The position numbers were made by a program, and so were the translations under genes. Below, one piece after another: positions 1 to 64,000 of a DNA stretch of 64,000 nt. Positions within the stretch are counted from its first letter, which is position 1, and every line of letters begins with the position of its first letter. The notes under the pieces are model-generated. The model had not been told where the DNA came from. It searched no databases and saw only the letters and a list, made by a program, of their open reading frames with translations. This DNA comes from Frigoriglobus tundricola (GTDB lineage Bacteria > Planctomycetota > Planctomycetia > Gemmatales > Gemmataceae), in assembly GCF_013128195.2 (NCBI RefSeq), contig NZ_CP053452.2, positions 2,356,001-2,420,000 on the forward strand, read 5' to 3'.

Positions 1-140
1 CCTGCATGACGTCGTCGGACAGCCCACGAGAATCCGGCAAGGTGATCGCCATGACACAGCAACCTATCGGACGATGGCAAGACCCATCAGGGCCTCAATG
101 TGGACTCGTCTAGTTTTGAGCAACTTCCTTGCCGAAGTAA

Positions 141-320
141 TATTTCGCGGAGCTGGAGTTCTATCAGATCTATTTCGTCGTCGCCGCGGTCTGGGCGCTC
201 CAGTTGATTCTGAGCCCCCTCTGGCTGCGTTACTTCCGCTTCGGCCCTTTGGAGTGGCTGTGGCGCAGTCTCACCTACTGGCAGACTCAACCGTTCCGGC
301 GATCGACCGCGCCATCCTAA
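141..320 (+). pseudogene. DUF418 membrane protein, C-terminal remnant
   Basis: This open stretch of 59 codons encodes the typical end of DUF418 family membrane proteins, including the segments SPLWLRYFRFGPLEWLWRSL and TYWQTQPFRR. The same frame is closed directly upstream by TAA at 138-140 and, further up, by TGA and TAG codons. No start codon or upstream transmembrane part is present in this frame. It is therefore the tail of a decayed gene, perhaps with frameshifts just upstream. The family usually spans about 350-400 residues, so most of the gene is missing or lies outside the window in broken form. Confidence 0.7.
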
Positions 321-414
321 CCGCACGATGGGAGCCGGGTCCGAGTCGGCCCGGCGGCGCGCCGTTTGCATTTCTTCGCAACGGTCTGCTGTCGCTCCTT
401 GCCGAGCTCCTCCC

Positions 415-705
415 GTGCCGTCATCCTCGACTCACGAACCCGTGCCCGTGCGGCTCTCGCTGTTTCGGTGCGATCGCTGTGGCGGCGTGATCCCGGTCAC
501 TCCGACCGAAGTCCGGGCGTGTGCGCGGGAGGCATGGCCCCAGTGTTGTGGGGCCGACCTGACCCTTTACATTGAGGCCGAGCGGCCGGCCCGGGACGCG
601 ACCGAGGTGATCGCGTTACCGCTCGCGCTGCCGGGCGGCAACCCGGGTACCGATACGGTCATTCTGGCGCCGCCCGCGGCCCGCAAGCTCACTCACGGAC
701 CATGA
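415..705 (+). CDS. small zinc-ribbon-like protein, copy 1
   Basis: The predicted 96-residue protein is a paralogue of the gene that overlaps its end. Cysteines at residues 19, 22, 36, 44 and 45 form CxxC, a lone Cys and a CC pair, which suggests a zinc-binding fold. The shared core begins RLSLFRC and continues TEVRAC and WPQCC. I chose the GTG at 415 because similarity to the second copy begins about 12 residues later; an ATG at 328 would add a low-complexity leader. The stop overlaps the next start in an ATGA, so the two are probably translated together. I do not recognise a named family, and the function is unknown. Confidence 0.55.
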   Translation: MPSSSTHEPVPVRLSLFRCDRCGGVIPVTPTEVRACAREAWPQCCGADLTLYIEAERPARDATEVIALPLALPGGNPGTDTVILAPPAARKLTHGP

Positions 706-974
706 CCACGACGCGTTTGTCCCTGTTCCGGTGCCGGCGCTGCGGTCGAACGCTCGCGGCTTCGCCCGACGAGGTGCGGGGCTGCGTCCGCGCCCGCTGG
801 CCCCGTTGTTGCAACGCGGACATGGCACTGCTCATCGCTGCCCCACGCCCGGCGACCGGCGTTACGGAAGTGAGCGCGCCGCCGTTTCCGCTACCGCTCG
901 ACGATCCCAACGCGGGAACCACCGTCCTCCCCACGCTGCCGGCCCCGCCGCCGCGGCCCAACCCCGTTCAGTAA
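702..974 (+). CDS. small zinc-ribbon-like protein, copy 2
   Basis: This 90-residue protein repeats the pattern of the gene before it. Cysteines lie at residues 11, 14, 28, 36 and 37, giving CxxC, then C, then CC at the same spacing. The start ATG overlaps the upstream stop by four bases. The C-terminal third is proline-rich and probably disordered. Two adjacent copies with identical cysteine spacing but diverged sequence indicate an old tandem duplication under selection for metal binding. A role in nucleic-acid or protein binding is possible, but nothing visible settles it. Confidence 0.6.
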   Translation: MTTTRLSLFRCRRCGRTLAASPDEVRGCVRARWPRCCNADMALLIAAPRPATGVTEVSAPPFPLPLDDPNAGTTVLPTLPAPPPRPNPVQ

Positions 975-1249
975 CAACCGCGGAGCGAGCGGGCCGTCTC
1001 GTGCGCGAAGGTGTGTGCCTGTTCGGCCGCAGCGCGTTGCCGCAGTCAGCAGCTTTTCCTGTTTGACGACGAGAGGACGTCCGGATTCGGTTTGATGGGC
1101 TTGCCACCCGTAGAAGCGACAGTAGAATTTGCTACAGACAACGCAACTGCCGCTCCACGAAGTCGGTTTCGCGACGAGTCGTTCGCACGGCCAACTTCAC
1201 AACACGACAGTTACAGATTGTCAAAGGCCAAAAATAACGGCCCGATTTT

Positions 1250-1323
<74 letters not shown>

Positions 1324-1443
1324 CTAGACAGAAGTAGTTGGCCGAACAGCACTTAAGTGTACCCTCCCGGCGGTCGGGAGGTGCGGCCCGCAGAAGCTCT
1401 AATCCGGTAATCTACCGGGTTCCGCTTTTTCGGTGCCACACCC

Positions 1444-2637
1444 ATGACCCCGCGCAAGTCCCCGCCCGCGCTCCGTCGTCACAAGCCCAGCAAACAAGGT
1501 GTGGTCACGCTCAACGGGCGCGACCATTACCTCGGTTACTGGCCGGACGGGCAGAAAAAAGCTCCATCGGATCTCCAAGCCGCCTACGACGCCCTCGTCG
1601 CCGAGTGGCTGGCCAACGGCCGCCGACCGACCGTCGAAGCCCCTCCTCCCCTCACCATCGCCGAACTGATTCTGCAATTCTGGGAGCGGTACGCGACCGT
1701 TTATTACCGCCACACCGACGGCACGCCTACCAGCGAGCAGGAGAACTATAAGCTGTCGCTCCGGCCGCTCCGCAAGCTGTTCGGTAAACTGCCGGCGGCC
1801 GAGTTCTCGCCCCTCAAGCTGAAGGCCGTCCGCCAGACGCTCATCGCCGCCGACGTCAGCCGCGGGGTCATCAACCAGCGGATCGGGCGGGTCAAGCGTT
1901 TGTTCAAGTGGGCCGTGGCCGAAGAGCTGGTTGGCGAACCCGTCCACCGCGCCCTGATGGCCGTTGAGGGGCTCAAGGCCGGCCGGTCCGAGGCTCGGGA
2001 GACGGACCGGGTCGAGCCGGTCCCGGACGAACACGTGGACGCGGTCCTCCCGTTCCTTCCGACGGCCCTGAGCGCGATGGTCCGTGTTCAGCGCCTGACC
2101 GGCATGCGACCCGGTGAGGCGGCCCAGATGCGCGGCCGCGACCTCGACACGACGGGCGAGGTGTGGGTGTACAAGCCGGCCCGGCACAAGACCACCTGGC
2201 GCGGCAAGGAGCGGGTCGTGCTACTCGGCCCGAAGTGCCGTGAGGTGCTGCGGCCCTTCCTGAAGCCCGATCCCGACGCGTATCTGTTCAGCCCGTGGGA
2301 CGCGCGGGAGGAACTGTTCGCAACGAAGCGGGCGGCCCGAAAGACGAAAGTTCAACCCAGCCAGATCTGTCGGCGGAAGGCGAAACCGCAGCGCAAGCCG
2401 GCCGCGTTCTACACCCGGCACACGTACGCGTCGGCCGTCGCCCGCGCCTGCGTGAAGGCGGGCGTCGCGCACTGGCACCCGAACCAGTTGCGGCACTCGC
2501 GGGCGACCGAGGTGCGCGGCGCGTTCGGGCTGGAGGCCGCACAGGTGGTGCTCGGGCACGCGCGGGCCAATGTCACGGAGGTGTATGCCGAGCGGAACCT
2601 GACGCTCGCCGCCCGCGTCGCCGCGGAGACGGGGTGA
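1444..2637 (+). CDS. tyrosine recombinase / phage-type integrase
   Basis: The 397-residue protein has an N-terminal SAM-like DNA-binding half (about residues 70-175) and a C-terminal catalytic domain. Visible catalytic residues are Arg222 in TGMRPGE, a lysine near 249, Arg350 in PNQLRHS, His372 in GHARANVTEV and the nucleophile Tyr381. The usual His of the HxxR box is Asn347, which I know as a frequent variant in planctomycete recombinases. Its place just after tRNA-Asp suggests that it catalyses integration of a mobile island at that tRNA. A start at 1444 fits the family length. Whether the element is still mobile cannot be judged from here. Confidence 0.9.
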   Translation: MTPRKSPPALRRHKPSKQGVVTLNGRDHYLGYWPDGQKKAPSDLQAAYDALVAEWLANGRRPTVEAPPPLTIAELILQFWERYATVYYRHTDGTPTSEQENYKLSLRPLRKLFGKLPAAEFSPLKLKAVRQTLIAADVSRGVINQRIGRVKRLFKWAVAEELVGEPVHRALMAVEGLKAGRSEARETDRVEPVPDEHVDAVLPFLPTALSAMVRVQRLTGMRPGEAAQMRGRDLDTTGEVWVYKPARHKTTWRGKERVVLLGPKCREVLRPFLKPDPDAYLFSPWDAREELFATKRAARKTKVQPSQICRRKAKPQRKPAAFYTRHTYASAVARACVKAGVAHWHPNQLRHSRATEVRGAFGLEAAQVVLGHARANVTEVYAERNLTLAARVAAETG

Positions 2638-2814
2638 AGCAACGCGCTCAGCATCGGGCGGCCGGCGATAGAGCGACTCGGCCGCCCTCCTCCTAGAAGG
2701 CACAATAATGAGGAAGGAGCCACTCGCAGAATGCCAGCGGTCGTAATAACACGGTCGAGGCTGCGTGTGGGGCAGGAATACCGGGACGACAGACCACTGT
2801 CACGGGGAGCAGTC

Positions 2815-3807
2815 ATGGGCAACGATCCTTTTGAATCCGCGCTTCATGCCGCGCGAGCGGCGCTGGGGCCTGTGCCCGAGCGTCTCCAGTTCCCCGAACC
2901 CGACTGGTCGCTTTCCACAGGCGAGAGCGACACACCCGCGGGGTCCACCGGTTCGGGCAAAGATGGTCCTATCGGTGAGTCGGCCCCCGGAAGTGGGAGT
3001 ACTTCGGACGTTAAACCGGCGCTGGAACTATCGCCCGGTGAGCCGGTCTGGGCCGCTCTCTACCACCTGAAGGCTCTCTGCGACCTGTTGCCCCCCACGC
3101 CGGGCAGTGAGAGCCGGCTTGGCCAGTGCGTCGCGCGGATGCGCGACACCGCTTCAAAGGAACTCTTTGCGGACGCCGAACCAGACCCTTTGGCCGACGA
3201 CAGCCTCAGCCCAATCAGTTATCCCAGATTGGAAGTGAACGAGGCCGTCGGGTCCGCCCGACACCTGCTCCTGGAGTTACTCCCCCGAGTGGAGTTCGAG
3301 CGGCGCTTGCGCGAGTTACTCGACCGTGAGTTGCGAAAATCGGACCCGTTTCTGGAGGAGGACGACCGGGGTACGATCCAGGGGATGGTCGAACCGTCCG
3401 GGCCGAGCCGCCAGAAGATGCGCAACGACTCGAAACTCCACGCTCTGGGCGTCTTCCTGGACGCGCTACGCCGCCAACCGTTCGCCGCGGTGAGGTGCGC
3501 TGTCCGACTCTTGAGCAACGTCGCTATCCCCTCAAACCTCCTGTCGGTCGACGTGATGGAGTTCGTCGTGACCTTCAGGTCGCAGCCACACCGCGTTTCC
3601 GAGCCCGCCGCTCACTTCGTCCGACTGCTCCTCGCGGCGCAAGGCGGCATCGTCTCGACCGGCGAGCTGAAAAAAGCCTTGAAGGTGAGTGGGCAGATCG
3701 TCCCCAAACGGCTGAAGGACAAACTGCCAATCGCCCTTGTTGCGGCCATCGTGACCGACCAAAGGGGATCGCGCCTCGATGTGGATCAACTCATGTCATA
3801 CGCGTGA
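2815..3807 (+). CDS. hypothetical protein, 330 aa
   Basis: The start ATG at 2815 follows a GGGGAG ribosome-binding site at about 2804. The N-terminal 90 residues are low in complexity and rich in Gly, Ser, Pro and Thr, so probably disordered. The rest is a helical, charged region including a stretch around KLHALGVFLDALRRQPFAAV. No signal peptide or membrane segment is visible, and I recognise no family. It lies downstream of the integrase in the same direction and is probably island cargo. Confidence 0.6.
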   Translation: MGNDPFESALHAARAALGPVPERLQFPEPDWSLSTGESDTPAGSTGSGKDGPIGESAPGSGSTSDVKPALELSPGEPVWAALYHLKALCDLLPPTPGSESRLGQCVARMRDTASKELFADAEPDPLADDSLSPISYPRLEVNEAVGSARHLLLELLPRVEFERRLRELLDRELRKSDPFLEEDDRGTIQGMVEPSGPSRQKMRNDSKLHALGVFLDALRRQPFAAVRCAVRLLSNVAIPSNLLSVDVMEFVVTFRSQPHRVSEPAAHFVRLLLAAQGGIVSTGELKKALKVSGQIVPKRLKDKLPIALVAAIVTDQRGSRLDVDQLMSYA

Positions 3808-3885
3808 CAGTTTTCGTCAGTAGGTATGACGGGTCTCGGGCGGCAAAAAGAACGGCAGGTTGCGAAACCGTGCCGGAGGCCGCCA

Positions 3886-4242
3886 ATGACCGTCAAAGCT
3901 CTCCAATCAGGTATTCTCACGTCCGTCGTCTCCCTCCACGTCCTTGACCTTGTCAACGAAGAGGTCGTGACGTTCGCCGAACTGGCCCGCCGCCTGGGCC
4001 GCCGTCGCGCGAACCGACCGACCCACGTCGCCACGATCCACCGTTGGCGTCTCCGGGGCTTAAACGGGGTGCGATTGGCGGCCGCGAAGTCCGGTGGGAT
4101 CTGGGTGACAACTGTTCAGGCATACCAGCGTTTTGTGGACGCCATAACCCAAGCAGCCTCTCCCGAAGCAAAGCCTCCGGCGGGGACACCTCGCGCGTCT
4201 GCTGATCAGACGGACCGATCCCTTGATGCCCTCGGACTGTGA
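3886..4242 (+). CDS. DUF1580-type helix-turn-helix protein
   Basis: The 118-residue product carries the DUF1580 pattern: VVTFAELARRLGRRR, then HVATIHRWRLRGLNGVRL, then a segment around the GIWVTT motif. This is a MerR/excisionase-like winged helix that is common and expanded in planctomycete mobile elements. The start at 3886 is preceded by GGAGG with good spacing; an upstream ATG at 3826 lacks one. It probably binds DNA as an excisionase-like or regulatory factor of the integrated element. That role is inferred from family and position only. Confidence 0.75.
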   Translation: MTVKALQSGILTSVVSLHVLDLVNEEVVTFAELARRLGRRRANRPTHVATIHRWRLRGLNGVRLAAAKSGGIWVTTVQAYQRFVDAITQAASPEAKPPAGTPRASADQTDRSLDALGL

Positions 4243-4413
4243 GGCCCCGCAAGCATCGGCTGACCGTAGAGTTGCCGGGATTAACCGCAGCGGATCCGCC
4301 ACTGACGGCGAGCCACGCCTCGCCTGCAAGGTGAGGAGTTCGCCCTGCGAGCTTGTGAGCACGGATGCTCTTCTGTGTTTCTGATCTGAGGTTTTACCTA
4401 GAGGACGACGACG

Positions 4414-5400
<987 letters not shown>

Positions 5401-5512
5401 CCACGCGCCCCGGTGCTCTGTTCGACGCTGTCACTATGCCGCCGGGCGACGCCCCGCCCGGCCCTTCGCCCGCTCGCCCGCAGTACCCGTCGCCTGTTAC
5501 TGGAGATAAACG

Positions 5513-6397
5513 GTGAAGAAGAAACGCCCCGACGAGCCGCAGCCCACCACGGCACGCCTGGAGAACCTGCGGCTCGCGGATCTGAGACCGCACCCGGACC
5601 AAGGCGACTACTTCCCCAACTACGGCAAACCCGAGCGTGAGGCGCTCAAGGCCGACATCCGGGTCAACAAACTCAAGCACCCAATCGTGGTGCTTCCGCC
5701 TGGCAACACCGCCGGGCTGCCGCCCTACACGATCCTGGAGGGGCACACCCGCCGCGAGATCCTGCTCGAACTCGGCGAGACGAAGACCGAGGCACTCGTC
5801 CGGTTCGACCTGATCGACGCGCCGCGGGCCGCGGTGGACGAGATCTTCTTGTCGGACAACAACGCGCGCCGCCACCCCAGCAAGCTCGACCAGGCGCGGG
5901 TCGCCGTGGGCCTGTACAAGTGTCGCCGCGCCAAACAGGGCCGGTCCGTCTCCGGCGACCTGTTCCAGCGCGAAGAACTCCGGGACCAGATCGGGGCCAT
6001 CTTCGGCATGTCGGGCCGGAACCTCGCTCGCTACCTGTCCGTCCTGGCCGCGCCGATCGAGGTGCAAAACGCGTTAGAGGCCAAAAAGGTCAAGCTGGTG
6101 GACGCCGCGAAGGTGGCGGCGATGTCGAAGGACGATCAGGCGCGTCTGGCCGCACGGCTCCAGGCCGGCGAGGACGCGCGGGCGGTGTTCGCCGCGTTCT
6201 TCGGCACGAAGTCCAACAAGCACGTCAAGACCGCCGACGCCGTCGCCTGCCTGGCCCGGAGCCTCAATCGCGCCGGGGCCGACTTCACGGACCGGCTCGA
6301 CAAGGTGAAGCCCGGTCCGGTGCGGGCGAACGCGGACGCCCTCCGCGCGGGCGCGAAGTTGATCCGGGCGCTGCTGGAGCGGATCGACGCCCCGTAG
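5513..6397 (+). CDS. ParB/Spo0J-like nuclease-domain protein
   Basis: The 294-residue product starts at GTG 5513 behind GGAG. Its N-terminal third is a ParB domain: LRLADLRPHPDQGDYF, the segment VNKLKHPIVV, and the phosphate-binding EGHTRRE motif at residues 76-82. A central helix-turn-helix-like region includes GAIFGMSGRNLARYLSVL. True chromosomal ParB proteins pair with ParA; no ParA gene is adjacent, so this is more likely an element-borne regulator or partition-like protein of the integrated island. The ParB fold is well supported; the cellular role is inferred. Confidence 0.8.
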   Translation: MKKKRPDEPQPTTARLENLRLADLRPHPDQGDYFPNYGKPEREALKADIRVNKLKHPIVVLPPGNTAGLPPYTILEGHTRREILLELGETKTEALVRFDLIDAPRAAVDEIFLSDNNARRHPSKLDQARVAVGLYKCRRAKQGRSVSGDLFQREELRDQIGAIFGMSGRNLARYLSVLAAPIEVQNALEAKKVKLVDAAKVAAMSKDDQARLAARLQAGEDARAVFAAFFGTKSNKHVKTADAVACLARSLNRAGADFTDRLDKVKPGPVRANADALRAGAKLIRALLERIDAP

Positions 6398-6459
6398 GGC
6401 GGTCGCGGCGGTGTCTCGCGGGGCGGGCGTCGGCCCGGCCGCGGTGGGTGGGGCCACCC

Positions 6460-6525
6460 CGGAGACGATGGCAGGGCGGACACACTGGTGATGCAACTTC
6501 CGGTTTTGGGGGCACGAATGTCCGC
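6460..6525. repeat. 66-bp repeat, copy 1
   Basis: This 66-base block matches 7765-7830 over its whole length without gaps, with roughly a dozen differences. Its right half includes TTCCGGTTTTGGG and ends CACGAATGTCCGC. The arms GCGGACA and TGTCCGC are inverted repeats that could pair. In this copy the block is joined directly to a fragment of a reverse transcriptase gene. Confidence 0.8.
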
Positions 6526-6526
6526 G

Positions 6527-6687
6527 CAGAAGTACGGCATCGAGGAGACGTTGTCGGTCGGTGAGTTGATTGAGCGCTGGGCGAACGCGGCGTGGCCGGG
6601 ATATACGGCGACGGGTACGGTGCGGCACGGGCTACCTCACCGAGGGGGCGATGACGTACCCGACTCCGACGTCGGTGGTGGTGGTAA
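6527..6687 (+). pseudogene. reverse transcriptase, C-terminal fragment
   Basis: The reading frame gives KYGIEETLSVGELIERW and, after a frameshift near 6630, GYLTEGAMTYPTPTSVVV. These match residues 395-448 of the intact reverse transcriptase at 9679-11025 (EHGFEETVGVAELVERW, then GYLVEAALSYPTPTSNVW). The fragment is about 160 bases against 165 in the intact gene. It begins immediately after the 66-bp repeat, so a deletion has fused the repeat to the gene's tail. It cannot encode a polymerase, because all catalytic motifs are missing. Confidence 0.8.
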
Positions 6688-6840
6688 GCGCGCCCGTCTT
6701 CGTCGCGGACGAGGCGCAAGACCCGCGTGGTGGGATCGGGGGACTTTGAGTTTACCGACGCCCATCTGTTACGTGCCGAGAGTGGCAACTGCCGAGAGGC
6801 GGTACCCGAACGACTATCTAATCAAGAGAGGTCCGAAGTC

Positions 6841-7278
6841 ATGTCGAAGCATCTTGTCGAGAACGAGGAAGTGGAGTTCGACATCGTCGCGGTTCTGGAC
6901 GAGATCCAGTTCACCGACCCATCGCTCTGGTTCGTCCTGATCGCCGGTGGGACGGTCGGCGGGTGCATGGACGCTACGGGAGCCTACATCATGTCGCGCT
7001 GCCTGGTTGAAGTGGAGACCAGGCACGCGTTCAACGCGGCGGGCCGATTCGTGCGCGTCCCCCACTCCGAGTGGGCCAAGAGCACCGCAAAAGCCAAGCG
7101 GGTTCGCGACCGCGTCCGCCGGGCGCTCCGTGCCGGGCAACAGGCCGGTGCGGAGTTCGTGCTCTGCTACCACATCGAGGGCGATCCCCGCTGGTATCTG
7201 GAATGGTCCGACAACCACGACCAAGAATCGGCGGTCGAGGCCCTCAAGCAGTACCTGAGGTCCATGCCTTGGGTGTGA
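6841..7278 (+). CDS. hypothetical protein, cargo of decayed RT unit
   Basis: The start ATG at 6841 follows AGAGG and yields a 145-residue soluble protein with no recognised domain. Notable segments are VEFDIVAVLDEIQFTDPSLW at the N-terminus and AKAKRVRDRVRRALRAGQQA in the middle. The gene lies between a reverse transcriptase tail and an ATPase 5' fragment. A TIGR02996/LRR gene holds the same slot in the intact unit, so this is the alternative cargo of a degenerate copy. Unlike its neighbours, it is an uninterrupted frame. Confidence 0.6.
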   Translation: MSKHLVENEEVEFDIVAVLDEIQFTDPSLWFVLIAGGTVGGCMDATGAYIMSRCLVEVETRHAFNAAGRFVRVPHSEWAKSTAKAKRVRDRVRRALRAGQQAGAEFVLCYHIEGDPRWYLEWSDNHDQESAVEALKQYLRSMPWV

Positions 7279-7347
7279 ACGGCTCCCGACGAATCCCAGG
7301 GAGTGGGTGCGAGCTGCGACAGAACTCTCACCGCGAGGTGGAATCCG

Positions 7348-7491
7348 ATGGCGAGGACGAACGGCGCGACAACCGCGACGGTCGCGAAGAAGCCGCGGCT
7401 GTCGCTGACCAGCATGGCGGACCTGTGCGACGAGAGCACCGAGCCCGACTGGCTGGTCGAGCGGGTGCTGGTCCGCGACCAGCCGATGGTT
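7348..7491 (+). pseudogene. RepA-like ATPase, N-terminal fragment
   Basis: The first 48 codons, including KKPRLSLTSMADLCDE and PDWLVE, closely match the start of the intact ATPase at 12366. The similarity stops just before the Walker A motif and the frame then runs into unrelated sequence. Even the ribosome-binding region (GAGGTGGAATCCGATG) resembles that of the intact gene. The remnant marks the right end of the decayed upstream unit. Confidence 0.8.
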
Positions 7492-7524
7492 CGGAACTCT
7501 CAACAACTGACCAGGGAGACTCAG

Positions 7525-7734
7525 ATGGAATGCAAGCTCGTGATCCGGGCGGAAGCCCCGCCCGTCACCGGGTACGCGGACGAGGGCTTGGTGCTTGAGT
7601 TCGAGGACCTGGAGGATCTCACCTCCTGGCTGATGACGATCTGCGGGGATGCGGAGCACTGCCCGTACACCAAGATCCGCGCCTACGCCGAGCGGCTCGA
7701 ACGGGGTGCCGCTCGTGCCGCCGAGTGCCGGTGA
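7525..7734 (+). CDS. small hypothetical protein, 69 aa
   Basis: An ATG at 7525 behind GGGAG opens a 69-residue acidic protein containing VLEFEDLEDLTSWLMTICGD and YTKIRAYAERLERG. It is in frame with the truncated ATPase start upstream, so it could be read as a fusion, but its own ribosome-binding site and start argue for separate translation. It looks like a small soluble binding protein. I do not recognise a family. Confidence 0.5.
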   Translation: MECKLVIRAEAPPVTGYADEGLVLEFEDLEDLTSWLMTICGDAEHCPYTKIRAYAERLERGAARAAECR

Positions 7735-7764
7735 GCGCGTTGCGGAGGTGTGTGCCGTCCCGCC

Positions 7765-7830
7765 CGGACACGATGTCCGGGCGGACACAGAGGTGACGCA
7801 GTTTCCGGTTTTGGGAGCACGAATGTCCGC
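7765..7830. repeat. 66-bp repeat, copy 2, carrying RBS and start codon
   Basis: This second copy of the 66-base repeat contains two possible hairpins: the perfect CCCGGACA/TGTCCGGG pair just at its left edge, and GCGGACA/TGTCCGC spanning the remainder. Its last bases supply the GGGAG ribosome-binding site and the ATGTCCGC that begins the helicase-like gene at 7823. The left-edge hairpin is not preserved in copy 1, while the outer GCGGACA/TGTCCGC arms are. Confidence 0.8.
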
Positions 7831-9262
7831 AAACGAACAACGCCGGGTGGTCGTCGAACTGCACGCGAGCCACCGGGCGACGATGGAGCCCGTCGTCGCA
7901 GCGGTGCGCGACTCTCTCCTGCGCTCGGTCATCGAGTTCGGGACCGGCGGCCCGCTCGGCCACACCATGGAGTTGGTGATTTCTGACGAGTTCGGGGAGG
8001 TCGTTCGCCGGTACGGGAGCGTCGGTCCCGAGGTCCAGACGCTCCCCCAGGGCTTGGTCCCCGAGGTCGTCGAGCGCCTCCGGGAACTGGGCCAAGAAGT
8101 CGAGGTGCGGGACCGCCGCACCGACTCGGACCGCTGGCGGGTGCGACCGGACTGGAAGCGGTGCGTGGAAAAAGCGCAGTGGGAGGTCGTGAGCGCCGTT
8201 GGCGAACACAGGGCGCTGCGCGTGGTCGGGTTCGATGATGACACCGTCGCGGACGCCGTCGCGAACGTCACTCGGGCCTACCCGGACGCCCGCATCGCCA
8301 TCGCCGTGCCCACCAACGCGCTTCTGGACCGGGTCCGGCGGCGGCTGGGCGAACGGCTCGTGAACCCACTGGGGCTGTTCACGGCAAAGAAGAAGCGGCC
8401 GGGGCGGGTGTCCGTGGGCCTCGTCGGGCAGTTCCCGAGGCAGTCCGGGAGCGAGTGGGACCTGTTGGTGCTGCCCTACGCCGAGGGCACCGTGAGCGAC
8501 GCCGCCCTGCGGGTCATCGCGTCGGGGCAGTACCAGAGACTGCTCTCGTTCTCGCGGGCGAAGTGGACGCGGGACGAGTCCATCAACCGGCGGTTCTTGG
8601 TCATTGCCGGGAGCACCTTCCCGGAGGAGCGGACACATGCGTCGGTGACCGCGGTGGTGCTGCCCGCGCACGGCACGCGGCCGGACGGGGTCATGCCGGA
8701 CGCACTCCAGGAGAAGAAGAAGCTCTACTGGCACAACGGGCGGCGCAACCGGCGCGTCGCGGAGGTCGCCCGGTGCCTCGTGAAGGCCAAGAAGAAGTCC
8801 GTGCGGTCGATCTTCAACGGCGACGAACCGTTGGTGAAAGAGGTCGTGGCGGCGGCAAAGTCCGGTGTCGCGGTCGTAGTGGAGACGCCGGTGCACGCAC
8901 GGGAATTCGCGGACCTGCTTCCGGGGTGGGTGATCTGGACCGCCAACGGGCTCGACGTCGCAGAGCCGGAGCCGGGGTGCGGCATCATCACTACCGAGAC
9001 GGCCGCGACGCAGTACGGGATCGGCGCGGGCGTCTTGATCCGGGCGACGGGGACGCGGTGGGCGCTGCCGGAGATCAACTGGCCCTCGGTACGCCGGGTC
9101 GAGAGCGCCGTCCTGATCGACTTCGCGGACGAGTTCCACCCGCAGGCGGCAAAGAACGCCGCGGCACGGACCCAAAGCTACCAGAAGGCCGGAATGACGG
9201 TTTGGACTCCCGAGGAAGTCCCGGCAACCGAACACCACGAGACCACGGGGGCGTCAGGATGA
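7823..9262 (+). CDS. degenerate SF2-helicase-like protein of RT unit
   Basis: The 479-residue protein has the layout of a superfamily-2 helicase. An N-terminal motif (LPQGLVPEVVERLRELGQEV followed by EVRDRR) resembles the leader domain of XPB-like helicases. A first RecA-like half contains AIAVPTNALLDRV and ends RFLVIAGSTF; a second half contains VVVETPVHAREFADLLPGW, ATGTRWALPE and IDFADEFHPQA. No GxGKT Walker A is visible, and where DEAH is expected the sequence reads LLVLPYAEG. It is probably an inactive, RNA- or DNA-binding helicase relative. The gene opens inside the 66-bp repeat and lies upstream of the reverse transcriptase with a 416-base gap. A truncated inverted homologue is found at 20505-20795. 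Confidence 0.6.
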   Translation: MSANEQRRVVVELHASHRATMEPVVAAVRDSLLRSVIEFGTGGPLGHTMELVISDEFGEVVRRYGSVGPEVQTLPQGLVPEVVERLRELGQEVEVRDRRTDSDRWRVRPDWKRCVEKAQWEVVSAVGEHRALRVVGFDDDTVADAVANVTRAYPDARIAIAVPTNALLDRVRRRLGERLVNPLGLFTAKKKRPGRVSVGLVGQFPRQSGSEWDLLVLPYAEGTVSDAALRVIASGQYQRLLSFSRAKWTRDESINRRFLVIAGSTFPEERTHASVTAVVLPAHGTRPDGVMPDALQEKKKLYWHNGRRNRRVAEVARCLVKAKKKSVRSIFNGDEPLVKEVVAAAKSGVAVVVETPVHAREFADLLPGWVIWTANGLDVAEPEPGCGIITTETAATQYGIGAGVLIRATGTRWALPEINWPSVRRVESAVLIDFADEFHPQAAKNAAARTQSYQKAGMTVWTPEEVPATEHHETTGASG

Positions 9263-9678
9263 TCCCCCCCTGGGGTGAGTGACCGGAATCATACCCGGCG
9301 CTCATCTCTACGGAAGGCGACTCATAACCGCCCCGTACGACCGACACGGAACCGGTCGCTAATAAGAGTTCCCAGGTGCTGTCCGCAGGAAAGGGTCGTT
9401 AACCGGATCATGATCCGACACGATCTGCACCAGCCGACAAGACCGGCTACCCGCTCTCAGGTAGGGGCTAATCCTCCCTCCCTGACCGGGGTCTCCTTCG
9501 GGAACCGTTAGGGCTGTTTCTTACACGGACAGCACGTACGGACCGCCCGGACGACGCCCCCTCTGCGGATGGCTTCGCCGATCCGGCGAAATTCGGCGCA
9601 TGCCGAATCTGGGGCGGCTCGGGCACGGACGCCCGGCCGCACCCGTTTTTCTTCGTTCCCGACGCTGAGGAGGACACG
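9263..9678 (+). ncRNA. candidate structured RNA between helicase-like and RT genes
   Basis: This 416-base interval has no supported gene but carries a run of stable inverted repeats. CGACCG/CGGTCG lies at 9338-9358, a perfect CGGATCA/TGATCCG palindrome at 9404-9417, AGCCG/CGGCT at 9432-9448, and TCAGGTAGGGG/TCCCTCCCTGA at 9457-9485. A UUCG-capped GGTCTCC/GGAACC stem lies at 9490-9506, and ATTCGGC/GCCGAAT at 9591-9608. The reverse transcriptase starts shortly after. It could be an RT-associated template or guide RNA, a group II-like intron remnant, or a regulatory leader. I see no clear group II domain V. Transcription is unproven. Confidence 0.4.
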
Positions 9679-11025
9679 GTGAGCGAAAAGGTAACCGCCG
9701 ACCTGCCGCACGACCCGTGCGCCTTCGCGTCGGTACTGTTCCACGCCGGCCACCCGGAGGACGTGCTGAATCGCTGGGTCAACCTCCTGCGCACGGTATC
9801 GCCGCGCGGTTGGGACGCGGTGAAGGTGTACGCCCCCGAGGTGATGAACCTGATCGCCGATCCCAGGGTGCTGTTCGTGGCCGCGGTCGCGCTCCGCGCC
9901 CGCGGGCCGAAGGCACCGGGGCGGAACGGCCTGCCGCTCGACGCGCTCTGCACCGACGAGTTGTGGAAGATGTGCACGGCCCTCGGCCACGCGATCCGCG
10001 CCGGCACCTACCGGCCGGGCACGGAGCGCGTCCGGTGGGTCGAAAAGGCGTCGCTCACCGGGAAGCGGCCGATCGTCATCTCCGACGTGCAGGACAAGGT
10101 GGTGCAGAAGGCGGCGGAACGGGTGCTTCGCTCGATGCTCGATCCGCACTTCGACCCGCTGAGCTTCGCCTTTCGGCCGTCGCGGGGGCGGTTCGAGGCA
10201 ATGGCCGTTGCCGAACAACTCGCCCGCAGTGGGCACCCGGTCTGGGTCACGCACGACTTGGTCGATGCGTTCCGGCGGGTGCCGGTGCCGCGCCTAATGG
10301 AGGTGTTCTTCAAGTTGCTCCCGTGCCCGCGCCTGCGCGCCTTCCTGGGCATGGTGCTGCCGGCGCAGTCACGCGCGGTGGGCGGGATCAAGCAGGGCGG
10401 ACCGCTCTCCCCGCTCGCGCTGGAAGTCTATCTGACGCACGTCCTCCACGGGCCGTGGCGCGGGGCCGGGCTCCCCGTTCGGCTCCTGCGGTACGCCGAC
10501 GACCTGTTGCTGACGGCCGCGGACGAGAACACCGCTTGTGCCGCCGACGCGGCGCTCCGCGTCCTGCTCGCCCCGACCGGCATGCGGCTCAAGCACACGT
10601 TCGAGGAGGCGCGGTGCGACCTCCGCTCGCAGCCCGCCGAGTGGCTCGGGTTCCGGTTCCGGCTCGACGGGGACCGGTTCCGAATCGACCTCGGGGCGCG
10701 GGCGTTCGAGAAGCTCGGGCGGCGGTTCGTCCTGGCGCACGCCAAGGCCCGTTCGGCCGACCGTGCGGTCGCGGTGCTGCGGCACTGGGTCGATCAACTG
10801 GGGCCGTGCTTCCCGCGGAAGAAGCGCGAGGTGGTCTGCACCAAGGCGATCCTGACGGCCCAGGAACACGGCTTCGAGGAGACGGTGGGGGTGGCCGAGT
10901 TGGTCGAGCGGTGGGAAGCGTCCGCGGAGCGGTGGAAGGCGATCCGGCGGCGGGTTCGGCGGAACCCCGGCTACCTGGTTGAGGCGGCGCTGAGCTACCC
11001 GACGCCGACGTCGAACGTGTGGTAA
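9679..11025 (+). CDS. reverse transcriptase (RNA-directed DNA polymerase)
   Basis: The 448-residue enzyme starts at GTG 9679 after GAGGAG. Conserved RT blocks occur in order: GKRPIVISDVQDKVVQ (about 128-144), FAFRPSRG (163-170), the first catalytic Asp in THDLVDAFRR (D193), QGGPLSPLALEVYL (239-252), the YADD active site at 272-275, and WLGFRF at 322-327. The fingers resemble group II intron RTs, but I see no HNH endonuclease and no typical retron NAxxH or VTG motif. No cas1 or CRISPR array is nearby. The C-terminal 120 residues form a thumb-like extension ending YPTPTSNVW, which is retained in the decayed copy at 6527-6687. The substrate RNA is unknown; the structured interval upstream is a candidate. 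Confidence 0.9.
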   Translation: MSEKVTADLPHDPCAFASVLFHAGHPEDVLNRWVNLLRTVSPRGWDAVKVYAPEVMNLIADPRVLFVAAVALRARGPKAPGRNGLPLDALCTDELWKMCTALGHAIRAGTYRPGTERVRWVEKASLTGKRPIVISDVQDKVVQKAAERVLRSMLDPHFDPLSFAFRPSRGRFEAMAVAEQLARSGHPVWVTHDLVDAFRRVPVPRLMEVFFKLLPCPRLRAFLGMVLPAQSRAVGGIKQGGPLSPLALEVYLTHVLHGPWRGAGLPVRLLRYADDLLLTAADENTACAADAALRVLLAPTGMRLKHTFEEARCDLRSQPAEWLGFRFRLDGDRFRIDLGARAFEKLGRRFVLAHAKARSADRAVAVLRHWVDQLGPCFPRKKREVVCTKAILTAQEHGFEETVGVAELVERWEASAERWKAIRRRVRRNPGYLVEAALSYPTPTSNVW

Positions 11026-11120
11026 CCGGCGCTCCCGACCCGCACCGCGGCAACCGACTCCAGGCACCAACCACCGACGCGGACGACGACTCGCGTCGGG
11101 CATTCAACAGGAGACGACAC

Positions 11121-12245
11121 GTGGCGAAGCGACGCGCGAACAACGAGCCCCTCTGTTCCGAGCACGAGGCGCTCCTCTCGGCGATCATCCAGTTTCCCGA
11201 CGAAGACACCCCGCGCCTGGTGTTCGCCGACTGGCTCGACGAGCACGGCGACCACGACCGCGCGGAGTTCATCCGCCTCCAGATCCGCCTCGCCGCCGCT
11301 CGCGCGGACGACACACCGTACGATTTCCCCTCCGAATTGCGCGCCGCCGAACTGTACAAGCGCAACCGGGCCGAGTGGAAGCGCGACTTCCGCGGCCGGG
11401 GCGTGGAGTTGGTGAGCTTCGAGCGCGGGTTCGTGACGGCGGTGTCCGCGACGGCGGACGCGTTCGTCCGCTGTGGGGAGCTGTGGTGCCGGAGGCATCC
11501 GCTTGGCGTGGTGATCGTGACAAAGGTGATCGGCCGGATCGAGCGGCTCCTGGCAGCACCGCACCTTGATGCGATCGGCACCCTGCAACTCCGTGACGAG
11601 TTCGAGGACGAGCACCTGTTCGCGCTGACCGACGCCCCGCGTCCGGGTGGGGCGGGGCGATTCCCGAATCTGGAAGGTCTCGGGTTTGTCGGCGATGGTT
11701 ATCTCACGGGAATCGGCACGGGTGGCGTTGCAGCCCTCGCCGGGTGGGAGATGCCGCGGCTCCGCGAGCTGTACCTGGGCGATACGCAGATCGACAACCA
11801 TGGCGCGGCGGCTGTGACTGAGGCCCCCTGGTTCGGGAACCTCTCGACCCTCACCTTCGAGACCTGCCGCATCGGCGACGCCGGCCTCGCCGCTCTACTT
11901 AGTTCACCGCGGCAGAACCTCTCCTTTCTTGAACTCGCGAGGTGCCGGGTGACTGCGAGGGGGTTGCACGCCTTGGCCGACATGCCGGGCGGGCCGACAC
12001 TGAAAAACCTGTGTCTCGAAGAGAACCCCATCCGGTCGGTAAACGTCGATCGGCTCGGGGCCGTCCTCCGAAAGCACCCGAGCCTCGGGCTGAACCTGCG
12101 AGACTGTCCGATCCCGAGATCCACGCGGGCGAAATTGGTCGAGCGGTTTGGCGATCGCGTGTGGTTCGGGCGAGGGGCTGACGATGTACCGGACCTCGAA
12201 CGGATTCACCAACTCGGAACGGTTGCGGAGGCGTGGGGCAAGTAG
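11121..12245 (+). CDS. TIGR02996 domain and leucine-rich-repeat protein
   Basis: The GTG at 11121 follows AGGAGA and gives 374 residues; an ATG at 11019 has no such support. Residues 14-60 form the TIGR02996 domain (DEDTPRLVFADWLDEHGD, then RAEFIRLQI), a Gemmata-type module of unknown function. From about residue 180 there are ribonuclease-inhibitor-like leucine-rich repeats, for example LRELYLGDTQIDNHG and LSFLELARCRVTARGL. Such repeats usually mediate protein binding. The gene occupies the cargo slot between the reverse transcriptase and the ATPase, so it may be a recognition or effector partner. Its function is not established. Confidence 0.8.
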   Translation: MAKRRANNEPLCSEHEALLSAIIQFPDEDTPRLVFADWLDEHGDHDRAEFIRLQIRLAAARADDTPYDFPSELRAAELYKRNRAEWKRDFRGRGVELVSFERGFVTAVSATADAFVRCGELWCRRHPLGVVIVTKVIGRIERLLAAPHLDAIGTLQLRDEFEDEHLFALTDAPRPGGAGRFPNLEGLGFVGDGYLTGIGTGGVAALAGWEMPRLRELYLGDTQIDNHGAAAVTEAPWFGNLSTLTFETCRIGDAGLAALLSSPRQNLSFLELARCRVTARGLHALADMPGGPTLKNLCLEENPIRSVNVDRLGAVLRKHPSLGLNLRDCPIPRSTRAKLVERFGDRVWFGRGADDVPDLERIHQLGTVAEAWGK

Positions 12246-12365
12246 GACCGAAGGCGAGAATCGTTGCGAGTAATCGAATCGGTCATCGGAACGTGCGAGG
12301 AACGGAGATCAGCGGAGCGGTCCGGGGAGAGCCAACAACGAGTACCAACGGGGAGGTGAAGTTCC

Positions 12366-13271
12366 ATGTCGAAGACGAACGAACCGAAGATAACGCCGGC
12401 CGAGAAGAAGCCGCGGCTGTCGCTGACGAGCATGGCCGACCTGTGCGACGAGGGCACCGCGCCCGACTGGCTGGTCGAGGGCGTGATGGTGGCGCGCCAG
12501 CCCCTGGTGATCGGCGGGCCGGCCAAGGCGCTCAAGACGAGCCTGGCCCTCGACCTGGCCGTCTCGCTCGCCACCGGCACCAAGTTCCTGGGCACGTTCG
12601 AGGTGCCCGAGGCGTGCGACGTGGCCGTGTTCTCCGGCGAAAGCGGCCGGACCACGATCAACGAGACCCTCCAGCGGATCTGTCGCTCGAAGAAGAAAGA
12701 CCCGAAGGGGTGCGCGGTCCACTGCGGGTTCACGCTGCCCCGGCTCAGCGACCCCGCGGACCGGAAGGAGCTGACGCAACAGCTCCGCGCCGAGGGGATC
12801 GGGGTGGTGGTGATCGACCCGCTCTACCTGTGCCTGGGGAGCGGGGCCGCGGTGTCGGCGAGCAACCTGTACGAGGTCGGCGCGGTCCTCGCCGCGACCG
12901 CCCACGCGTGCCTGCGGGCCAACGCCACCCCGGTACTCGTGCACCACACCAACAAGAGCGCCGGGGCCGCGACGGGGACCGTGGCACTGGTCGACCTGGC
13001 GTTCGCCGGGATCGCCGAGTTCGCCAGGCAGTGGTTGCTCGTCGGGCGCGCCGCCGAGTACCAGCCGGGCAGCGGCGTTCACGACCTGGTGCTCTCGGTC
13101 GGCGGCAGCGCGGGCCACTCGTCCCGGTGGTCCGTCCGCGTGGACGAGGGCCGCGACGCCGAGAAGCGGCAGTGGTCGGTACGGGTCCGGCCCAACGAAG
13201 GGGCGGGTGCGGGAGCCGGCCAATCGTACCCCCGAGGGGGCGGAAGCCTCGCCGGCATAAACGGACTGTGA
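12366..13271 (+). CDS. RepA-like AAA ATPase (AAA_25 family)
   Basis: The 301-residue protein has a Walker A variant GGPAKALKTS (50-59), a SGESGR motif (90-95), Walker B VVVID (147-151) and LVHHTNKS (191-198). These are features of RecA-fold hexameric helicases related to plasmid RepA. The start ATG follows GGGGAGG. Its first 48 residues are copied in the fragment at 7348, showing that it belongs to the repeated RT unit. A replicative-helicase-like or DNA-loading role in a mobile element is plausible; the C-terminal tail is Gly-rich and probably disordered. Confidence 0.8.
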   Translation: MSKTNEPKITPAEKKPRLSLTSMADLCDEGTAPDWLVEGVMVARQPLVIGGPAKALKTSLALDLAVSLATGTKFLGTFEVPEACDVAVFSGESGRTTINETLQRICRSKKKDPKGCAVHCGFTLPRLSDPADRKELTQQLRAEGIGVVVIDPLYLCLGSGAAVSASNLYEVGAVLAATAHACLRANATPVLVHHTNKSAGAATGTVALVDLAFAGIAEFARQWLLVGRAAEYQPGSGVHDLVLSVGGSAGHSSRWSVRVDEGRDAEKRQWSVRVRPNEGAGAGAGQSYPRGGGSLAGINGL

Positions 13272-13619
13272 CCGATGCGCCGGAGTCTACTGGTCCCTGC
13301 GTCGGAGGTGACGGGTGCAAAAAGCGGCGCGTAGTAACCACGACTTGGGTTCCGAGAGGGGTGCCAGAGGGCTCAACCGGACCAGATTCGACCCCAAGAC
13401 GCGCCATAGGGGACCGCAAAGACGTTCCCGGTGCTCAAAACGGCACCGTTAATTTGTGCCTGGCGACCTCGATTGGAGGGGTTGGAGCCTCGGAACCGCG
13501 CGGACCGCCCGCCGCGCCGTTCCGATCTCGCGGAAACCCTTGGAAAATGGGATACTGGAGGCGTCCGAGTGGTGGGCTCGCGGGGGTGTCGTCCAAGGGC
13601 GGCTGAGGCGCGTTGTCAT
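13272..13619. other. intergenic, no gene seen
   Basis: This 348-base gap separates the ATPase from the next small gene. I see no open frame with a ribosome-binding site and no strong terminator hairpin with a U tract. Part of it may be decayed unit sequence. Confidence 0.4.
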
Positions 13620-13937
13620 ATGGCGTTCGAGACGAGGAAGGTCGGCGGCACCAAGTACCTCTACCTGAGTGAACGCGACCCCGCGACGGGCAAGGTGCGG
13701 AAGCGGTACGTGGGCACCGGCCCGAAGGCCGACGCTGCCGCGGCCGCACTGGAAGCGCGTCGGAAGCGCCGGGCCGACGAGCGGCTCGCGGTCGAGCGCG
13801 TGCGAAGCGAACTTGGGGCCGTGGACGCACTGATGGCCGAACTGGACGCGGGTGCCACGCTTGTGATGGAGGCGGCGCTGTACGCGGCCGGCTACCACCG
13901 CCCGAACTACGGACCCTGGCGCAAGAGGAGACACTGA
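13620..13937 (+). CDS. small basic hypothetical protein, 105 aa
   Basis: The N-terminus MAFETRKVGGTKYLYLSERD, followed by GKVRKRYVGTGP, resembles the beta-hairpin N-terminal domain of proteins that bind DNA ends or transposase-like partners in planctomycetes. The middle is a charged helix (residues 38-75). The start ATG at 13620 lies well inside a longer open frame and is where the homologous-looking protein begins. It is separated by one base from the next gene, so the two are probably co-translated. The function is unknown. Confidence 0.65.
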   Translation: MAFETRKVGGTKYLYLSERDPATGKVRKRYVGTGPKADAAAAALEARRKRRADERLAVERVRSELGAVDALMAELDAGATLVMEAALYAAGYHRPNYGPWRKRRH

Positions 13938-13938
13938 G

Positions 13939-14586
13939 ATGGCCACGGAAGGCAGCGGGGAACCGCCCCAGTCGGAGGTTCGGGCCGAGATCCAGGGCGT
14001 GCTCGCGAAGGCCAAGGCCGGCGACGCGAGTGTGCTGCCGCAACTGCGCGAGATCCTTGACAAGAACCCGTCGTTGGTCAAGCACTACGGCTCCCTGGCC
14101 CGGCACGCCGAAGCCGCCTGGATCGCGCTGGCCGGTGGCGCGAACCTGTACATGCGGGAATCGTTCGCCCGGGGTGCCGAGGCCCGGCGGGCCGAGTTGA
14201 CCCGACCCGGCGCGTCGGCCGTCGAGAAGCTCTTGGTGGAGCGGGTCGTCGCGTGCGACCTCCAACTGGGCTACCTGACCACGGCCGAGGCGGACGCGCT
14301 GGGCATGGGCGACAGTTACCGGCAAGCCGAGTACCACGCCCGGAGGGTCGAGCGGGCGCAGCGGATGCAACTCGCGGCTCTTGGGGCGCTGGTGACCTAC
14401 CAGAGGCTGGTGCCGGCCGTGGCCATCAAGACGCCCACAGCGGTCGCTGCCGGACAAGAGGAACAGGCCCCGGATCGGGCGCGAACCGACGCATCGCCCC
14501 AGATGCGACTGATGGTCGAAGTGGATGCCGAGACGCACGAGACGACGCGCGAGGAGCGCGAACCGGTTCGTGTCGGTGCCGGCTGA
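13939..14586 (+). CDS. hypothetical helical protein, 215 aa
   Basis: The protein is soluble and mostly helical, with AEIQGVLAKAKAGDASVLPQ near its start and SLARHAEAAWIALAGG in the middle; the last 50 residues are probably disordered. The ATG follows the preceding stop by one base, indicating an operon with the small basic protein. I know similar proteins from planctomycete accessory regions, always unnamed. No catalytic motif is visible. Confidence 0.65.
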   Translation: MATEGSGEPPQSEVRAEIQGVLAKAKAGDASVLPQLREILDKNPSLVKHYGSLARHAEAAWIALAGGANLYMRESFARGAEARRAELTRPGASAVEKLLVERVVACDLQLGYLTTAEADALGMGDSYRQAEYHARRVERAQRMQLAALGALVTYQRLVPAVAIKTPTAVAAGQEEQAPDRARTDASPQMRLMVEVDAETHETTREEREPVRVGAG

Positions 14587-14618
14587 AGACTTTCCTGCGA
14601 GGAAAAGGAGTTCCTGAG

Positions 14619-14969
14619 ATGACCGCGCTTTCTAATCGTTCGACCCCGCGACTGATGATGGACTTGATCCTGGAGACGCTGCGGGTGGGGAAAGGGCTGC
14701 CGAACGCTCTCGCGTGCGAGTTGCTGACCCGGCCCGAGATGAACACGATGCCCGACCTCGTTCGAGTCGCCGTGAACGCGAAGAACAAGCCCGCCCACCG
14801 CGTCCGGGCGCTCGAACTGATCGCCCGCATCGGGCCGCCGTTCGGGGCGGAATTCCTCGACCTCACCGCGTTGCGTATGACGCGCAACAAGGCCGTGCGC
14901 CAGAAGGCCGAAGAACTGTTCAGCGTGGCGGCGCTACTGGGCGCACCGGGCACCGACGCGGGTCGGTAA
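14619..14969 (+). CDS. hypothetical HEAT-like protein, 116 aa
   Basis: The ATG at 14619 follows AAAAGGAG and is preferred over a much longer open frame whose extra part overlaps the gene upstream. The protein is helical, with DLVRVAVNAKNKPAHRVRAL followed by an IGPPFG segment reminiscent of a single HEAT-like repeat pair. It is the third gene of an apparent operon starting at 13620. No functional motif is seen. Confidence 0.6.
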   Translation: MTALSNRSTPRLMMDLILETLRVGKGLPNALACELLTRPEMNTMPDLVRVAVNAKNKPAHRVRALELIARIGPPFGAEFLDLTALRMTRNKAVRQKAEELFSVAALLGAPGTDAGR

Positions 14970-15307
14970 CGGGCGGGTACAGGTTCAGTTTTTCGTCCGC
15001 CCGGGCAGGACACGACGTCCGACAAACATGAAGCAAGCGAGGCGTGACCCGCGCCTCGGCCGTGCGGTGCCTGGTGCGTTGCCCGATCTCCGACGCGTAA
15101 GTCGCTTGTGGCCGACCGCCCCCGCACGCCATTTGGGTGGCTCAGCGCTTCTTGCAGTGCACTGAGTTCCAGACGCGTGGAGAAGCCCGTACCCGGCGTG
15201 AGTTCCACGGTGGCGTCGGTGCTGGTGTGGGGGATAGGACGAGCCGCGGCTGATCCCGGACCCGCGGGCTATGATGGCGACATCGCAGTTCGTCACGCGG
15301 AGGAAGC
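14970..15307. other. intergenic, possible promoter only
   Basis: This 338-base interval precedes the ceramidase-type gene. A TATGAT hexamer near 15269 could serve as a -10 box, but no convincing -35 element accompanies it. I see no gene. Confidence 0.3.
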
Positions 15308-16585
15308 ATGATCCGTGCACTGCTGGCGACGGTTGCCGTGGTCCTCGCCGTGGGACCGGCACCGGGCGCGGAACTGGAGGCGGGAGCGGCGAAGGCCGAC
15401 ATCACGCCGCCGACCGGCTTCCCCATGTGGGGGTACGCCGCGCGCCACGACAAACCGAGCGTAGGCGTTCTCGACCCCCTGTTCGCTCGCGCACTCGTGC
15501 TCAAAGCGGGCACAGCGAAGATCGCGCTCGTCGGCCTCGACCTCGGGCGCGCGCCGACCCGCGAGTCCGTGCAGCGCATCCGGGACGCACTCAAGAAGGA
15601 CGGTTTCACGGAACTGTTCCTCGTCGCCTCGCACACGCACCACGGCCCGGTTCTCGAACTCGATACCTGGCCCAAGCCCGAGAAGCCCTACACCCGCGAA
15701 CTGGAAGACAAGCTCGTCGCCGTCATCAGGAAGGCCGACGTGGCCCGTGTGCCCGCGCGATTCGGCGTGGGCTCGGCCGAAACCAGGCTCAACCGCAACC
15801 GCCAATCGAAGAGGGCCGACAGGCCGACCGATGCGGAACTGCTCGTGTTGCGCGTCGAGGACACGAAGGGCAAGCCGATCGCGCACGCGGTCAACTTCGC
15901 CGCGCACCCCACGATGCACCCGGCGGAACTGATGAAGTTCTCGGCGGATTATCCCGGCGCGATGGCCAAGTACGTCGAGACCGAAACCGGCGTGCCGTGC
16001 CTGTTCTTGCAGGGCGCGTCCGGCGATCTCTCGGCGAACCCGCCCGAGGGCGTCAAGGGACCCGACGAGTTCGGCAAGCGGCTCGGCGCGGACGTGCTGA
16101 AACTCGCCGCGACCATCAAGATGACGGACCGCAAGGACAAGGAGCCGTCGCTGCTCGCGGCCCGCGAGGAACTGAAGTTCCCCTGCATCGTGGACGTCTC
16201 GAACGACGCGGTCAAGTTCGCGCTGGGGAAGACGTTCTTCCCGGAACTGATCGGCTTCTTCGAGAAGGAGTACAAGGACGGGGTGCGGCCGACGGTCACC
16301 GTGGGGTTGCTCGACGCCACGCTCGGGTTCGTCGGCGTCTCGGGGGAGCCGTTCTGCGAGCACGCGCTGACGCTCCGCCGCCGCGCGCGGCTGCCCTACG
16401 TGTTCGTGATGGGGTACTGCAACGATTACCACCAGTACTTCCCGACGATCCAGGCCGCGGCCGAGGGCGGGTACGGCACGGCCCCGCCGGTCGCCGTTGC
16501 CGAACCCGGGGCCGGCGAGCGCCTCGCCGACACGGCGCTCATCAAGCTGTATCAACTCCGCGGCAAGTTGCCGGACGGGAAGTGA
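15308..16585 (+). CDS. secreted neutral/alkaline ceramidase-like hydrolase
   Basis: The 425-residue protein starts with a signal peptide (MIRALLATVAVVLAVG, cleavage likely after PGA near residue 20). The mature N-terminus reads AGAAKADITPPTGFPMWGYA, the hallmark of the neutral/alkaline non-lysosomal ceramidase N-terminal family. Putative zinc ligands occur in VASHTHHGP and in the HPTMHP segment, and GASGDLSANP is also typical. Family members hydrolyse the amide bond of ceramides, but planctomycetes carry many paralogues of unknown substrate. It probably acts outside the cytoplasm. It stands alone between two gaps. Confidence 0.85.
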   Translation: MIRALLATVAVVLAVGPAPGAELEAGAAKADITPPTGFPMWGYAARHDKPSVGVLDPLFARALVLKAGTAKIALVGLDLGRAPTRESVQRIRDALKKDGFTELFLVASHTHHGPVLELDTWPKPEKPYTRELEDKLVAVIRKADVARVPARFGVGSAETRLNRNRQSKRADRPTDAELLVLRVEDTKGKPIAHAVNFAAHPTMHPAELMKFSADYPGAMAKYVETETGVPCLFLQGASGDLSANPPEGVKGPDEFGKRLGADVLKLAATIKMTDRKDKEPSLLAAREELKFPCIVDVSNDAVKFALGKTFFPELIGFFEKEYKDGVRPTVTVGLLDATLGFVGVSGEPFCEHALTLRRRARLPYVFVMGYCNDYHQYFPTIQAAAEGGYGTAPPVAVAEPGAGERLADTALIKLYQLRGKLPDGK

Positions 16586-16914
16586 GTCGGCTGAGAAGCC
16601 CGAGCCGGTGCCCGCGCCGGTCGGTGTCGGGGCTCACGTCCATCGGCAGGTGCTTCGTTCCGCCGTGTGGGTTCACTCGGATCGCGGCACAGGTAAACTG
16701 GAGATCCGAGACGCGCCCGCGCGGGGCGAAGTCATGGGACCGTGAGTAGTTACCCCTGGCGAAGGGACGCACCCACGAGGAGAGGACCCGGATCGCGGCA
16801 GCTCGTCGGACAGCGTGTCCGACGAGACCCGGTTTGTGCGATTGAAGACGCGGGTGTCTGGGGCGGTGCGCGAACACGGCCCCGACCTCGAACCCGCCGC
16901 GCCGGGCTCACACG
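16586..16914. other. intergenic between convergent genes, nothing seen
   Basis: This 329-base interval lies between the ends of a plus-strand and a minus-strand gene. I see no gene, tRNA or clear terminator. Confidence 0.4.
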
Positions 16915-17490
16915 TCAGGCCCCCGGCGAATCGCTCGGACCCTTGAGGACGGTCGCCCGGTACTTGCCCTCCACGTACTGCTCGGAGCCGGGCACGCACC
17001 ACAGCAGGAGGGCGTAGGAGTGCCCCTCGTGTGGGCCGCGGGCGGGGTGCTCCGCGTGGGCCAGTTCGCCGACGCCCACGTCCGCCAGCCACGCCCGGAA
17101 CTCGTTCAGTTCCTTGTCGCGGCGGGTCGGGAACCCCTCGTACGGGTGGTTGTTGAAGACCACGCACAGGGAGTCGCGTCCCAGAACGCCCGCCAGGACG
17201 CGGAACCCCGACCGGGTCTCGAAGTCGCCCGCGAAGGCCGTCTCGGCCGCTTCCTTCGCCAACCGCCCGTACAGGTCGTTCAGGTTCGCGATCGCGTCCG
17301 CCTCGGCCGCTGGGTTCCGCGCCGGCTCGTTCCGCCAGATCCGAAGGAGGGCCGCGAACGCCGGCGCGACGAGGGCGGCCCACTTCTGCTCGAATGGACG
17401 CCACGCCGCGTCCGACCGCGCCTGCCGGGCCTGGTCGAGTTGCTCGGTCGTGTCCCGCCAGTCGTCCCGTTCGTCCTCGTTCACCGACAT
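16915..17490 (-). CDS. hypothetical protein, 191 aa
   Basis: I place the start at 17490 (MSVNEDERDDW) because a GGGAGAG site precedes it; the frame remains open upstream through a leader shared with the divergent gene at 18099. The protein is soluble and acidic at its N-terminus, with a central helical part and a C-terminal part containing VVFNNHPYEGFPT and GHSYALLLWCVPG. No family is recognised. Its leader is homologous to the leader of the divergent neighbour, so the two may be co-regulated. Confidence 0.65.
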   Translation of the reverse strand: MSVNEDERDDWRDTTEQLDQARQARSDAAWRPFEQKWAALVAPAFAALLRIWRNEPARNPAAEADAIANLNDLYGRLAKEAAETAFAGDFETRSGFRVLAGVLGRDSLCVVFNNHPYEGFPTRRDKELNEFRAWLADVGVGELAHAEHPARGPHEGHSYALLLWCVPGSEQYVEGKYRATVLKGPSDSPGA

Positions 17491-17504
17491 GAGTCTCTCC
17501 CGGT

Positions 17505-17590
17505 AGGTGTTGAACAGGGACGCCAGAGCGCCCCCACATGTGCCAGGCGAGAGTCGCCGGTCGAGTTGGTCACAGGTTCGGAGCTTTTGT
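17505..17590 (-). promoter_or_regulatory. shared leader element, minus-strand copy
   Basis: Read on the minus strand, this segment contains GTGACCAACTCG followed by CTCGCCTGGCAC and a G-rich run, ending near the ribosome-binding site. The same blocks, with the same spacing, precede the divergent gene at 18099. Conservation of an untranslated leader before two unrelated genes suggests a common regulatory or recombination origin. Confidence 0.5.
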
Positions 17591-18010
17591 GCGCACACAA
17601 CGGGATGAGCTTTCTCGCAGCCACTTCGGTCCCCCTCTGTCCCGGTGAGTGAGGCGCGACTTCACGGTTACGAAGTTCGGTGGGGATACAGACGGCGACG
17701 CGAGCGCCGGGCCGTCCGCGGGCGATGCCGGGCCGCTGGCGGCACGGGCCAGCCGCGACCCAGTACCACAAGCGGCGTTCGTTCGATGCCCGCCCGCGGG
17801 ACGAGCACTCCTTCCGGTGGTTCGTCCGGGTTCGCGGAGTGGTCCGCTTCGGGCGGTCCGCGGGGCGTGCAACCGGCGGTCGATATCGACCGCGGTTGGT
17901 CGCGGCCGATCCTCGGTGTCAGCGACAAGCCCCAGGGGAAGGCGTCGAACCGTCCGCGGGGCACCCCGCACACGGGCGGTGTCCGGCGGCGGGCGTGAAG
18001 AAAAAAGCCG
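17591..18010. other. central part of divergent intergenic region
   Basis: This stretch of about 420 bases lies between the two inverted leader copies. Open frames exist but lack ribosome-binding sites and family likeness. It presumably holds promoters for both divergent genes; I cannot point to convincing hexamers. Confidence 0.3.
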
Positions 18011-18090
18011 AACTCGTGACCAACTCGCCCGTCGGCGCTCGCCTGGCACTGTCGGGGCGGATCGGTCCGCCCCTTCGACCCCAACACAGG
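18011..18090 (+). promoter_or_regulatory. shared leader element, plus-strand copy
   Basis: The segment GTGACCAACTCG, then CTCGCCTGGCAC, then a G-rich run, parallels the minus-strand leader at 17505-17590. Similarity extends to the ribosome-binding region. It lies just upstream of the acidic-tail gene at 18099. Confidence 0.5.
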
Positions 18091-18098
18091 GAGTTCAC

Positions 18099-18548
18099 AT
18101 GCAGTACCCGGAAGACCTGTTAGCGCTCGCCGAACGCATCGGGGCCACCGCCCACGAGGTTCCGCGGGGACCCAACCAGTGGTGCCACATCACGGACTAC
18201 CACGAACCCGAGTGGATCGTCCCCGGCCTGTACCTAGCCCGCATCCTCGTGCAGTTCCACGGGAACCACCGACTCGTGCGGGCTGCGATCAAAGCGCTCG
18301 CACACGAAAGCGGAGTGGAGTTCGACGAGGAGGTGAAATCGCTCCACGAGCTGACCTGGGCACTCGATGACGCGTTGGCGTTTCTCAATCTCGTGGACCT
18401 CCAGGCGATGGTCGGGTTCCTGGGGGACTACCTGGGCGCTCTGGAACACGAACTGGATGGGTGCCCTGAAGACGACGAGGACGAAGACGAGGACGAGGAC
18501 GAGGACGACGAGAACGAGGGCGAAGACGAAGACGACGAAGACGACTGA
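18099..18548 (+). CDS. hypothetical protein with acidic tail, 149 aa
   Basis: The ATG at 18099 follows AGGGAG. The first 120 residues form a helical soluble domain (QYPEDLLALAERIGATAHEV at the start, LHELTWALDDALAFLNLVDL later). The last 28 residues are almost entirely Asp and Glu. The tail is encoded by GAC/GAG repeats that could change length by slippage. An acidic tail is also seen in the protein at 4414, so DNA mimicry or binding of basic partners is conceivable. No family is recognised. Confidence 0.65.
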   Translation: MQYPEDLLALAERIGATAHEVPRGPNQWCHITDYHEPEWIVPGLYLARILVQFHGNHRLVRAAIKALAHESGVEFDEEVKSLHELTWALDDALAFLNLVDLQAMVGFLGDYLGALEHELDGCPEDDEDEDEDEDEDDENEGEDEDDEDD

Positions 18549-18673
18549 ACTTCGCGCACCAAGCAAACCGGATCGGCCCGGCCGCGCGGGGCGCGGCACC
18601 GCGACCGTGGACTCGGTTCGGTGTATTCCACCCGAAAAACGAAGACTTCAAACCACAAGAGAGAGGCCAAAAC

Positions 18674-19471
18674 ATGAGCAAGAAGAAGTCCGACGAGGAC
18701 ACCATCGGGGATCGGTTTCGGCTCGCTCGCGAGCGGGGCATCGAGGTGCCGGTGCTCCTGATGTTCGACACCGGGCCACGGGCCGGAGCGGTCTACGCCC
18801 AGCTCGCCGGTCGGTCGCTGGTACACACGGGGAGCGGGGAGCCGGAGCCGGAGTCTCTCACCCACACGGTCGCCGAAGCGGCCGGGGCGCTCCGCACGCA
18901 CGCCGGCCTGGGCGGTCGGCTGGTAGCGAACCTCCTCGAAGCCCCGCCCGCGGGGGTCGCGGGATGGCTGCTCTCCCTCTCCGGCACCGGAATCGAAGCG
19001 CGCGCGATCGTGGGCGGGCGCACGGGCTTCCGGGCGCACACGCACTACGACCAGTTGCCCGTCGTCAGCGTCTGCCCCCACTGTGCTCGGAAGAAGGGCC
19101 CGCTTCCACTGGTCGTGGCCGTGGACGGCTCCGGCAACAACAATGAGGTCGACCTGTTCCTCCAGGTGGCCGATTCTTCGCAGGTCTCCAGGGCAATGAT
19201 CCTGGCCCAGATCGCGGGCAACCGACGCGTGCCCGTGGACCCTCACTCCCCGGACGACGTGGGGTTACCTGTCGGTAACGGCGAGCTGGCGCAAATCCTG
19301 TCCGACTTCTATTCCGATTCGCCTCAACTCGTCGCCGAGGTGCTGCGAGCGCTCGGGCGGGAGCGGCATCCGGGTCGGCAGTGGCTGCTCAACACGCTGC
19401 GCACCGCGTCGGGTCTGAAGCGGCTCGGCCTGCAAGTCGAGCGGCTGATCGGGACCGATCCGGTCGGCTGA
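18674..19471 (+). CDS. hypothetical protein with CPHC motif, 265 aa
   Basis: The start ATG follows GAGAGAGGCC. The 265-residue protein is soluble, with an alpha/beta N-terminal half (IEVPVLLMFDTGPRAGAVYA) and a CPHCARKKG motif at about residue 133 that could be half of a zinc site. A helical C-terminus contains LAQILSDFYSDSPQLVAEVL. It follows the acidic-tail gene in the same direction with a 125-base gap. I do not recognise it. Confidence 0.6.
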   Translation: MSKKKSDEDTIGDRFRLARERGIEVPVLLMFDTGPRAGAVYAQLAGRSLVHTGSGEPEPESLTHTVAEAAGALRTHAGLGGRLVANLLEAPPAGVAGWLLSLSGTGIEARAIVGGRTGFRAHTHYDQLPVVSVCPHCARKKGPLPLVVAVDGSGNNNEVDLFLQVADSSQVSRAMILAQIAGNRRVPVDPHSPDDVGLPVGNGELAQILSDFYSDSPQLVAEVLRALGRERHPGRQWLLNTLRTASGLKRLGLQVERLIGTDPVG

Positions 19472-19821
19472 GATTCGGTGCTCGCCGCGGCACCACGCAG
19501 GCCCGTTTCGCTGTCTCTGGGACACGGAACGGGCCGGCGGCTCAAAGAAGTCCTCGCACACACTTCCCACGCTGAAGACGCCGACATCGCGGATGCGACC
19601 CACCCCGGAACGTGCAGCACTGAGCAAATACGCAACTCGTTTCGTTTTTGCTGCTCTGCGTGGGCCGAAACCAGGGTGTCGCAGCGCGACCCGGCGCTCG
19701 CCATTAGGGAGCCTCCTGTGCCCTCATTCGTGATCGGCCGGCGACAGCCTCCCAGACCGGCACGGCGACCGTATCGTACCCATGGACGACCCACCCCGAA
19801 CGCACCGGAGCCGACCACGGC
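19472..19821. other. intergenic, nothing seen
   Basis: This 350-base gap precedes the flavodoxin gene. I find no open frame with a plausible start and no clear hairpin terminator. Confidence 0.4.
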
Positions 19822-20379
19822 ATGGGCAAGATCCTGGTTCTCTACCACTCGGCCAGTGGCAATACCGCGAAGATGGCCGCACTCGTGGCCGAAGGGGCCG
19901 GGCTCATCCCCGGCTCCGAGGTCCGCGTTCGCGAGGTGGCCACAGCCACGCCGGACGACGTGCACTGGTGCGACGGACTGGCGGTGGGGAGCCCAACCAA
20001 CATGGGCGTGCTGTCCTGGCAGATGAAGCGGTTCTGGGACGAGGCCATGTTCACCCACTGGGGCAAGGTGGACGGCAAGGTCGCCTGCGCCTTCTCGTCG
20101 TCGGGCGGGTGGGGCGGCGGGGCCGAGATCGCGTGCCAGTCGCTCCACATGGTCCTGATGAACTTCGGGTTCCTCGTGTTCGGCGTCACCGACTACGCCG
20201 GCACGACGATGACCGCCCATTACGGGGCCGTGGCCGCTCGCGAGCCGCGGGACGCCGAGGTCCAGAACGCCAGTCGGCTCTTGGGCCGGCGGCTCGCCGA
20301 GTGGGTGGCCGTGGTCGCGGACGGCCGCAAGGACCAGCACCCGCTCGCCAAGCCCGAGTCCCGAACGCTCCCCGGTTGA
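19822..20379 (+). CDS. WrbA-like flavodoxin / NAD(P)H:quinone oxidoreductase
   Basis: The 185-residue protein opens with ILVLYHSASGNTAKMA, the FMN phosphate-binding loop of flavodoxins. GSPTNMGVLSWQMKRFWD and SSSGGWGGGAE are the flavin-contacting segments typical of WrbA-like quinone reductases. Such enzymes reduce quinones by two electrons and limit oxidative damage. Length and motif order are normal for the family. A truncated gene follows 16 bases downstream, so a former operon has probably been broken there. Confidence 0.85.
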   Translation: MGKILVLYHSASGNTAKMAALVAEGAGLIPGSEVRVREVATATPDDVHWCDGLAVGSPTNMGVLSWQMKRFWDEAMFTHWGKVDGKVACAFSSSGGWGGGAEIACQSLHMVLMNFGFLVFGVTDYAGTTMTAHYGAVAAREPRDAEVQNASRLLGRRLAEWVAVVADGRKDQHPLAKPESRTLPG

Positions 20380-20395
20380 ACTTGAGGACCACGAC

Positions 20396-20506
20396 ATGAC
20401 CGCGAACAGCACCCGCGGCGCGTTCCCCCGGGCGTCCGCCGCCGTGCTGCTCGTTCCCGCGACCGCGACCGCCGCCAACCCGAAGGCGAAGTCGACCAGC
20501 GTGATT
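20396..20506 (+). pseudogene. truncated gene with signal-peptide-like start
   Basis: An ATG with GAGGA upstream opens MTANSTRGAFPRASAAVLLV, then PATATAANPKAKSTS, which looks like the start of an exported protein. The natural sequence ends near 20504, where an inverted fragment of a helicase-like gene begins; beyond it the frame reads antisense of that fragment. The remainder of the gene is missing. Confidence 0.45.
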
Positions 20507-20795
20507 ACCCGAGTTCCTCCAGCCATTCACAAACACCGGCGACCAGACCCTGCGGCAGGATCTGAACGTCCGGGCGGACGACGCAGTTGCCTTCGCGTTG
20601 CCGGTGCTGAACGACGGGCGTGAGGTACGTCGACCGGGCCGCCCGCATCCGGTGCCCCAGGGGATCGCCGGAGTCGAATTCGACGACCGTTCGCGTGAGG
20701 TACTCGTGGATCTCGGGTACGACGGGTTCCAGGGTCGCCCAGTGGCCCTTCCAAATGTCGATCCGGGCCGTTCGCCGCGGGGTTCTCGTCCTCAT
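20505..20795 (-). pseudogene. helicase-like gene remnant, inverted
   Basis: On the minus strand this frame gives HWATLEPVVPEIHEY, then VVEFDSGDPLGHRMR, then LPQGLVAGVCEWLEELG, followed by a stop at the junction. It matches the first 100 residues of the helicase-like protein at 7823-9262, which reads HRATMEPVV, VIEFGTGGPLGH and LPQGLVPEVVERLRELG. Everything downstream is deleted. The same frame stays open to about 20925 with an unrelated stretch containing AAALECCRIAVSGEGNGLRD, so it may itself be a fusion of two remnants. Confidence 0.7.
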
Positions 20796-20969
20796 GAGAG
20801 GCACCGGGACGTTCTCCCGGAGTCGATCCCGGAGTCCATTGCCCTCGCCCGAGACCGCGATCCGGCAGCACTCCAGGGCGGCTGCCGACTGGACCGGCGA
20901 GATGGCGTACGGTGGGGCACCGCACGATCATCCAAGCGGGTAGCGCGTCGTGGCCCAGGCTCGCAGTCG

Positions 20970-21332
20970 ATGATGGCATCAGCCCCACACTTCAGCTACG
21001 ATTGTTCCGCGGAAGCTCCGCCCACCCGCAAGTTCGCTTCGGGCCTGATCCCGCTCGTTCCCCGCGCCGACGGCCACATGCAAGCCAGTCTCCCCGAGAT
21101 GCACGTCTGGCTCGCGTGCCCCGAGAGCACGGAGGTGATCGACTTCACCACGGGCTTGTGGCCGGAAGCGTGCCGCGAGGCTACCGGGGAGGAGTGGCTC
21201 GCGCCTCACCCGCCCGACTACCTGTGGACGTTCGGCTCGCGGTTGCCTCAAAGCGTGCGGTATGTCCCGGACCGCACCGCAATCGACCTCGTGATCGCCG
21301 TTCTCCACCTCCAGGGCAGGGAATACCCCTGA
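20970..21332 (+). CDS. hypothetical protein, possibly N-terminally truncated
   Basis: A double ATG at 20970 opens a 120-residue frame ending GREYP. The segment MQASLPEMHVWLACPESTEV followed by DFTTG resembles the His/Asp part of transglutaminase- or papain-like domains, but no catalytic Cys precedes it. No ribosome-binding site is obvious. It directly follows a rearranged region, so loss of an N-terminal part is possible. The reading frame itself looks natural in codon use. Confidence 0.45.
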   Translation: MMASAPHFSYDCSAEAPPTRKFASGLIPLVPRADGHMQASLPEMHVWLACPESTEVIDFTTGLWPEACREATGEEWLAPHPPDYLWTFGSRLPQSVRYVPDRTAIDLVIAVLHLQGREYP

Positions 21333-21534
21333 CGGCTCGGACGGCCCCTGCTTCTGTAGGGGTTTTCTGCGAGGGGCATGGTTGTCCCGAGATGGAACCT
21401 CAGGCTGATGTGAGGATCCGCTTTGCCTTGGAGATCGACCCTTTGCTCGGAACGCGGGACTGCGGTTCCATGACCCCGCCCGCGGGCATCTCCGTTCGTA
21501 GACACCTTCCGCCACGGCTGTACTCTCGCGCGGC

Positions 21535-22236
21535 TTGACCCGCTCCCCTCTTCCGCTCGCCGGCGAATCCGCACCCGAAATCCCGCTCTACACGGGCGAT
21601 ATCGACTGCGACGCGTGGGAGCTGATGCGCGGCAAATGCGCCGAAGAGATCACCGGCGGTCTCGCGTATCCGAGCAAAATGGACTGCCCGGCTTGGGGCA
21701 TCTCCGCCACCCGCTGCCGGATCGGCGCCGCACTCGCGAAGACGCCCGGGACAGTGTGCGCGGCGTGCTACGCGATGAAGGGCACGTTCCGGGCGAAGAC
21801 CGTCGCGGACAAACTGGAGCGGGCGTACCAGGGTCTCTTCGACCCACGCTGGACCCCGGCCCTGTACGCCCTCATCCGGTGGCAGGCCAAGGACCGCTCC
21901 CGGTTCTTCCACTCGGGCGACTTCCAGGGGAAGAATCACTTCCTCAACATCATGCGGATCTGCGCGGCGACGCGTGACGTGCTGTTCTGGATCCCGACCC
22001 GCGAGGTCGCCCTCGTCCGCGAGAACGCGGACGCGATCCCGGAGAACGCGGTCGTCCGGGTCTCCGGCAACGTCATCGACGGACCGGCCCCGACGTGGGG
22101 GCCGACGACCAGCACCGTCGTCAGTGACCCGGCGCGGGCGACCTGCCCGAGCTCACTGAAGGGCGGGAACTGCGGGACGCACAGCTGCACGGCGTGCTGG
22201 ACACAGCAAGGAAACGTGGCGTATGTGAAGCATTGA
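21535..22236 (+). CDS. GP88-like phage-type protein
   Basis: The 233-residue product has PSKMDCPAWGISATRCRIGA, then TVCAACYAMKGTFR, a SGDFQGKNH segment and a C-terminal cluster CPSSLKGGNCGTHSCTACW. This cysteine pattern matches the phage gene product 88 family, whose members may bind metal; their role is unknown. I used TTG 21535 because no ATG or GTG lies upstream; an internal ATG near 21625 is an alternative. It supports a mobile origin for the left part of the window. Confidence 0.65.
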   Translation: MTRSPLPLAGESAPEIPLYTGDIDCDAWELMRGKCAEEITGGLAYPSKMDCPAWGISATRCRIGAALAKTPGTVCAACYAMKGTFRAKTVADKLERAYQGLFDPRWTPALYALIRWQAKDRSRFFHSGDFQGKNHFLNIMRICAATRDVLFWIPTREVALVRENADAIPENAVVRVSGNVIDGPAPTWGPTTSTVVSDPARATCPSSLKGGNCGTHSCTACWTQQGNVAYVKH

Positions 22237-22292
22237 AACGTGCGCGGCGGATATCCGGCCAAGCGCCATTAACCTCGACGCCGAGCTACTCT

Positions 22293-22311
22293 CCTTCGGT
22301 CTTTCCGAAGG
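22293..22311. terminator. hairpin between convergent genes
   Basis: CCTTCGG and CCGAAGG form a perfect seven-base stem with a short pyrimidine loop between the ends of the convergent genes at 22236 and 22391. It could stop transcription in either direction, although the U tracts are short. Confidence 0.4.
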
Positions 22312-22390
22312 CGCCATTGCGACTGTCGGGCGTTCACGCAACGATGCCCGCGCTCCGACTCCGATGCGGCCCGTCGGTGAAGAATATGTC

Positions 22391-22780
22391 TTACCTTTTC
22401 TTGGTCTCTCGAAACTGGGGCGCCGCGACGAGCGTGAAGAGGACGACCTCCTCGCCGGTCATGGTGCTGATGTCGTGGTGCATGCTCAACACCTTGACGC
22501 CCGTGGCCTCCAGGACCATCGCTTCCATGACCGGTCGCGCCAACTCGATGAGCTGCGTCCGGACCTGTTTGAGCAGGTCCCGCCCCTTCTCGGCGGGGAG
22601 CGTCTTGACCAGTTGTTGTTCGCCGTCGGTCAGGACGCCGTGGAGGCGGACCACGAGGAAATCTCCGATCAGATGGGCGTGAACGTTCTTGGGACCCCGG
22701 CCTATGTACTTCTGCTCGACGAGGGTCATGCCCACGCAGACGGCGGCTTCGATTTCTCCCAGTGTCTTCATGGTCTTCAT
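22391..22780 (-). CDS. DUF2294/MpsC-like protein A
   Basis: The start at 22780 (MKTMKTLGEIEAAV) fits the family and follows GAGAG. The 129-residue protein contains GRGPKNVHAHLIGDFLVVRL, VLTDGEQQLVKTLPAEKGRD, and DISTMTGEEVVLFTL, all typical of DUF2294. That family is now linked to MpsC of the MpsABC membrane-potential and bicarbonate system. No MpsA or MpsB gene is in the window, so that role cannot be assumed here. It is divergent from a second family member at 23096. Confidence 0.8.
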   Translation of the reverse strand: MKTMKTLGEIEAAVCVGMTLVEQKYIGRGPKNVHAHLIGDFLVVRLHGVLTDGEQQLVKTLPAEKGRDLLKQVRTQLIELARPVMEAMVLEATGVKVLSMHHDISTMTGEEVVLFTLVAAPQFRETKKR

Positions 22781-22946
22781 GCTGCTCTCGCGCGTGCTTC
22801 GTAACCTGATGGGTTGTCCGCACGAGAAGAGGCCAGCAAGGCCGAACGGGGCCATCCGAGTGATGGTACGGAAACTTACTGTGTTTTCTTCTCTTTTCGC
22901 TTGCTTTGCGCGGCCTGATCATTAGGATTTGCATGAGTAGAAGATG

Positions 22947-23052
22947 TCGGAAGACTAACTAACGAGGAACCCGCACAAAGTGGGGGCCTCTTTAGGTGAG
23001 TAAGCCGGCGTGATCGAATGCCCCAGGGTGTTCGGTCACGCCGGTTTTTTTT
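22947..23052 (+). promoter_or_regulatory. structured leader of DUF2294 gene, copy 1
   Basis: The leader starts GTCGGAAGACTAACT, carries a small CCCGCAC/GTGGGG hairpin and ends in a strong stem, CCGGCGTGATCGAA (23005-23018) with TTCGGTCACGCCGG (23031-23044), followed by eight T residues. It looks like an intrinsic terminator or attenuator placed 43 bases before the start of the DUF2294 gene. A homologous leader precedes the next DUF2294 gene. Confidence 0.6.
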
Positions 23053-23095
23053 CGCCCTTGTGGACCGGACCATCGCCGGGACGGAGGGTATCGAG

Positions 23096-23512
23096 ATGGA
23101 TAAGCCCAAGCCGACCGTAGCCGAGCAGATCGCTCAAGCGGCCATCGCGTTCGAGCAGCGGCGCACGGGCAACCATGTGCCCAAGGCGGTCACCGTGGTC
23201 CTGAGCGAGGGCACCCTTGTGATCACGCTGCACGAAGCCCTGTCGCCGGCCGAACGGGACATGGCCAAAACTCCGGCGGGGGCCGCTCAGATGCAAGAGT
23301 TTCACCGCCAGCTGTTCGCCACCTCCTCCGACACGCTGCGTCAAGAGATCAAACGGATCACCGGGATGGACGTGCGCGAGGCGACGGCGGAAATCGAGCC
23401 GGCCAGCGGGGCCGTCGTGCAGGCGTTCACGACCGGCACCGTGGTGCAGGTCTTCTTGCTCGCCGGAAACGCCCCGACACAAGCGTGGAGCGGGGACGCT
23501 CCGGGAAAGTAG
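23096..23512 (+). CDS. DUF2294/MpsC-like protein B
   Basis: The 138-residue protein contains FEQRRTGNHVPKAVTVVLSE, then TLVITLHEALSPAERDMAKT and IKRITGMDVREATAEIEP, the DUF2294 pattern. The start ATG 23096 follows GGAGGG. It is about as long as other members and has a hydrophobic C-terminal strand region. Together with the paralogues at 22391, 23822 and 62958 it shows local expansion of the family. The function is inferred only as membrane-energetics or stress related. Confidence 0.8.
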   Translation: MDKPKPTVAEQIAQAAIAFEQRRTGNHVPKAVTVVLSEGTLVITLHEALSPAERDMAKTPAGAAQMQEFHRQLFATSSDTLRQEIKRITGMDVREATAEIEPASGAVVQAFTTGTVVQVFLLAGNAPTQAWSGDAPGK

Positions 23513-23672
23513 CCGCGGTCACGCTTTGGAGTGTCCCAAGAAACGGTCCCAACGAATCGTCGGTCACAGGGAGTGATTGCCTTCGCCCAGCCTGCGATTT
23601 CAGCAGGCAGCGGAAAACAGGATGTAATCATCCGGTTATTGTCTCGAAGGCGCGGGACTTGCTTGAATAATT
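23513..23672. other. spacer between DUF2294 genes
   Basis: The gap from 23513 to 23821 totals 309 bases; its right half is the structured leader described next. In this left half I see no gene or clear terminator. Confidence 0.4.
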
Positions 23673-23783
23673 TGATGTTGTCGGATGGCTAACTTAAGGG
23701 CAACCCGGTCGGACCGGGGGGCTCGTGAGGCGAGCAAGCCGGCGTGGTCGAATGCCAACGGGTGTTCGGTTGCGCCGGCTTTT
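23673..23783 (+). promoter_or_regulatory. structured leader of DUF2294 gene, copy 2
   Basis: This leader matches the one at 22947-23052: GTCGGATGGCTAACT, a CCCGGTC/GACCGGG hairpin, then GCCGGCGTGGTCGAA (23738-23752) pairing with TTCGGTTGCGCCGGC (23765-23779) and a T4 run. Base changes relative to copy 1 preserve pairing through G-T pairs and compensating changes, which supports an RNA structure. The gene starts 38 bases later. Confidence 0.6.
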
Positions 23784-23821
23784 GTCGTTTCGAGGCCGCG
23801 TGAACGCCCCGGAGGGAACCA

Positions 23822-24265
23822 ATGGATCTGTCCCAACGGACCGTCGGCCAGAGGATCGCCCGGCTGGTCCGCGATTTCGAGCAACGGCACACACAGCACG
23901 GGCGCGAATGGTGGGCCGTCTTCCTCAACGAGGAGACGATCGTAATCGCGCTGCACGGGTCGTTGTCGAAAGCGGAATGCACATCGATGGGAAGTTGCGT
24001 TCAAGTTGCGCAGCACTTGCGGCGGCTGTTCGCCGACACCGCCCTGGTTCGCTCGATCAAGAGTGCCTCCGGGATGGTCGTGCGCGACACCATCGTGGAG
24101 ATAGCGCCCGCGACCGGCGGTGTAGTGCTGCTCCTCACAACGGACACGGCGGGTACCGAGTTCCCGCCCGCGACCGGCCGACCGGCTCGGAGGCCGGGAC
24201 GGGTCCGGCCCGAAGGCGGCTCTCGCCGCGCCACCAAGACAACCGGATGTGGCATCCGGGGATGA
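23822..24265 (+). CDS. DUF2294/MpsC-like protein C
   Basis: The 147-residue protein has FEQRHTQHGREWWAVFLNEE, then TIVIALHGSLSKAE and MVVRDTIVEIAPATGGVVLL, again DUF2294. The last 35 residues are basic, Arg-rich and probably disordered. It lies 30 bases upstream of a BON-domain gene, and the same gene pair recurs at 62958-64000. The start follows GGAGGG. Confidence 0.8.
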   Translation: MDLSQRTVGQRIARLVRDFEQRHTQHGREWWAVFLNEETIVIALHGSLSKAECTSMGSCVQVAQHLRRLFADTALVRSIKSASGMVVRDTIVEIAPATGGVVLLLTTDTAGTEFPPATGRPARRPGRVRPEGGSRRATKTTGCGIRG

Positions 24266-24295
24266 TCGCCCGAGTCTCAACACCAGGAGTTCACG

Positions 24296-24949
24296 ATGAA
24301 GACCGACACGCAGTTGCAGAAGGACGTCATGGACGAGATCAAGTGGGAGCCGAGCACCACGGCGGCCCAGGTCGGGGTGACGGCGAAGGACGGGGTGGTG
24401 ACGCTGACCGGTGTGGTCGCGACCTACGCCGAGAAGTGGGCCGTCGAACGGGCCGCGCAGCGCGTGGACGGCGTCAAGGGCCTCGCCGAGGAGATCACGA
24501 TCACGCCGTACGGCGAACACGTCAAGAGCGACACGGAGATCGCGGCGGCGGCCGTCACCGCCCTCAAGTGGCACGTCTGGGTGCCGAACGCCATCCAGGC
24601 GACCGTGGCCCAGGGGTGGGTCACGCTCAAGGGCACAGCGGACTGGGAGTACCAGCGGACCGCCGCCCGCGACGCGGTGTGCTTCATGCCCGGTGTGAAG
24701 GGGGTGTCGAACGACATCACCATCAAGCCGACGGCGAAGCCGGCGGGCGTCAAGGACCAGATCGAGAAGGCGTTCGTGCGGAGCGCCGAACTCGACGCCG
24801 GGACGGTGAAGGTGGCGGCCGACGGCGGGGCCGTGACGCTGTCCGGCAGCGTCCGGTCGTGGAACGAGAAGACCCAGGCCGGTTCGGCGGCGTGGAACGC
24901 CCCCGGCGTCAACAGCGTGACGAACGACCTCGCCGTCTCGTACACGTGA
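24296..24949 (+). CDS. triple BON-domain protein (OsmY-like)
   Basis: Three BON domains fill the 217 residues (about 1-70, 79-149 and 153-217). Each shows the VTLTGVV or VTLKGTA strand, an AERAAxxVxGVKG-like helix and a final valine-rich strand. BON domains bind phospholipid or bridge envelope components, and OsmY-type proteins respond to osmotic stress. No signal peptide is visible, so it is probably cytoplasmic or membrane-associated here. AGGAG precedes the ATG. A close copy lies at 63458. Confidence 0.9.
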   Translation: MKTDTQLQKDVMDEIKWEPSTTAAQVGVTAKDGVVTLTGVVATYAEKWAVERAAQRVDGVKGLAEEITITPYGEHVKSDTEIAAAAVTALKWHVWVPNAIQATVAQGWVTLKGTADWEYQRTAARDAVCFMPGVKGVSNDITIKPTAKPAGVKDQIEKAFVRSAELDAGTVKVAADGGAVTLSGSVRSWNEKTQAGSAAWNAPGVNSVTNDLAVSYT

Positions 24950-24957
24950 CCGCATCG

Positions 24958-24982
24958 GCCCGGCGGCTCTCGTTGCCGGGCT
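24958..24982 (+). terminator. hairpin after BON gene
   Basis: GCCCGGC and GCCGGGC form a seven-base stem with a ten-base loop just after the BON gene stop. No U tract follows, so termination is only suggested. Confidence 0.35.
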
Positions 24983-25015
24983 TCCCACAAACCCCTTACG
25001 CCAGGAGTCCGAGTG

Positions 25016-25264
25016 ATGTCCGAGTCCAACAAACAGGCCGCACCGGTCGCCACCATGCGCGTCATCGAACTGGTCGGAGAGTCGAAGGAGAGCTGGGAGG
25101 ACGCCGCCCAGCGGTTGGTGAAGCGGGAGTCGGCGAAGCACAAGAACATCACCGGGCTGGACGTGCTCCGCAGTACCGCCGTCGTCCGGGAGGGCAAGAT
25201 CGTGGAGTACCGCATCGACGCCAAGATGGCCTACGCGATCGAACCCGACCGGGGCGAAGAGTAA
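25016..25264 (+). CDS. dodecin family protein
   Basis: The 82-residue protein contains IELVGESKESWEDAAQRLVK, followed by KHKNITGLDVLRSTAVV and GKIVEYRIDAKMAYAIE, the beta-alpha-beta-beta layout of dodecins. Dodecins assemble into hollow dodecamers that store flavin and buffer its free level. The ATG at 25016 follows AGGAG; a GTG directly upstream is less likely. Position in a stress cluster fits its protective role. Confidence 0.85.
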   Translation: MSESNKQAAPVATMRVIELVGESKESWEDAAQRLVKRESAKHKNITGLDVLRSTAVVREGKIVEYRIDAKMAYAIEPDRGEE

Positions 25265-25385
25265 CCGGCGCCACCAAACGTCCGCGACGTTCCGCCCCAT
25301 TTGGTGCGGGACGTGTTGTCAGGGCGGGAGCCGTTGGCGACCGCCCCGGAGTCCGAACCCGATCCGTCTCATTCAGGAGCCAGTT

Positions 25386-25649
25386 ATGACGAAGACACCC
25401 GCGACGACGCACGACGGCAAAGTGGTCAGCGTGGCCGGCGACAAGCTCACGACGACGTGCAGCCAGGGCAAAGAGCACTGCCACACGATGGCCAAGGACG
25501 CGAAGGTGACCTGCGACGGGAAGGCCAGCAAGGCCGCGGACCTGAAGGCCGGCACGGACGTCCACGTGACCTGCCATAAGGACGACAAGACCGTGGCGAC
25601 GGCCGTCGAGTCCGGCAAACACATCCCGGCCGCGGGCCACAAGGCGTAG
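25386..25649 (+). CDS. small conserved hypothetical protein
   Basis: The 87-residue protein starts THDGKVVSVAGDKLTTTCSQ and continues with KEHCHTMAKDAKVTCDGK and KAGTDVHVTCHKDDKTV. It looks like a small all-beta domain; the regularly placed Cys and His residues may bind metal. AGGAG precedes the ATG. Similar short proteins occur in planctomycete stress clusters, but I know no function. A nine-base stem-loop follows the gene. Confidence 0.7.
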   Translation: MTKTPATTHDGKVVSVAGDKLTTTCSQGKEHCHTMAKDAKVTCDGKASKAADLKAGTDVHVTCHKDDKTVATAVESGKHIPAAGHKA

Positions 25650-25662
25650 TTGTTTTCCGGTG

Positions 25663-25684
25663 TCGGGCGGCTCCGGCCGCCCGA
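25663..25684 (+). terminator. nine-base stem-loop terminator
   Basis: TCGGGCGGC pairs perfectly with GCCGCCCGA across a TCCG loop, 13 bases after the preceding stop codon. It lacks a long U tract but is a strong barrier hairpin. Confidence 0.5.
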
Positions 25685-25736
25685 TGCCAATCGCCCGACC
25701 CGATGACGGTTCGATGAAACACACGAGGAGACACCG

Positions 25737-26162
25737 ATGAGTGCGAAGATCGACCAGTTTTGCGACCGACTCCGGGACGGCCTCGACGCCGTGGAAACTC
25801 GGCTCCAGTCCGTCCAGGCGAACGTGGTCGCCCTCCCCGGGAAGGCCGAGCACGTGTTGCAAACCGAACTCGATGCGGCCCGTCGCAAGGTCGATGGCCA
25901 GATCGTGCGGCTCGAGAAGGCCAAGGACGGCGTCAAGGCCTGGGCCGCGGCGAAGGTGGCCGAAACCCGGGAGGCGATCGGCGACTGGAAGGCGAAGCGG
26001 GAGACCCAGAAACTGAAGGCCCGTTCGGACCGGGCCGAGGCGTACGCGGCGGACGCGCTCTTCTTCGCGGCGGCCGCGGTGGACGAGGCCGAAGCGGCGA
26101 TCCTGGAGGCCGCCGTCGCCCGCCTCGACGCCGACGCGGCCCAACCGGTCCGCACCGCGTAG
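25737..26162 (+). CDS. coiled-coil hypothetical protein, 141 aa
   Basis: The whole 141-residue chain is predicted helical, with heptad-like spacing in QTELDAARRKVDGQIVRLEK and in the segment around KLKARSDRAEAYAADALFFA. Ala, Glu, Lys and Arg dominate. It has no signal peptide or membrane span. The ATG follows CGAGGAG. Its position among stress genes suggests a structural or LEA-like protective role, an inference only. Confidence 0.7.
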   Translation: MSAKIDQFCDRLRDGLDAVETRLQSVQANVVALPGKAEHVLQTELDAARRKVDGQIVRLEKAKDGVKAWAAAKVAETREAIGDWKAKRETQKLKARSDRAEAYAADALFFAAAAVDEAEAAILEAAVARLDADAAQPVRTA

Positions 26163-26234
26163 CGTTCACCGGACCGTATCGCGGTCCTGAACCCCGTTCG
26201 CTCCTTCCCCCTCGCCCCTTGCAAAGAACTCACC

Positions 26235-26744
26235 ATGCGAAAGTATCTCAGCGGCCTGGCCCTGCTGCTGGCCGGGTTCGCGTCCGACGCGAGCGCACAG
26301 TACCAGACCGTCATCACTCCGCCCCAGGGCGGTGTGCCCATCGTTTCCGGCGGGTGGTACACGGCCGGCACCGTGTTCGCCAACGGGATGGCGTTCCCGC
26401 CCGGGGCGCTCATTCAAGAAGCCGGCTCGGTCACACAGGCCAGCGACTACGCCCCGACGGTCGCCGACTACCCGTCGTTCGGCTCAACCTACTACGGCGG
26501 TGTCTACCCCCAGAACTCTTACTACGGCCCCGGCTACTCGTCGTTCGGGCTGGGCTACAACTTCGGGACTGGGGGCTACGGCTACAACCGCGGCTACACG
26601 GGCTACGGCCTCGGCACCTACCCGGGCTACAGCGGTTCCAGCAGTTTTAGGGCGGGTTACGGTCGTGCGTCTGGCGGCAACCGCGGGTACGGCGGGAACC
26701 GTGGGTACAGCGGGAACCGCGGATCCGGCGGGCGTCGTCGCTAG
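26235..26744 (+). CDS. secreted Gly/Tyr-rich protein
   Basis: A signal peptide (MRKYLSGLALLLAGFASDAS, cleavage likely after SAQ or ASA) precedes a 148-residue mature region. The second half is built of short Gly-Tyr-Asn-Ser repeats such as GYNFGTGGYGYNRGYTGYG and a run of GNRGYGGNRGY units. Such low-complexity exported proteins can assemble into extracellular matrix or coats. The exact role is unknown. It is followed by a perfect hairpin. Confidence 0.75.
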   Translation: MRKYLSGLALLLAGFASDASAQYQTVITPPQGGVPIVSGGWYTAGTVFANGMAFPPGALIQEAGSVTQASDYAPTVADYPSFGSTYYGGVYPQNSYYGPGYSSFGLGYNFGTGGYGYNRGYTGYGLGTYPGYSGSSSFRAGYGRASGGNRGYGGNRGYSGNRGSGGRRR

Positions 26745-26769
26745 GGCGCCACGGATTCTCACTGCCTCT

Positions 26770-26792
26770 CGAAAGCCCCGCCGGGGCTTTCG
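26770..26792 (+). terminator. perfect ten-base hairpin
   Basis: CGAAAGCCCC and GGGGCTTTCG pair perfectly around a GCC loop between the Gly/Tyr-rich gene and dps. This is the best intrinsic-terminator-like hairpin in this block, though only a short T run follows. Confidence 0.6.
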
Positions 26793-26823
26793 TCCCGCGT
26801 CTCACACTCTGGAGGAAACACCC

Positions 26824-27396
26824 ATGAAGGAATCAGCACTCACCAAGGTCCCTCGTGCGGACGCACCGCCGCCCTACGAGGTGCAAGCGTTCGGTACACT
26901 CACGGACGTGCCCATCGCCCTCGCCGAGGCCGCGCGGCGGGAGGGGGTGGACAACCTGAACCAACTCCTGGCCGACACGATCACCCTCCGCGACCTGTAC
27001 CGGAAGCACCACTGGCAGGCGTCCGGGCCGACGTTTTACATGCTCCATCTGCTCTTCGACAAGCACTACCGCGAGCAGGACGAGTTGGTGGACGCCGTCG
27101 CCGAGCGGGTCATGCAACTCGGCGGCGTCAGCGTGGCGATGGGCGCCGACGTGGCAGAGATGACCCTCGTCCCCAGTCCGCCGAAGGGCCGCGAGCGAAC
27201 GGCCGAGCAGTTGGCCCGCCTTCTGTTCGCGCACGAGGTGATTCTGGAAGAGGCCCGCGCGATGGCCCGGTACGCTGAGCGGGACGGGGACGTCGGCACC
27301 GCCGACCTGATCGTCAGCAAGATCATCCGCACGAACGAAACACAAGTCTGGTTCGTGGCCGAGCACCGCACCGCCGCCCCGGCGGAAGTCGAGTGA
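26824..27396 (+). CDS. Dps-like ferritin family protein
   Basis: The 190-residue protein shows the four-helix ferritin-like layout with the Dps signature RKHHWQASGPTFYMLHLLFD followed by HYREQDELVDAVAERVMQLG, which holds the intersubunit ferroxidase ligands. Dps proteins oxidise and store iron and can coat DNA during starvation and oxidative stress. The start follows GGAGG. The N-terminal 40 residues exceed the usual Dps core and are Pro-rich, possibly a DNA-binding tail. Confidence 0.88.
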   Translation: MKESALTKVPRADAPPPYEVQAFGTLTDVPIALAEAARREGVDNLNQLLADTITLRDLYRKHHWQASGPTFYMLHLLFDKHYREQDELVDAVAERVMQLGGVSVAMGADVAEMTLVPSPPKGRERTAEQLARLLFAHEVILEEARAMARYAERDGDVGTADLIVSKIIRTNETQVWFVAEHRTAAPAEVE

Positions 27397-27535
27397 ACCC
27401 GTACCGTCCACATGGACGGCGCGAAGCTCTCCGGCTCGGGCTTTTCACGACGAGCACGATCGCAACCGCAGACGGGCGAGCGCCCGCTGCGGACCGCACG
27501 GACCTGGGCACACAACACGGACAAATAGGAACACG

Positions 27536-27751
27536 ATGTCGGCCTCCACGCTTCGGACGCTAAGTAACGTCTGCTTGATCGCCGGTTTCGCCTCGATCCT
27601 CGCGGCCGTCCTCGTCTGGTTTCTTTCGAAGGAGCCGGATCTCGCACACGGTGAACGGTTCGGAATCTTCGTCGGCCTGTGGGCACCAACCTTTTTCATT
27701 CTGTCCGACCGGATCGACCGGTACGTCGCGGCGCGGCGGGTAGCGGCGTGA
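27536..27751 (+). CDS. small two-helix membrane protein
   Basis: The 71-residue product has two membrane spans, roughly LSNVCLIAGFASILAAVLVW (residues 9-28) and GIFVGLWAPTFFILS (about 43-57). The ends are charged. Small membrane proteins of this form are common in planctomycetes. The ribosome-binding site is weak, so the exact start is uncertain. Confidence 0.6.
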   Translation: MSASTLRTLSNVCLIAGFASILAAVLVWFLSKEPDLAHGERFGIFVGLWAPTFFILSDRIDRYVAARRVAA

Positions 27752-27840
27752 GCCGGAGCGGCCTTCCGTCTTCAACTGCCTCACGCCAGACATCACGACG
27801 ATTCGCAGCGAGCGGCGTTTACCGGAGCGGGAGAAACACC

Positions 27841-28617
27841 ATGCTGAGCCCAACTGAGTGCCGATGCGACCGGGATCGGGGGTCGGCTGACCACGGCCGA
27901 TCCGACCGAGAACTCGTCGCAGCCAACCGGCGCATGCGCGAATTTCTGGCCCTGCTGGGACACGAGTTGGGCAACCCCCTGGCCGCGATGCGCTACGCCC
28001 TGTGCGTACTCAACTTGCAGGGCGACGATGCCGTCACCCGGGACCGGACCTGGGGTGTCCTGGACCGACAGTTGCAGTTCATCGCCTGTCTGGTCAATGA
28101 CCTCATGGACGTTTCCCGGATCGAACTGGGCAAGATCGAGTTGCACATCCAGCCACTGAACCTGGCACAGGCCCTGGTCCGCGCGGCCGAGAGCGTCCGG
28201 GGCCCGATCGAGAAGCGCGGCCACCAACTCGAAGTGGCGCTCCCGCCGGACTCGGTGAGTCTGGACGCGGACCCCGTTCGCCTGGAACAGGTGCTGACCA
28301 ACCTCCTGAACAACGCCTCCAAGTACACGGACGCCGGAGGACGAATCTGGCTGACGGCGGAGGTCCAGGGCGGCGACGTGGTGTTTCACGTCCGGGACAG
28401 CGGTATCGGCATCGCCCCGGAGATGCTGCCGCACGTTTTCGATCCCTTCTGGCAGGCCGAGCCGACGCTCGATCCCGCGCAGTGCGGGTTCGGAATCGGC
28501 CTGGCACTGGTACGGAAGTTGGCCGAACTGCACGGCGGGAGCGCGGGCGCGTACAGCGAGGGCCTGAACCGCGGCAGCGAGTTCGTCGTGCGCTTGCCGT
28601 GCACGCGGAGGGGTTGA
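27841..28617 (+). CDS. sensor histidine kinase lacking an input domain
   Basis: The 258-residue kinase starts at 27841 and has the H-box LLGHELGNPLAAM with the phosphorylated His41. The HATPase domain follows: N-box LTNLLNNASKYTD, G1 box DSGIGIAPEML, G2 box GFGIGLALVRKL. No transmembrane or PAS segment precedes the dimerisation domain, and no response regulator is adjacent. It probably receives its signal through a partner protein. A role in controlling the surrounding stress genes is inferred from position. Confidence 0.85.
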   Translation: MLSPTECRCDRDRGSADHGRSDRELVAANRRMREFLALLGHELGNPLAAMRYALCVLNLQGDDAVTRDRTWGVLDRQLQFIACLVNDLMDVSRIELGKIELHIQPLNLAQALVRAAESVRGPIEKRGHQLEVALPPDSVSLDADPVRLEQVLTNLLNNASKYTDAGGRIWLTAEVQGGDVVFHVRDSGIGIAPEMLPHVFDPFWQAEPTLDPAQCGFGIGLALVRKLAELHGGSAGAYSEGLNRGSEFVVRLPCTRRG

Positions 28618-28714
28618 ACGGCGTTGCCGGTGAACGGGCCGCTCCGGGCCGTCGACCCGCCACCGCAGCCCGTCGAAGTCGAAATTTACAGATACCATCC
28701 GAGAGGTGAACACG

Positions 28715-29446
28715 ATGTCGGTACCCGTCTCGTTCGAACAGCCGCCTCACATGAGCGGCGGCCACCGACACACTTACGACGAGATCTTCCGCCACCCCAC
28801 GGCCCACAACCTGGAGTGGCACGACGTGCGGTCGCTCCTCGACGCCCTGGCGGACGTGACCGAGAAGCACGACGGCGCCCTTGAAGTAACGCGGAACGGG
28901 CGGGTGCTCATACTGCACCCCCCGAAACACAAGGACGCGCCGGTCGAAATGGTGCTGGAGATTCGCCGCTTCTTGGAGCGGCCAGGCGCGGGGGCGGTTC
29001 CGACGGCCGTCATACCGGGCCTGGACCTGCTCGTCGTCATCGACCACCACGAGGCGAAAGTCTACCGCACTGAGGCGCCCGGTTCCGCCCCGCAGAACCT
29101 CGTTCCGTACGACCCTCACGGCTTCCGTCGGCACCTCCACTCGCAAACCGAGGAGACGGACGGCAAACGGAAGCCGGAGCGGAAAAGTTACTACGAAACC
29201 GTCGCCGCGACACTTCGCGGTGCCGACCGGATCCTCATTTTCGGCAGCGGCACCGGTGGCAGTAGCGCCATGGACCAACTGGTGGCTGACCTGAAGGCCC
29301 ATCACCCGGACGTGGCGGCCAGGGTGGTTGCCTCGGTCGTCGTGGACGCCCACCACACGACCGAACCGCAACTCCTGGCCGAGGCTCGCGCCGTCTTCGC
29401 CCGACCCGACGGCCAGAATCCGCCCGCCACGGAGGGCGCATCGTGA
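28715..29446 (+). CDS. conserved hypothetical protein, 243 aa
   Basis: The first ATG that gives a natural start is 28715. The protein has an N-terminal His-rich stretch (MSGGHRHTYDEIFRHPTAHN), a beta-strand-rich middle (GRVLILHPPKHKDAPVEMVL) and a C-terminal Rossmann-like segment RILIFGSGTGGSSAMDQLVA. The end resembles eRF1-like or host-attachment protein domains that are found beside stress genes. No enzyme assignment is possible. It overlaps the TspO gene by four bases, which indicates co-translation. Confidence 0.7.
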   Translation: MSVPVSFEQPPHMSGGHRHTYDEIFRHPTAHNLEWHDVRSLLDALADVTEKHDGALEVTRNGRVLILHPPKHKDAPVEMVLEIRRFLERPGAGAVPTAVIPGLDLLVVIDHHEAKVYRTEAPGSAPQNLVPYDPHGFRRHLHSQTEETDGKRKPERKSYYETVAATLRGADRILIFGSGTGGSSAMDQLVADLKAHHPDVAARVVASVVVDAHHTTEPQLLAEARAVFARPDGQNPPATEGAS

Positions 29447-29838
29447 CGTGGCACGACTGGTACGACGCGCTGGCGAAACCGACTTGGACTCCGGCCCCGG
29501 CGACGATCTCGCTCATCTGGAGCCTGCTCTATCCGGGCATCCTGTTGAGTTTCGGCTTCGTATTCCTCCAGAGCGCACGGGGCCGTCTGCCGCGACGCGT
29601 CTGGCTCCCGTTCGCCCTGAATCTCGCGGCCAACCTAGCGTTTATGCCACTGTTCGCCGGGTTACGCGACGTCCACTTGGCCACCGCGGACATCCTCCTC
29701 GTGTGGGCGACGTTGATCTGGTGCGCGGTCGCCGTCTGGCCGCACCACCGCTGGGTCGCGGTCGTCCAACTGCCGTACTTCGTCTGGGTGTCCACCGCGG
29801 GTGCCCTTCAACTGTCGATCGCCCGGATGAATTGGTAG
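29443..29838 (+). CDS. TspO/MBR family membrane protein
   Basis: The GTG start overlaps the upstream stop. The 131-residue protein has the TspO features: WYDALAKPTWTPAP at the N-terminus and about four to five membrane helices, including LPFALNLAANLAFMPLFAGL and LLVWATLIWCAVAVWP. Its C-terminus reads LPYFVWVSTAGALQLSIARM. TspO proteins bind tetrapyrroles and respond to oxygen and stress. Length is slightly short of the usual 150-160. Confidence 0.85.
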   Translation: MTWHDWYDALAKPTWTPAPATISLIWSLLYPGILLSFGFVFLQSARGRLPRRVWLPFALNLAANLAFMPLFAGLRDVHLATADILLVWATLIWCAVAVWPHHRWVAVVQLPYFVWVSTAGALQLSIARMNW

Positions 29839-29906
29839 CCCTTGATACCCCCCCGGACCACTTCGGTTCGCGGCGTCCCTTCCGCTGAGTGCAAAGGCAA
29901 TTTCCC

Positions 29907-30437
29907 ATGAAGCACCTGAACTCTGTCGTCGCGGTCTTCGACTCACACGACAAGGCCGAGGCGGCCGTCCGCACCCTTCAGCAGGGCGGTTTCGACATGA
30001 AGAACCTGTCGATCGTGGGCAAGGGCTTCCACACGGAGGAGCACGTCGTCGGGTATTACAACACCGGCGACCGGATGCTGTACTGGGGCAAGCAGGGGGC
30101 GTTCTGGGGCGGGTTCTGGGGGCTGCTGTTCGGGTCCGCGTTCTTCTGGGTTCCGGCCGTCGGCCCGCTCCTGGTCGCCGGCCCGCTGGTGGTCTGGATC
30201 GTCGCCGCTCTCGAAGGGGCCGCCGTGGTGGGCGGGCTGAGCGCCCTCGGTGGCGCGCTGGCCAGCATCGGGATTCCGGAGAACAGCATCGTGCAATACG
30301 AGACCGAGGTGAAGAACGGCAAACTGCTCCTGGTCGCCCATGGAACGGCCGACGAGGTGGAGCGGGCCCGGGGCGTGCTTGAGCGATCCAAGGCGAACGC
30401 GACAGTTCATGCCGAACCGGCCCTTGTGAGCGCGTAA
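29907..30437 (+). CDS. YflT/GspB-like general stress membrane protein
   Basis: The 176-residue protein has an N-terminal VVAVFDSHDKAEAAVRTLQQ domain like the general stress protein 17M/YflT fold. A central glycine-rich hydrophobic region (about residues 55-120) contains one or two membrane hairpins, and a C-terminal LLLVAHGTADEVERARGVLE follows. Its composition is that of DUF1269-like membrane proteins in planctomycetes. The ATG at 29907 is preferred over a GTG or other start at 29889. Its role in stress is inferred from family and context. Confidence 0.7.
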   Translation: MKHLNSVVAVFDSHDKAEAAVRTLQQGGFDMKNLSIVGKGFHTEEHVVGYYNTGDRMLYWGKQGAFWGGFWGLLFGSAFFWVPAVGPLLVAGPLVVWIVAALEGAAVVGGLSALGGALASIGIPENSIVQYETEVKNGKLLLVAHGTADEVERARGVLERSKANATVHAEPALVSA

Positions 30438-30594
30438 CCCGAACAGCCCCGAGTCGTTCTGTGGACGGCCCGCGGCTGAGAGCGTCGCCTGGGGATCTGG
30501 GCCGTATGTCGGCCCTCAACTACGACCCGACCGCTGGTGTGATACCCGGCAGTCGGACGAGCGAAGGGTGCCGCACCGCAGGGAGGTACGCGCG

Positions 30595-31323
30595 ATGTTC
30601 CGGGATGAGATTGCGGTTGAACCGGGACGTGTTCCGTTCCCGGGGGACGAGACCGTGCTACCGGGAGCCGGACCGGGCGCGGCCCCGCACGCCGATCGAC
30701 CGAGAGAGTCGATGGAGCGATCGCCGAACCGCCCCGCGCCGACGGGTCGCCGCGTGGACGCACCGCCCCCCGAGAAGTTGACACCGGAGCTGGTGTTCCG
30801 CGAGTACGCGCCGGGTATCTACAACCTGGCCCGCCGGATGCTCGGCAACGACGCGGACGCCGAGGACGCGACCCAGGACGTGCTGCTCCAAGTGGTGCGC
30901 AAACTGGACACGTTCCGCGGCGACGCGCGGATCTCGACGTGGCTGCACCGAGTCACGGTGAACGCGGCGCTGGTGCACCGTCATAAGCGCGCCACCCGAC
31001 ACCAGCACGAGACCGGCGGGGCGCTCGAAACGCTCGCCCGCGAGGCGGCAGTGCAGCGGCGGACCGTGGCGCCCGACGAACCGGTCCTCGCGGCCGAGCA
31101 GCACGAGGTGATCGAGCGGGCGGCCCGACAACTCGCGGAGCCGTTCCGGATCGTGTACCAGTTCGCGGACGTCGAGGGTTTGCCGAACGCCGAGATCGGC
31201 GCGATGTTGCACCTGAGCGTGCCCGCGGTGAAGAGCCGGCTGCACCGCGCGCGGCTGCGGATGCGCCACCTGCTCACCCCACGCGCGGGCGGCCGTCACG
31301 CACCCGCGCAGATGAACAGCTAA
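30595..31323 (+). CDS. ECF-type RNA polymerase sigma factor
   Basis: The 242-residue protein has a 55-residue disordered N-terminus, then sigma region 2 (ARRMLGNDADAEDATQDVLL and FRGDARISTWLHRVTVNAAL) and region 4 (LPNAEIGAMLHLSVPAVKSR followed by LHRARLRMR). GGGAGG precedes the ATG. No anti-sigma gene is adjacent; the next gene encodes a DksA-like RNA polymerase modulator, so both could act on transcription under stress. It is a candidate regulator of the block around it. Confidence 0.88.
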   Translation: MFRDEIAVEPGRVPFPGDETVLPGAGPGAAPHADRPRESMERSPNRPAPTGRRVDAPPPEKLTPELVFREYAPGIYNLARRMLGNDADAEDATQDVLLQVVRKLDTFRGDARISTWLHRVTVNAALVHRHKRATRHQHETGGALETLAREAAVQRRTVAPDEPVLAAEQHEVIERAARQLAEPFRIVYQFADVEGLPNAEIGAMLHLSVPAVKSRLHRARLRMRHLLTPRAGGRHAPAQMNS

Positions 31324-31354
31324 TTTTTGGCAGCGAGAGAACGGGAGGGATCAG

Positions 31355-31753
31355 ATGACGAAGACGGAACTGGAACCGGTTCGGAACCTGTTACTGCGGA
31401 TGGAGCGGCGCCTCCGCGGCGACGTCGCCGGCCTGACGACCGAGGTCAGTTGCGGGACCGAGACGCAGTCCGGTGGGAACCTGTCGAACGCTCCCGTCGA
31501 GGACCGGGCGGAGCGCGGCTCCGACAGCTCCGACGAGGACGTGACGATCGGCCTCCTGGAACTGGAGTCGGATCGGCTGGGTGAAATCACCGCCGCCCTC
31601 GACCGCATCGCAGGGGGCACGTTCGGGCGGTGCGAAGAGTGCGCCCGGGCCATCGCGATCGACCGGCTCAGGGCCGTCCCGTTCACGCGACTGTGTATCG
31701 CCTGCGCCCGAACGGCGCAACACGGACAACCGACGTCGCCGGGCAACTTGTAG
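31355..31753 (+). CDS. DksA/TraR C4-type zinc finger protein
   Basis: The 132-residue protein has a coiled-coil-like N-terminal half and a C4 zinc finger with Cys93, Cys96, Cys114 and Cys117 (GRCEECARAI and RLCIACART). DksA-type proteins enter the RNA polymerase secondary channel and adjust transcription during starvation. The segment before the finger, LESDRLGEITAALDRIAGGT, fits the family. It follows the sigma factor by 31 bases and is probably in the same operon. Confidence 0.85.
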   Translation: MTKTELEPVRNLLLRMERRLRGDVAGLTTEVSCGTETQSGGNLSNAPVEDRAERGSDSSDEDVTIGLLELESDRLGEITAALDRIAGGTFGRCEECARAIAIDRLRAVPFTRLCIACARTAQHGQPTSPGNL

Positions 31754-32035
31754 GGCCGAAGAGAGAGTGGTGAGTGAAGAGGTGACCACGCCCGGCGTGA
31801 GCCGGAGGGGAACCATGGTCGGTACCGGCTCGAGCCCGTTGACCTCAGTTTCCCGCAAGAACCGCTCGGGCGACTGACCGTCAGCACCGAACGGTCCCGC
31901 TTCCGGACCGAACCCTGACGCGCGTGGGAAGAACGCCGCGCCGAACGGTGCGCAGCAGTGGAATGCGGTCCCGAACCTGCGGTTCCGGTGCCGTTTCACA
32001 GGCGCACCGGAACACCATTGAAGGAGAAACGTGCC

Positions 32036-32458
32036 ATGCGACGACTCGCCATCAGCTCACTTTTGCTCTCCGGTGCCCTGCTGGGGTCCGGGTGCGGGGC
32101 GAACACTTCGCCCACGACGCCCCCCGATCCCAAGGTCGCCGACGCACGGGACAAGATCAACGACGCCGAGAAGGCGACGGTTGAGGCCGCAAAGTCCAAG
32201 CGAGACGAGTACGCCCGCGCGATGCAAAAACGGTTAGACGAACTGACCGCGAAGTTCGACGCGCTGAACGTCCGCGCCGCCAGGGCCGAGGGTCAGACGA
32301 AGAAGGATCTGGATACGAAACTCGAAGAGGCGAAGGTCAAGCGCGACGCGGCGGCCAAGAAACTGGGCGAACTGAAAGAGGCGAGCCACGACCGCTGGGA
32401 GAAGGTCAAGGACGGCGTCGAGAACGCGTTCGAGGACCTGAAGAAAGCGGTCGAATAG
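32036..32458 (+). CDS. coiled-coil lipoprotein
   Basis: The signal peptide MRRLAISSLLLSGALLGSGC ends in a lipobox (LGSGC) with the lipidated Cys20. The mature 120 residues form an uninterrupted, highly charged helix (AKSKRDEYARAMQKRLDELT and beyond) that should be a long coiled coil. It probably anchors in the inner or outer membrane and spans or stabilises the envelope, as Lpp- or LEA-like proteins do. The ATG at 32036 follows AAGGAG. Confidence 0.8.
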   Translation: MRRLAISSLLLSGALLGSGCGANTSPTTPPDPKVADARDKINDAEKATVEAAKSKRDEYARAMQKRLDELTAKFDALNVRAARAEGQTKKDLDTKLEEAKVKRDAAAKKLGELKEASHDRWEKVKDGVENAFEDLKKAVE

Positions 32459-32489
32459 TCCGGGCTCGGTCAACCGAACCAACCCCGAT

Positions 32490-32508
32490 CCAGGGGGCGC
32501 CGCCCTGG
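32490..32508 (+). terminator. hairpin after lipoprotein gene
   Basis: CCAGGG and CCCTGG form a six-base stem with a seven-base loop about 30 bases after the lipoprotein gene. It may terminate transcription; the U tract is absent. Confidence 0.35.
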
Positions 32509-32622
32509 CGGTTCCCAGCTTCACGTTCTTCACCAAGCGGAACCGAAAGAACGAAGATCTGGGAGAGCGAATTGTGTGCGAGACCCGGCGACCGACCTCG
32601 AATTCCGAACCGGAGTGACACC

Positions 32623-32841
32623 GTGTTAGACAGAACACTGGCCCCGACCACGCTCTCTTGCACCGTCCCGCACGCGGAGGAGGTCCGCGCCGCGCAGGCC
32701 GCCGTGGACGCCGCGGAAACGGGCAGCTCCGCGGCTTCGGTTCCGGGCGCGAACGCGGGCGCGGACCTGGAACTTCTTCGGCGCCTCGTCGCGGCGTACG
32801 GTGTTGACGGGGTGCACCGCATGATCGAGTCGCTGAGGTGA
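32623..32841 (+). CDS. small hypothetical protein, 72 aa
   Basis: A GTG at 32623 behind GGAG gives a 72-residue protein whose end, LELLRRLVAAYGVDGVHRMI, is an amphipathic helix pair. The start is uncertain, because the frame is open upstream to 32572. It is too short to assign. It lies alone between the lipoprotein and phosphoglucomutase. Confidence 0.45.
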   Translation: MLDRTLAPTTLSCTVPHAEEVRAAQAAVDAAETGSSAASVPGANAGADLELLRRLVAAYGVDGVHRMIESLR

Positions 32842-33036
32842 GGCCGGAACGGACGGCTTGTAGAGTCAGGGATTTGGGCCGATTCGGTCTGTGCCGAATC
32901 CGGCGGCGGACACACGTGACGAGCGATCAGAGCCGGCAAGAACTTCGGGAAGAGGCGGGTCGCTCATCGCGACCCGGTCCGCGGGTGGCGACCCGAACCT
33001 CAAGGAGATGTCATCACGGCAAGCGAGGCAATCGTC

Positions 33037-34776
33037 ATGAACGTCAGCCCGTTGGCGGGGAAGCCGGCCGAGCCGTCGATGCTCGTCAACGTGCCGCGCC
33101 TGGTCACGGCCTATTTCGCCGATACGCCCGACGCATCGGTGCCGGCGCAACGGGTCGTGTTCGGCACCTCGGGGCACCGCGGGTCCGCATTCGATCGAGC
33201 GTTCAACGAGTGGCACATTCTTGCCATCTGTCAGGCCATCTGTCAGTACCGGAAGAAGAAGTCGATCGACGGCCCGCTGTTCCTCGGCGCGGACACGCAC
33301 GCCCTTTCCGAACCGGCTCTTGCGAGCGCTTTGGAGGTGCTGGCGGCCAACGGGGTCGACGTCATGCTCGCGACGGGCGACGAGTACACACCGACCCCGG
33401 CCGTCTCCCACGCGATTCTGACGTACAACCGCGGGCGGAAAACCGGTCTGGCCGATGGCGTCGTGATTACGCCGTCGCACAACCCGCCCCGCGACGGCGG
33501 CTTCAAATACAACCCGCCCCACGGCGGCCCGGCGGAACCGGCCGTCACGGACCGGATCGGGGCACTGGCCAATGAATTCCTCGCGCATGGCTTGGCGGGC
33601 GTGAACCGCATTCCGTACGAGCGGGCGCTGCGGGCCGCCACGACGCACCGGCACGACTTCCTCAACGCCTACGTCGCGGATCTCGGCAACGTGATCGACA
33701 TGGACGTCATTCGCGGCGTGAACGTCCGCCTGGGGGTCGATCCGCTCGGCGGCGCCGGCGTCCACTACTGGGGGCCGATCGCCGAACGCTACAAGCTGAA
33801 CCTCACCGTCGTCAACACGGCCATCGACCCGACGTTCCGGTTCATGACCGTCGATTGGGACGGCCAGATCCGCATGGATCCCTCTTCGCCCTCCGCGATG
33901 GCCAGGCTGATCGGCCTGAAGGACCAGTTCGACATCTCCTTCGCCTGCGACACGGACCACGACCGGCACGGCATCGTGACCAAGAGCGCGGGGCTGCTCC
34001 CGCCCAATCACTACCTTTCGGTCGCCGTCCGGTACCTGTTCGAGCACCGTCCGAACTGGGGCACGGGAGCCGCGGTCGGCAAGACGCTCGTGAGCACCCA
34101 GATGATCGACCGGGTCGCCGCCAAACTGGGCCGGAAGCTGTACGAGGTGCCGGTCGGGTTCAAGTGGTTCGTCGACGGCTTGCTCGACGGCCCGCTGGGC
34201 TTCGGCGGCGAGGAGAGCGCGGGGGCGTCGTTTCTGAGACGCGACGGGACCGTCTGGACGACCGACAAGGACGGCATCATCCCGGCCCTCCTCTCGGCCG
34301 AGATCACCGCCCGGATGGGCCGCGATCCCGGCGAACTGTACCGGGACCTCACGCGCGAATTCGGCGAACCGGCCTACGATCGCGTCGAGGCCCCAGCCAC
34401 GCCGGAGCAAAAACAACTGTTGGCGAAGCTCTCCGCCCAACGGGTCACACGCACCGAACTGGCCGGGGAACAGATCCGGAGCGTCCTCACCCGCGCGCCG
34501 GGCAACGACGCTCCCATCGGCGGGCTGAAGGTCGTCGCCGAAAGCGGCTGGTTCGCGGCGCGGCCCTCGGGGACGGAGAACATCTACAAGATTTACGCCG
34601 AGAGCTTCCGGGGCGCGGACCACCTGCGCCGCATCCTGGCGGAAGCCCAGACGATCGTGAGCGATGCGCTGACCGCGGCGCCGGAGCGTGACGGCCGACT
34701 CACCTCGCCGGCACCGCACGAGCAGACGGTCCGCGAAGCCGAGGACCTGTGGCACGACGAAGGGAATCCGAACTGA
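33037..34776 (+). CDS. pgm: phosphoglucomutase (alpha-D-glucose type)
   Basis: The 579-residue enzyme interconverts glucose 1-phosphate and glucose 6-phosphate. It shows VVFGTSGHRGS at 40-50, the phosphoserine loop TPSHNPP with Ser147, the metal loop DTDHD at 305-309, the sugar loop GGEESAG at 390-396, and the phosphate-binding RPSGTE near residue 510. Length and order match bacterial Pgm. It is followed 43 bases later by glucan phosphorylase, which makes its substrate. Together they form the entry of glycogen into central metabolism. Confidence 0.93.
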   Translation: MNVSPLAGKPAEPSMLVNVPRLVTAYFADTPDASVPAQRVVFGTSGHRGSAFDRAFNEWHILAICQAICQYRKKKSIDGPLFLGADTHALSEPALASALEVLAANGVDVMLATGDEYTPTPAVSHAILTYNRGRKTGLADGVVITPSHNPPRDGGFKYNPPHGGPAEPAVTDRIGALANEFLAHGLAGVNRIPYERALRAATTHRHDFLNAYVADLGNVIDMDVIRGVNVRLGVDPLGGAGVHYWGPIAERYKLNLTVVNTAIDPTFRFMTVDWDGQIRMDPSSPSAMARLIGLKDQFDISFACDTDHDRHGIVTKSAGLLPPNHYLSVAVRYLFEHRPNWGTGAAVGKTLVSTQMIDRVAAKLGRKLYEVPVGFKWFVDGLLDGPLGFGGEESAGASFLRRDGTVWTTDKDGIIPALLSAEITARMGRDPGELYRDLTREFGEPAYDRVEAPATPEQKQLLAKLSAQRVTRTELAGEQIRSVLTRAPGNDAPIGGLKVVAESGWFAARPSGTENIYKIYAESFRGADHLRRILAEAQTIVSDALTAAPERDGRLTSPAPHEQTVREAEDLWHDEGNPN

Positions 34777-34819
34777 TCCGTCCGGGTCTTCGGCCCGGAA
34801 CCCGTTCGGAAAAGGAACC

Positions 34820-37366
34820 ATGAGCGGACAAAAACACGCCGGCCACCAGTTTTACGGCTTGCTTCCGAGAGAACTCGAGGGTTTCGACTCCCTGGCGGAA
34901 CTGGCCCTGGACCTGCGCTGGTCGTGGAACCACGCGACCGACCAGTTGTGGCGGCAGCTCGATCCCGAACTCTGGGAGATCACGCACAACCCCTGGGTCG
35001 TGCTCCAAACCGTTTCGCGAGACCGGATCAAAGACGTCCTGGCCGATCCCGTTTTTCGCAAGAACATCGACGACCTCTTGCGCGCCACGCGCGACGCGGC
35101 GGAAGCTCCTGCATGGTTCCAGCAGAATTACGCGCGGGGGCCGCTGACCTGCGCCGCGTACTTCAGCATGGAGTTCATGCTGAGCGAGGCCCTGCCCATC
35201 TACTCGGGCGGGCTGGGCAACGTGGCCGGCGACCAGCTCAAAGCGAACAGCGACCTGGGCGTGCCCGTGGTCGGCGTCGGCCTGCTGTACCAGCGGGGCT
35301 ACTTCCGCCAGGTGATCGACGCCGACGGGCGGCAACAGGCCCTGTACCCGTACAACGACCCCGGCCAGTTGCCGATCACGCCCTTGCGACAGGCGAACGG
35401 CGAATGGCTGCGACTGGAGGTCGCGCTGCCGGGGTACTCGGTCTGGCTCCGCGCCTGGCAGGTCCGGGTCGGCCGGGTCAAACTGTACCTGCTGGACAGC
35501 AACGACGCGGCGAACCACCCGACGCACCGCGGGATCACGAGCGAGCTGTACGGGGGCGGCCCGGAGCTGCGCCTCAAGCAGGAAATGTTGCTCGGCATCG
35601 GCGGCTGGCGGTTGCTCGTCGCGCTCGGCCTCCGGCCCGAGGTGTGCCACCTGAACGAGGGTCACGCGGCGTTCGCCATTCTGGAGCGCGCCCGGACGTT
35701 CATGAGCGAGACCGGGGAGCCGTTCGGGGTCGCACTCGCCGTCACGCGAGCGGGGAACCTGTTCACGACGCACACGGCGGTGCCCGCCGGGTTCGACCGC
35801 TTCGCCCCGGCCCTCATCGAGCAGTACCTCGGCCGGTACGCGCAAATGCTCGGCATTTCGCTCCACGATTTATTGGCGCTGGGTCGCCAGAACCCCGGCG
35901 ACCCGTCGGAAAGTTTCAACATGGCGTATCTGGCCGTCCGCGGGAGCGGGGCGGTCAACGGGGTGAGCCGGCTGCACGGCCAGGTGAGCCGCCGCATGTT
36001 CCAGCCGCTCTTTCCGCACTGGCCGGAGGACGAAGTGCCGGTCGGGTCCGTGACCAACGGGGTCCACATGCCGACCTGGGACTCGGCCCCGGCCGACGAC
36101 CTGTGGACGGAAGCGTGTGCCAAGGACCGCTGGCTCGGGATGACGAAAACCCTGGAGCAGAGCGTCCGGCTCGTCTCCGACGCGAGACTCTGGCAACTGC
36201 GGAGCGCCGCCGGCAAGTCGCTCGTGGACTACGCCCGCGCCCAACTCTCCCGGCAACTGGCGGGGTCCGGCGCGGCGCTAGACGCGATCGACGGGGCGAA
36301 ACGTCTCTTCGATCCGAACGCGTTGACGCTCGGTTTCGCGCGCCGCTTCGCGACCTACAAGCGCCCGGACCTGCTCCTGCACGACCCCGCGCGCCTGCTG
36401 CGCCTGTTGAGCGACCCCGAGCGGCCGGTGCAACTCATCATCGCCGGCAAGGCGCACCCGGCCGACCAGGGGGGACAGGAGCTGATCCACCGGTGGATCG
36501 AGTTCATCCGCAGCCCCGCGGCCCGGCCCCACGTGATCTTCCTCGCCGACTACGACATGCTGCTGACCGAGCACCTGGTGCAGGGCGTGGACGTGTGGAT
36601 CAACACCCCGCGGCGCCCCTGGGAGGCGTGCGGCACGAGCGGCATGAAGGTGCTCGTCAACGGCGGCCTCAACCTGTCGGAACTGGACGGCTGGTGGGCT
36701 GAGGCGTACACGCCGGAGGTGGGCTGGGCGCTGGGGGACGGCCAGGAGCACGGCGACGACCCGGCCTGGGACGCGGCCGAAGCCGACGCGCTCTACGCCC
36801 TGCTCGAACGCGAGATCATCCCGGAGTTCTACACCCGCGACGAACGAGGCGTCCCCGTGGCGTGGGTCAAGCGGATGCGGGAGAGCATGGCCCAACTGAC
36901 GCCGCGGTTCTCCGCGGACCGCACGGTGCGCGAGTACACGGAACTGCACTACCTCTCGGCAGCGACCACCTTCAAAGCACGCGCGGCCAACAACGGCGCA
37001 CTGGGCAAACGAATCGTCGACTGGCAGCGGAGCCTGGAACAGAAATGGGCAGCGATGCACTTCGGCGAAGTGAAGGTTGAAACTCGTGACGGCCGGCACG
37101 TCTTTGAGGTCCAGGTTCACCTCGGCGACCTCGACCCCGGGGCGGTGCGGGTTGAGCTGTATGCCGACGGGATCGACGGCGCCGCGGCCGCCGGGTTGAA
37201 CATGACCCGCGTGCGCCAGACGGCCGGCGCGTCGGGTGCTTACGTGTGCAGCGCGACCGTGCCCGACGCCCGTCCGGCGACGGCGTACACGGCGCGACTC
37301 GTCCCGCACCACGACGGCGTTACGATCCCGCTCGAAGACCCACGAATCCTCTGGGAGCGATCATGA
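34820..37366 (+). CDS. glgP: alpha-glucan (glycogen) phosphorylase
   Basis: The 848-residue enzyme belongs to the alpha-glucan phosphorylase branch of GT35. It opens LAELALDLRWSWNHATDQLW and has AAYFSMEFMLSEALPIYSGG, GFARRFATYKRPDLLL, and the cofactor site EACGTSGMKVLVNGGLNLSE with the PLP lysine near residue 610. It releases glucose 1-phosphate from glycogen. The ATG at 34820 follows AAAAGGAAC. Its stop overlaps the start of glgX in ATGA, so both are co-translated. Confidence 0.92.
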   Translation: MSGQKHAGHQFYGLLPRELEGFDSLAELALDLRWSWNHATDQLWRQLDPELWEITHNPWVVLQTVSRDRIKDVLADPVFRKNIDDLLRATRDAAEAPAWFQQNYARGPLTCAAYFSMEFMLSEALPIYSGGLGNVAGDQLKANSDLGVPVVGVGLLYQRGYFRQVIDADGRQQALYPYNDPGQLPITPLRQANGEWLRLEVALPGYSVWLRAWQVRVGRVKLYLLDSNDAANHPTHRGITSELYGGGPELRLKQEMLLGIGGWRLLVALGLRPEVCHLNEGHAAFAILERARTFMSETGEPFGVALAVTRAGNLFTTHTAVPAGFDRFAPALIEQYLGRYAQMLGISLHDLLALGRQNPGDPSESFNMAYLAVRGSGAVNGVSRLHGQVSRRMFQPLFPHWPEDEVPVGSVTNGVHMPTWDSAPADDLWTEACAKDRWLGMTKTLEQSVRLVSDARLWQLRSAAGKSLVDYARAQLSRQLAGSGAALDAIDGAKRLFDPNALTLGFARRFATYKRPDLLLHDPARLLRLLSDPERPVQLIIAGKAHPADQGGQELIHRWIEFIRSPAARPHVIFLADYDMLLTEHLVQGVDVWINTPRRPWEACGTSGMKVLVNGGLNLSELDGWWAEAYTPEVGWALGDGQEHGDDPAWDAAEADALYALLEREIIPEFYTRDERGVPVAWVKRMRESMAQLTPRFSADRTVREYTELHYLSAATTFKARAANNGALGKRIVDWQRSLEQKWAAMHFGEVKVETRDGRHVFEVQVHLGDLDPGAVRVELYADGIDGAAAAGLNMTRVRQTAGASGAYVCSATVPDARPATAYTARLVPHHDGVTIPLEDPRILWERS

Positions 37367-39504
37367 AGACGCTCCCACGCGAGTTGCCCGCGTCCCTCTC
37401 GGCGGTCTCCGGTCGTGCCGACGTTCGGCCCGGCTCCCCGTTGCCCTTGGGAACTCAAGAAACGCGTGGGGGCGTCAATTTCGCCCTGTTCGGCCGGGAC
37501 GCGACGCGGGTTCGGCTGGAGCTGTTCGACCACCCCGAAGACGCGGCTCCGGCGCAGCAGATCGATCTCGATCCGGCCCGCAACCGCACCGGGGACATCT
37601 GGCACGTTTGGGTGGAGGGGATCGGGACCGGTCAACTGTACGCGTACCGTGTGGACGGCCCGTACCGGCCGAGTGACGGGCATCGGTTCAACTTCAACAG
37701 ACTGCTCCTCGACCCGTGCGCGACCGCGATTACGCGGGCGCCCCCGTGGGACTTTGCCGCGGCGCGCGGGTTCGACCCGTCGGCCCCGGAACAAGATCTG
37801 GCACCCTCGACGCGCGACAATTCCCGTTCGGTGCCGAAATGTGTGTTCGTCAACGAGCCCTTCGATTGGGGTGAGGACCGGCCGCCGCGGCACCCGTGGT
37901 CGGAGACCGTCATTTACGAAACGCACGTGCGCGGCTTCACCATTCACCCCACGTCCGGCGTGGCCCGTCCGGGAACCTACCGCGGTCTGGTGGAGAAGAT
38001 CCCCTACCTCAAAGACCTGGGCGTGACGGCCGTGGAACTGATGCCCGTGCAGGAGTTCAACGAGGATTCCCTAACGCGCCGGAACCCGCAAACGGGTCAA
38101 TTGCTCAAGAACTACTGGGGGTACGACCCGGTCGTTTTCTGTGCGCCCAGGGGTTCCTACAGCAGCGCAGAAGGTCCGGGACGGCAACACCGTGAGTTCA
38201 AGGAACTGGTCCGGGCCTTCCACGGGGCCGGAATCGAAGTCCTCCTGGACGTGGTGTTCACCCACACGGCGGAGGGGAACGAGTTGGGGCCGACCCTCAC
38301 TTTCCGCGGAATCGACAACGCCATCTTCTACACGCTGGCCGGCGACAATCGTTACTACCAGGATTTCACGGGCACCGGCAACGCCGTGGACGCCAACCAT
38401 CCCGTTGTGCGGGACCACATCCTGGCGGCGCTCCGGTACTGGATCGTCGAGATGCGCGTGGACGGCTTCCGGTTCGACCTGGCGTCGGTCCTCGGTCGGG
38501 ACGGCACCGGCAAGTTGCTCGCCGACGCCCCGATTCTCGAGCGGATCGCGGAGGATCCGATCTTGCGGGACGTCAAGATGATTGCCGAGGCGTGGGACGT
38601 CGCCGGTGCGTACGAGGTGGGGAGTTTTTCGGGGCGGCGCTGGGCGGAGTGGAACGACCGGTTCCGAGACGACGTCCGGCGCTTCTGGCGCGGCGACGAC
38701 GGGATGCTCGGCTCGTTCGCCAGCCGCATCTGTGGCAGCGCCGACGTCTACACCGTGTCCGGCAAGGGCCCCGAATGCAGCATCAATTACGTCACCTGCC
38801 ACGACGGCTTCACGTTGAATGACCTCGTGAGTTATCGCGACAAGCACAACGAGGCGAACGGGGACAACAACCGCGACGGCCCCGACGCCAACTTCGGCGA
38901 GAACAACGGCACCGAAGGCGCGACGACGGATCGCCGGATCGAGACGGTGCGGAAGGGGCAGATCAAGAACTTCGTGTTGACCCTGCTGATCTCGCGCGGC
39001 GTGCCGATGCTCCTCGGCGGAGACGAGTTCCGCCGCACCCAGGGCGGCAACAACAACGCATACTGCCAGGACAACGAAACGAGCTGGTACGACTGGAGCA
39101 ATCTGGAACGGCACGGGGACATTTGCCGCTTCACCCGGGGCATGATCGCGTTTCGCCGCGCACACCCGGTACTGAGCGCGGAGCACTTCTACACGGGCAC
39201 CGAGATTCTTTGGTTCGGCCCGGACGGGGGACCACCCGACTGGTTCGACCCGAAACAAAATCAGGTCGCCTGTCTGATTCAAGAGGACGAGCGGAACGCG
39301 CTTTGCTCGATGTTCAACGCCGCTCCCGATGAAATCGATTTCCGATTGCCACCCGTCCCGGCGGGGCGGCAGTGGTATCGGACCGTTGACACCGCTCGCG
39401 AATCACCCCAGGACCTGTTCGCTGCGGGTGAAGAACCCCTTTGGGAAGCCCCACGGGCGTACCACCTCGGTCCCCGATCGAGCGCCATACTTTTGGTCCG
39501 ATGA
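37363..39504 (+). CDS. glgX: glycogen debranching enzyme GlgX
   Basis: The 713-residue protein has an N-terminal CBM48 domain (GGVNFALFGRDATRVRLELF) and a GH13 catalytic barrel. The nucleophile Asp372 lies in VDGFRFDLASVLG, the acid/base Glu409 in MIAEAWDV, and Asp481 in TCHDGFTLNDLV. It hydrolyses alpha-1,6 branch points left after phosphorylase action. The four-base overlap with glgP and the order pgm-glgP-glgX indicate a single glycogen-degradation operon. Confidence 0.93.
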   Translation: MKTLPRELPASLSAVSGRADVRPGSPLPLGTQETRGGVNFALFGRDATRVRLELFDHPEDAAPAQQIDLDPARNRTGDIWHVWVEGIGTGQLYAYRVDGPYRPSDGHRFNFNRLLLDPCATAITRAPPWDFAAARGFDPSAPEQDLAPSTRDNSRSVPKCVFVNEPFDWGEDRPPRHPWSETVIYETHVRGFTIHPTSGVARPGTYRGLVEKIPYLKDLGVTAVELMPVQEFNEDSLTRRNPQTGQLLKNYWGYDPVVFCAPRGSYSSAEGPGRQHREFKELVRAFHGAGIEVLLDVVFTHTAEGNELGPTLTFRGIDNAIFYTLAGDNRYYQDFTGTGNAVDANHPVVRDHILAALRYWIVEMRVDGFRFDLASVLGRDGTGKLLADAPILERIAEDPILRDVKMIAEAWDVAGAYEVGSFSGRRWAEWNDRFRDDVRRFWRGDDGMLGSFASRICGSADVYTVSGKGPECSINYVTCHDGFTLNDLVSYRDKHNEANGDNNRDGPDANFGENNGTEGATTDRRIETVRKGQIKNFVLTLLISRGVPMLLGGDEFRRTQGGNNNAYCQDNETSWYDWSNLERHGDICRFTRGMIAFRRAHPVLSAEHFYTGTEILWFGPDGGPPDWFDPKQNQVACLIQEDERNALCSMFNAAPDEIDFRLPPVPAGRQWYRTVDTARESPQDLFAAGEEPLWEAPRAYHLGPRSSAILLVR

Positions 39505-39545
39505 ACGAACCGTCAGCGGTGGCGCACAGAATTGGCGGGGACCAT

Positions 39546-40187
39546 ATGACAGTTCCGATCACGACCTTGTTCTTGGACGTTGGCGGTGTCCTGCTCACCA
39601 ACGGCTGGGACCACCACGCGCGGAGACGGGCGGCGACGAACTTCGATCTGGATTGGGACGAGGTTGAACACCGGCACCAGTTGAACTTCGCCACCTACGA
39701 GGAAGGGAAACTGACACTGGAGGAATACCTGCACCGAACGGTCTTCTATGTGGATCGACCGTTTACACGGGACCAGTTCTGGGAGTTCATGGCGGCCCAG
39801 TCGCAACCGGACCGCGAGATGCTCGACCTCGTCGCTCGGCTCAAGGTTCGGCACGACCTGAGGATCGTCGTCGTCAGCAACGAGGCCCGCGAACTCAACG
39901 CGTATCGCGTTCGGGCGTTCAAGCTCGATGAGCTCGTGGACTGCTTCATTTCTTCCTGTTTCGTCCACATCCGCAAACCCGACCTCGACATCTTTCGGCT
40001 GGCCCTGGACATCGCCCAGACGCCCCCCGAAGGGATCGTCTACATCGAGAACACGCCACTGTTCGTCCAGATCGCCCAAGGCCTGGGGATTCCGAGCGTT
40101 CTCCACACAGACTACCAATCGACCTGCGCGAAGCTCGCTTCGTTCGGACTGCGTACCGACGAAGGAGCCGCCCATGAACCCCGCTAG
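39546..40187 (+). CDS. HAD-superfamily hydrolase
   Basis: The 213-residue protein begins TTLFLDVGGVLLTNGWD, the HAD motif I; the second Asp of DxD is Gly, as in the YihX-like group. Motif II lies in RIVVVSNEARELN, motif III around HIRKPDLDIF and motif IV in GIVYIENTPLFVQIA, where the usual Asp pair is Glu-Asn. Members dephosphorylate sugar phosphates such as glucose 1-phosphate. Its gene sits between glgX and ackA and overlaps ackA by 14 bases. The altered motif IV makes activity uncertain. Confidence 0.75.
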   Translation: MTVPITTLFLDVGGVLLTNGWDHHARRRAATNFDLDWDEVEHRHQLNFATYEEGKLTLEEYLHRTVFYVDRPFTRDQFWEFMAAQSQPDREMLDLVARLKVRHDLRIVVVSNEARELNAYRVRAFKLDELVDCFISSCFVHIRKPDLDIFRLALDIAQTPPEGIVYIENTPLFVQIAQGLGIPSVLHTDYQSTCAKLASFGLRTDEGAAHEPR

Positions 40188-41373
40188 CCCGCACATCCTC
40201 ACGATCAACGGCGGCTCGTCGAGTCTCAAGTTCGCGCTCTTCGTGCAAGCGGAGCCGGACTCGCGGCGCGTATCGGGTCGGGTCGATCGGATCGGGTCGG
40301 CGAACGCGCGGTGGCTCGTGGACCGGGGCACCGCCGGCGCGGAGGACCGTGCCGTCGATGCCCCGGATCAAACGGCGGCCGTCCAGCTCCTGATCGAGTG
40401 GCTCGAACGCACCGTCGGGTTCGCCTCGATCACCGCGATCGGGCACCGAATTGTTCACGGGGGGAGCCGGTACTCTCGGCCCGAACGCGTGACGCCCGAA
40501 ATGATCCAGGATCTGCGCGCGCTCGACTCGTTCGATCCGGATCACCTACCCGGCGAGATCGAACTCGTCGAAGCGCTCCGGACCCGAGGCCCGGACGTGC
40601 CCCAGGTGGCGTGTTTCGACACGGCCTTCCACCACGACATGCCCCGAGTCGCCCGGATCGTTCCGATCCCGCGCCGGTATGAGGCTGTGGGCGTCCGGCG
40701 GTACGGGTTCCACGGCCTCTCGTACGCGTACCTGATGGCGGAACTGGCCCGGGTCGCCGGGCCGGAGGCCGCCGCCGGCCGCGTCGTCCTGGCGCACCTC
40801 GGCAACGGGGCCAGTCTGGCCGGGGTTTCGGGGGGCCGGTCCGTCGACACCACCATGGGGTTCACGCCGGCCTCCGGGCTGGTCATGGGCACGCGCACCG
40901 GCGACATCGATCCGGGCCTGGTCCGGTTCCTGGCGCGGACCGAGGGGACGACCGCCGACCAGTTCGACGCCCTCGCGAACCACGCGTCCGGGTTGCTGGG
41001 CGTCTCGGAAACCAGTTCGGACGTGCGAGACCTCTTGGCCCGGGAGGGGGCGGACGTCCGGGCGGCCGAAGCGCTGGAGCTCTTCTGCTACCAGTCGAAA
41101 AAGTGGATCGGCGCCATGGCCGCGGCACTCGGCGGCGTGGACACGCTGGTGTTCGCGGGCGGCATCGGCGAGAACGCGCCCGAGATCCGCCGCCGCATCT
41201 GCGCGGGCCTCGGGTTCCTCGGGATCGGACTGAACGACGCACGAAACGCGGCCGGTGCCGGCCTGATCTCGACCGACCGCGGCCCGGTGCAGGTGCGGGT
41301 GATCCGCACCGACGAGGAACTGATGATCGCGAAGTCTGTTGCCCGGCTTCTCGGTCCGGACGCGGGCGCGTAG
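40174..41373 (+). CDS. ackA: acetate kinase
   Basis: The 399-residue enzyme converts acetyl phosphate and ADP into acetate and ATP. It shows LTINGGSSSLKFALF at the start, IGHRIVHGG, VRRYGFHGLSY, LAHLGNGASLAGVSGGRSVD and the C-terminal VFAGGIGENAPEIRRRIC. These are the diagnostic ASKHA-fold acetokinase motifs. The start at 40174 overlaps the HAD gene. With phosphoketolase at 47056 it forms the acetate branch of a fermentative route. Confidence 0.93.
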   Translation: MNPASPHILTINGGSSSLKFALFVQAEPDSRRVSGRVDRIGSANARWLVDRGTAGAEDRAVDAPDQTAAVQLLIEWLERTVGFASITAIGHRIVHGGSRYSRPERVTPEMIQDLRALDSFDPDHLPGEIELVEALRTRGPDVPQVACFDTAFHHDMPRVARIVPIPRRYEAVGVRRYGFHGLSYAYLMAELARVAGPEAAAGRVVLAHLGNGASLAGVSGGRSVDTTMGFTPASGLVMGTRTGDIDPGLVRFLARTEGTTADQFDALANHASGLLGVSETSSDVRDLLAREGADVRAAEALELFCYQSKKWIGAMAAALGGVDTLVFAGGIGENAPEIRRRICAGLGFLGIGLNDARNAAGAGLISTDRGPVQVRVIRTDEELMIAKSVARLLGPDAGA

Positions 41374-41375
41374 GA

Positions 41376-41406
41376 CCGGGGTGTCCGGGTGTAACGCTCA
41401 CCCCGG
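41376..41406 (+). terminator. hairpin after ackA
   Basis: CCGGGGTG and CACCCCGG form a perfect eight-base stem with a 15-base loop beginning just after the ackA stop. It may mark the end of the glycogen-ackA transcript. Confidence 0.45.
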
Positions 41407-41463
41407 GCCGACCCGAGCGGAACGACCGCACGTGACGAACTGGACCCAGTTTAAGGAGTTGAA

Positions 41464-41685
41464 ATGACCCGGAGAAACCACAGCGCCGAGAGCCTGGAAT
41501 CGAACCCCCGGGATCGCGCGCATCCGCCCCGACCGTACTGGAAGCGTGCCCATCGAGACTGGCGTGCCTGGACCGTCGCTATGGTCCTGCTCGCCTTGAT
41601 GCTCGTCTAAGTGATGACGGACAGCTTGGCGCTGAGCCCCGGCAACACCGGCGGTCAACCGATGCCCGAGATGGGTGCGCCATAG
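41464..41685 (+). pseudogene. small membrane protein gene with in-frame stop
   Basis: An ATG behind AAGGAG opens RAHPPRPYWKRAHRDWRAWT followed by a membrane span (VAMVLLALMLV). TAA at 41608-41610 then stops the frame. Without a shift the frame continues VMTDSLALSPGNTGGQPMPE to TAG at 41685. I recall related planctomycete proteins that continue through a Tyr at this point, so the stop probably replaces one sense codon. The first 48 residues alone could still form a membrane peptide. It could be a pseudogene, a truncated but used protein, or a sequencing error. Confidence 0.55.
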
Positions 41686-41958
41686 GATCGCGCGAGCGAC
41701 ACGTGCGCTCGACCCAAACGTCGAGGGACGCCTCATGTCGGTCGATCTCCTGGAACCGCCGCTCGAAGCTCGCGACCCCGCGGCGGAGCCGCGCCCCGCT
41801 CGCAGCGGACCTGCTGCGCGAGATGAGCGCCGACTGACGGGCCACCAACGACCGGTCGGCCGGTCAGATCGATTTGCAACCAGAGCGCCTGATTTCGCGA
41901 GGCAAACGCGGGTTTACGGGACACGCACTCGGCCTCCCGCCACAAGAGGACTCGGACC

Positions 41959-43122
41959 GTGGAAACGAATACAACCGCGCCGTCTCCGACGACGGCTCCC
42001 CCGGCCGCCGCACCGGCCGCCGCCGCTGACTCCCCACGGCCCAAAACGAGGTGGACGCCCTGGCTCAAGAGCGGACTCGCGACCGTCGCCATCGTCGCCG
42101 TTATCGGGATCGGGGTCGCAGTTTGGATGTTGCGGAAGCCGTCCGGACCGGGCGACGGCTTCGTGAGCGGCAACGGCCGGGTCGAGGCCACGGACATCGA
42201 CGTCGCCACCAAGCTCGCCGGGCCGATCCAGGACATCCTGGTGAACGAGGGCGATTTCGTGCAGCCCGGTCAGCTCCTCGCGGAGATGCGGATCGACGGG
42301 CTGCTCGCCCAGCGGGACGAGGCGCGGGCCAAGTACCGGCACGACGTCACCGCCGTCGCCAGCGCCGAGGCCAAGGTGGCCGCGCTCCAGAGCTACGTGG
42401 CGGCCCAGCAGGCCACCGAACTCCAGCGGAAGAGCGACCTGGAACTTGCGCAGCAGAAGTTCGGGCGCACCGACCGCATGGTGAAGGCGGGCGTCGGATC
42501 CATTGACGACTTCGATGTCGATCGCGCCGGGGTCCGGTCGGCGGAAGCCGCGCTGGCCGCGGCGAAGGCGCAGGTGTTTTCCGCACAGGCCGGTGTCAAA
42601 TCCGCACAGGCTGATGTCCTCGGTGCCAGTGCCAGCGCCGCGGCGACCACGGCGACGATCGCCCGCATCGAGGCCGACATCCAGGACAGTCACCTCAAGG
42701 CCCCGCGCGGGGGCCGCATCCAGTACCGCATCGCGCAGCCCGGCGAGGTGCTGGCCGGCGGCGGCAAGGTGCTCAACCTGGTGGACCTGAACGACGTGTA
42801 CATGACGTTCTACCTGCCCGAAACGGTCGTCGGCCGGGTGCCCCTCGGCGCCGAGGTCCGGCTCGTGCTCGACGCCGCACCCCAGTACGTGATCCCCGCG
42901 AAGATCTCCTACGTCTCCAGCACCGCGCAGTTCACGCCCAAGACGGTCGAGACGGCCAGCGAGCGGCAGAAGCTGATGTTCCGCGTCAAGGCGCAGATCG
43001 ACCGCGAGCTGCTCCAGAAGAACCTGAAGATGGTCAAGACGGGCCTGCCCGGGGTCGCCTGGATCAAGCTCGACCCGAAGGCCGTGTGGCCGGCGAATCT
43101 GGAAATCAAGGTGCCGGAATGA
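41959..43122 (+). CDS. HlyD-family periplasmic adaptor (YhiI-like)
   Basis: GTG 41959 opens a 387-residue protein with a Pro/Ala-rich cytoplasmic tail, one membrane span ([16 protein letters not shown], about 48-63) and a biotinyl-lipoyl half motif, [21 protein letters not shown] coiled-coil hairpin follows (about 115-235), with [19 protein letters not shown] as the second half motif. It should link an inner-membrane ABC exporter to the envelope. Its stop overlaps the ABC gene by four bases. The order HlyD, double ABC-permease, permease equals the yhiI-rbbA-yhhJ operon of proteobacteria. Confidence 0.88.
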
Positions 43123-45881
43123 CCGACCCGGAACCCGGGCCGGTGCCGGTCGCGCGCCTGGTCGGGGTCGGCCTCCGCTACGGCAAGACGGTGGCGCTGG
43201 CCGACATCACACTCGACGTCCCGGCCGGGAAAATGGTCGGGCTTCTGGGACCAGACGGCGCGGGCAAGTCGAGCCTGTTGTCGCTGCTCGCGGGCGCCCA
43301 CGCCGTTCAGACGGGCCGCGTCGAGGCGCTGGGCGGGGACATGGCCGACCGGCGCCACCGGCGGACCGTTTGTCCCCACATCGCCTACATGCCGCAGGGC
43401 CTCGGCAAGAACCTGTACCCGACGCTGTCGGTGGAAGAGAACCTGCAGTTCTTCGGCCGGCTGTTCGGCCATACCGCGGCCGAGCGCCGCCGCCGCATCG
43501 ACGATCTGTGCCGCAGCACCGGCCTGACCGACTTCCTGGGGCGCCCGGCCGGCAAGCTGTCCGGGGGCATGAAGCAGAAGCTGGGCCTGTGCTGCGCGCT
43601 GATCCACGACCCGGACTTCCTGATCCTGGACGAGCCGACCACCGGCGTCGATCCGCTCGCGCGGGCGCAGTTCTGGGACCTGATCGCGCGCATCCGGGGC
43701 GGGCGCCCGGGCATGAGCGTGGTCGTGGCCACGGCGTACATGGACGAGGCCCGGCGGTTCGACTGGCTCGTCGCGATGGACGCGGGCCGGGTTCTGGCCA
43801 CCGGGACGCCGGCCGAACTGCTCGACCGCACCGGCACCGGCTCGATGGACGCGGCCTTCATCGCCCTGCTGCCCGAAGAGAAGCGCCGCGGCCACCGGGC
43901 GGTCACGATCCCGCCGCTCACCGGCGCCGGCGCCGAGGTCGCGATCGAGGCCGACGGCCTCACGATGCGGTTCGGCGACTTCGTCGCCGTCGATCACGTC
44001 AGCTTCCGCATCCGCCGGGGCGAGATCTTCGGGTTCCTCGGCTCCAACGGGTGCGGCAAGTCCACCACCATGAAGATGCTGACCGGGCTGCTCCCGGCCA
44101 GCGCGGGCACCGCGTCGCTGTTCGGGCACGCGGTCGACCCCCGGGATCTCAACACGCGCCGGCGCGTGGGGTACATGTCGCAGGCCTTTTCCCTGTACTC
44201 GGAACTGTCGGTGCGGCAGAACCTGCGGCTCCACGCCCGCCTGTACTCGCTGCCGGAAGCCGACGTTCCCGCGCGGCTGGACGAGCTGGTCGCGCGGTTC
44301 GGTTTGGGCGCCGTGCTCGACGAACTGCCCGACGACCTGCCGCTGGGCCTCCGGCAGCGGCTGTCGCTGGCCGTCGCGATGGTTCACAAGCCGGAACTGC
44401 TGATTCTGGACGAACCGACGTCGGGCGTGGACCCGGTCGCGCGCGACGGCCTCTGGCAGCTCATGATCGACCTGTCCCGGAACGACAAGGTCACGATCTT
44501 CGTCTCGACCCACTTCATGGACGAGGCCGGGCGCTGCGACCGCGTGTCGCTGATGAACGCCGGGAAGGTGCTGGTCACCGGCACCCCGGCCGCGGTGACG
44601 CACGACCGCGGCGCCGCCACGCTGGAGGAGGCGTTCATCGGCTACCTGAAGGACGCCGAAGCGGGGAGCCCGGCGGTGCCGGCACCCGCGCCGCCCACGC
44701 CGGCGAGCGCGCCGCTCGCTCCGGGGAGCACTTCACCCACCACTCGCGGCCCGACCGCGTTCAGCTTGAGCCGCGCCTGGAGCTACAGCCTGCGCGAGGC
44801 GCTGGAACTGCGGCGCGATCCGGTGCGGGCCGCCATGGCGCTCTTGGGCTCGGCCTTTCTGATGTTCGTGATGGGGTACGGCATCAGCCTCGACGTGGAG
44901 AACCTGAACTACGCGGTGCTCGACCGCGACCAGACCGGGCTGAGCCAGAACTACGCCCTCAACCTGTCCGGCTCGCGGTACTTCATCGAGCGCCCGCCGG
45001 TCGCCGATTACGCCGACCTCGACCGGCGCATGCGGGCCGGGGAACTCGCGCTGGTCATCGAAATCCCGTCCGGCTTCGGCCGCGACGTGGAGCGCGGCAA
45101 GCCCGTGCAGATCGGGGCCTGGGTGGACGGCTCCATGCCGCAGCGCGCCGAGACGGTCCAGGGGTACGCGCAGGGCATGCACCAGACTTGGCTCCTCGAC
45201 GTGGCGAAGCGCCGGGCCGGCGCGGACGTGACGCCCCCGGCCACGGTCGAGACCCGCTACCGCTACAACCCCGACGTGCGGAGCCTGCCGGCGATGGTGC
45301 CCGCGATGATCCCGGTGCTGCTGCTGATGATCCCCGCGATGCTCGCGGCGCTGGCCGTGGTGCGCGAGAAGGAACTGGGGTCGATCATCAACCTGTACGT
45401 CACTCCGGTCACCCGCGCCGAGTTCCTCCTGGGCAAGCAGCTCCCGTACGTCGCCCTGGGCGTGTTCAACTTCGGGCTGATGGCGCTGCTGGCGGTCGCC
45501 GTCTTCGGCGTCCCCGTGAAGGGCAGCTTCCTCGCGCTGGCGGTGGCGGCCGTGCTGTTCGTCACGTTTTCGACGGGGTTCGGTTTGTTCTGCTCGACGT
45601 TCACGCGCAGCCAGATCGCGGCCATGTTCGTGACCATGATCGGCACCATGATCCCGGCCATCCAGTTCGCCGGGATGCTGAACCCGGTGTCCTCGCTCGA
45701 GGGGTTCGGCGCGGTCGTCGGGCGCGTCCACCCGGCCGCGCACTTCCTGACCGTCAGCCGCGGCGTGTTCAACAAGGGGCTCGGGTTCGCCGACCTGTAC
45801 GCGTCGCTCTGGCCGCTGCTGGTGGCCGCGCCGGCCGTCGTGGCCCTGTCCGTCGTGCTGCTCAAGAAACAGGAGACGTGA
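43119..45881 (+). CDS. rbbA: RbbA-like ABC transporter, two ATPase domains fused to permease
   Basis: The 920-residue protein has a first ATPase domain (Walker A GPDGAGKS at 44-51, signature [12 protein letters not shown], Walker [13 protein letters not shown]). The second has Walker A GSNGCGKS at 308-315, the weak signature [11 protein letters not shown] typical of RbbA, and [13 protein letters not shown]. An ABC-2 permease with six hydrophobic segments follows from about residue 550. RbbA relatives have been called ribosome-associated ATPases, but the adaptor and permease neighbours point to export. The start overlaps the adaptor gene. Confidence 0.88.
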
Positions 45882-45883
45882 CC

Positions 45884-47008
45884 GTGCCGAGCGCCGCCAA
45901 CATCTACCGGCTGGGCGTCAAGGAGCTGTGGAGCCTGGCGCGCGACCCGATCATGCTCGTGCTGATCGCGTACACGTTCACGGTGTCGATCTATGTGGCG
46001 GCCACGGCGGTGCCCGACACGCTGCACAACGTGCCGATCGCCTTCGTCGACGAGGACGAGTCGGCGCTCTCGGGGAAGGTCGTCGCGGCGTTCTACGCGC
46101 CCCAGTTCAAGCCGCCGGACGTGGTCCCGCTGGCCGGCATCGACGCGGGCATGGACGCCGGGGCGTACACCTTCGTGCTGAACATCCCGCCGAACTTCCA
46201 GCGCGACGTGCTGGCCGGGAAGTCGCCGACGGTCCAGCTCAACGTGGACGCCACGCGGATGACGCAGGCGTTCAGCGGCAGCGGCTACGTCCAGCAGATC
46301 GTGCAGGACCAGGTGAACGAGTTCGTGCGGCGGTACCACGGCCGCGCCGCGCCGCCGGTGGAACTGGCCCTGCGGGCCCGGTTCAACCCGAACCTGGAGC
46401 AGTTCTGGTTCGGCGCGCTGATGGAGATCATCAACAACGTGACGCTGCTGGCGATCATCCTCGCCGGGGCGTCGCTGATCCGCGAGCGGGAGCACGGCAC
46501 CATCGAGCACCTGCTGGTGATGCCGGTCACCCCGGCGGAGATCATGCTGTCCAAGGTGTGGTCGATGGGCCTGGTGGTGCTGGCGTCCGCCGGTCTGGCG
46601 CTGGCGGTCGTCGTGCGGGGTGCCCTGGGCGTGCCGATCGAGGGCTCGGTGCCGCTGTTCCTGGCGGGCACCGCGCTGCACCTGTTCGCGGCCACGTCGC
46701 TGGGAATTTTCATGGCCACGCTGGCGCGCTCGATGCCCCAGTTCGGGCTGCTCACGGTGCTGGTGGTGCTGCCGCTCCAGATGCTGTCCGGCGGGTTCAC
46801 CCCGCGGGAGAGCATGCCCGCGTTCGTGCGGACCCTGATGCTGGCCGCGCCGACCACCCATTACGTGGCCCTGTCCCAGGCCGTTCTGTACCGCGGGGCG
46901 GGGCTCGGGGTGGTGTGGCCGCAGTTCCTGGCGCTGGCCGGGATCGGCACGGTGTTCTTCGCGGTCGCGCTGAACCGGTTCCGCAAGACCATCAGCCAGA
47001 TGGCCTGA
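45884..47008 (+). CDS. ABC-2 type permease (YhhJ-like)
   Basis: The 374-residue protein has one N-terminal membrane helix (MLVLIAYTFTVSIYVAATAV), a large external domain (about residues 40-170) and five more helices ending in AGIGTVFFAVALNRF. A conserved ABC-2 element, IREREHGTIEHLLVMPVTPA, lies in the first cytoplasmic loop. I chose GTG 45884 because AGGAG lies eight bases upstream; GTG 45878 is closer than usual to that site. It completes the exporter with the two preceding genes. Confidence 0.88.
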   Translation: MPSAANIYRLGVKELWSLARDPIMLVLIAYTFTVSIYVAATAVPDTLHNVPIAFVDEDESALSGKVVAAFYAPQFKPPDVVPLAGIDAGMDAGAYTFVLNIPPNFQRDVLAGKSPTVQLNVDATRMTQAFSGSGYVQQIVQDQVNEFVRRYHGRAAPPVELALRARFNPNLEQFWFGALMEIINNVTLLAIILAGASLIREREHGTIEHLLVMPVTPAEIMLSKVWSMGLVVLASAGLALAVVVRGALGVPIEGSVPLFLAGTALHLFAATSLGIFMATLARSMPQFGLLTVLVVLPLQMLSGGFTPRESMPAFVRTLMLAAPTTHYVALSQAVLYRGAGLGVVWPQFLALAGIGTVFFAVALNRFRKTISQMA

Positions 47009-47055
47009 TTCGACTTCACCGATGCGTCTGCGATCTCAAACCCAAGGAATGACCC

Positions 47056-49482
47056 GTGTCAAACGATCTCCTGGAACCCGCCCTCCAAACTCCCTCGACG
47101 CTACCCCCTCAGGACGCGAACGACGCGCTCACGCCGGAGCTGCTTCACAGGATCGACGCGTACTGGCGCGCCGCCAACTACCTCTCGGTCGGGCAAATCT
47201 ATCTCTACGACAACCCGTTGCTGAAGGAGCCGCTGACCCTGGCGCACGTGAAGCCGCTGGTGGTCGGGCACTGGGGGACGACGCCGGGCCAGAGCTTCAT
47301 CTACGTGCACCTGAACCGGGTCATCAAGAAGTACGACCTGAACGTGCTCTACGTCGCCGGCCCCGGTCACGGCGGCCCGGCGATCGTCGGGAATGTTTAT
47401 CTCGAAGGCACCTGGAGCGAAGTTTATCCCGACGTCACCCAGGACGAAGCCGGGCTGAATAAGTTGTTCAAACAGTTTTCGTTTCCCGGCGGCATCTCCA
47501 GCCACGTGGCCCCGACGACGCCCGGCTCGATTCACGAGGGCGGCGAACTGGGGTACTCGCTCAGCCACGCCTTCGGCGCCGCGTTCGACAACCCCGACCT
47601 GATCGTCGCGTGTGTCGTCGGCGACGGGGAAGCGGAGACCGGTCCGCTGGCGACCGCGTGGCATTCCAACAAGTTCCTCGACCCGGTCACCGACGGGGCC
47701 GTGCTGCCGATCCTGCACCTCAACGGGTACAAGATCAGCAACCCGACGGTCCTGGCCCGAATCGAGCACGAGGAACTGGAGCAATTCTTCCGCGGCTGCG
47801 GCTGGACGCCCTACTTCGTGGAAGGCACCGAGCCGCAAGAAATGCATCAGGCGATGGCCCGGACCCTGGAAGCGGCCATCGACGACATCCGAGAAATCCA
47901 GAAGAACGCGCGCGCCAACAACGACACCACGCGGCCGCGCTGGCCCGTGATCGTGCTCCGGTCGCCGAAGGGATGGACGGGGCCGAAAGTCGTCGATGGG
48001 TTGCCCGTGGAAGGCACGTTCCGGGCACATCAGGTGCCGCTCCTGGTGAACGCCGAGCACCCCGAGCACGTCCCACAACTCGAACGCTGGATGAAGAGCT
48101 ACAAGCCGGAGGAACTGTTCGACGAGAGCGGGCGACTGATGCCGGAGTTGGCCGAGTTGGCGCCGAAGGGTGACCGGCGCATGGGTGCCAATCCCCATGC
48201 CAACGGCGGCGTCCTGCTGCGCGACCTGCGCATGCCGGACTTCCGCGACCACGCGGTCCACGTGCCCGCGCCCGGCGCCGTCCAGGGTCAGGATACGCTC
48301 GTGCTGGGCAAGTTCCTGCGCGACGTGGTCGAGCTGAACCGGGATCAGCGGAACTTCCGGGTTTTCGGCCCCGATGAGACGCTTTCAAACCTCCTGGGCG
48401 CGGTCTTCGAGGTCACCAGCCGCCAGTGGGACGCACGGGCGGTCAAGAACGACGAGTTCCTCGCGACCTCGGGGCGCGTGTTGGACTCGATGCTCAGCGA
48501 GCACCAGTGCGAGGGCTGGTTGGAGGGCTACCTGTTGACCGGGCGGCACGGGCTGTTCAACAGCTACGAGGCCTTCATCCGGATCGTCGATTCGATGTTC
48601 AGCCAGCACGCCAAGTGGCTGAAGGTCACGCTGGAGCTGCCCTGGCGCCGGAAGATCGCGTCGCTGAACTATCTGCTTGCCTCGCACGTGTGGCAGCAGG
48701 ACCACAACGGCTTCACGCACCAGGATCCGGGTTTCATCGACCACGTGATCAACAAGAAGGCCGACATCGTTCGCGTCTACCTGCCGCCCGACGCGAACTG
48801 TCTGCTCTCGGTCGTCGATCACTGTCTCCGGAGCCGGCATTACGTGAACGTGGTCGTGGCCGGCAAGCACGCGCTGCCCCAGTGGCTGACCATGGACGCC
48901 GCCGCGGTGCATTGCACCGAGGGCATCGGCATCTGGCAATGGGCCAGCAACGACCAGGGGGCCGAGCCGGACGTGGTGATGGCCTGCTGCGGCGACACGC
49001 CCACGTTGGAGATTCTGGCCGCCGTTTCCATTCTGCGCCAGCACTTGCCCGATCTGAAGATCCGGGTGGTCAACGTCGTCGATCTGATGAAGCTACAGTC
49101 CGCGAGCGAGCACCCGCACGGGCTGAACGAAGCGGATTTCGACTCGCTCTTCACCACCGACAAGCACGTCATCTTCGGGTTCCACGGGTACCCGTCGGTG
49201 GTTCACCGGCTGACCTACCGCCGGACCAACCGCAACATCCACGTTCACGGCTACAAGGAGGAAGGCACGATCACGACCGCCTTCGACATGCGGGTGCAAA
49301 ACGACCTGGACCGATTTCATCTGGTGCAAAACGTGGTGGACCGCTTGCCGCAAGTGGGTACCAGGGGCGATTACCTGAAGCAGATGGTTCGGGACAAACT
49401 CATCGAACACAAGCGGTACATCGACCGGCACGGCGCGGACATGCCGGAAATCCGCAACTGGCAGTGGGGCGCCCCGAAATGA
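47056..49482 (+). CDS. xfp: phosphoketolase (xylulose/fructose 6-phosphate)
   Basis: The 808-residue thiamine-diphosphate enzyme splits xylulose 5-phosphate or fructose 6-phosphate to acetyl phosphate and an aldose phosphate. It shows [38 protein letters not shown], the thiamine site [20 protein letters not shown] and [13 protein letters not shown]. Its length is normal for the family. GTG 47056 is the start. With ackA it yields ATP without oxygen. It is followed by alcohol dehydrogenase and triosephosphate isomerase in the same direction. Confidence 0.95.
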
Positions 49483-49607
49483 ATGCGCCTTGGGGGTGCC
49501 GCTGACGCACGGGCTGTCGGAAACGCCTTGGGCGGCACGGCGAGTGACGAGCGGTGTGCAATAGCCGACTGTACCTACCGTGGGTCGGCTGCCAATCGGA
49601 GAACGGA

Positions 49608-50591
49608 ATGCACGCGATGGTCTTACACAAGATTGGGGCGCCGCTCGAATGGACGGAACTGCCCGACCGGCGGCCCGGACGTGGCGAGGTTCGTGTGCGG
49701 GTGGCCGCCTGCGGCGTCTGCCGCACGGACCTCCACGTCGTCGATGGCGAGTTGCCGGAGCCGAAAGTGCCGATCATCCCGGGCCACGAAATTGTGGGCC
49801 GGATCGACGCGATCGGGCCCGGCGTGGACGAACTGAGCGTGGGCGAGCGGGTCGGCATCCCGTGGCTCGGCCACACCTGCGACGTGTGCCCGTACTGTCG
49901 GAGCGGTCGGGAGAACCTCTGCGACGCTCCGGTCTTCACGGGCTACACGCGCGACGGCGGGTTCGCGACCGCAGCAATCGCCGACGCCCGCTTCGCGTTC
50001 CCGCTCGGGGACGCGGGCAGCGACGTGGCGCTCGCCCCGTTGCTCTGCGCCGGACTGATCGGCTGGCGCGCGCTGGCCCTCGCGGGTGACGGGAACGCGC
50101 TGGGGCTGTACGGATTCGGCGCGGCGGCCCACATCGTCGCGCAAGTCGCGCGGTGGCAGGGGCGGACGGTGTACGCCTTCACGCGGCCGGGCGACGCCGG
50201 CACCCAGACCTTTGCCCGGAGCCTCGGCGCGACCTGGGCGGGCGGATCGGACGAGGCGCCGCCGGTGCCGCTCGACGCCGCGATCATCTTCGCGACCGCC
50301 GGCGACCTCGTGCCGGTGGCCCTGAAGGCGGTCCGCAAGGGCGGGCGCGTCGTGTGCGCGGGGATCCACATGAGCGGCATCCCGGGCTTCCCCTATCGAC
50401 TACTCTGGGAAGAGCGCCGGCTCGTTTCGGTCGCCAATCTCACGCGCCAGGACGGACTCGATTTCCTGCGACTGGTGCCGCGGATGGGAATCGTCACCAC
50501 GACCACACGCTACCCGCTCGACCGCGCCAACGAGGCTCTCGCCGACCTGCGCGCCGGCCGCTTCAAGGGTGCGGCCGTACTCGTTCCGTGA
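49608..50591 (+). CDS. zinc-dependent alcohol dehydrogenase
   Basis: The 327-residue enzyme has the catalytic zinc ligands Cys38 (GVCRTDLH) and His60-Glu61 (GHEIVGR). The structural zinc cysteines are at 91, 94, 97 and 105, and the cofactor fold lies around [20 protein letters not shown]. The glycine motif is GFGAAA rather than GxGxxG, as in AdhA-like enzymes. It may reduce acetaldehyde or other aldehydes to recycle NADH. ATG 49608 follows CGGAG. It sits between phosphoketolase and tpiA in a fermentative cluster. Confidence 0.85.
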
Positions 50592-50718
50592 GCCAGAGCG
50601 AGCCAGAGGGCGGGCGAGTACACGGCCGCGATGGAGACGCCCCCGCGCACGTCTGACCCCCGCGGTGGGTCAACCGCTCCGGGCCGCCTTCCAACACACC
50701 AATGGGTGAGGAGAAGAG

Positions 50719-51495
50719 ATGCGCCAGAAATTCGTCGTCGGCAACTGGAAGATGCACACCACCGTTGCCGAGGCCGAGCAGTTGGCCACGGCGATCGTGG
50801 AGGGTATCGGGAACGAGGACCGCGGACGTGTCGCGGTCTGCCCGCCGTTCCCCTACCTGGCCCTCGTCGGCGAGATCCTCAAGGGCAGTCGCGTCGCGCT
50901 CGGGGCCCAGAACCTCTACCCCGAAGCGGAAGGCGCGTTCACCGGCGAGGTCAGCCCGACCATGCTCCTCGACCTCGGCTGCCAGTATGTGATCCTCGGG
51001 CACAGCGAGCGCCGCCACAAACTATGCGAATCCGATTTGTTCATCAATCAAAAGGTCCGGGTCGCACTGGCCGCCGGTCTTGAGGTGATTTTGTGCGTCG
51101 GCGAGACCCTGGACCAACGGAACGGCGATCAGGCCGAAGCGGTGCTCGATCGGCAACTCGGCCACGGGTTGGCCGGCGTGTCTGCGCAGGCCCTGGCCCG
51201 CCTGAGTGTCGCGTACGAGCCGGTCTGGGCGATCGGCAATATCGCCCACCACGCCACCCCCCAGCAGGCTCAGGACGCGCACGCCATCATCCGGCGCCGC
51301 TTCGGTCAGCTCTTCGACGAGGAATCGGCGCGGGCACTCGTGATCCAGTACGGCGGCAGCGTCGAGCCGGAGAACGCCGCCGCGCTCCTGAGCCGGCCCG
51401 GGGTGGACGGTGCCCTTGTCGGGGGTGCCAGCCTGAACGCCGCCGCGTTTCTGGCCATCGTCCGGGCCGGGGTTGGTGAGCCGGGACCGAGGTGA
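50719..51495 (+). CDS. tpiA: triosephosphate isomerase with altered loop 6
   Basis: The 258-residue barrel has Asn9 and Lys11 (VVGNWKMH), His95 (ILGHSERRH), Glu167 (AYEPVWAIG) and the phosphate loop IQYGGSVEPENAAALL. These residues match an active enzyme interconverting dihydroxyacetone phosphate and glyceraldehyde 3-phosphate. The flexible loop 6, usually GTGKTATP, here reads GNIAHHATP and is one residue longer. That loop closes over the substrate, so kinetics may differ. It is probably a second, cluster-specific isomerase serving the phosphoketolase route. GAGGAG precedes the ATG. Confidence 0.9.
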   Translation: MRQKFVVGNWKMHTTVAEAEQLATAIVEGIGNEDRGRVAVCPPFPYLALVGEILKGSRVALGAQNLYPEAEGAFTGEVSPTMLLDLGCQYVILGHSERRHKLCESDLFINQKVRVALAAGLEVILCVGETLDQRNGDQAEAVLDRQLGHGLAGVSAQALARLSVAYEPVWAIGNIAHHATPQQAQDAHAIIRRRFGQLFDEESARALVIQYGGSVEPENAAALLSRPGVDGALVGGASLNAAAFLAIVRAGVGEPGPR

Positions 51496-51531
51496 AACCC
51501 GCCCACTCAAATTCTCGGTGGCGTCTCACCG

Positions 51532-53103
51532 TCACTCGAACGCCTTGATCAGCGCCTCGAACTTCGTCAGCAACGATTTGGCGTGCGGCGTCACGGGCGG
51601 GATCGTACGATCGATACCGAGGAGCTGGTAGACGGCCGTCTGGGCGGCCCGGATGGAGTACTCCACCGTGAAGACGACGTCGTCCGGGATCTCGACGAAC
51701 TGGCTGACGAACGCGAAGTTCCGCGAGCCGGGGGGCACCGGTTGCGGCCGGTCCCCGCGGACGCGGGGCATGAACATGCTGGTCAGGAAGGGCATCCGGC
51801 ACGGGATGCAGTTGGCACCGTCCAGGCTCTCCGGGTCGAACCGCAAGTGGCCGCAGAGTTCCCGGAGGATCTCCGCGCCGGTGCAATCGGCCATCGGTTT
51901 CGGCACGAAGTTGCCGACCCGGTCCGGGAACAGGGCGTAACCCCAGAAGACGAACACGTCCTCCGGTTGGTTCGGGAAGTGGGGCTGAGCCGCCAGGACG
52001 ATCGACATCAGCCAGTTCGAGTCCTTGAAACTCACCAGCCCGCCGGTCCCGGCCCGGTTCCCACTGAGCCGGAACATTTCGTCGAAGAACGCGGGCGCGT
52101 TCAGGGTGACCGTGAACGACTCCCAGTACGACTGGGCGATGCAACTGTTGAAGGCCGCCGGGCGGCCGAACTCCGGGCGGCCCGCGGCGAGTTTCTCCCA
52201 GACGCCCCAACTGCTCGCGTCCGCCTTGGTCCGCCTGGCGGGGACGGTCGTCGTCGAGCCGAGGCTGGAGGCGTCGGTCATCGAGCCGTTCTGCAGGAAG
52301 ACGAGGTCCCCGTCGCGCACGGGGATCACTTCGGCGGTCCCCTTCCGCACGCACCGGATGCCGGTCACGACGAACGTACCGGCGTCGGTGGCGTGTTCGA
52401 GTTCCGTCACCGTGCAACCGGTGACCATCCGCACGCCCCGGGCGACGAGCCACGCCTGGAGCGGGACGACCAGGGAGTCGTACTGGTTGAAGACCGTCCG
52501 TTTGACGCCCGCGAGCGTTTCGATGCGGGTAAACTCGACCAGGAAGCGGAGCAAGTACCGCTTGAACTCGACGGCGCTGTGCCACGGCTGGAACGCGAAC
52601 GTGGTGGACCACATGTACCAGAAATTCGTCTCGAAGAACTCGGGGGACAGGCAGTCGGTGATGCGGCGGTCCGCCAGTTCGTCCTCGTCGGCCCGGCTGA
52701 GTTTCAGCAACTCCACCCGGTCCCGCATCGAGAACCCCATCGAGGTCACCGGGACGATGGCCCGGCGGCGGTCGATGAGGCGGGCCCGCGAATGGGCCCG
52801 GTGCAGCTCGTTGAACGCGACGGTCTCGTCGAACACCGATTGCCCCTCGTGGCGGAGCGACGGGATCGATTTGTACAGATCCCACGTGCACTCGTAGTTG
52901 TCGGTCGTCAACATGCGCCCGCCGCGCATGGAGTACCCGCCCGCGGGTTCGCCCGCACCGTCCAGGCTGCCGCCCAGGACGGGGAGCGCTTCGAGGATCG
53001 AAATGTTCGCACCGGGCAGGTGGCCGTCGCGGACCAGAAAGGCGGCAGCGGCCAGGGACCCGATCCCGCCGCCCACGAGATAGACTTTTGAGTCGTTACG
53101 CAC
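51532..53103 (-). CDS. ohyA: oleate hydratase
   Basis: The 523-residue flavoprotein has an N-terminal FAD motif, KVYLVGGGIGSLAAAAFLVR, then EALPVLGGSLDGAG and GGRMLTTDNYECTWDLYKSI. It matches the oleate hydratase family throughout, including the FWYMWSTTFAFQPWHSAVEF segment and the C-terminal VEYSIRAAQTAVYQLLGI. It adds water to the cis-9 double bond of unsaturated fatty acids, often as protection from their toxicity. The GTG at 53103 is my choice of start; the frame is open to 53154. It converges on tpiA. Confidence 0.9.
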   Translation of the reverse strand: MRNDSKVYLVGGGIGSLAAAAFLVRDGHLPGANISILEALPVLGGSLDGAGEPAGGYSMRGGRMLTTDNYECTWDLYKSIPSLRHEGQSVFDETVAFNELHRAHSRARLIDRRRAIVPVTSMGFSMRDRVELLKLSRADEDELADRRITDCLSPEFFETNFWYMWSTTFAFQPWHSAVEFKRYLLRFLVEFTRIETLAGVKRTVFNQYDSLVVPLQAWLVARGVRMVTGCTVTELEHATDAGTFVVTGIRCVRKGTAEVIPVRDGDLVFLQNGSMTDASSLGSTTTVPARRTKADASSWGVWEKLAAGRPEFGRPAAFNSCIAQSYWESFTVTLNAPAFFDEMFRLSGNRAGTGGLVSFKDSNWLMSIVLAAQPHFPNQPEDVFVFWGYALFPDRVGNFVPKPMADCTGAEILRELCGHLRFDPESLDGANCIPCRMPFLTSMFMPRVRGDRPQPVPPGSRNFAFVSQFVEIPDDVVFTVEYSIRAAQTAVYQLLGIDRTIPPVTPHAKSLLTKFEALIKAFE

Positions 53104-53170
53104 GATGGATCGGCCCCTGGGGAACGGACGTGACACAGCGGATGCGGCCCGCACGGGAAACCACGCCGGT

Positions 53171-54358
53171 TCACTTTTTCAGCGACGCCATGTCGATCAC
53201 GAACCGGTACCGGACGTCCTTCTTCACCACCCGGTCGTAGGCCTCGTTGATCTTCTGGGCCGGGATCACTTCGACGTCCGCGGTGATCTTGTGCTTCGCG
53301 CAGAAGTCCACCACCTCCTGGGTTTCGGCCATGCCGCCGATGAGTGACCCGGCGACCGACTTGCGCGCGTGGATCAGCTGCGCGGCGACGAGGTCCGACG
53401 CCTTCTTGTCGAGCGCGCCGACGACCACGAGCGTGCGGTCCCGTTTCAGCAGGGCGACGTAGGGGTTCAGGTCGTGGGCCCGGGGCACCGTGCTGAGGAT
53501 GAAATCGAAGCTGTTCGCGTGCCCCTTCATCGCCTTCGCGTCGGACGACAGGACGGCCCCTTCGGCCCCGAGCCGGCCGGCGTCTTTGATCTTGCCCGGG
53601 GATGTGGTGATCGCGAACGGTCGGGCGCCCAGCGCCCTGGCGATCTTGACGGCGACGTGCCCCAGCCCGCCGATGCCGACGACGCCCACCTTCTGCCCCT
53701 TCAGCACCTTCCAGTGGCGCATCGGCGAGTAGGTGGTGACCCCGGCGCACAGCAAGGGCGCCGCGCCCTTGGGGTCCAGCCCGGCCGGGATCTTGACCAC
53801 GAACTTCTCCGTCACCACGACCGTCGTCGAGTACCCGCCGTAGGTGGTCTTCCCGGTGCCCGGGTCGGGGCTGTTGTAGGTGAAGGTGGTCCCGTTCTCG
53901 CAGAACTGCTCCAGGCCCTCCGCGCAACTGGGGCACCGCTGGCACGAGTCCACCATGCAGCCCACCGCCGCGACGTCACCGACCTTCAACCTGGTAACCT
54001 TGTTGCCGACGGTTGACACCCGGCCGACGATCTCGTGGCCGGGGACACACGGGTAGACGGTGCCGAGCCACTCGTTCCGGGCGGTGTGGATGTCGGAGTG
54101 GCAGACGCCGCAGAACAAGATGTCGATCTGCACGTCCGTCGGACCGACGTCGCGCCGGAGGAAGTCGAACGGGGCGAGCGCCACGCTGGCGTCCGTCGCC
54201 GCGTAGCCGGAAGCCGCAATGCCCTTCGGAGCTGGCGGCTGGGCGCAGACCATGCCGCCCCCCGCGAGCGGGCCGAGCACGGCCGCGCCGACGGTGGCCT
54301 TGATCGCCGTACCGAGCACGTCCCGCCGTTCGACAGTGTTTTCGCGCGCGTTCGTCAT
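53171..54358 (-). CDS. Tat-exported zinc alcohol dehydrogenase
   Basis: The 395-residue protein has a twin-arginine leader (ERRDVLGTAIKATVGAAVLG, with AGGG and CAQ near the end). A YahK-like medium-chain dehydrogenase follows. Catalytic zinc ligands are Cys86 (GVCHSD), His108-Glu109 and probably a later Cys; structural Cys lie at 139, 142, 145 and 153. The cofactor site is VGVVGIGGLGHVAVKIA. Relatives reduce aldehydes with NADPH in the cytoplasm, so a Tat signal is unusual. GAGGAG precedes the ATG at 54358. It precedes the oleate hydratase gene in the same direction. Confidence 0.85.
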   Translation of the reverse strand: MTNARENTVERRDVLGTAIKATVGAAVLGPLAGGGMVCAQPPAPKGIAASGYAATDASVALAPFDFLRRDVGPTDVQIDILFCGVCHSDIHTARNEWLGTVYPCVPGHEIVGRVSTVGNKVTRLKVGDVAAVGCMVDSCQRCPSCAEGLEQFCENGTTFTYNSPDPGTGKTTYGGYSTTVVVTEKFVVKIPAGLDPKGAAPLLCAGVTTYSPMRHWKVLKGQKVGVVGIGGLGHVAVKIARALGARPFAITTSPGKIKDAGRLGAEGAVLSSDAKAMKGHANSFDFILSTVPRAHDLNPYVALLKRDRTLVVVGALDKKASDLVAAQLIHARKSVAGSLIGGMAETQEVVDFCAKHKITADVEVIPAQKINEAYDRVVKKDVRYRFVIDMASLKK

Positions 54359-54897
54359 TTCGGTCTCCTCGTTTCGGGATGCGACTGAGCGGTTTCGGGT
54401 GATCATTCCCGGTGACACGCCGTCCGCGTCTCCCGCCGCGTAGTGGTCCAACGCGCCGAGGCGGACGGGAAATCAGTCGATACGAGGTGAGTGGAACCCA
54501 GCAGCTTCGGTGCCGCGACGAGGTCGTGAGGTCGGGCCCAGGACGGTGCGGCCGTTTCCGGTGGATAACCCTGCGCGGAGACGGGGGTATTTGCTGACAA
54601 CCGGGCGCTATTTCCCCACTCCCGTTTCGCCTTTTCCGCCGACCCCGTTTCCGCGGACCGAGACCAGGAGCCAGGAACAATGGTGGGCCGTTTCCACCGG
54701 TGCTGCCGGCCACGTGGGTCAAGACCGGCCTTGAATTTGCAGTGGCTCTATCAATTTGGCGCACCGTACCAGACGACAGGTTTCGCGTCCCACGGGGATG
54801 TGGGGGAGTCCAGTACGAATAGCGTTCGGTGCTGGAGCCAGATGCGGCCGGAGATCGTTCACCCGTTTGCTCTGTCGCCCCCCTTGAGGTCGGTCGT
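54359..54897. other. divergent intergenic region
   Basis: These 539 bases separate the minus-strand dehydrogenase from the plus-strand RNB nuclease gene and must hold promoters for both. I see no gene with a plausible start and no recognisable operator. Confidence 0.4.
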
Positions 54898-56412
54898 ATG
54901 AACGAGCAGAACCGCCCGAGCGATCTCCGCGCGATCGCCCACAAGGCCATGCGGGATCGGGGACTCGAACCCGACTTCCCGCCGGACGCGCTCCGGCAGT
55001 TGAACGGCATCCCGGCCGCGGCGCACGAACCCGATCCCGCCATTCGCGACCTTCGAACGCTGCTCTGGTGCTCGATCGACAACGACACGTCGCGCGACCT
55101 GGACCAGCTCACGGTGGCGGAAGAACTCGACGCGGGCCGGGTCAAGATCCTCGTCGCGATCGCGGACGTCGATGCGCTCGTGAAACCCTCGTCGCCGATC
55201 GACCGCCACGCCCGAACGAACACGACGTCTGTGTACACGGCCGCGCAGATCTTCCCCATGCTGCCGGAACGGCTCTCGACCGACTTGACCTCTCTGAACG
55301 AGAACGCGGACCGACTCGCCCTCGTCATCGAACTGGTGGTGAACGGCGACGGGTCCGTTCAAGACTCCGCGGTGTACCGCGCCGTCGTCACCAATCACGC
55401 CAAACTCGCGTACCGGAGCGTCGCGGCGTGGCTCGACGGAAGTGGTCCCGTGCCCGAAAAGATCGTAAAGACCGCGGGGCTGGATGAGCAACTGCGGCTG
55501 CAAGATCGGATCGCGCACGTCATGAAGTCGGTCCGCGACGCGCACGGCGCTCTCGATCTCGAAACGATCGAGCCGGAAGCGGTGCTGAGGGACGGGCGGG
55601 TCGTCGATCTGCGCCAGGAGCGGCAGAACCGGGCCCAGGATCTGATCGCCGATTTCATGATCGCGGCCAACACGGCGTCGGCGCGGTTTCTGGAGAAGCG
55701 TGGGTTGCCGGCGCTCCGACGCGTCGTTCGCACGCCCGAGCGGTGGGATCGTATTCGGGAAGTGGCCGCGGGGTTCGGCGAGCAACTTCCCGCACCCCCC
55801 GATTCCAAGGCGCTGGCGGCTTTTCTGGCGCGGCGGCGCCAGCAGGATCTGCTGCGGTTCCCGGACCTGTCGCTGACTATCGTCAAGTTGCTGGGGGCCG
55901 GCGAGTACGTCGTTCAACTCCCCGGGCGCGAGTCGGCGGGGCACTTCGGGTTGGCCGTGCGGGAATATAGCCACTCCACCGCACCGAACCGCCGCTTCCC
56001 CGACCTCGTCACCCAGAGGTTATTGAAAGCCGCCCTGGCAGGCGAGAGTCTTCCCTACGACGCGGCCGAACTCGCGGCGCTGGCGACGCATTGCACCACG
56101 CAAGAAGACGCGGCCAAGAAGGTGGAGCGGCAGGTACGGAAATCCGCCGCGGCGCTGTTCCTGTCCGGGCGCATCGGGGAAGTCTTCGATGCTCTGGTGA
56201 CCGGTGCGGCCGACAAGGGAACCTGGGTCCGGGTTCTGACGCCCCCGGTCGAGGGCCGGCTGACGGCCGGGTATCAGGGGGTCGATGTGGGTGACCAAAT
56301 CCGGGTCCGGCTGACTGGCCTGAACGTCGAGCGGGGCTTCATCGATTTCGCGCGGTCGGGAAATGACAGGACACCTGGCGCGCCCCCGAGGGCGGCTTCC
56401 GCCGTGCGGTGA
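54898..56412 (+). CDS. RNB-domain exoribonuclease (RNase II/R-like)
   Basis: The 504-residue protein consists mainly of an RNB catalytic domain. It contains LRTLLWCSIDNDTSRDLDQL with the metal-binding Asp cluster, VKILVAIADVDALVKPSSPI, TTSVYTAAQIFPMLPERLST and REYSHSTAPNRRFPDLVTQR. A C-terminal S1-like segment is likely (GTWVRVLTPPVEGRLTAGYQ). N-terminal cold-shock domains of full RNase R are absent. It should degrade RNA 3' to 5'. ATG 54898 is used; GAGG lies nearby upstream. Confidence 0.88.
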   Translation: MNEQNRPSDLRAIAHKAMRDRGLEPDFPPDALRQLNGIPAAAHEPDPAIRDLRTLLWCSIDNDTSRDLDQLTVAEELDAGRVKILVAIADVDALVKPSSPIDRHARTNTTSVYTAAQIFPMLPERLSTDLTSLNENADRLALVIELVVNGDGSVQDSAVYRAVVTNHAKLAYRSVAAWLDGSGPVPEKIVKTAGLDEQLRLQDRIAHVMKSVRDAHGALDLETIEPEAVLRDGRVVDLRQERQNRAQDLIADFMIAANTASARFLEKRGLPALRRVVRTPERWDRIREVAAGFGEQLPAPPDSKALAAFLARRRQQDLLRFPDLSLTIVKLLGAGEYVVQLPGRESAGHFGLAVREYSHSTAPNRRFPDLVTQRLLKAALAGESLPYDAAELAALATHCTTQEDAAKKVERQVRKSAAALFLSGRIGEVFDALVTGAADKGTWVRVLTPPVEGRLTAGYQGVDVGDQIRVRLTGLNVERGFIDFARSGNDRTPGAPPRAASAVR

Positions 56413-56490
56413 ACCGTTACCCCCGTTGGGATGGACCTTGGCCCGAGCGGAGCCGCGCGAAACTGGTCGACACCGTAGAGGATCGTCGTC

Positions 56491-58986
56491 TTGAGAACAG
56501 CGACAAATCCATCCGAAGCGGCTCCCCCGCCGTCTCCCGAAACGGGACCCGGAACCGCATCCGCGTCGGTTCCCGACGCGCTCGCGGCCCTACAGGTCAA
56601 CCCCGAGCTCGGTCTCGCGCGGGCCGAGGTGGACGTTCGCCGGCAGGTGCACGGCTTCAACGAGGTCGCCGAGCAGAAGGAGCACCCCGTCCTCAAGTTC
56701 CTGGGGAAATTCTGGGGCCTGTCGGCGTGGATGCTCGAGTTAATCATGCTCCTGTCGCTCGTGTTGGGGCATTACTCCGATCTCGCCATCGTGGGCGCAC
56801 TGCTGGTCTTCAATGCGGTGCTGGGCTTCGCGCAGGAACGCCGCGCCGCGGGCGTGATGGAGACGCTGCGGCGTCGCTTACAGGTCAGTGCGCGGGTGCT
56901 GCGCGACGCGAACTGGCAGGTCGTTCCCGCCCGCGAATTGGTCCCCGGCGACATCGTCCGCGTGCGCCCCGGCGACATCGTTCCCGCAGACCTGAAGGTT
57001 CTGAGCGGAACCCTGAGCGTCGATCAATCGGCCCTCACGGGCGAGTCGAAGGATGTTGACAAGGCAGGCGGCGAGGTGCTCTCGTCGGGGTCCGTGGTGC
57101 GTCGGGGCGAGGGCAACGGCGTGGTGCTGCTAACGGGCGCGAAGACCTATTTCGGTCGCACCAGCCAACTCGTCCAGATCGCACGCCCCAAGCTCCACAT
57201 CGAAGCCGTGATCTCCAAACTGGTGCGGTGGCTCTTCGTCATCGTCGGCGTGCTGCTGACCGTGGTCACCGTGCTGTCACTCGTCCGCGGCACGCCGCTC
57301 GTCGAGATGATCCCGCTCGTGCTCGTCCTGTTGATGAGCGCGGTGCCCGTGGCCCTCCCGGTGATGTTCACGGTCAGCATGGCCCTCGGGTCAAAGGAGC
57401 TGGCGAAGCGCGGCGTGCTGGTGACGCGCCTCAGCGCCTCGGAGGACGCCGCGACGATGGACGTGCTCTGCGTCGATAAGACCGGCACGATCACGATGAA
57501 CCAGCTGGCGGTCACGGGTGTGATCCCACTGGAAAACGCCAAGGAGTCCGACGTGCTGTTCGCCGGCGCACTCGCGTCGCAGGAAGCCAACCAGGATCCG
57601 ATCGACCTGGCGTTCCTCGCCGCGGCGAACACGCATCACGTCTTCGTCGGCGTCCCGGCGGTCACCCCGGTTTCGTTCACGCCGTTCGATGCGACCAACC
57701 GGCGGACGGAAGCCGTGGTCGAACAGGGCGGGCGGCGGTTCCGCGTGATGAAAGGAGCCGTGCGAACGGTCGCCGAGGCGTGCGGACTTCGGCCGCCCGC
57801 GATTGAGGCGCTGGAGGCCCGCGTGCGCGAATCCGCCCTCAAAGGATATCGTACGCTCGCGGTGGCACGCGGCCCCGAAGCGGGCACACCCGGGCTCGTC
57901 GGATTGGTGACCCTGTACGATCCGCCCCGTCCCGACGCGAAACAACTCATTACCGCCCTCCACGATCTCGGCGTTCCCGTCAAGATGCTCACCGGCGACG
58001 CGCTGGCGGTAGCGTGTGAGGTCGGCACGGGCGTCGGGCTGCCGAAGATCCGGCGCGCGACGGACTTGAAGGCGGCGAGCGCCCAAGCCGGGAACGAGGC
58101 GACGGATCTCCTGGCGGGCGCCGACGGCCTGGCCGAGGTGTACCCGGAGGACAAGTACCTCGTCGTGCAGCACCTGCAGGCCGCGGGGCACGTGGTCGGC
58201 ATGACGGGCGACGGCGTCAACGACGCGCCGGCCCTGCGCCAGGCCGAGGTGGGGATCGCCGTGAGCACCGCGACCGACGTCGCCAAGGGGGCCGCGAGCG
58301 TCGTCCTGACGGAACAGGGGCTGACCGACATCGTGGCGCTGGTCGAGCAGGGGCGGACCATCCACCAACGCGTGCTCACGTGGATCATCAACAAGATCAG
58401 CCGGACGATCCTGAAGTCGGCCTTCGTGGCCGTCGCGTTCGTGGTGACGGGTCAGTTCGTCGTCTCGGCCTTCGCGATGCTGCTGCTCACGTTCATGACG
58501 GACTTCGCGAAGATCACTCTCGCCACCGACCGCGTACGCCCGTCCCGGAAGCCGGAGACCTGGAACATCGGCGGCTTCGTCACGGTGTCCGTGGTGCTCG
58601 GCGTGGTGATGGTCGCGGAGGCGCTCCTCTTCCTGTACCTCTGCTGGTCGCGTTTCGATCTGGCACCGATTGACGGCGTGAAGGACAAGCCGCTCCACAC
58701 GTTCAGCTTCCTGATCTTGCTCTACTTCGCGGTGTTCTCCGTCGTGTCCGCGCGCGAGCGGCGCTGGTTCTGGGCCACGAGGCCCAGCAAGAGCCTCATG
58801 GCCGCACTCGCGGTGGAGGCGATTGTGGGCACGGTCCTGGCGCTTGTGGGGTTGCCGGGCCTTGCTCCACTGCCCTGGGGACAGATGCTCGCCATCTTCG
58901 GGTACGCACTGGTGTCGTGCCTCGTCGTGAACGACGCCGTGAAGGTCGTGCTCATCAAATGGCGCGTTCCTGATGCCGTGGCCTGA
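56491..58986 (+). CDS. proton-efflux P-type ATPase (type IIIA)
   Basis: The 831-residue pump has a TGES actuator loop (QSALTGESKDVDKAG), the phosphorylation site LCVDKTGTITMNQLA with Asp329, the MTGDGVNDAPALRQAEVGIA hinge and about ten membrane helices. Similarity of the first domain (HGFNEVAEQKEHPVLKFLGK) points to plasma-membrane H+-ATPases. It exports protons at the cost of ATP and could counter cytoplasmic acidification during fermentation. TTG 56491, with GAGG upstream, is the likely start. The preceding nuclease gene ends 78 bases earlier. Confidence 0.9.
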   Translation: MRTATNPSEAAPPPSPETGPGTASASVPDALAALQVNPELGLARAEVDVRRQVHGFNEVAEQKEHPVLKFLGKFWGLSAWMLELIMLLSLVLGHYSDLAIVGALLVFNAVLGFAQERRAAGVMETLRRRLQVSARVLRDANWQVVPARELVPGDIVRVRPGDIVPADLKVLSGTLSVDQSALTGESKDVDKAGGEVLSSGSVVRRGEGNGVVLLTGAKTYFGRTSQLVQIARPKLHIEAVISKLVRWLFVIVGVLLTVVTVLSLVRGTPLVEMIPLVLVLLMSAVPVALPVMFTVSMALGSKELAKRGVLVTRLSASEDAATMDVLCVDKTGTITMNQLAVTGVIPLENAKESDVLFAGALASQEANQDPIDLAFLAAANTHHVFVGVPAVTPVSFTPFDATNRRTEAVVEQGGRRFRVMKGAVRTVAEACGLRPPAIEALEARVRESALKGYRTLAVARGPEAGTPGLVGLVTLYDPPRPDAKQLITALHDLGVPVKMLTGDALAVACEVGTGVGLPKIRRATDLKAASAQAGNEATDLLAGADGLAEVYPEDKYLVVQHLQAAGHVVGMTGDGVNDAPALRQAEVGIAVSTATDVAKGAASVVLTEQGLTDIVALVEQGRTIHQRVLTWIINKISRTILKSAFVAVAFVVTGQFVVSAFAMLLLTFMTDFAKITLATDRVRPSRKPETWNIGGFVTVSVVLGVVMVAEALLFLYLCWSRFDLAPIDGVKDKPLHTFSFLILLYFAVFSVVSARERRWFWATRPSKSLMAALAVEAIVGTVLALVGLPGLAPLPWGQMLAIFGYALVSCLVVNDAVKVVLIKWRVPDAVA

Positions 58987-59017
58987 ACCCTTCCCATCCG
59001 AGAAACGAGATATCCCG

Positions 59018-59665
59018 ATGCTCTTTGACCTGTCCAAAGTCACTACCCACCAGACCTATAACTTGCTGATTGGTCTGGTGGCGCCGCGGCCGATCGCCTG
59101 GATCACCAGCATGGACCTGGCGGGGAGGATCAATGCCGCGCCGTTCAGCGCGTACAACTACGTCGGCATCGACCCGCCGATCGTCGCCGTCGGCGTCGGC
59201 AACCGCCCCGGCCCCGGCGTCGTCGGCAAGGACACCGCGCAGAACATCCGCAACACGCGCGAGTTCGTCATCAACGTGGTGAACGAGACCCTGGCGCAAG
59301 CGATGGTCACGTGCGCCGTCGATTTCCCGCCCGGGGTGAACGAACTGGAGATCGCCGGACTGAAGACCGTGCCGTCGTCCGTGGTTTCGGTGCCGAGAAT
59401 CATGGAGGCGCCCGCGAGTCTGGAGTGCCGCGAGATCACGACGATGGAGATCGGGAACTCGCGGGTGATACTGGGGCAGGTCGTTGCCATTCACGTGAAG
59501 GACGAGTTCATCGATCCGGCGGGCCCGTACGTTCGTGCCGAAGAGCTCCATGCGATCGGCCGCATGAACGGCCTGGGTGCCTACGTGCGAACGCGGGACT
59601 CCTTCTTTCACGTCCCGCGAATGACCTACGCCGAGTGGGTCGCGGCGAACCAAAGACGGGAATAA
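59018..59665 (+). CDS. flavin reductase-like FMN-binding protein
   Basis: The 215-residue protein has LLIGLVAPRPIAWITSMD, then INAAPFSAYNYVGIDPPIVA and NTREFVINVVNETLAQAM. These are the pattern of the FMN-binding split-barrel flavin reductase family. Such proteins reduce flavin or act as small FMN oxidoreductases. The ATG at 59018 is chosen over an upstream alternative because the domain starts immediately. It is separated by two bases from the PPK2 gene, indicating one operon. Confidence 0.88.
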   Translation: MLFDLSKVTTHQTYNLLIGLVAPRPIAWITSMDLAGRINAAPFSAYNYVGIDPPIVAVGVGNRPGPGVVGKDTAQNIRNTREFVINVVNETLAQAMVTCAVDFPPGVNELEIAGLKTVPSSVVSVPRIMEAPASLECREITTMEIGNSRVILGQVVAIHVKDEFIDPAGPYVRAEELHAIGRMNGLGAYVRTRDSFFHVPRMTYAEWVAANQRRE

Positions 59666-59667
59666 CG

Positions 59668-60498
59668 ATGAAATATGTCAACCGGTTCCGGGTGGGGCCC
59701 GGCAGCGACGTGAAGCTCAAGGACATCGATCCGGGGTTCAAGGACCGCCACAAGAGCCACAAGGAAGCGGTCGAGGAGATTGCGCGATACCAGACAAAAC
59801 TGCGCGAACTGCAAGAGCTGCTGTACGCGGACGGGCGCTGTTCCCTCTTGATCTGCCTGCAAGGGATGGACACGGGAGGCAAGGACGGGACGATCAACCA
59901 CATCCTGGGCGCGATGAACCCCCAGGGGTGCCGGGTGGTCGGTTTCAAGCAGCCCTCCGTCGAGGAACAGGCGCACGACTTCTTGTGGCGGATTCACCGG
60001 GCCGTACCCGCCCGGGGCGAAGTGGCCATCTTCAACCGCTCCCACTATGAGGACGTGCTGATCGTCCGCGTCCACGACCTCGTCCCGAAACCGGTCTGGT
60101 CCGGCCGGTACGACCAGATCAACGCGTTCGAGAAGCAACTCGTCGAGGGCAACACCCACATCCTCAAGTTCTACCTGCACATCTCGAAGGAAGAGCAACT
60201 CCGTCGATTCAGGGAGCGGCTCGACGAACCGGCGAAGCAATGGAAGATCAGTGCGTCCGATTACACGGAGCGAAAATTCTGGGACGACTACATGGCGGCG
60301 TACGAGGACGCCTTGTCCCGCTGCAGTACCGAACACGCGCCGTGGTTCGTGATCCCGTCCGACCACAAGTGGTTTCGGAACCTCGCGATCGCACGAATCG
60401 TGGTGGAACACCTGGAAGGGTTGGACATGAAATTCCCGCCGCCGGCAGTGGATCTCGAGCGCATCCGCCGGGAGTACCATGCGGCGAAAAAGACATAA
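59668..60498 (+). CDS. ppk2: polyphosphate kinase 2 family protein
   Basis: The 276-residue enzyme has a Walker A loop LLICLQGMDTGGKDG (GMDTGGKDG at 66-74), the lid and catalytic segment IFNRSHYEDVLIVRVHDLVP (about 121-140), and SDYTERKFWDDYMAAYEDAL. This is the single-domain PPK2 type that phosphorylates AMP or ADP from polyphosphate. It would regenerate nucleotides when respiration stops. The start lies two bases after the flavin reductase stop region. Class III is likely but not certain. Confidence 0.92.
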   Translation: MKYVNRFRVGPGSDVKLKDIDPGFKDRHKSHKEAVEEIARYQTKLRELQELLYADGRCSLLICLQGMDTGGKDGTINHILGAMNPQGCRVVGFKQPSVEEQAHDFLWRIHRAVPARGEVAIFNRSHYEDVLIVRVHDLVPKPVWSGRYDQINAFEKQLVEGNTHILKFYLHISKEEQLRRFRERLDEPAKQWKISASDYTERKFWDDYMAAYEDALSRCSTEHAPWFVIPSDHKWFRNLAIARIVVEHLEGLDMKFPPPAVDLERIRREYHAAKKT

Positions 60499-60895
60499 GC
60501 GCAGGGCCGGAGAGGTCGCCTGGCTGAAGCGCGACCCCGGGCAAGACTGCACCGGCTCCGCGGCCGTTCACGGGTTTCTTTGGCGAATGGGGCGAACACG
60601 GCGCGGGTGCGGAGCCCGCTCGGCGGGGTTCGCGCTTTCGGGTTGCAGCACCGTTCCATTCGCCTTCGCACGGCGATTGGTCGCGTTCGAGCCCGTCCCG
60701 CTGTCAGGCGGAGGTAGACGGCTAACAGGTCGGGCCTGGTGCCGAGTCCGACGGCCAACATGATGGAAACTCACGAATTGGCGTTCTCGATGGTGATTAC
60801 CCCGACACGCACCTTCGCGGTAAACACAATCCGGCTGGGCGTGAGCCAGAAGAGCAACAACAGACGACGCAGGTGAACGCGAGCCCGGGAGCGAC
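60499..60895. other. intergenic, nothing seen
   Basis: This 397-base interval lies between PPK2 and the antiporter gene. I see no open frame with a plausible start, no RNA gene and no strong terminator. Confidence 0.4.
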
Positions 60896-62479
60896 ATGAA
60901 TCCTGTCGAGATCGTGGTCGGACTGGTCCTCGTGGCGGTGGTGCTGGCGACCGTCGCGCAGCGGCTGAGGGTTCCCTACCCGACCCTGCTGGTCCTGGGC
61001 GGAGTGACGCTGGGCTTCGTGCCCGGTCTGCCGCACGTCCGGATCCCCCCGGACGTCGCGTTCCTGGTCTTCGTCCCCCCGCTCGTGTACCAGGTCGCGT
61101 CCCGGTTCGGCTTACGGGACCTGCGGCGCCACCGGTGGCCGATCTTCCGCCTGGCCGTCGGGCTGGTGCTCCTGAACCTCTTCTGCGTGGCCGGCGTGGT
61201 CCACTTCGGGATCGACGGCTTCTCGTGGTCCGCCGCATTCGTCCTGGCCGCGATCGTGAGCCCGACCGACACCGCCGCGGTCGCGGCCGTGACGAAGAAC
61301 CTCCCGATCCCGAGGCGGGTCGAGCGGATCCTCGAGGGCGAGAGCCTGTTCAACGACGTGGTGGCACTGGTCGCGTATCAGCAGGCCGTGAAGGCCGCCG
61401 TCACCGGCTCGTTTTCGCTCGGCGACGCGGGTCAGGTGCTCGTCTGGGACGCCGTCGGCGGTGTCGGGGTGGGTTTGGCGGTCGGGGTGCTGGCGACCTG
61501 GGCGCGCCACCGCGTGCGCGACGTCGCGATCAACACGGCCGCCTCACTGCTGACCCCGTTCGCCGCCTACCTCGGCGGCGAGGCGATCGGCGCGTCGGGC
61601 GTCCTGGCGACCGTCGCCGTCGGTCTCTACGTCGGCCGCGTTCTGCTCCCGACGCTGACCCCGGCCGAGCGCGTCGAGGCGGTCGCCTTCTGGAGCGGCG
61701 CCCGGTTCATCCTCGAAGGGCTCGCGTTCGTTCTGATCGGCCTCGAGCTCCGGCGCGTCGTGGCGGACCTGTCGGACACCCCGGCTGCGGGGCTACTCGG
61801 CGCGTGCGCGCTGGTCTGCGCGACCGTGGTCGTCGTCCGGCTCGCGTGGGTGTTCGCGTGGACCGGGTTGCCGTACCTCTTCGGCCCGAAGCGGTCGGGG
61901 GCTGAAGCCCGTCCGCCGTGGGGGCAGGCCCTGCTGCTCGCCTGGGCGGGCATGCGGGGCGTCGATTCGCTGGCGGCGGCCCTGGCCGTCCCGCTCGTTC
62001 TGGCCGACGGGGCGACCCCTTTGCCGCAGCGGAACCTGATCCTGCTCCTGTCGTTCAGCGTGATCCTAACGACGCTCGTGTTGCAGGGCCTCACGCTCCC
62101 GCTGCTGATCCGCCGCCTCGGGCTCCCGTCCGAGGATTCCGTGCGGCGGGAGGACGCACCGATCCGGCTGGCGGCGGCCGAGGCGGCGCTCCGGCGCCTC
62201 GACGAGTTGGAACACACCCCCGGCGTGCCGCCCGACGTGGTCGCGCACTTGCGGGCCATGTACCTGCTCCGCGTTCACCGCTACCGGTCGCGACTCGCCC
62301 CCGCGGCCGGTGACTCTCCCGAGCCGGGCATCGAAGCGGCTCGCGGCCTGGTACTCGAGCTGTTGAAGGCCGAGCGGCAGGTCGTGGCCGCCATGTGGGG
62401 CGATGGGCTCATCAGCGACGACGCCAAACAGCGGGTCGAACGCTCCCTGGATTACGAGGAACTCAAACTGGGCGCGTAG
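60896..62479 (+). CDS. CPA1 family sodium/proton antiporter
   Basis: The 527-residue protein has about 12 membrane helices and the CPA1 motifs AAIVSPTDTAAVAAVTKNLP (SPTD at 122-125) and ILEGESLFNDVVALVAYQQA with Asn153-Asp154. LLLAWAGMRGVDSLAAALAV lies near the end of the membrane part. A soluble helical tail follows from about residue 430. It exchanges Na+ or K+ for protons and fits with the proton ATPase as pH control. The ATG follows a weak GGGAG site. Confidence 0.92.
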   Translation: MNPVEIVVGLVLVAVVLATVAQRLRVPYPTLLVLGGVTLGFVPGLPHVRIPPDVAFLVFVPPLVYQVASRFGLRDLRRHRWPIFRLAVGLVLLNLFCVAGVVHFGIDGFSWSAAFVLAAIVSPTDTAAVAAVTKNLPIPRRVERILEGESLFNDVVALVAYQQAVKAAVTGSFSLGDAGQVLVWDAVGGVGVGLAVGVLATWARHRVRDVAINTAASLLTPFAAYLGGEAIGASGVLATVAVGLYVGRVLLPTLTPAERVEAVAFWSGARFILEGLAFVLIGLELRRVVADLSDTPAAGLLGACALVCATVVVVRLAWVFAWTGLPYLFGPKRSGAEARPPWGQALLLAWAGMRGVDSLAAALAVPLVLADGATPLPQRNLILLLSFSVILTTLVLQGLTLPLLIRRLGLPSEDSVRREDAPIRLAAAEAALRRLDELEHTPGVPPDVVAHLRAMYLLRVHRYRSRLAPAAGDSPEPGIEAARGLVLELLKAERQVVAAMWGDGLISDDAKQRVERSLDYEELKLGA

Positions 62480-62957
62480 GGGCACGACCTTGCGATGAGG
62501 TGAAGCCGGCTCCTTCATCCGGCCGACCCTTCTTGCCTTGCATCAACTCCCGTTCCGCTTCCAGCCGGAATGGGTGCCGTCCCGTCGGCGCATCCGCGCG
62601 TCCTCCCACTTCCGGTGGCCACAGAACCGAATGTCTCTCAACTGCCGACCGGTGTGAAGCTGGGGTTTCGTATTCGACGTGTCCGCGGTCTGGAAGCACA
62701 TATTCCCTGATGTTCCCGCTGTAGCCCACGACGGCCCCCTTATTGCCACACGTTGGGTCACCGGCTGACTTGAACCTGCCAAGCCAACCTCCTCACACAT
62801 GTGAGGGCGGGCCGCTCCTTGCGTCGCCTTCGGCAGATGCGGGCACATCGACACGACTGTGATCACACAGAGTGCTGCTGATGCGGAGTGATCCCGTCCG
62901 GGTCACGCGGACGAGGTGTGACCGTGGCGGGCGGATCGGGAATCAAGGCGACAAACC
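62480..62957. other. intergenic, nothing firmly seen
   Basis: This 478-base gap lies before the second DUF2294-BON pair. It lacks the CTAACT/hairpin leader found before the DUF2294 genes at 23 kb. Open frames on both strands have no ribosome-binding site or family likeness. Confidence 0.4.
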
Positions 62958-63461
62958 ATGGACCGGTCCCGGGAAACCATCGGCAAGACGATCGCCCGGG
63001 CGGTTCGCGCGTTCGAGACGCGGCGAACCAAACACGGCCGCAAATGGGTAACGGTGTTCTTGAACGAGGACACCGTTGTGATCGCGCTGCACGGCTCCTT
63101 AACGGCCGCAGAAAAAGCTCTGGTGCGCAGTCCCGCCGGCACCGACCGGGTTCGGGAGCACCACCGGCAGTTGTTCACCGACGCCTCCGCGCCCCTGCGT
63201 CGGACGCTCAAGGGCATCACCGGGATGGGGGTGCGCGATACGACCGCGGAAATCGAGCCCTCGACCAACAGCGTGGTGCAGTTCTTCACGACGGACACCG
63301 CGGGGACCGATTTTCCCAGCGTTCTCGCTACGCCGCCCGGGTCTGTGCCGGGACGTGCCCGCTCCGCCGCCGCAAAGGTCGCGCCCGCTGTGAGGCCAAG
63401 ACAACCGGACGTGTCATCCGGGGACGATCGCCCGATTCGCACCACGAGGAATTCACAATGA
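62958..63461 (+). CDS. DUF2294/MpsC-like protein D
   Basis: The 167-residue protein has FETRRTKHGRKWVTVFLNED, then TVVIALHGSLTAAEKALVRS and LKGITGMGVRDTTAEIEPST, closest to the protein at 23822. Compared with that copy, the equivalent stop (TGA) reads CGA, so the frame runs 12 codons further and overlaps the start of the BON gene by four bases. The extra C-terminal residues are basic. The gene pair is a duplicate of 23822-24949. Confidence 0.8.
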   Translation: MDRSRETIGKTIARAVRAFETRRTKHGRKWVTVFLNEDTVVIALHGSLTAAEKALVRSPAGTDRVREHHRQLFTDASAPLRRTLKGITGMGVRDTTAEIEPSTNSVVQFFTTDTAGTDFPSVLATPPGSVPGRARSAAAKVAPAVRPRQPDVSSGDDRPIRTTRNSQ

Positions 63462-64000
63462 AGACGGACGCGCAACTGCAAAAGGACGTCATGGACGAGA
63501 TCCGTTGGGAGCCGAGCACCACGGCCTCCCACATCGGGGTCACGGCCGCCAACGGGGTGGTGACGCTGACCGGCGTGGTGGCGACCTACGCCGAGAAGTG
63601 GGCCGTCGAGCGGGCCACCCAGCGGGTCGAGGGCGTCAAGGGGATCGCGGAGGAGATCACGATCAAGCTCACCGGGGTCCACGTCAAGAGCGACGCGGAG
63701 ATCGCTGAGGCGGCCATCAACGCCATCAAGTGGCACGTCTGGGTGCCGGGCGACATTCAGCCCACGGTGTCTCAGGGCTGGGTCACGCTGAAGGGCAACG
63801 TGAACTGGGAGTACCAACGGACCGCGGCGAAGGACGCCGTGTGCTTCATGCCCGGGGTGAGGGGCGTCTCGAACGAGATCAGTGTCAAGCCGGCGGTCCA
63901 GCCGTCCGCCGTCAAGGACTCGATCGAGAAAGCGTTCGTGCGGAACGCCGAGATCGACGCCGGGAACGTGACAGTGACCGCCGACGGCGGGGCGGTGACC
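63458..64000 (+). CDS. BON-domain protein, cut by window end
   Basis: The first 181 residues are present. Two complete BON domains and the start of a third align with the protein at 24296, for example LQKDVMDEI, VVTLTGVVATYAEKWAVER and VKDSIEKAFVRNAEIDAGNV. Nucleotide identity with the first copy is visibly high over the whole length. GAGGAA precedes the ATG. It presumably ends about 110 bases beyond the window. Confidence 0.9.
   Translation, partial: MKTDAQLQKDVMDEIRWEPSTTASHIGVTAANGVVTLTGVVATYAEKWAVERATQRVEGVKGIAEEITIKLTGVHVKSDAEIAEAAINAIKWHVWVPGDIQPTVSQGWVTLKGNVNWEYQRTAAKDAVCFMPGVRGVSNEISVKPAVQPSAVKDSIEKAFVRNAEIDAGNVTVTADGGAVT

Follow-up and report, generated by a model that had tools for sequence, protein, structure and literature searches.

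Bacterial reverse transcriptases (RTs) that work with a partner RNA have repeatedly shown unexpected chemistry, including the msDNA of retrons, gene synthesis by DRT2, and the telomere-like repeats of DRT10. Retrons carry a structured RNA just upstream of the RT gene, and the known cases depend on RNase H1 (PMC8989520). Similarly, a dedicated noncoding RNA (ncRNA) adjoins the RT gene in DRT2, DRT9, and DRT10, whose RTs belong to the UG class (PMC12632851, PMC12489045, PMC12596737). A further set, G2L5, consists of group II-like RTs from the planctomycetes Gimesia maris and Blastopirellula marina; as described in two papers, these RTs lack a recognized intron RNA and remain unplaced, in no supported group (PMC4244168, PMC8934634). 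The former excluded G2L5 from its data set as unplaced (PMC4244168), and the latter, which presents myRT, found two Gimesia G2L5 sequences hard to assign (PMC8934634). Planctomycete group II-like RTs are so far unplaced and have no assigned function.

Here, we describe an RT locus of the planctomycete Frigoriglobus tundricola, contained in a stretch of 64,000 nucleotides (contig NZ_CP053452.2, positions 2,356,001 to 2,420,000) that we call the window. Its features are listed in Table 1, and homologous loci are denoted by L numbers. From left to right, the locus comprises an integrase gene, a ParB-like gene, a helicase-like gene, the interval under study, the RT gene, an LRR-type gene, and an AAA_25 gene. 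A gene near the RT locus encodes a TIGR02996 domain, which is named after Gemmata obscuriglobus. ParB-like homologs also occur near the helicase-like gene at L053, L054, L056, L062, L069, L070, L089, L090, and L092. Homologous integrases lie beside a tRNA in the window, L062, and L058, and several copies of the module ride on tRNA-adjacent integrative elements. A direct repeat of the tRNA end that would mark the far border of the element was not found, except for a 14-nt match within the window.

Table 1. Features of the locus, in positions of the window
Feature	Positions	Strand	Basis and remarks
Tyrosine integrase	1444..2637	+	Pfam Phage_integrase 1.6e-15; adjoins tRNA-Asp (1250-1323)
ParB-like gene, recurrent third gene of module	5513..6397	+	Weak Pfam ParB HTH match
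SF2 helicase-like gene, UvsW/XPB fold, 537 codons	7649..9262	+	AlphaFold2 and motif survey
Whole structured RNA, ~400 nt, P1 to U-tract after P13	9247..9650	+	Extent inferred, ends unmapped; interval conserved in L054, L055
P1, GGGGG[C]GUCA-GGA-UGAUCCCCC	9247..9268	+	Spans helicase-like stop codon 9260-9262
P2	9272..9308	+	Single hairpin in three homologs, differing sequence, compensatory changes
P3, outer UACGG/CCGUA invariant	9309..9337	+	Inner stem wholly replaced
P4, CGACCG/CGGUCG	9338..9358	+	Nearly invariant
P6, contains palindrome 9404-9417	9394..9425	+	Other complementary stem in L054; weaker in L055
P7, AGCCG/CGGCU	9432..9448	+	Conserved in three homologs
P8	9457..9485	+	Outer and inner stems compensatory
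P9, long irregular, holds CC-UUCG-GG	9488..9560	+	Folding of homologous segments
P11, basal stem, GGC-UUC-GCC, one bulged G	9567..9584	+	Family-wide hallmark; covariation and covariance-model tests
P12	9591..9608	+	Inverted repeat; complementary with differing letters across homologs
P13, GC-rich, then GUUUUU, terminator-like 3' end	9611..9650	+	Sequence; compensatory changes in L055
RT, group II-like, 448 aa, RYADDLL	9679..11025	+	Pfam RVT_1 6e-20

The window also holds fragments of three of these genes: one of the RT C terminus (6585-6677, plus strand, 58%), one of the N terminus of the AAA_25 protein (7348-7545, plus strand, 50%), and one of the helicase-like N terminus (20505-20804, minus strand, 44%, with one stop). 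These appear to be remnants of earlier copies, which suggests module turnover. Elsewhere in the family, a protein with a weak HTH match (L092, 6703-7737) recurs near the RT at L058, L059, L061, L063, L064, L067, L068, L069, and L085, and no homolog of it was seen in the window. Two very similar copies in genome G688 (L165 and L166) have approximately 1,350 nt between the helicase-like gene and the RT, far more than elsewhere. At L074 and L082 (genome G506, contigs C69 and C73), a contig end cuts off the RT in both cases so that its C terminus starts at residue 397, as would happen if two copies with identical upstream parts had collapsed in assembly.

A sequence-only reading of this DNA had described 9263-9678 as a hairpin-rich noncoding interval and a candidate functional RNA linked to the adjacent RT. 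The plus strand of this interval has a folding energy of -193 kcal/mol (z = -5.3; none of the shuffled sequences did as well), compared to z = -3.0 for the reverse strand. In a scan of 7.6-12.5 kb with sliding 200-nt segments, the lowest run of plus-strand z values coincided with the interval (-1.7 to -2.7); segments outside it averaged 0.1 (standard deviation, 1.0), with the 5' end of a neighboring gene reaching -2.2. The interval is thus better folded than shuffled sequence, but the conserved structure begins some 16 nt earlier than proposed, at 9247, where it overlaps the end of the helicase-like open reading frame. The inverted repeats are present, including a perfect 14-nt palindrome, CGGATCATGATCCG (9404-9417). 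The UUCG-capped repeat is also there, as a CC-UUCG-GG motif near 9496-9503, but it is not itself a conserved unit and its segment forms part of the longer helix P9. No relevant match was found in Rfam at gathering or lenient thresholds, a simple terminator scan did not list P13, and a sigma-70 promoter scan returned no match. Since hairpins come cheaply in GC-rich sequence, we placed weight on the comparison of homologs.

Two loci in genomes of the same genus carry the same gene pair with the interval between, and their RTs are 69% (L008/L054) and 63% (L009/L055) identical to the window RT. The three intervals are a mix of invariant blocks and blocks changed beyond recognition. A consensus fold on a plain MAFFT alignment yielded a slightly unfavorable covariation term, probably because diverged stems were misaligned, and helices were therefore compared segment by segment. 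Cut at the invariant blocks, most changed segments fold alike in the window, L054, and L055. The helices P1 to P13 were assigned manually from these three sequences, and the stems of P1, P2, inner P3, P6, P8, and P12 are complementary in every homolog while their letters differ. The pairs of P1 are kept with changes in L054 and L055, and a P1-shaped hairpin with an AU-to-GC change sits at the same place in L063/L064. None of 200 shuffles folded as well as P2 in any of the three homologs. The inner stem of P3 reads GGCG/CGCC, GUGGA/UCCAC, and GCAG/CUGC in the three, with 0, 0, and 3 of 200 shuffles as good. Not every helix is equally clear: the long outer helix of P9 is evident in L055, imperfect and weaker in the window, and unsupported in L054, where P12 and P13 are also weak. 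The sequence-only reading had named such compensating changes as the evidence to look for. We have little doubt that a conserved structured RNA lies here.

More distant relatives keep the arrangement of a helicase-like gene, a gap of 300-510 nt, and an RT; one of them is another copy within the genome that holds the window (36% RT identity). In each gap, a single GGC-U[UC]C-GCC-like apex, corresponding to P11, precedes the RT start by about 87-113 nt (AGC-UUC-GCA in L064). Because these copies were located by apex string and position, their basal stem was not selected. Across nine such upstream-class sequences, with RTs down to 29% identical, 88.9% of cells are paired, versus 67.1 +/- 3.5 in shuffles, and there are 20 double-change cells, versus 6.8 +/- 2.2 in shuffles and at most 7 in slid controls. 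The covariation score is 0.596, versus 0.206 +/- 0.053 for shuffled and at most 0.173 for slid versions. A set of 16 sequences scores 0.626, but stem pairing had played a part in finding or adding seven of these, and the nine-sequence figure is the cleaner one.

In other relatives, a first scan pointed to a P11-like hairpin directly 3' of the RT. To avoid circularity, we trained a covariance model (model R2) only on the nine upstream copies, and in most of the held-out relatives it recovered P11 at that position. Searched against 441 kb, model R2 matched L091 (E = 4e-5), L086 and L087 (0.0016), L088, L090, and L105 (0.008), L058 (0.009), and L089 (0.07); all of these matches are on the strand of the RT, directly beyond its palm, and the first off-target match appears at 0.07. 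Among RT loci added later, L145 (4e-4) and L153 (1e-3) match at the same place, while L151 scores 0.09 against an off-target match at 0.08. Where P11 was found outside the clade of the window, it lies mostly just 3' of the RT coding region or in its C-terminal linker. Its placement is precise, at 87-110 nt before the RT start or 19-44 nt past the projected RT end. The linker position holds for clade D, where P11 falls within the coding linker between the RT and an RNase H domain; its stems show paired changes (GCUGAC/GUCAGC, GCUGGU/GCCAGC, and CCUGAU/AUCAGG), and the loops of the following hairpins are variable.

P11 is tightly linked to this RT family. A control set of 13 ordinary group II RTs forms a separate clade with neither a clear P11 nor a helicase-like gene. 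A clear P11 occurs at only about 22 of the 48 family loci, and the tally against the controls gives p = 0.002 for a list that includes the training sequences. At genome scale, the 27-position model is too short to be specific, with 21 of its best 30 matches lying away from any RT. The upstream class forms one group in a quick RT tree (support, 86), which suggests a single relocation of P11. RT homologs were absent from IMG/VR, and phage and plasmid records yielded only distant RTs. Scans of genome contigs found none at first and, in a second round, two clade D loci in Planctomycetaceae metagenome-assembled genomes resembling the G546 and G539 contigs. With stems that covary and a key hairpin that follows the RT family, the RNA is, as judged from sequence, very probably tied in function to the adjacent RT, as had been proposed.

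The window RT matches only RVT_1 in Pfam, with no maturase (GIIM), HNH, or endonuclease domain, and scores 106 bits against TIGR04416, under the cutoff of 300. A profile of the RT family matches 6ar1 at 6e-43, and the sequence matches group II and DGR RTs. The predicted fold is closest to DGR (Z = 27.2), GsI-IIC (26.8), and G2L4 (26.3) RTs and also matches the RTs of R2 elements and LINEs. In PADLOC, the general RT model scores 112 bits, compared to 37 for Drt9, 32 for UG39, and 29 for UG26. Among distant relatives, L058, L059, L061, L176, L178-L181, L068, and L069 show no recognizable YxDD at the RT active site. These RTs may be degenerate or divergent, and catalysis may not be universal in the family.

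A helicase-like homolog lies just upstream of most family RTs. The window protein has no Pfam match, but its AlphaFold2 model (pLDDT 80) resembles T4 UvsW (Z = 19.3 over 239 residues) and also matched XPB. The Walker A motif GK[ST] is absent from the 11 helicase-like proteins surveyed, the motif II position reads WDLLVLP or similar rather than DExH in the members inspected, and the motif V and VI regions keep conserved positions. The model and the motifs together indicate an SF2 fold that has lost its ATPase motifs. UvsW unwinds branched DNA and R-loops, and by analogy a role in RNA:DNA binding is attractive for the helicase-like protein. The RTs of clade D carry a fused RNase H domain (Pfam 3e-36 at L090), and one is weakly recognizable in clade C (8.6e-4 at L063).

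We lean toward the reading that the interval encodes an ncRNA of approximately 400 nt, cognate to the group II-like RT encoded downstream, and that this RT would bind the ncRNA through P11 and copy it into cDNA. The transcript would begin over the helicase-like stop codon, pass through some ten hairpins, and end at a terminator-like hairpin. The RT may bind P11 at the 3' end of the RNA and copy the sequence 5' of it, a templating step that we rate only slightly above an even chance. RNase H, which two relative clades carry as an RT fusion and which the host presumably supplies otherwise, would remove the template, and the helicase-like protein might act as a scaffold that binds RNA or RNA:DNA. 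In the clade of the window, P11 would have moved upstream onto a free-standing RNA; if true, this move shows how an RT acquires a dedicated template. What the module is for is a guess: defense or upkeep of the element is most likely, and defense in particular is a possibility that falls somewhat short of even.

Several observations count against a cognate template. More than half of the family loci are without a clear P11, several distant relatives lack a recognizable YxDD, and most of the best genome-wide P11 matches are remote from RTs. In addition, a free-standing template has no need of the clade D P11, which sits in the coding sequence of the RT-RNase H linker, and an open frame crosses much of the gap in clade C.

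The main rival to a templating RNA is regulation by a bound RT. The interval would then be a cis-regulatory RNA that controls how much RT is made, either the 3' untranslated region of the helicase-like gene or an attenuator-bearing leader of the RT gene. Feedback through RT-P11 contact is one example, and this RNA would not need to be reverse transcribed. P13 and its U-tract are terminator-like and lie between two genes, P1 overlaps the helicase-like stop codon, and in the downstream class P11 is found within the RT coding sequence or directly behind it, where feedback of the RT on its own mRNA is conceivable. However, about 300 nt of additional conserved helices is large for an attenuator, P11 could not be a leader in the many relatives where it is 3' of the RT, and the RNase H fusions point to an RNA:DNA product. 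On balance, we regard pure regulation as unlikely, if worth keeping in view. Less probable by a good measure is the end of a retroelement, in which P11 to P13 would be either the 3' recognition site of a self-mobilizing RNA copied during target-primed integration, as in R2 elements and LINEs, or what is left of a group II intron. In its favor, a group II-like RT is present whose fold also fits R2 and LINE RTs, and P11 stands near the end of the molecule, 3' in the RNA here and at the end of the RT gene in many relatives, but the RT has no endonuclease or maturase domain, Rfam finds no group II RNA, several loci lie within larger elements with tyrosine integrases, and the RNA occurs once in the host genome.

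Protein coding fares worst. As the sequence-only reading held in stating that no gene fits, no plus-strand frame is open throughout the interval in the window, nor in L054, L055, L053, L062, or L092, and the antisense open reading frames at 9468-10007 and 9508-10254 are expected at high GC content. The gap of L063, L064, and L085 does hold a frame of 125-167 codons, which begins at an ATGA over the helicase-like stop and runs along the RNA. In its favor, dN/dS is 0.49 in L063/L064 (0.8-0.9 in other frames); against it, clade C substitutions are spread over the codon positions (20/24/32, versus 55/39/125 in the RT gene), and taken together these two tests are ambiguous. P11 covaries independently of any frame, and a small protein in place of RNA, at least in some clades, is very improbable. 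By sequence, the interval appears clearly noncoding in the clade of the window and less clearly so in clade C.

By the features tested, the system is not a retron, a DGR, or an intact group II intron. The retron RT motifs NAxxH and VTG are absent from the window RT on inspection. There is no template/variable repeat pair as in DGRs, since a search of the genome found no near-identical sequence besides the interval itself. For a group II intron, domain V/VI is missing (Rfam gave nothing at gathering score for the window and nine relatives, nor any match with E up to 5 in the surroundings of the RT), as are maturase and HNH domains, with RVT_1 as the sole Pfam match and TIGR04416 below its cutoff. 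As in retrons, a structured RNA lies directly upstream of the RT gene; unlike in retrons, the shared RNA element is at the 3' end, the RNA is about 400 nt long, and RNase H is sometimes fused to the RT. DRT2, DRT9, and DRT10 likewise pair an RT with an ncRNA beside its gene, the linked RNA here being known from sequence, but the window RT scores much higher with models of general and group II RTs than with Drt9, and the partner is a helicase-like protein instead of the SLATT protein of DRT10. The fold and sequence of the RT are close to those of GsI-IIC, DGR, and G2L4 RTs, whereas its RNA lies upstream or just 3' of the RT instead of surrounding it as in group II introns.

What emerges looks like an undescribed enzyme-plus-RNA system. 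We tentatively propose a separate bacterial RT-RNA class. Its proteins would be a group II-like RT and a UvsW-like partner that is ATPase-dead, joined in many cases by a ParB-like protein and in some by an RNase H domain fused to the RT. Its RNA would be recognized via a 3' P11; this hairpin would have originated at the end of the RT mRNA and moved in one lineage to a dedicated upstream template RNA of 350-500 nt, copied into functional cDNA. The conserved RNA, its defining hairpin, and the fixed partner genes make the function of the RT directly testable. An RNA or helicase partner of planctomycete group II-like RTs is not described in the open literature searched, and an earlier description may exist elsewhere. 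The nearest described relatives may be the G2L5 RTs, which, compared by description only, are likewise planctomycete group II-like RTs without a recognized intron RNA; the available portions of those descriptions make no mention of an RNA partner, a helicase-like neighbor, or an RNase H fusion, whereas a linked RNA, such a neighbor, and such fusions occur in the family described here.

Follow-up and report, generated by a model that had tools for sequence, protein, structure and literature searches.

The window, i.e., the whole 64,000-nt stretch of Frigoriglobus tundricola DNA that was analysed, carries two tandem copies of a leader RNA, both on the plus strand and 734 nt apart, having an MpsC/DUF2294 gene (PF10057) behind the first copy and a diverged relative behind the second, while another DUF2294 gene runs divergently next to the first. 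The features of this region are as follows, R2 being a covariance model of 20 sequences:

22391-22771, minus strand: gene of the B-type DUF2294 protein (126 aa), transcribed divergently from leader 1; candidate partner acting in trans
22901-22928, plus strand: sigma-70-type promoter of leader 1, with TTGCTT (22901-22906), a 16-nt spacer and TAGGAT (22923-22928), score 16
22943-23052, plus strand: leader RNA copy 1, its limits being the conserved GTCGG region and the U-run (R2 107 bits, E 6.9e-28)
22947-22950, plus strand: copy 1 P0 strand UCGG, potentially pairing with CCGG 23005-23008 within the terminator 5' arm, one-sided changes only
22954-23001, plus strand: copy 1 irregular hairpin P1-P4, having conserved internal loops with A.G mismatches
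23002-23052, plus strand: copy 1 intrinsic terminator, 21-bp stem (23002-23022/23027-23047) and U-run (23045-23052)
23096-23512, plus strand: A-type MpsC/DUF2294 gene following leader 1, with its start codon 43 nt past the U-run
23677-23784, plus strand: leader RNA copy 2 (R2 103.3 bits, E 8.9e-27)
Parts of copy 2, plus strand: P0 23681-23684 with 23739-23742, P1-P4 hairpin 23688-23735, terminator 23736-23783
23822-24265, plus strand: diverged MpsC/DUF2294-like gene behind leader 2

The two copies were recovered by a repeat search as one 121-nt direct repeat (22929-23049 and 23663-23783, 75% identity), and they fold into the same structure, with -60 kcal/mol (z -8.05) for copy 1 and -57 kcal/mol (z -4.70) for copy 2, no shuffled sequence folding equally well in either case. 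An earlier note on this DNA had described two leaders here, sharing a CTAACT block, a small hairpin and a long stem followed by a T run, and had suggested that they control two DUF2294 genes by attenuation. Both leaders lie where it had placed them, and the block, the small hairpin and the stem (21 bp) were confirmed, as was the claim that the differences between the copies preserve the pairing, e.g., an A-U pair in P1 replaced by G-C. The T run is present in both copies, although in copy 2 it is short (TTTT then G, 23780-23783); before this copy, the best promoter site scores only 12, compared with the cut-off of 14. The first downstream gene clearly belongs to the family, its protein passing PF10057 with 60.8 bits against a cut-off of 23 (E 1.5e-16), whereas the second is marginal, with 22.1 bits, just under that cut-off; it also has 138.6 bits to the alignment A5, which itself includes that protein. 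The divergent gene, which the earlier note did not mention, passes PF10057 as ORF 22391-22855 (minus strand) with 104.7 bits against 23. Both types of MpsC/DUF2294 protein, the presumably leader-controlled A-type and the divergent B-type, thus match the same family.

Structure and covariation of the leader RNA

The leaders have a common layout, comprising a sigma-70-type promoter, an optional 5' hairpin, the irregular P1-P4, an intrinsic terminator of 18-21 bp with its U-run, a Shine-Dalgarno (SD) sequence and the gene, and their consensus is GUCGGAnGACUanaUnAagnGCAnccCgg-loop-ccGGgnGGCnnGUunanGAGUAAGCCGacGuGgungaannCc-loop-ggGuguucnncCaCGuCGGcUUUUUU. In the curated alignment A4 (20 rows, aligned by MAFFT), 94.5% of the cells are paired and compensatory change is found in 20 of the 33 pairs, with 0 of 500 shuffles as high. 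The 110 matches of alignment A8, found by the covariance model and not by the DNA pattern (one of them antisense), have 93.1% of cells paired and 31 of 33 pairs compensatory (again 0 of 500 shuffles as high), and A7, composed mostly of pattern loci, is in agreement with 28 of 33, both A7 and A8 having been fitted to the model and hence being biased towards the structure. Loss of pairing in homologues, which the earlier note had named as evidence against its reading, was not seen; the homologues keep their pairing by compensatory changes, in line with the conserved cis-acting RNA that it had suggested.

The purine loops between the helices are mostly A.G or G.A, including A14.G99 (124 of 132 rows) and G16.A97 (127 of 132), the places of these two being partly fixed by the search pattern, as well as A31.G81 (119 of 132). 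A kink-turn in P2, considered from the alignment, was rejected, ordinary pairs being compatible with the pair types at the columns concerned. At six columns of the U-run, U is present in 95-99% of the rows. The leaders end in a sense-strand stem directly followed by this U-run, upstream of the gene, which is the general arrangement by which an intrinsic-terminator attenuator is recognized. At the level of sequence analysis, a conserved leader RNA with a predicted terminator is established.

The 5' UCGG is complementary to CCGA/CCGG at the base of the terminator 5' arm, a pairing here called P0. As 106 of the 143 distinct leaders were collected with a DNA pattern that fixes parts of GTYGGANRACT, TNA and GAGTAAGCCG, conservation at these bases is biased, and the P0 statistics were therefore taken from the model-found A8 rows. 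Among the 109 rows of A8 minus its antisense row, the core pairs are kept in 99, 104, 105 and 108, and the outer two are poorly kept (49 and 67 of 109). All departures from the core are one-sided, with no compensatory (two-sided) changes, and so they speak for conservation and are not a covariation proof of P0. In the predicted folds of transcripts cut after P0', at least four P0 pairs form in 89 of 109, compared with 1-6 of 109 when the 5' segment is shuffled (ten shufflings); in the full-length RNA, P0 is found in 0 of 109 and the terminator folds instead. Because P0 shares the CCGA of the terminator 5' arm, the putative antiterminator and the terminator are predicted to be mutually exclusive. 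With the terminator prevailing in the complete RNA, P0 must depend on kinetics or on some help to form. It occupies the U-run-proximal part of the stem, so a P0 that is held should block termination.

Distribution, promoters and downstream genes

The RNA was found across Planctomycetota, and its distribution is patchy, as judged from the window's genus, where strong matches are limited to the window's own genome (1 of 19). The model R1, made from the two window copies, recovered only these two as good copies in their own 9.86 Mb genome, plus weak and antisense matches, and gave further members in related genera, with matches in 13 of 95 genomes at E <=0.1 (weak and antisense matches counted). 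In the family of the window, 12 of 95 genomes have sense matches of R2 at E 1e-6 or better, as do 46 of 150 in a second family and 39 of 198 in a different class; an evenly drawn sample of the phylum had 16 of 392 at E <=0.01, weak matches counted. A single genome (G761) has up to 25 model matches, per-genome counts of this kind possibly including antisense ones. With a stricter DNA pattern, 84,980 named species genomes yielded 90 stretches. The 80 pattern loci listed of these 90 were used; 79 of them have planctomycete titles, and the remaining one is in all probability a planctomycete contig that was mis-binned. This locus, L166 (titled Acidimicrobiales), was rejected as a non-planctomycete member, being 92.8-97.4% identical over ~7.4 kb to the planctomycete locus L119 and thus most likely mis-binned.

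Tandem leaders, each with its own terminator, also occur about 10 nt apart in L256 (496-611 and 621-734) and L257 (430-542 and 554-667), and 149 nt apart on one strand in L126 (6656-6769 and 6919-7035). Distant, AT-rich tandem versions with a partly broken P0 were observed in other families of the phylum (L207, 1127-1245 and 1257-1374; L208, 1551-1669 and 1769-1888).

A TTGCTT-N16-TATAAT-like promoter (score cut-off 14) lies upstream of 82 of 126 leaders, compared with 33 of 630 shuffled sequences. The 86 promoter-bearing leaders include 14 with a short 5' tail and 72 with a longer one, and 37 of the 72 fold better than shuffled sequences (z < -1.5); the longer tails may contain an optional, sequence-variable extra hairpin.

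A downstream ORF, picked by homology or SD score on the same strand only, was available for 142 of the 143 leaders. Thirty-six of these ORFs form one cluster, of which 34 match PF10057, making DUF2294/MpsC the commonest single target (34/142), and in 32 of the 36 the start codon lies 32-82 nt past the motif. Seven of the 106 non-MpsC ORFs, being duplicates or having uncertain starts, were set aside, and the other 99 were compared with Pfam, giving DUF3309 (5), transglycosylase-associated, GlsB-like (5), KaiC (4), sigma-70 region 2 (4), sigma-70 region 4 (4), OmpA (3), collagen-like (3) and CsbD (3); inspection by eye added BON, PilZ and histidine-kinase-like ORFs, and baeRF was confirmed in one case. 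Judged by these families, the genes behind the leaders look like a general-stress set. The leader hits sit directly before gene starts, contrary to the scatter that the earlier note had held against its own reading. Its tie between the leader and DUF2294 genes stands as far as the commonest target goes, although about three quarters of the leaders precede other genes, mostly stress-type. An attenuator dedicated to DUF2294 alone was rejected, since just 34 of 142 downstream ORFs are PF10057 and MpsC is absent from the 25 commonest families among the 99 others.

The gene csrA was found downstream of the leader within 3 kb on the same strand in 15 loci, compared with 1 upstream, typically right behind mpsC; it is present in 13 of the 31 MpsC loci with enough sequence, PF02599 having been confirmed for one. 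The order leader-mpsC-csrA recurs in L025, L019, L105, L110, L116 and L156. In Limnoglobus roseus (L013, G051:C1:7903596-7904549), the MpsC gene behind the leader appears split over frames and is probably decaying.

Probable attenuation and a candidate protein partner

The leaders are quite probably transcription attenuators, a reading drawn from sequence. Attenuation, as the earlier note had proposed, is the best-fitting mechanism, given the leaders' ends in stem and U-run and the competing P0 of truncated transcripts, whereas a control specific to DUF2294 is too narrow. Transcription would begin at the sigma-70-type promoter just 5' of the leader, and the nascent RNA would make the long irregular hairpin P1-P4, its base closed by P0 (UCGG with CCGA/CCGG). 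Without a persisting P0, the polymerase would complete the 18-21 bp terminator and stop at the U-run, which we infer to be the default OFF state; a stabilised P0-P4 would block the portion of the terminator next to the U-run and let the gene be read, giving a presumed ON state. The genes so controlled would form a general-stress-like regulon in which DUF2294/MpsC occurs most often. What stabilises or destabilises the hairpin is most likely a dedicated protein, and the candidate for it is the B-type DUF2294, whose gene runs divergently next to many leaders.

A separate search for MpsC on both strands around the leaders gave 84 genes, 35 of them directly downstream on the same strand and within 250 nt, 28 upstream on the opposite strand and 21 elsewhere. 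The divergent genes and four tandem ones form a compact clade (A9, 32 sequences, 77% mean column identity). On its profile these B-type proteins score at least 190 bits and other DUF2294 proteins at most 182, the 190-bit cut having been chosen after this gap was visible. The B-type gene of the window has counterparts that co-occur with the RNA in three sampled clades: B-type matches (>=190 bits) are present in 8 of 95, 28 of 150 and 32 of 198 genomes, and all 68 of these genomes are RNA-positive, i.e., 68 of 97 RNA-positive genomes have a B-type gene, compared with 0 of 346 RNA-negative ones. These totals use the 12 genomes of the first family that are RNA-positive at E 1e-6; the Fisher comparison of the co-distribution used the 10 with sense matches at E 1e-15 or better, and its values are without phylogenetic correction. 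Within the genera g9, g24 and g1 (that of the window), the B-type is limited to RNA-bearing genomes, a pattern poorly explained by common descent alone. The class of genome G205 has 46 B-type genes, of which 30 lie divergently at most 600 nt from a leader and 5 others are in tandem, running towards one. Genome G467 has leaders at three distant places, of which one has a strong B-type gene, and this speaks for a functional link and not just a physical one. Other loci with the divergent clade beside leaders include L006, L014, L018, L029 and L033.

There is no strong B-type match in 29 of the 97 RNA-positive genomes, including G759 (14 RNA matches) and G721 (11). The B-type proteins are nearly neutral (net charge -6 to +1). 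Their AlphaFold2 model is confident (pLDDT 91.9); a fold search with it against the PDB gave a best Foldseek E of 0.022 and no VIA-align Z >=8, and a sequence search of the PDB found no relatives at E up to 1. Given this charge and the lack of a convincing PDB fold, RNA binding is without structural support, and we assign these proteins no function from their fold. In the first part of the A-type model (pLDDT 80.7), the structural elements follow one another in a similar order. That the B-type protein acts directly on the leaders is a tentative assignment, slightly more doubtful than probable.

The main rival to a protein partner is an orphan riboswitch, in which P0-P4 would be the aptamer for a small signal or stress metabolite and the B-type DUF2294 would make, degrade or sense a related molecule without touching the RNA. 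Many copies of the same RNA before unrelated genes of one genome, tandem copies with separate terminators, conserved internal loops and an aptamer-like domain overlapping the terminator would all suit such an RNA. Its conserved domain, however, is a single irregular hairpin, modelled without multiway junction or pseudoknot, and a close co-distribution with one protein would be more usual for a protein partner; the riboswitch is possible, on the unlikely side. The compact, conserved RNA of ~100 nt, bounded by a promoter and a strong terminator, could also be a stand-alone small RNA gene, the downstream genes being expressed by leaky read-through or from their own promoters. This is quite unlikely, considering the 35 MpsC genes less than 250 nt downstream on the same strand with starts clustering at 32-82 nt, the predicted exclusivity of P0 and terminator, and the variable region upstream of GTCGG that may carry an extra hairpin.

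CsrA could control the leaders by way of a GGA that is nearly invariant where P0 meets P1 (98 of 109 rows), the csrA of leader-mpsC-csrA operons closing a feedback loop, as its position behind leaders (15 loci versus 1, 13 of 31 MpsC loci) might suggest. The CsrA binding motif is ANGGA, whereas the site here is mostly UCGGA (82 of 109), its GG is paired in P0 and there is no constant second site; in addition, csrA is present in 95 of 95 genomes of the family, RNA-positive or not, which weakens CsrA as a specific partner and leaves this reading improbable. A mobile or repetitive DNA element (a small palindromic repeat) with no regulatory role would account for the patchy distribution, the restriction of strong matches to one genome of 19 in the genus and the copy clusters. 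It is hardly credible in view of the pre-gene position, the covariation of RNA pairs including G-U, the conserved promoter and U-run, and the 0 matches to the DNA pattern in the viral contigs scanned.

The attenuation reading has parallels among known systems. In RAT antiterminators (BglG/SacY/LicT-type), a hairpin with an internal loop overlaps the terminator 5' arm, there are several targets per genome, and the regulator, which in BglG/SacY systems carries the CAT RNA-binding domain (PF03123), is often nearby. The planctomycete hairpin likewise has conserved internal loops, overlaps the terminator 5' arm, has multiple targets and often adjoins its candidate regulator. It departs from RAT hairpins in being roughly double their length and having four internal loops, in its associated protein, a DUF2294 clade and not a CAT-RNA-binding/PRD protein, and in its targets, which are stress-type genes instead of sugar operons. 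The c-di-GMP (GEMM) riboswitches also occur in many copies per genome before diverse genes, can have a terminator as expression platform and may be arranged in tandem. The planctomycete leader resembles them in being multi-copy before diverse genes, terminator-ended and sometimes tandem, but it differs in matching no Rfam riboswitch, in its single irregular hairpin and in the specific protein that co-occurs with it.

At the gathering score of Rfam 15, the window gives only a tRNA and 17 homologous loci give 0 matches, and permissive scans of copies 1, 2 and L017 gave sub-threshold matches only. Searches of openly accessible literature, mainly at the level of titles and abstracts, on planctomycete RNA motifs, terminator RNAs, riboswitch candidates, MpsC and antitermination gave no description of the leader RNA, and one on DUF2294 gave a single unrelated paper. 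The leader RNA is apparently an undescribed structured class outside Rfam 15. The main caveat on its novelty is a possible identity with the Rhodopirellula-1 motif, which is listed in the motif table of Weinberg et al. 2010 (PMC2864571) as a candidate cis-regulatory RNA from Planctomycetes, with no Rfam accession in the table, and which is listed there for Proteobacteria too. The 80 leader loci listed, in contrast, comprise 79 that are planctomycete by title and one that is very probably mis-binned. The name MpsC (PF10057) derives from the MpsABC bicarbonate transport locus of S. aureus, whereas in planctomycetes DUF2294 is associated with a regulatory RNA and with stress genes.

The whole picture, i.e., a planctomycete-wide cis-acting attenuator, a stress regulon and the B-type DUF2294 as the likely factor, has in our estimate an even chance of being right. 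A phylum-specific RNA-protein system, in which the B-type DUF2294 would act in trans on up to ~twenty leaders per genome and govern a stress regulon by antitermination, with its own DUF2294 relatives among the main targets, is plausible at somewhat less than an even chance; it would give the B-type the first regulatory role for the DUF2294 family. To our knowledge, global expression control in Planctomycetota is poorly known, and the leader RNA seems to govern there an expression programme that is global and probably related to stress. For the DUF2294/MpsC family, partnership with a specific RNA is a concrete candidate role that can be tested, and the switching of planctomycete stress genes becomes directly testable with a small reporter.

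Behind the leaders, the window contains a stress-type island (24296-30437) with BON, dodecin, ferritin/Dps-like, TspO and YflT-like genes. Within it, an ORF without Pfam match (28706-29446), before which no leader was found, resembles by eye the leader-following genes in L128 (2115-2831) and L144. A further MpsC/DUF2294 gene, without a leader upstream, lies at 62957-63400, and a GP88-like gene (PF17338; 21535-22236, plus strand) adjoins the leader region.
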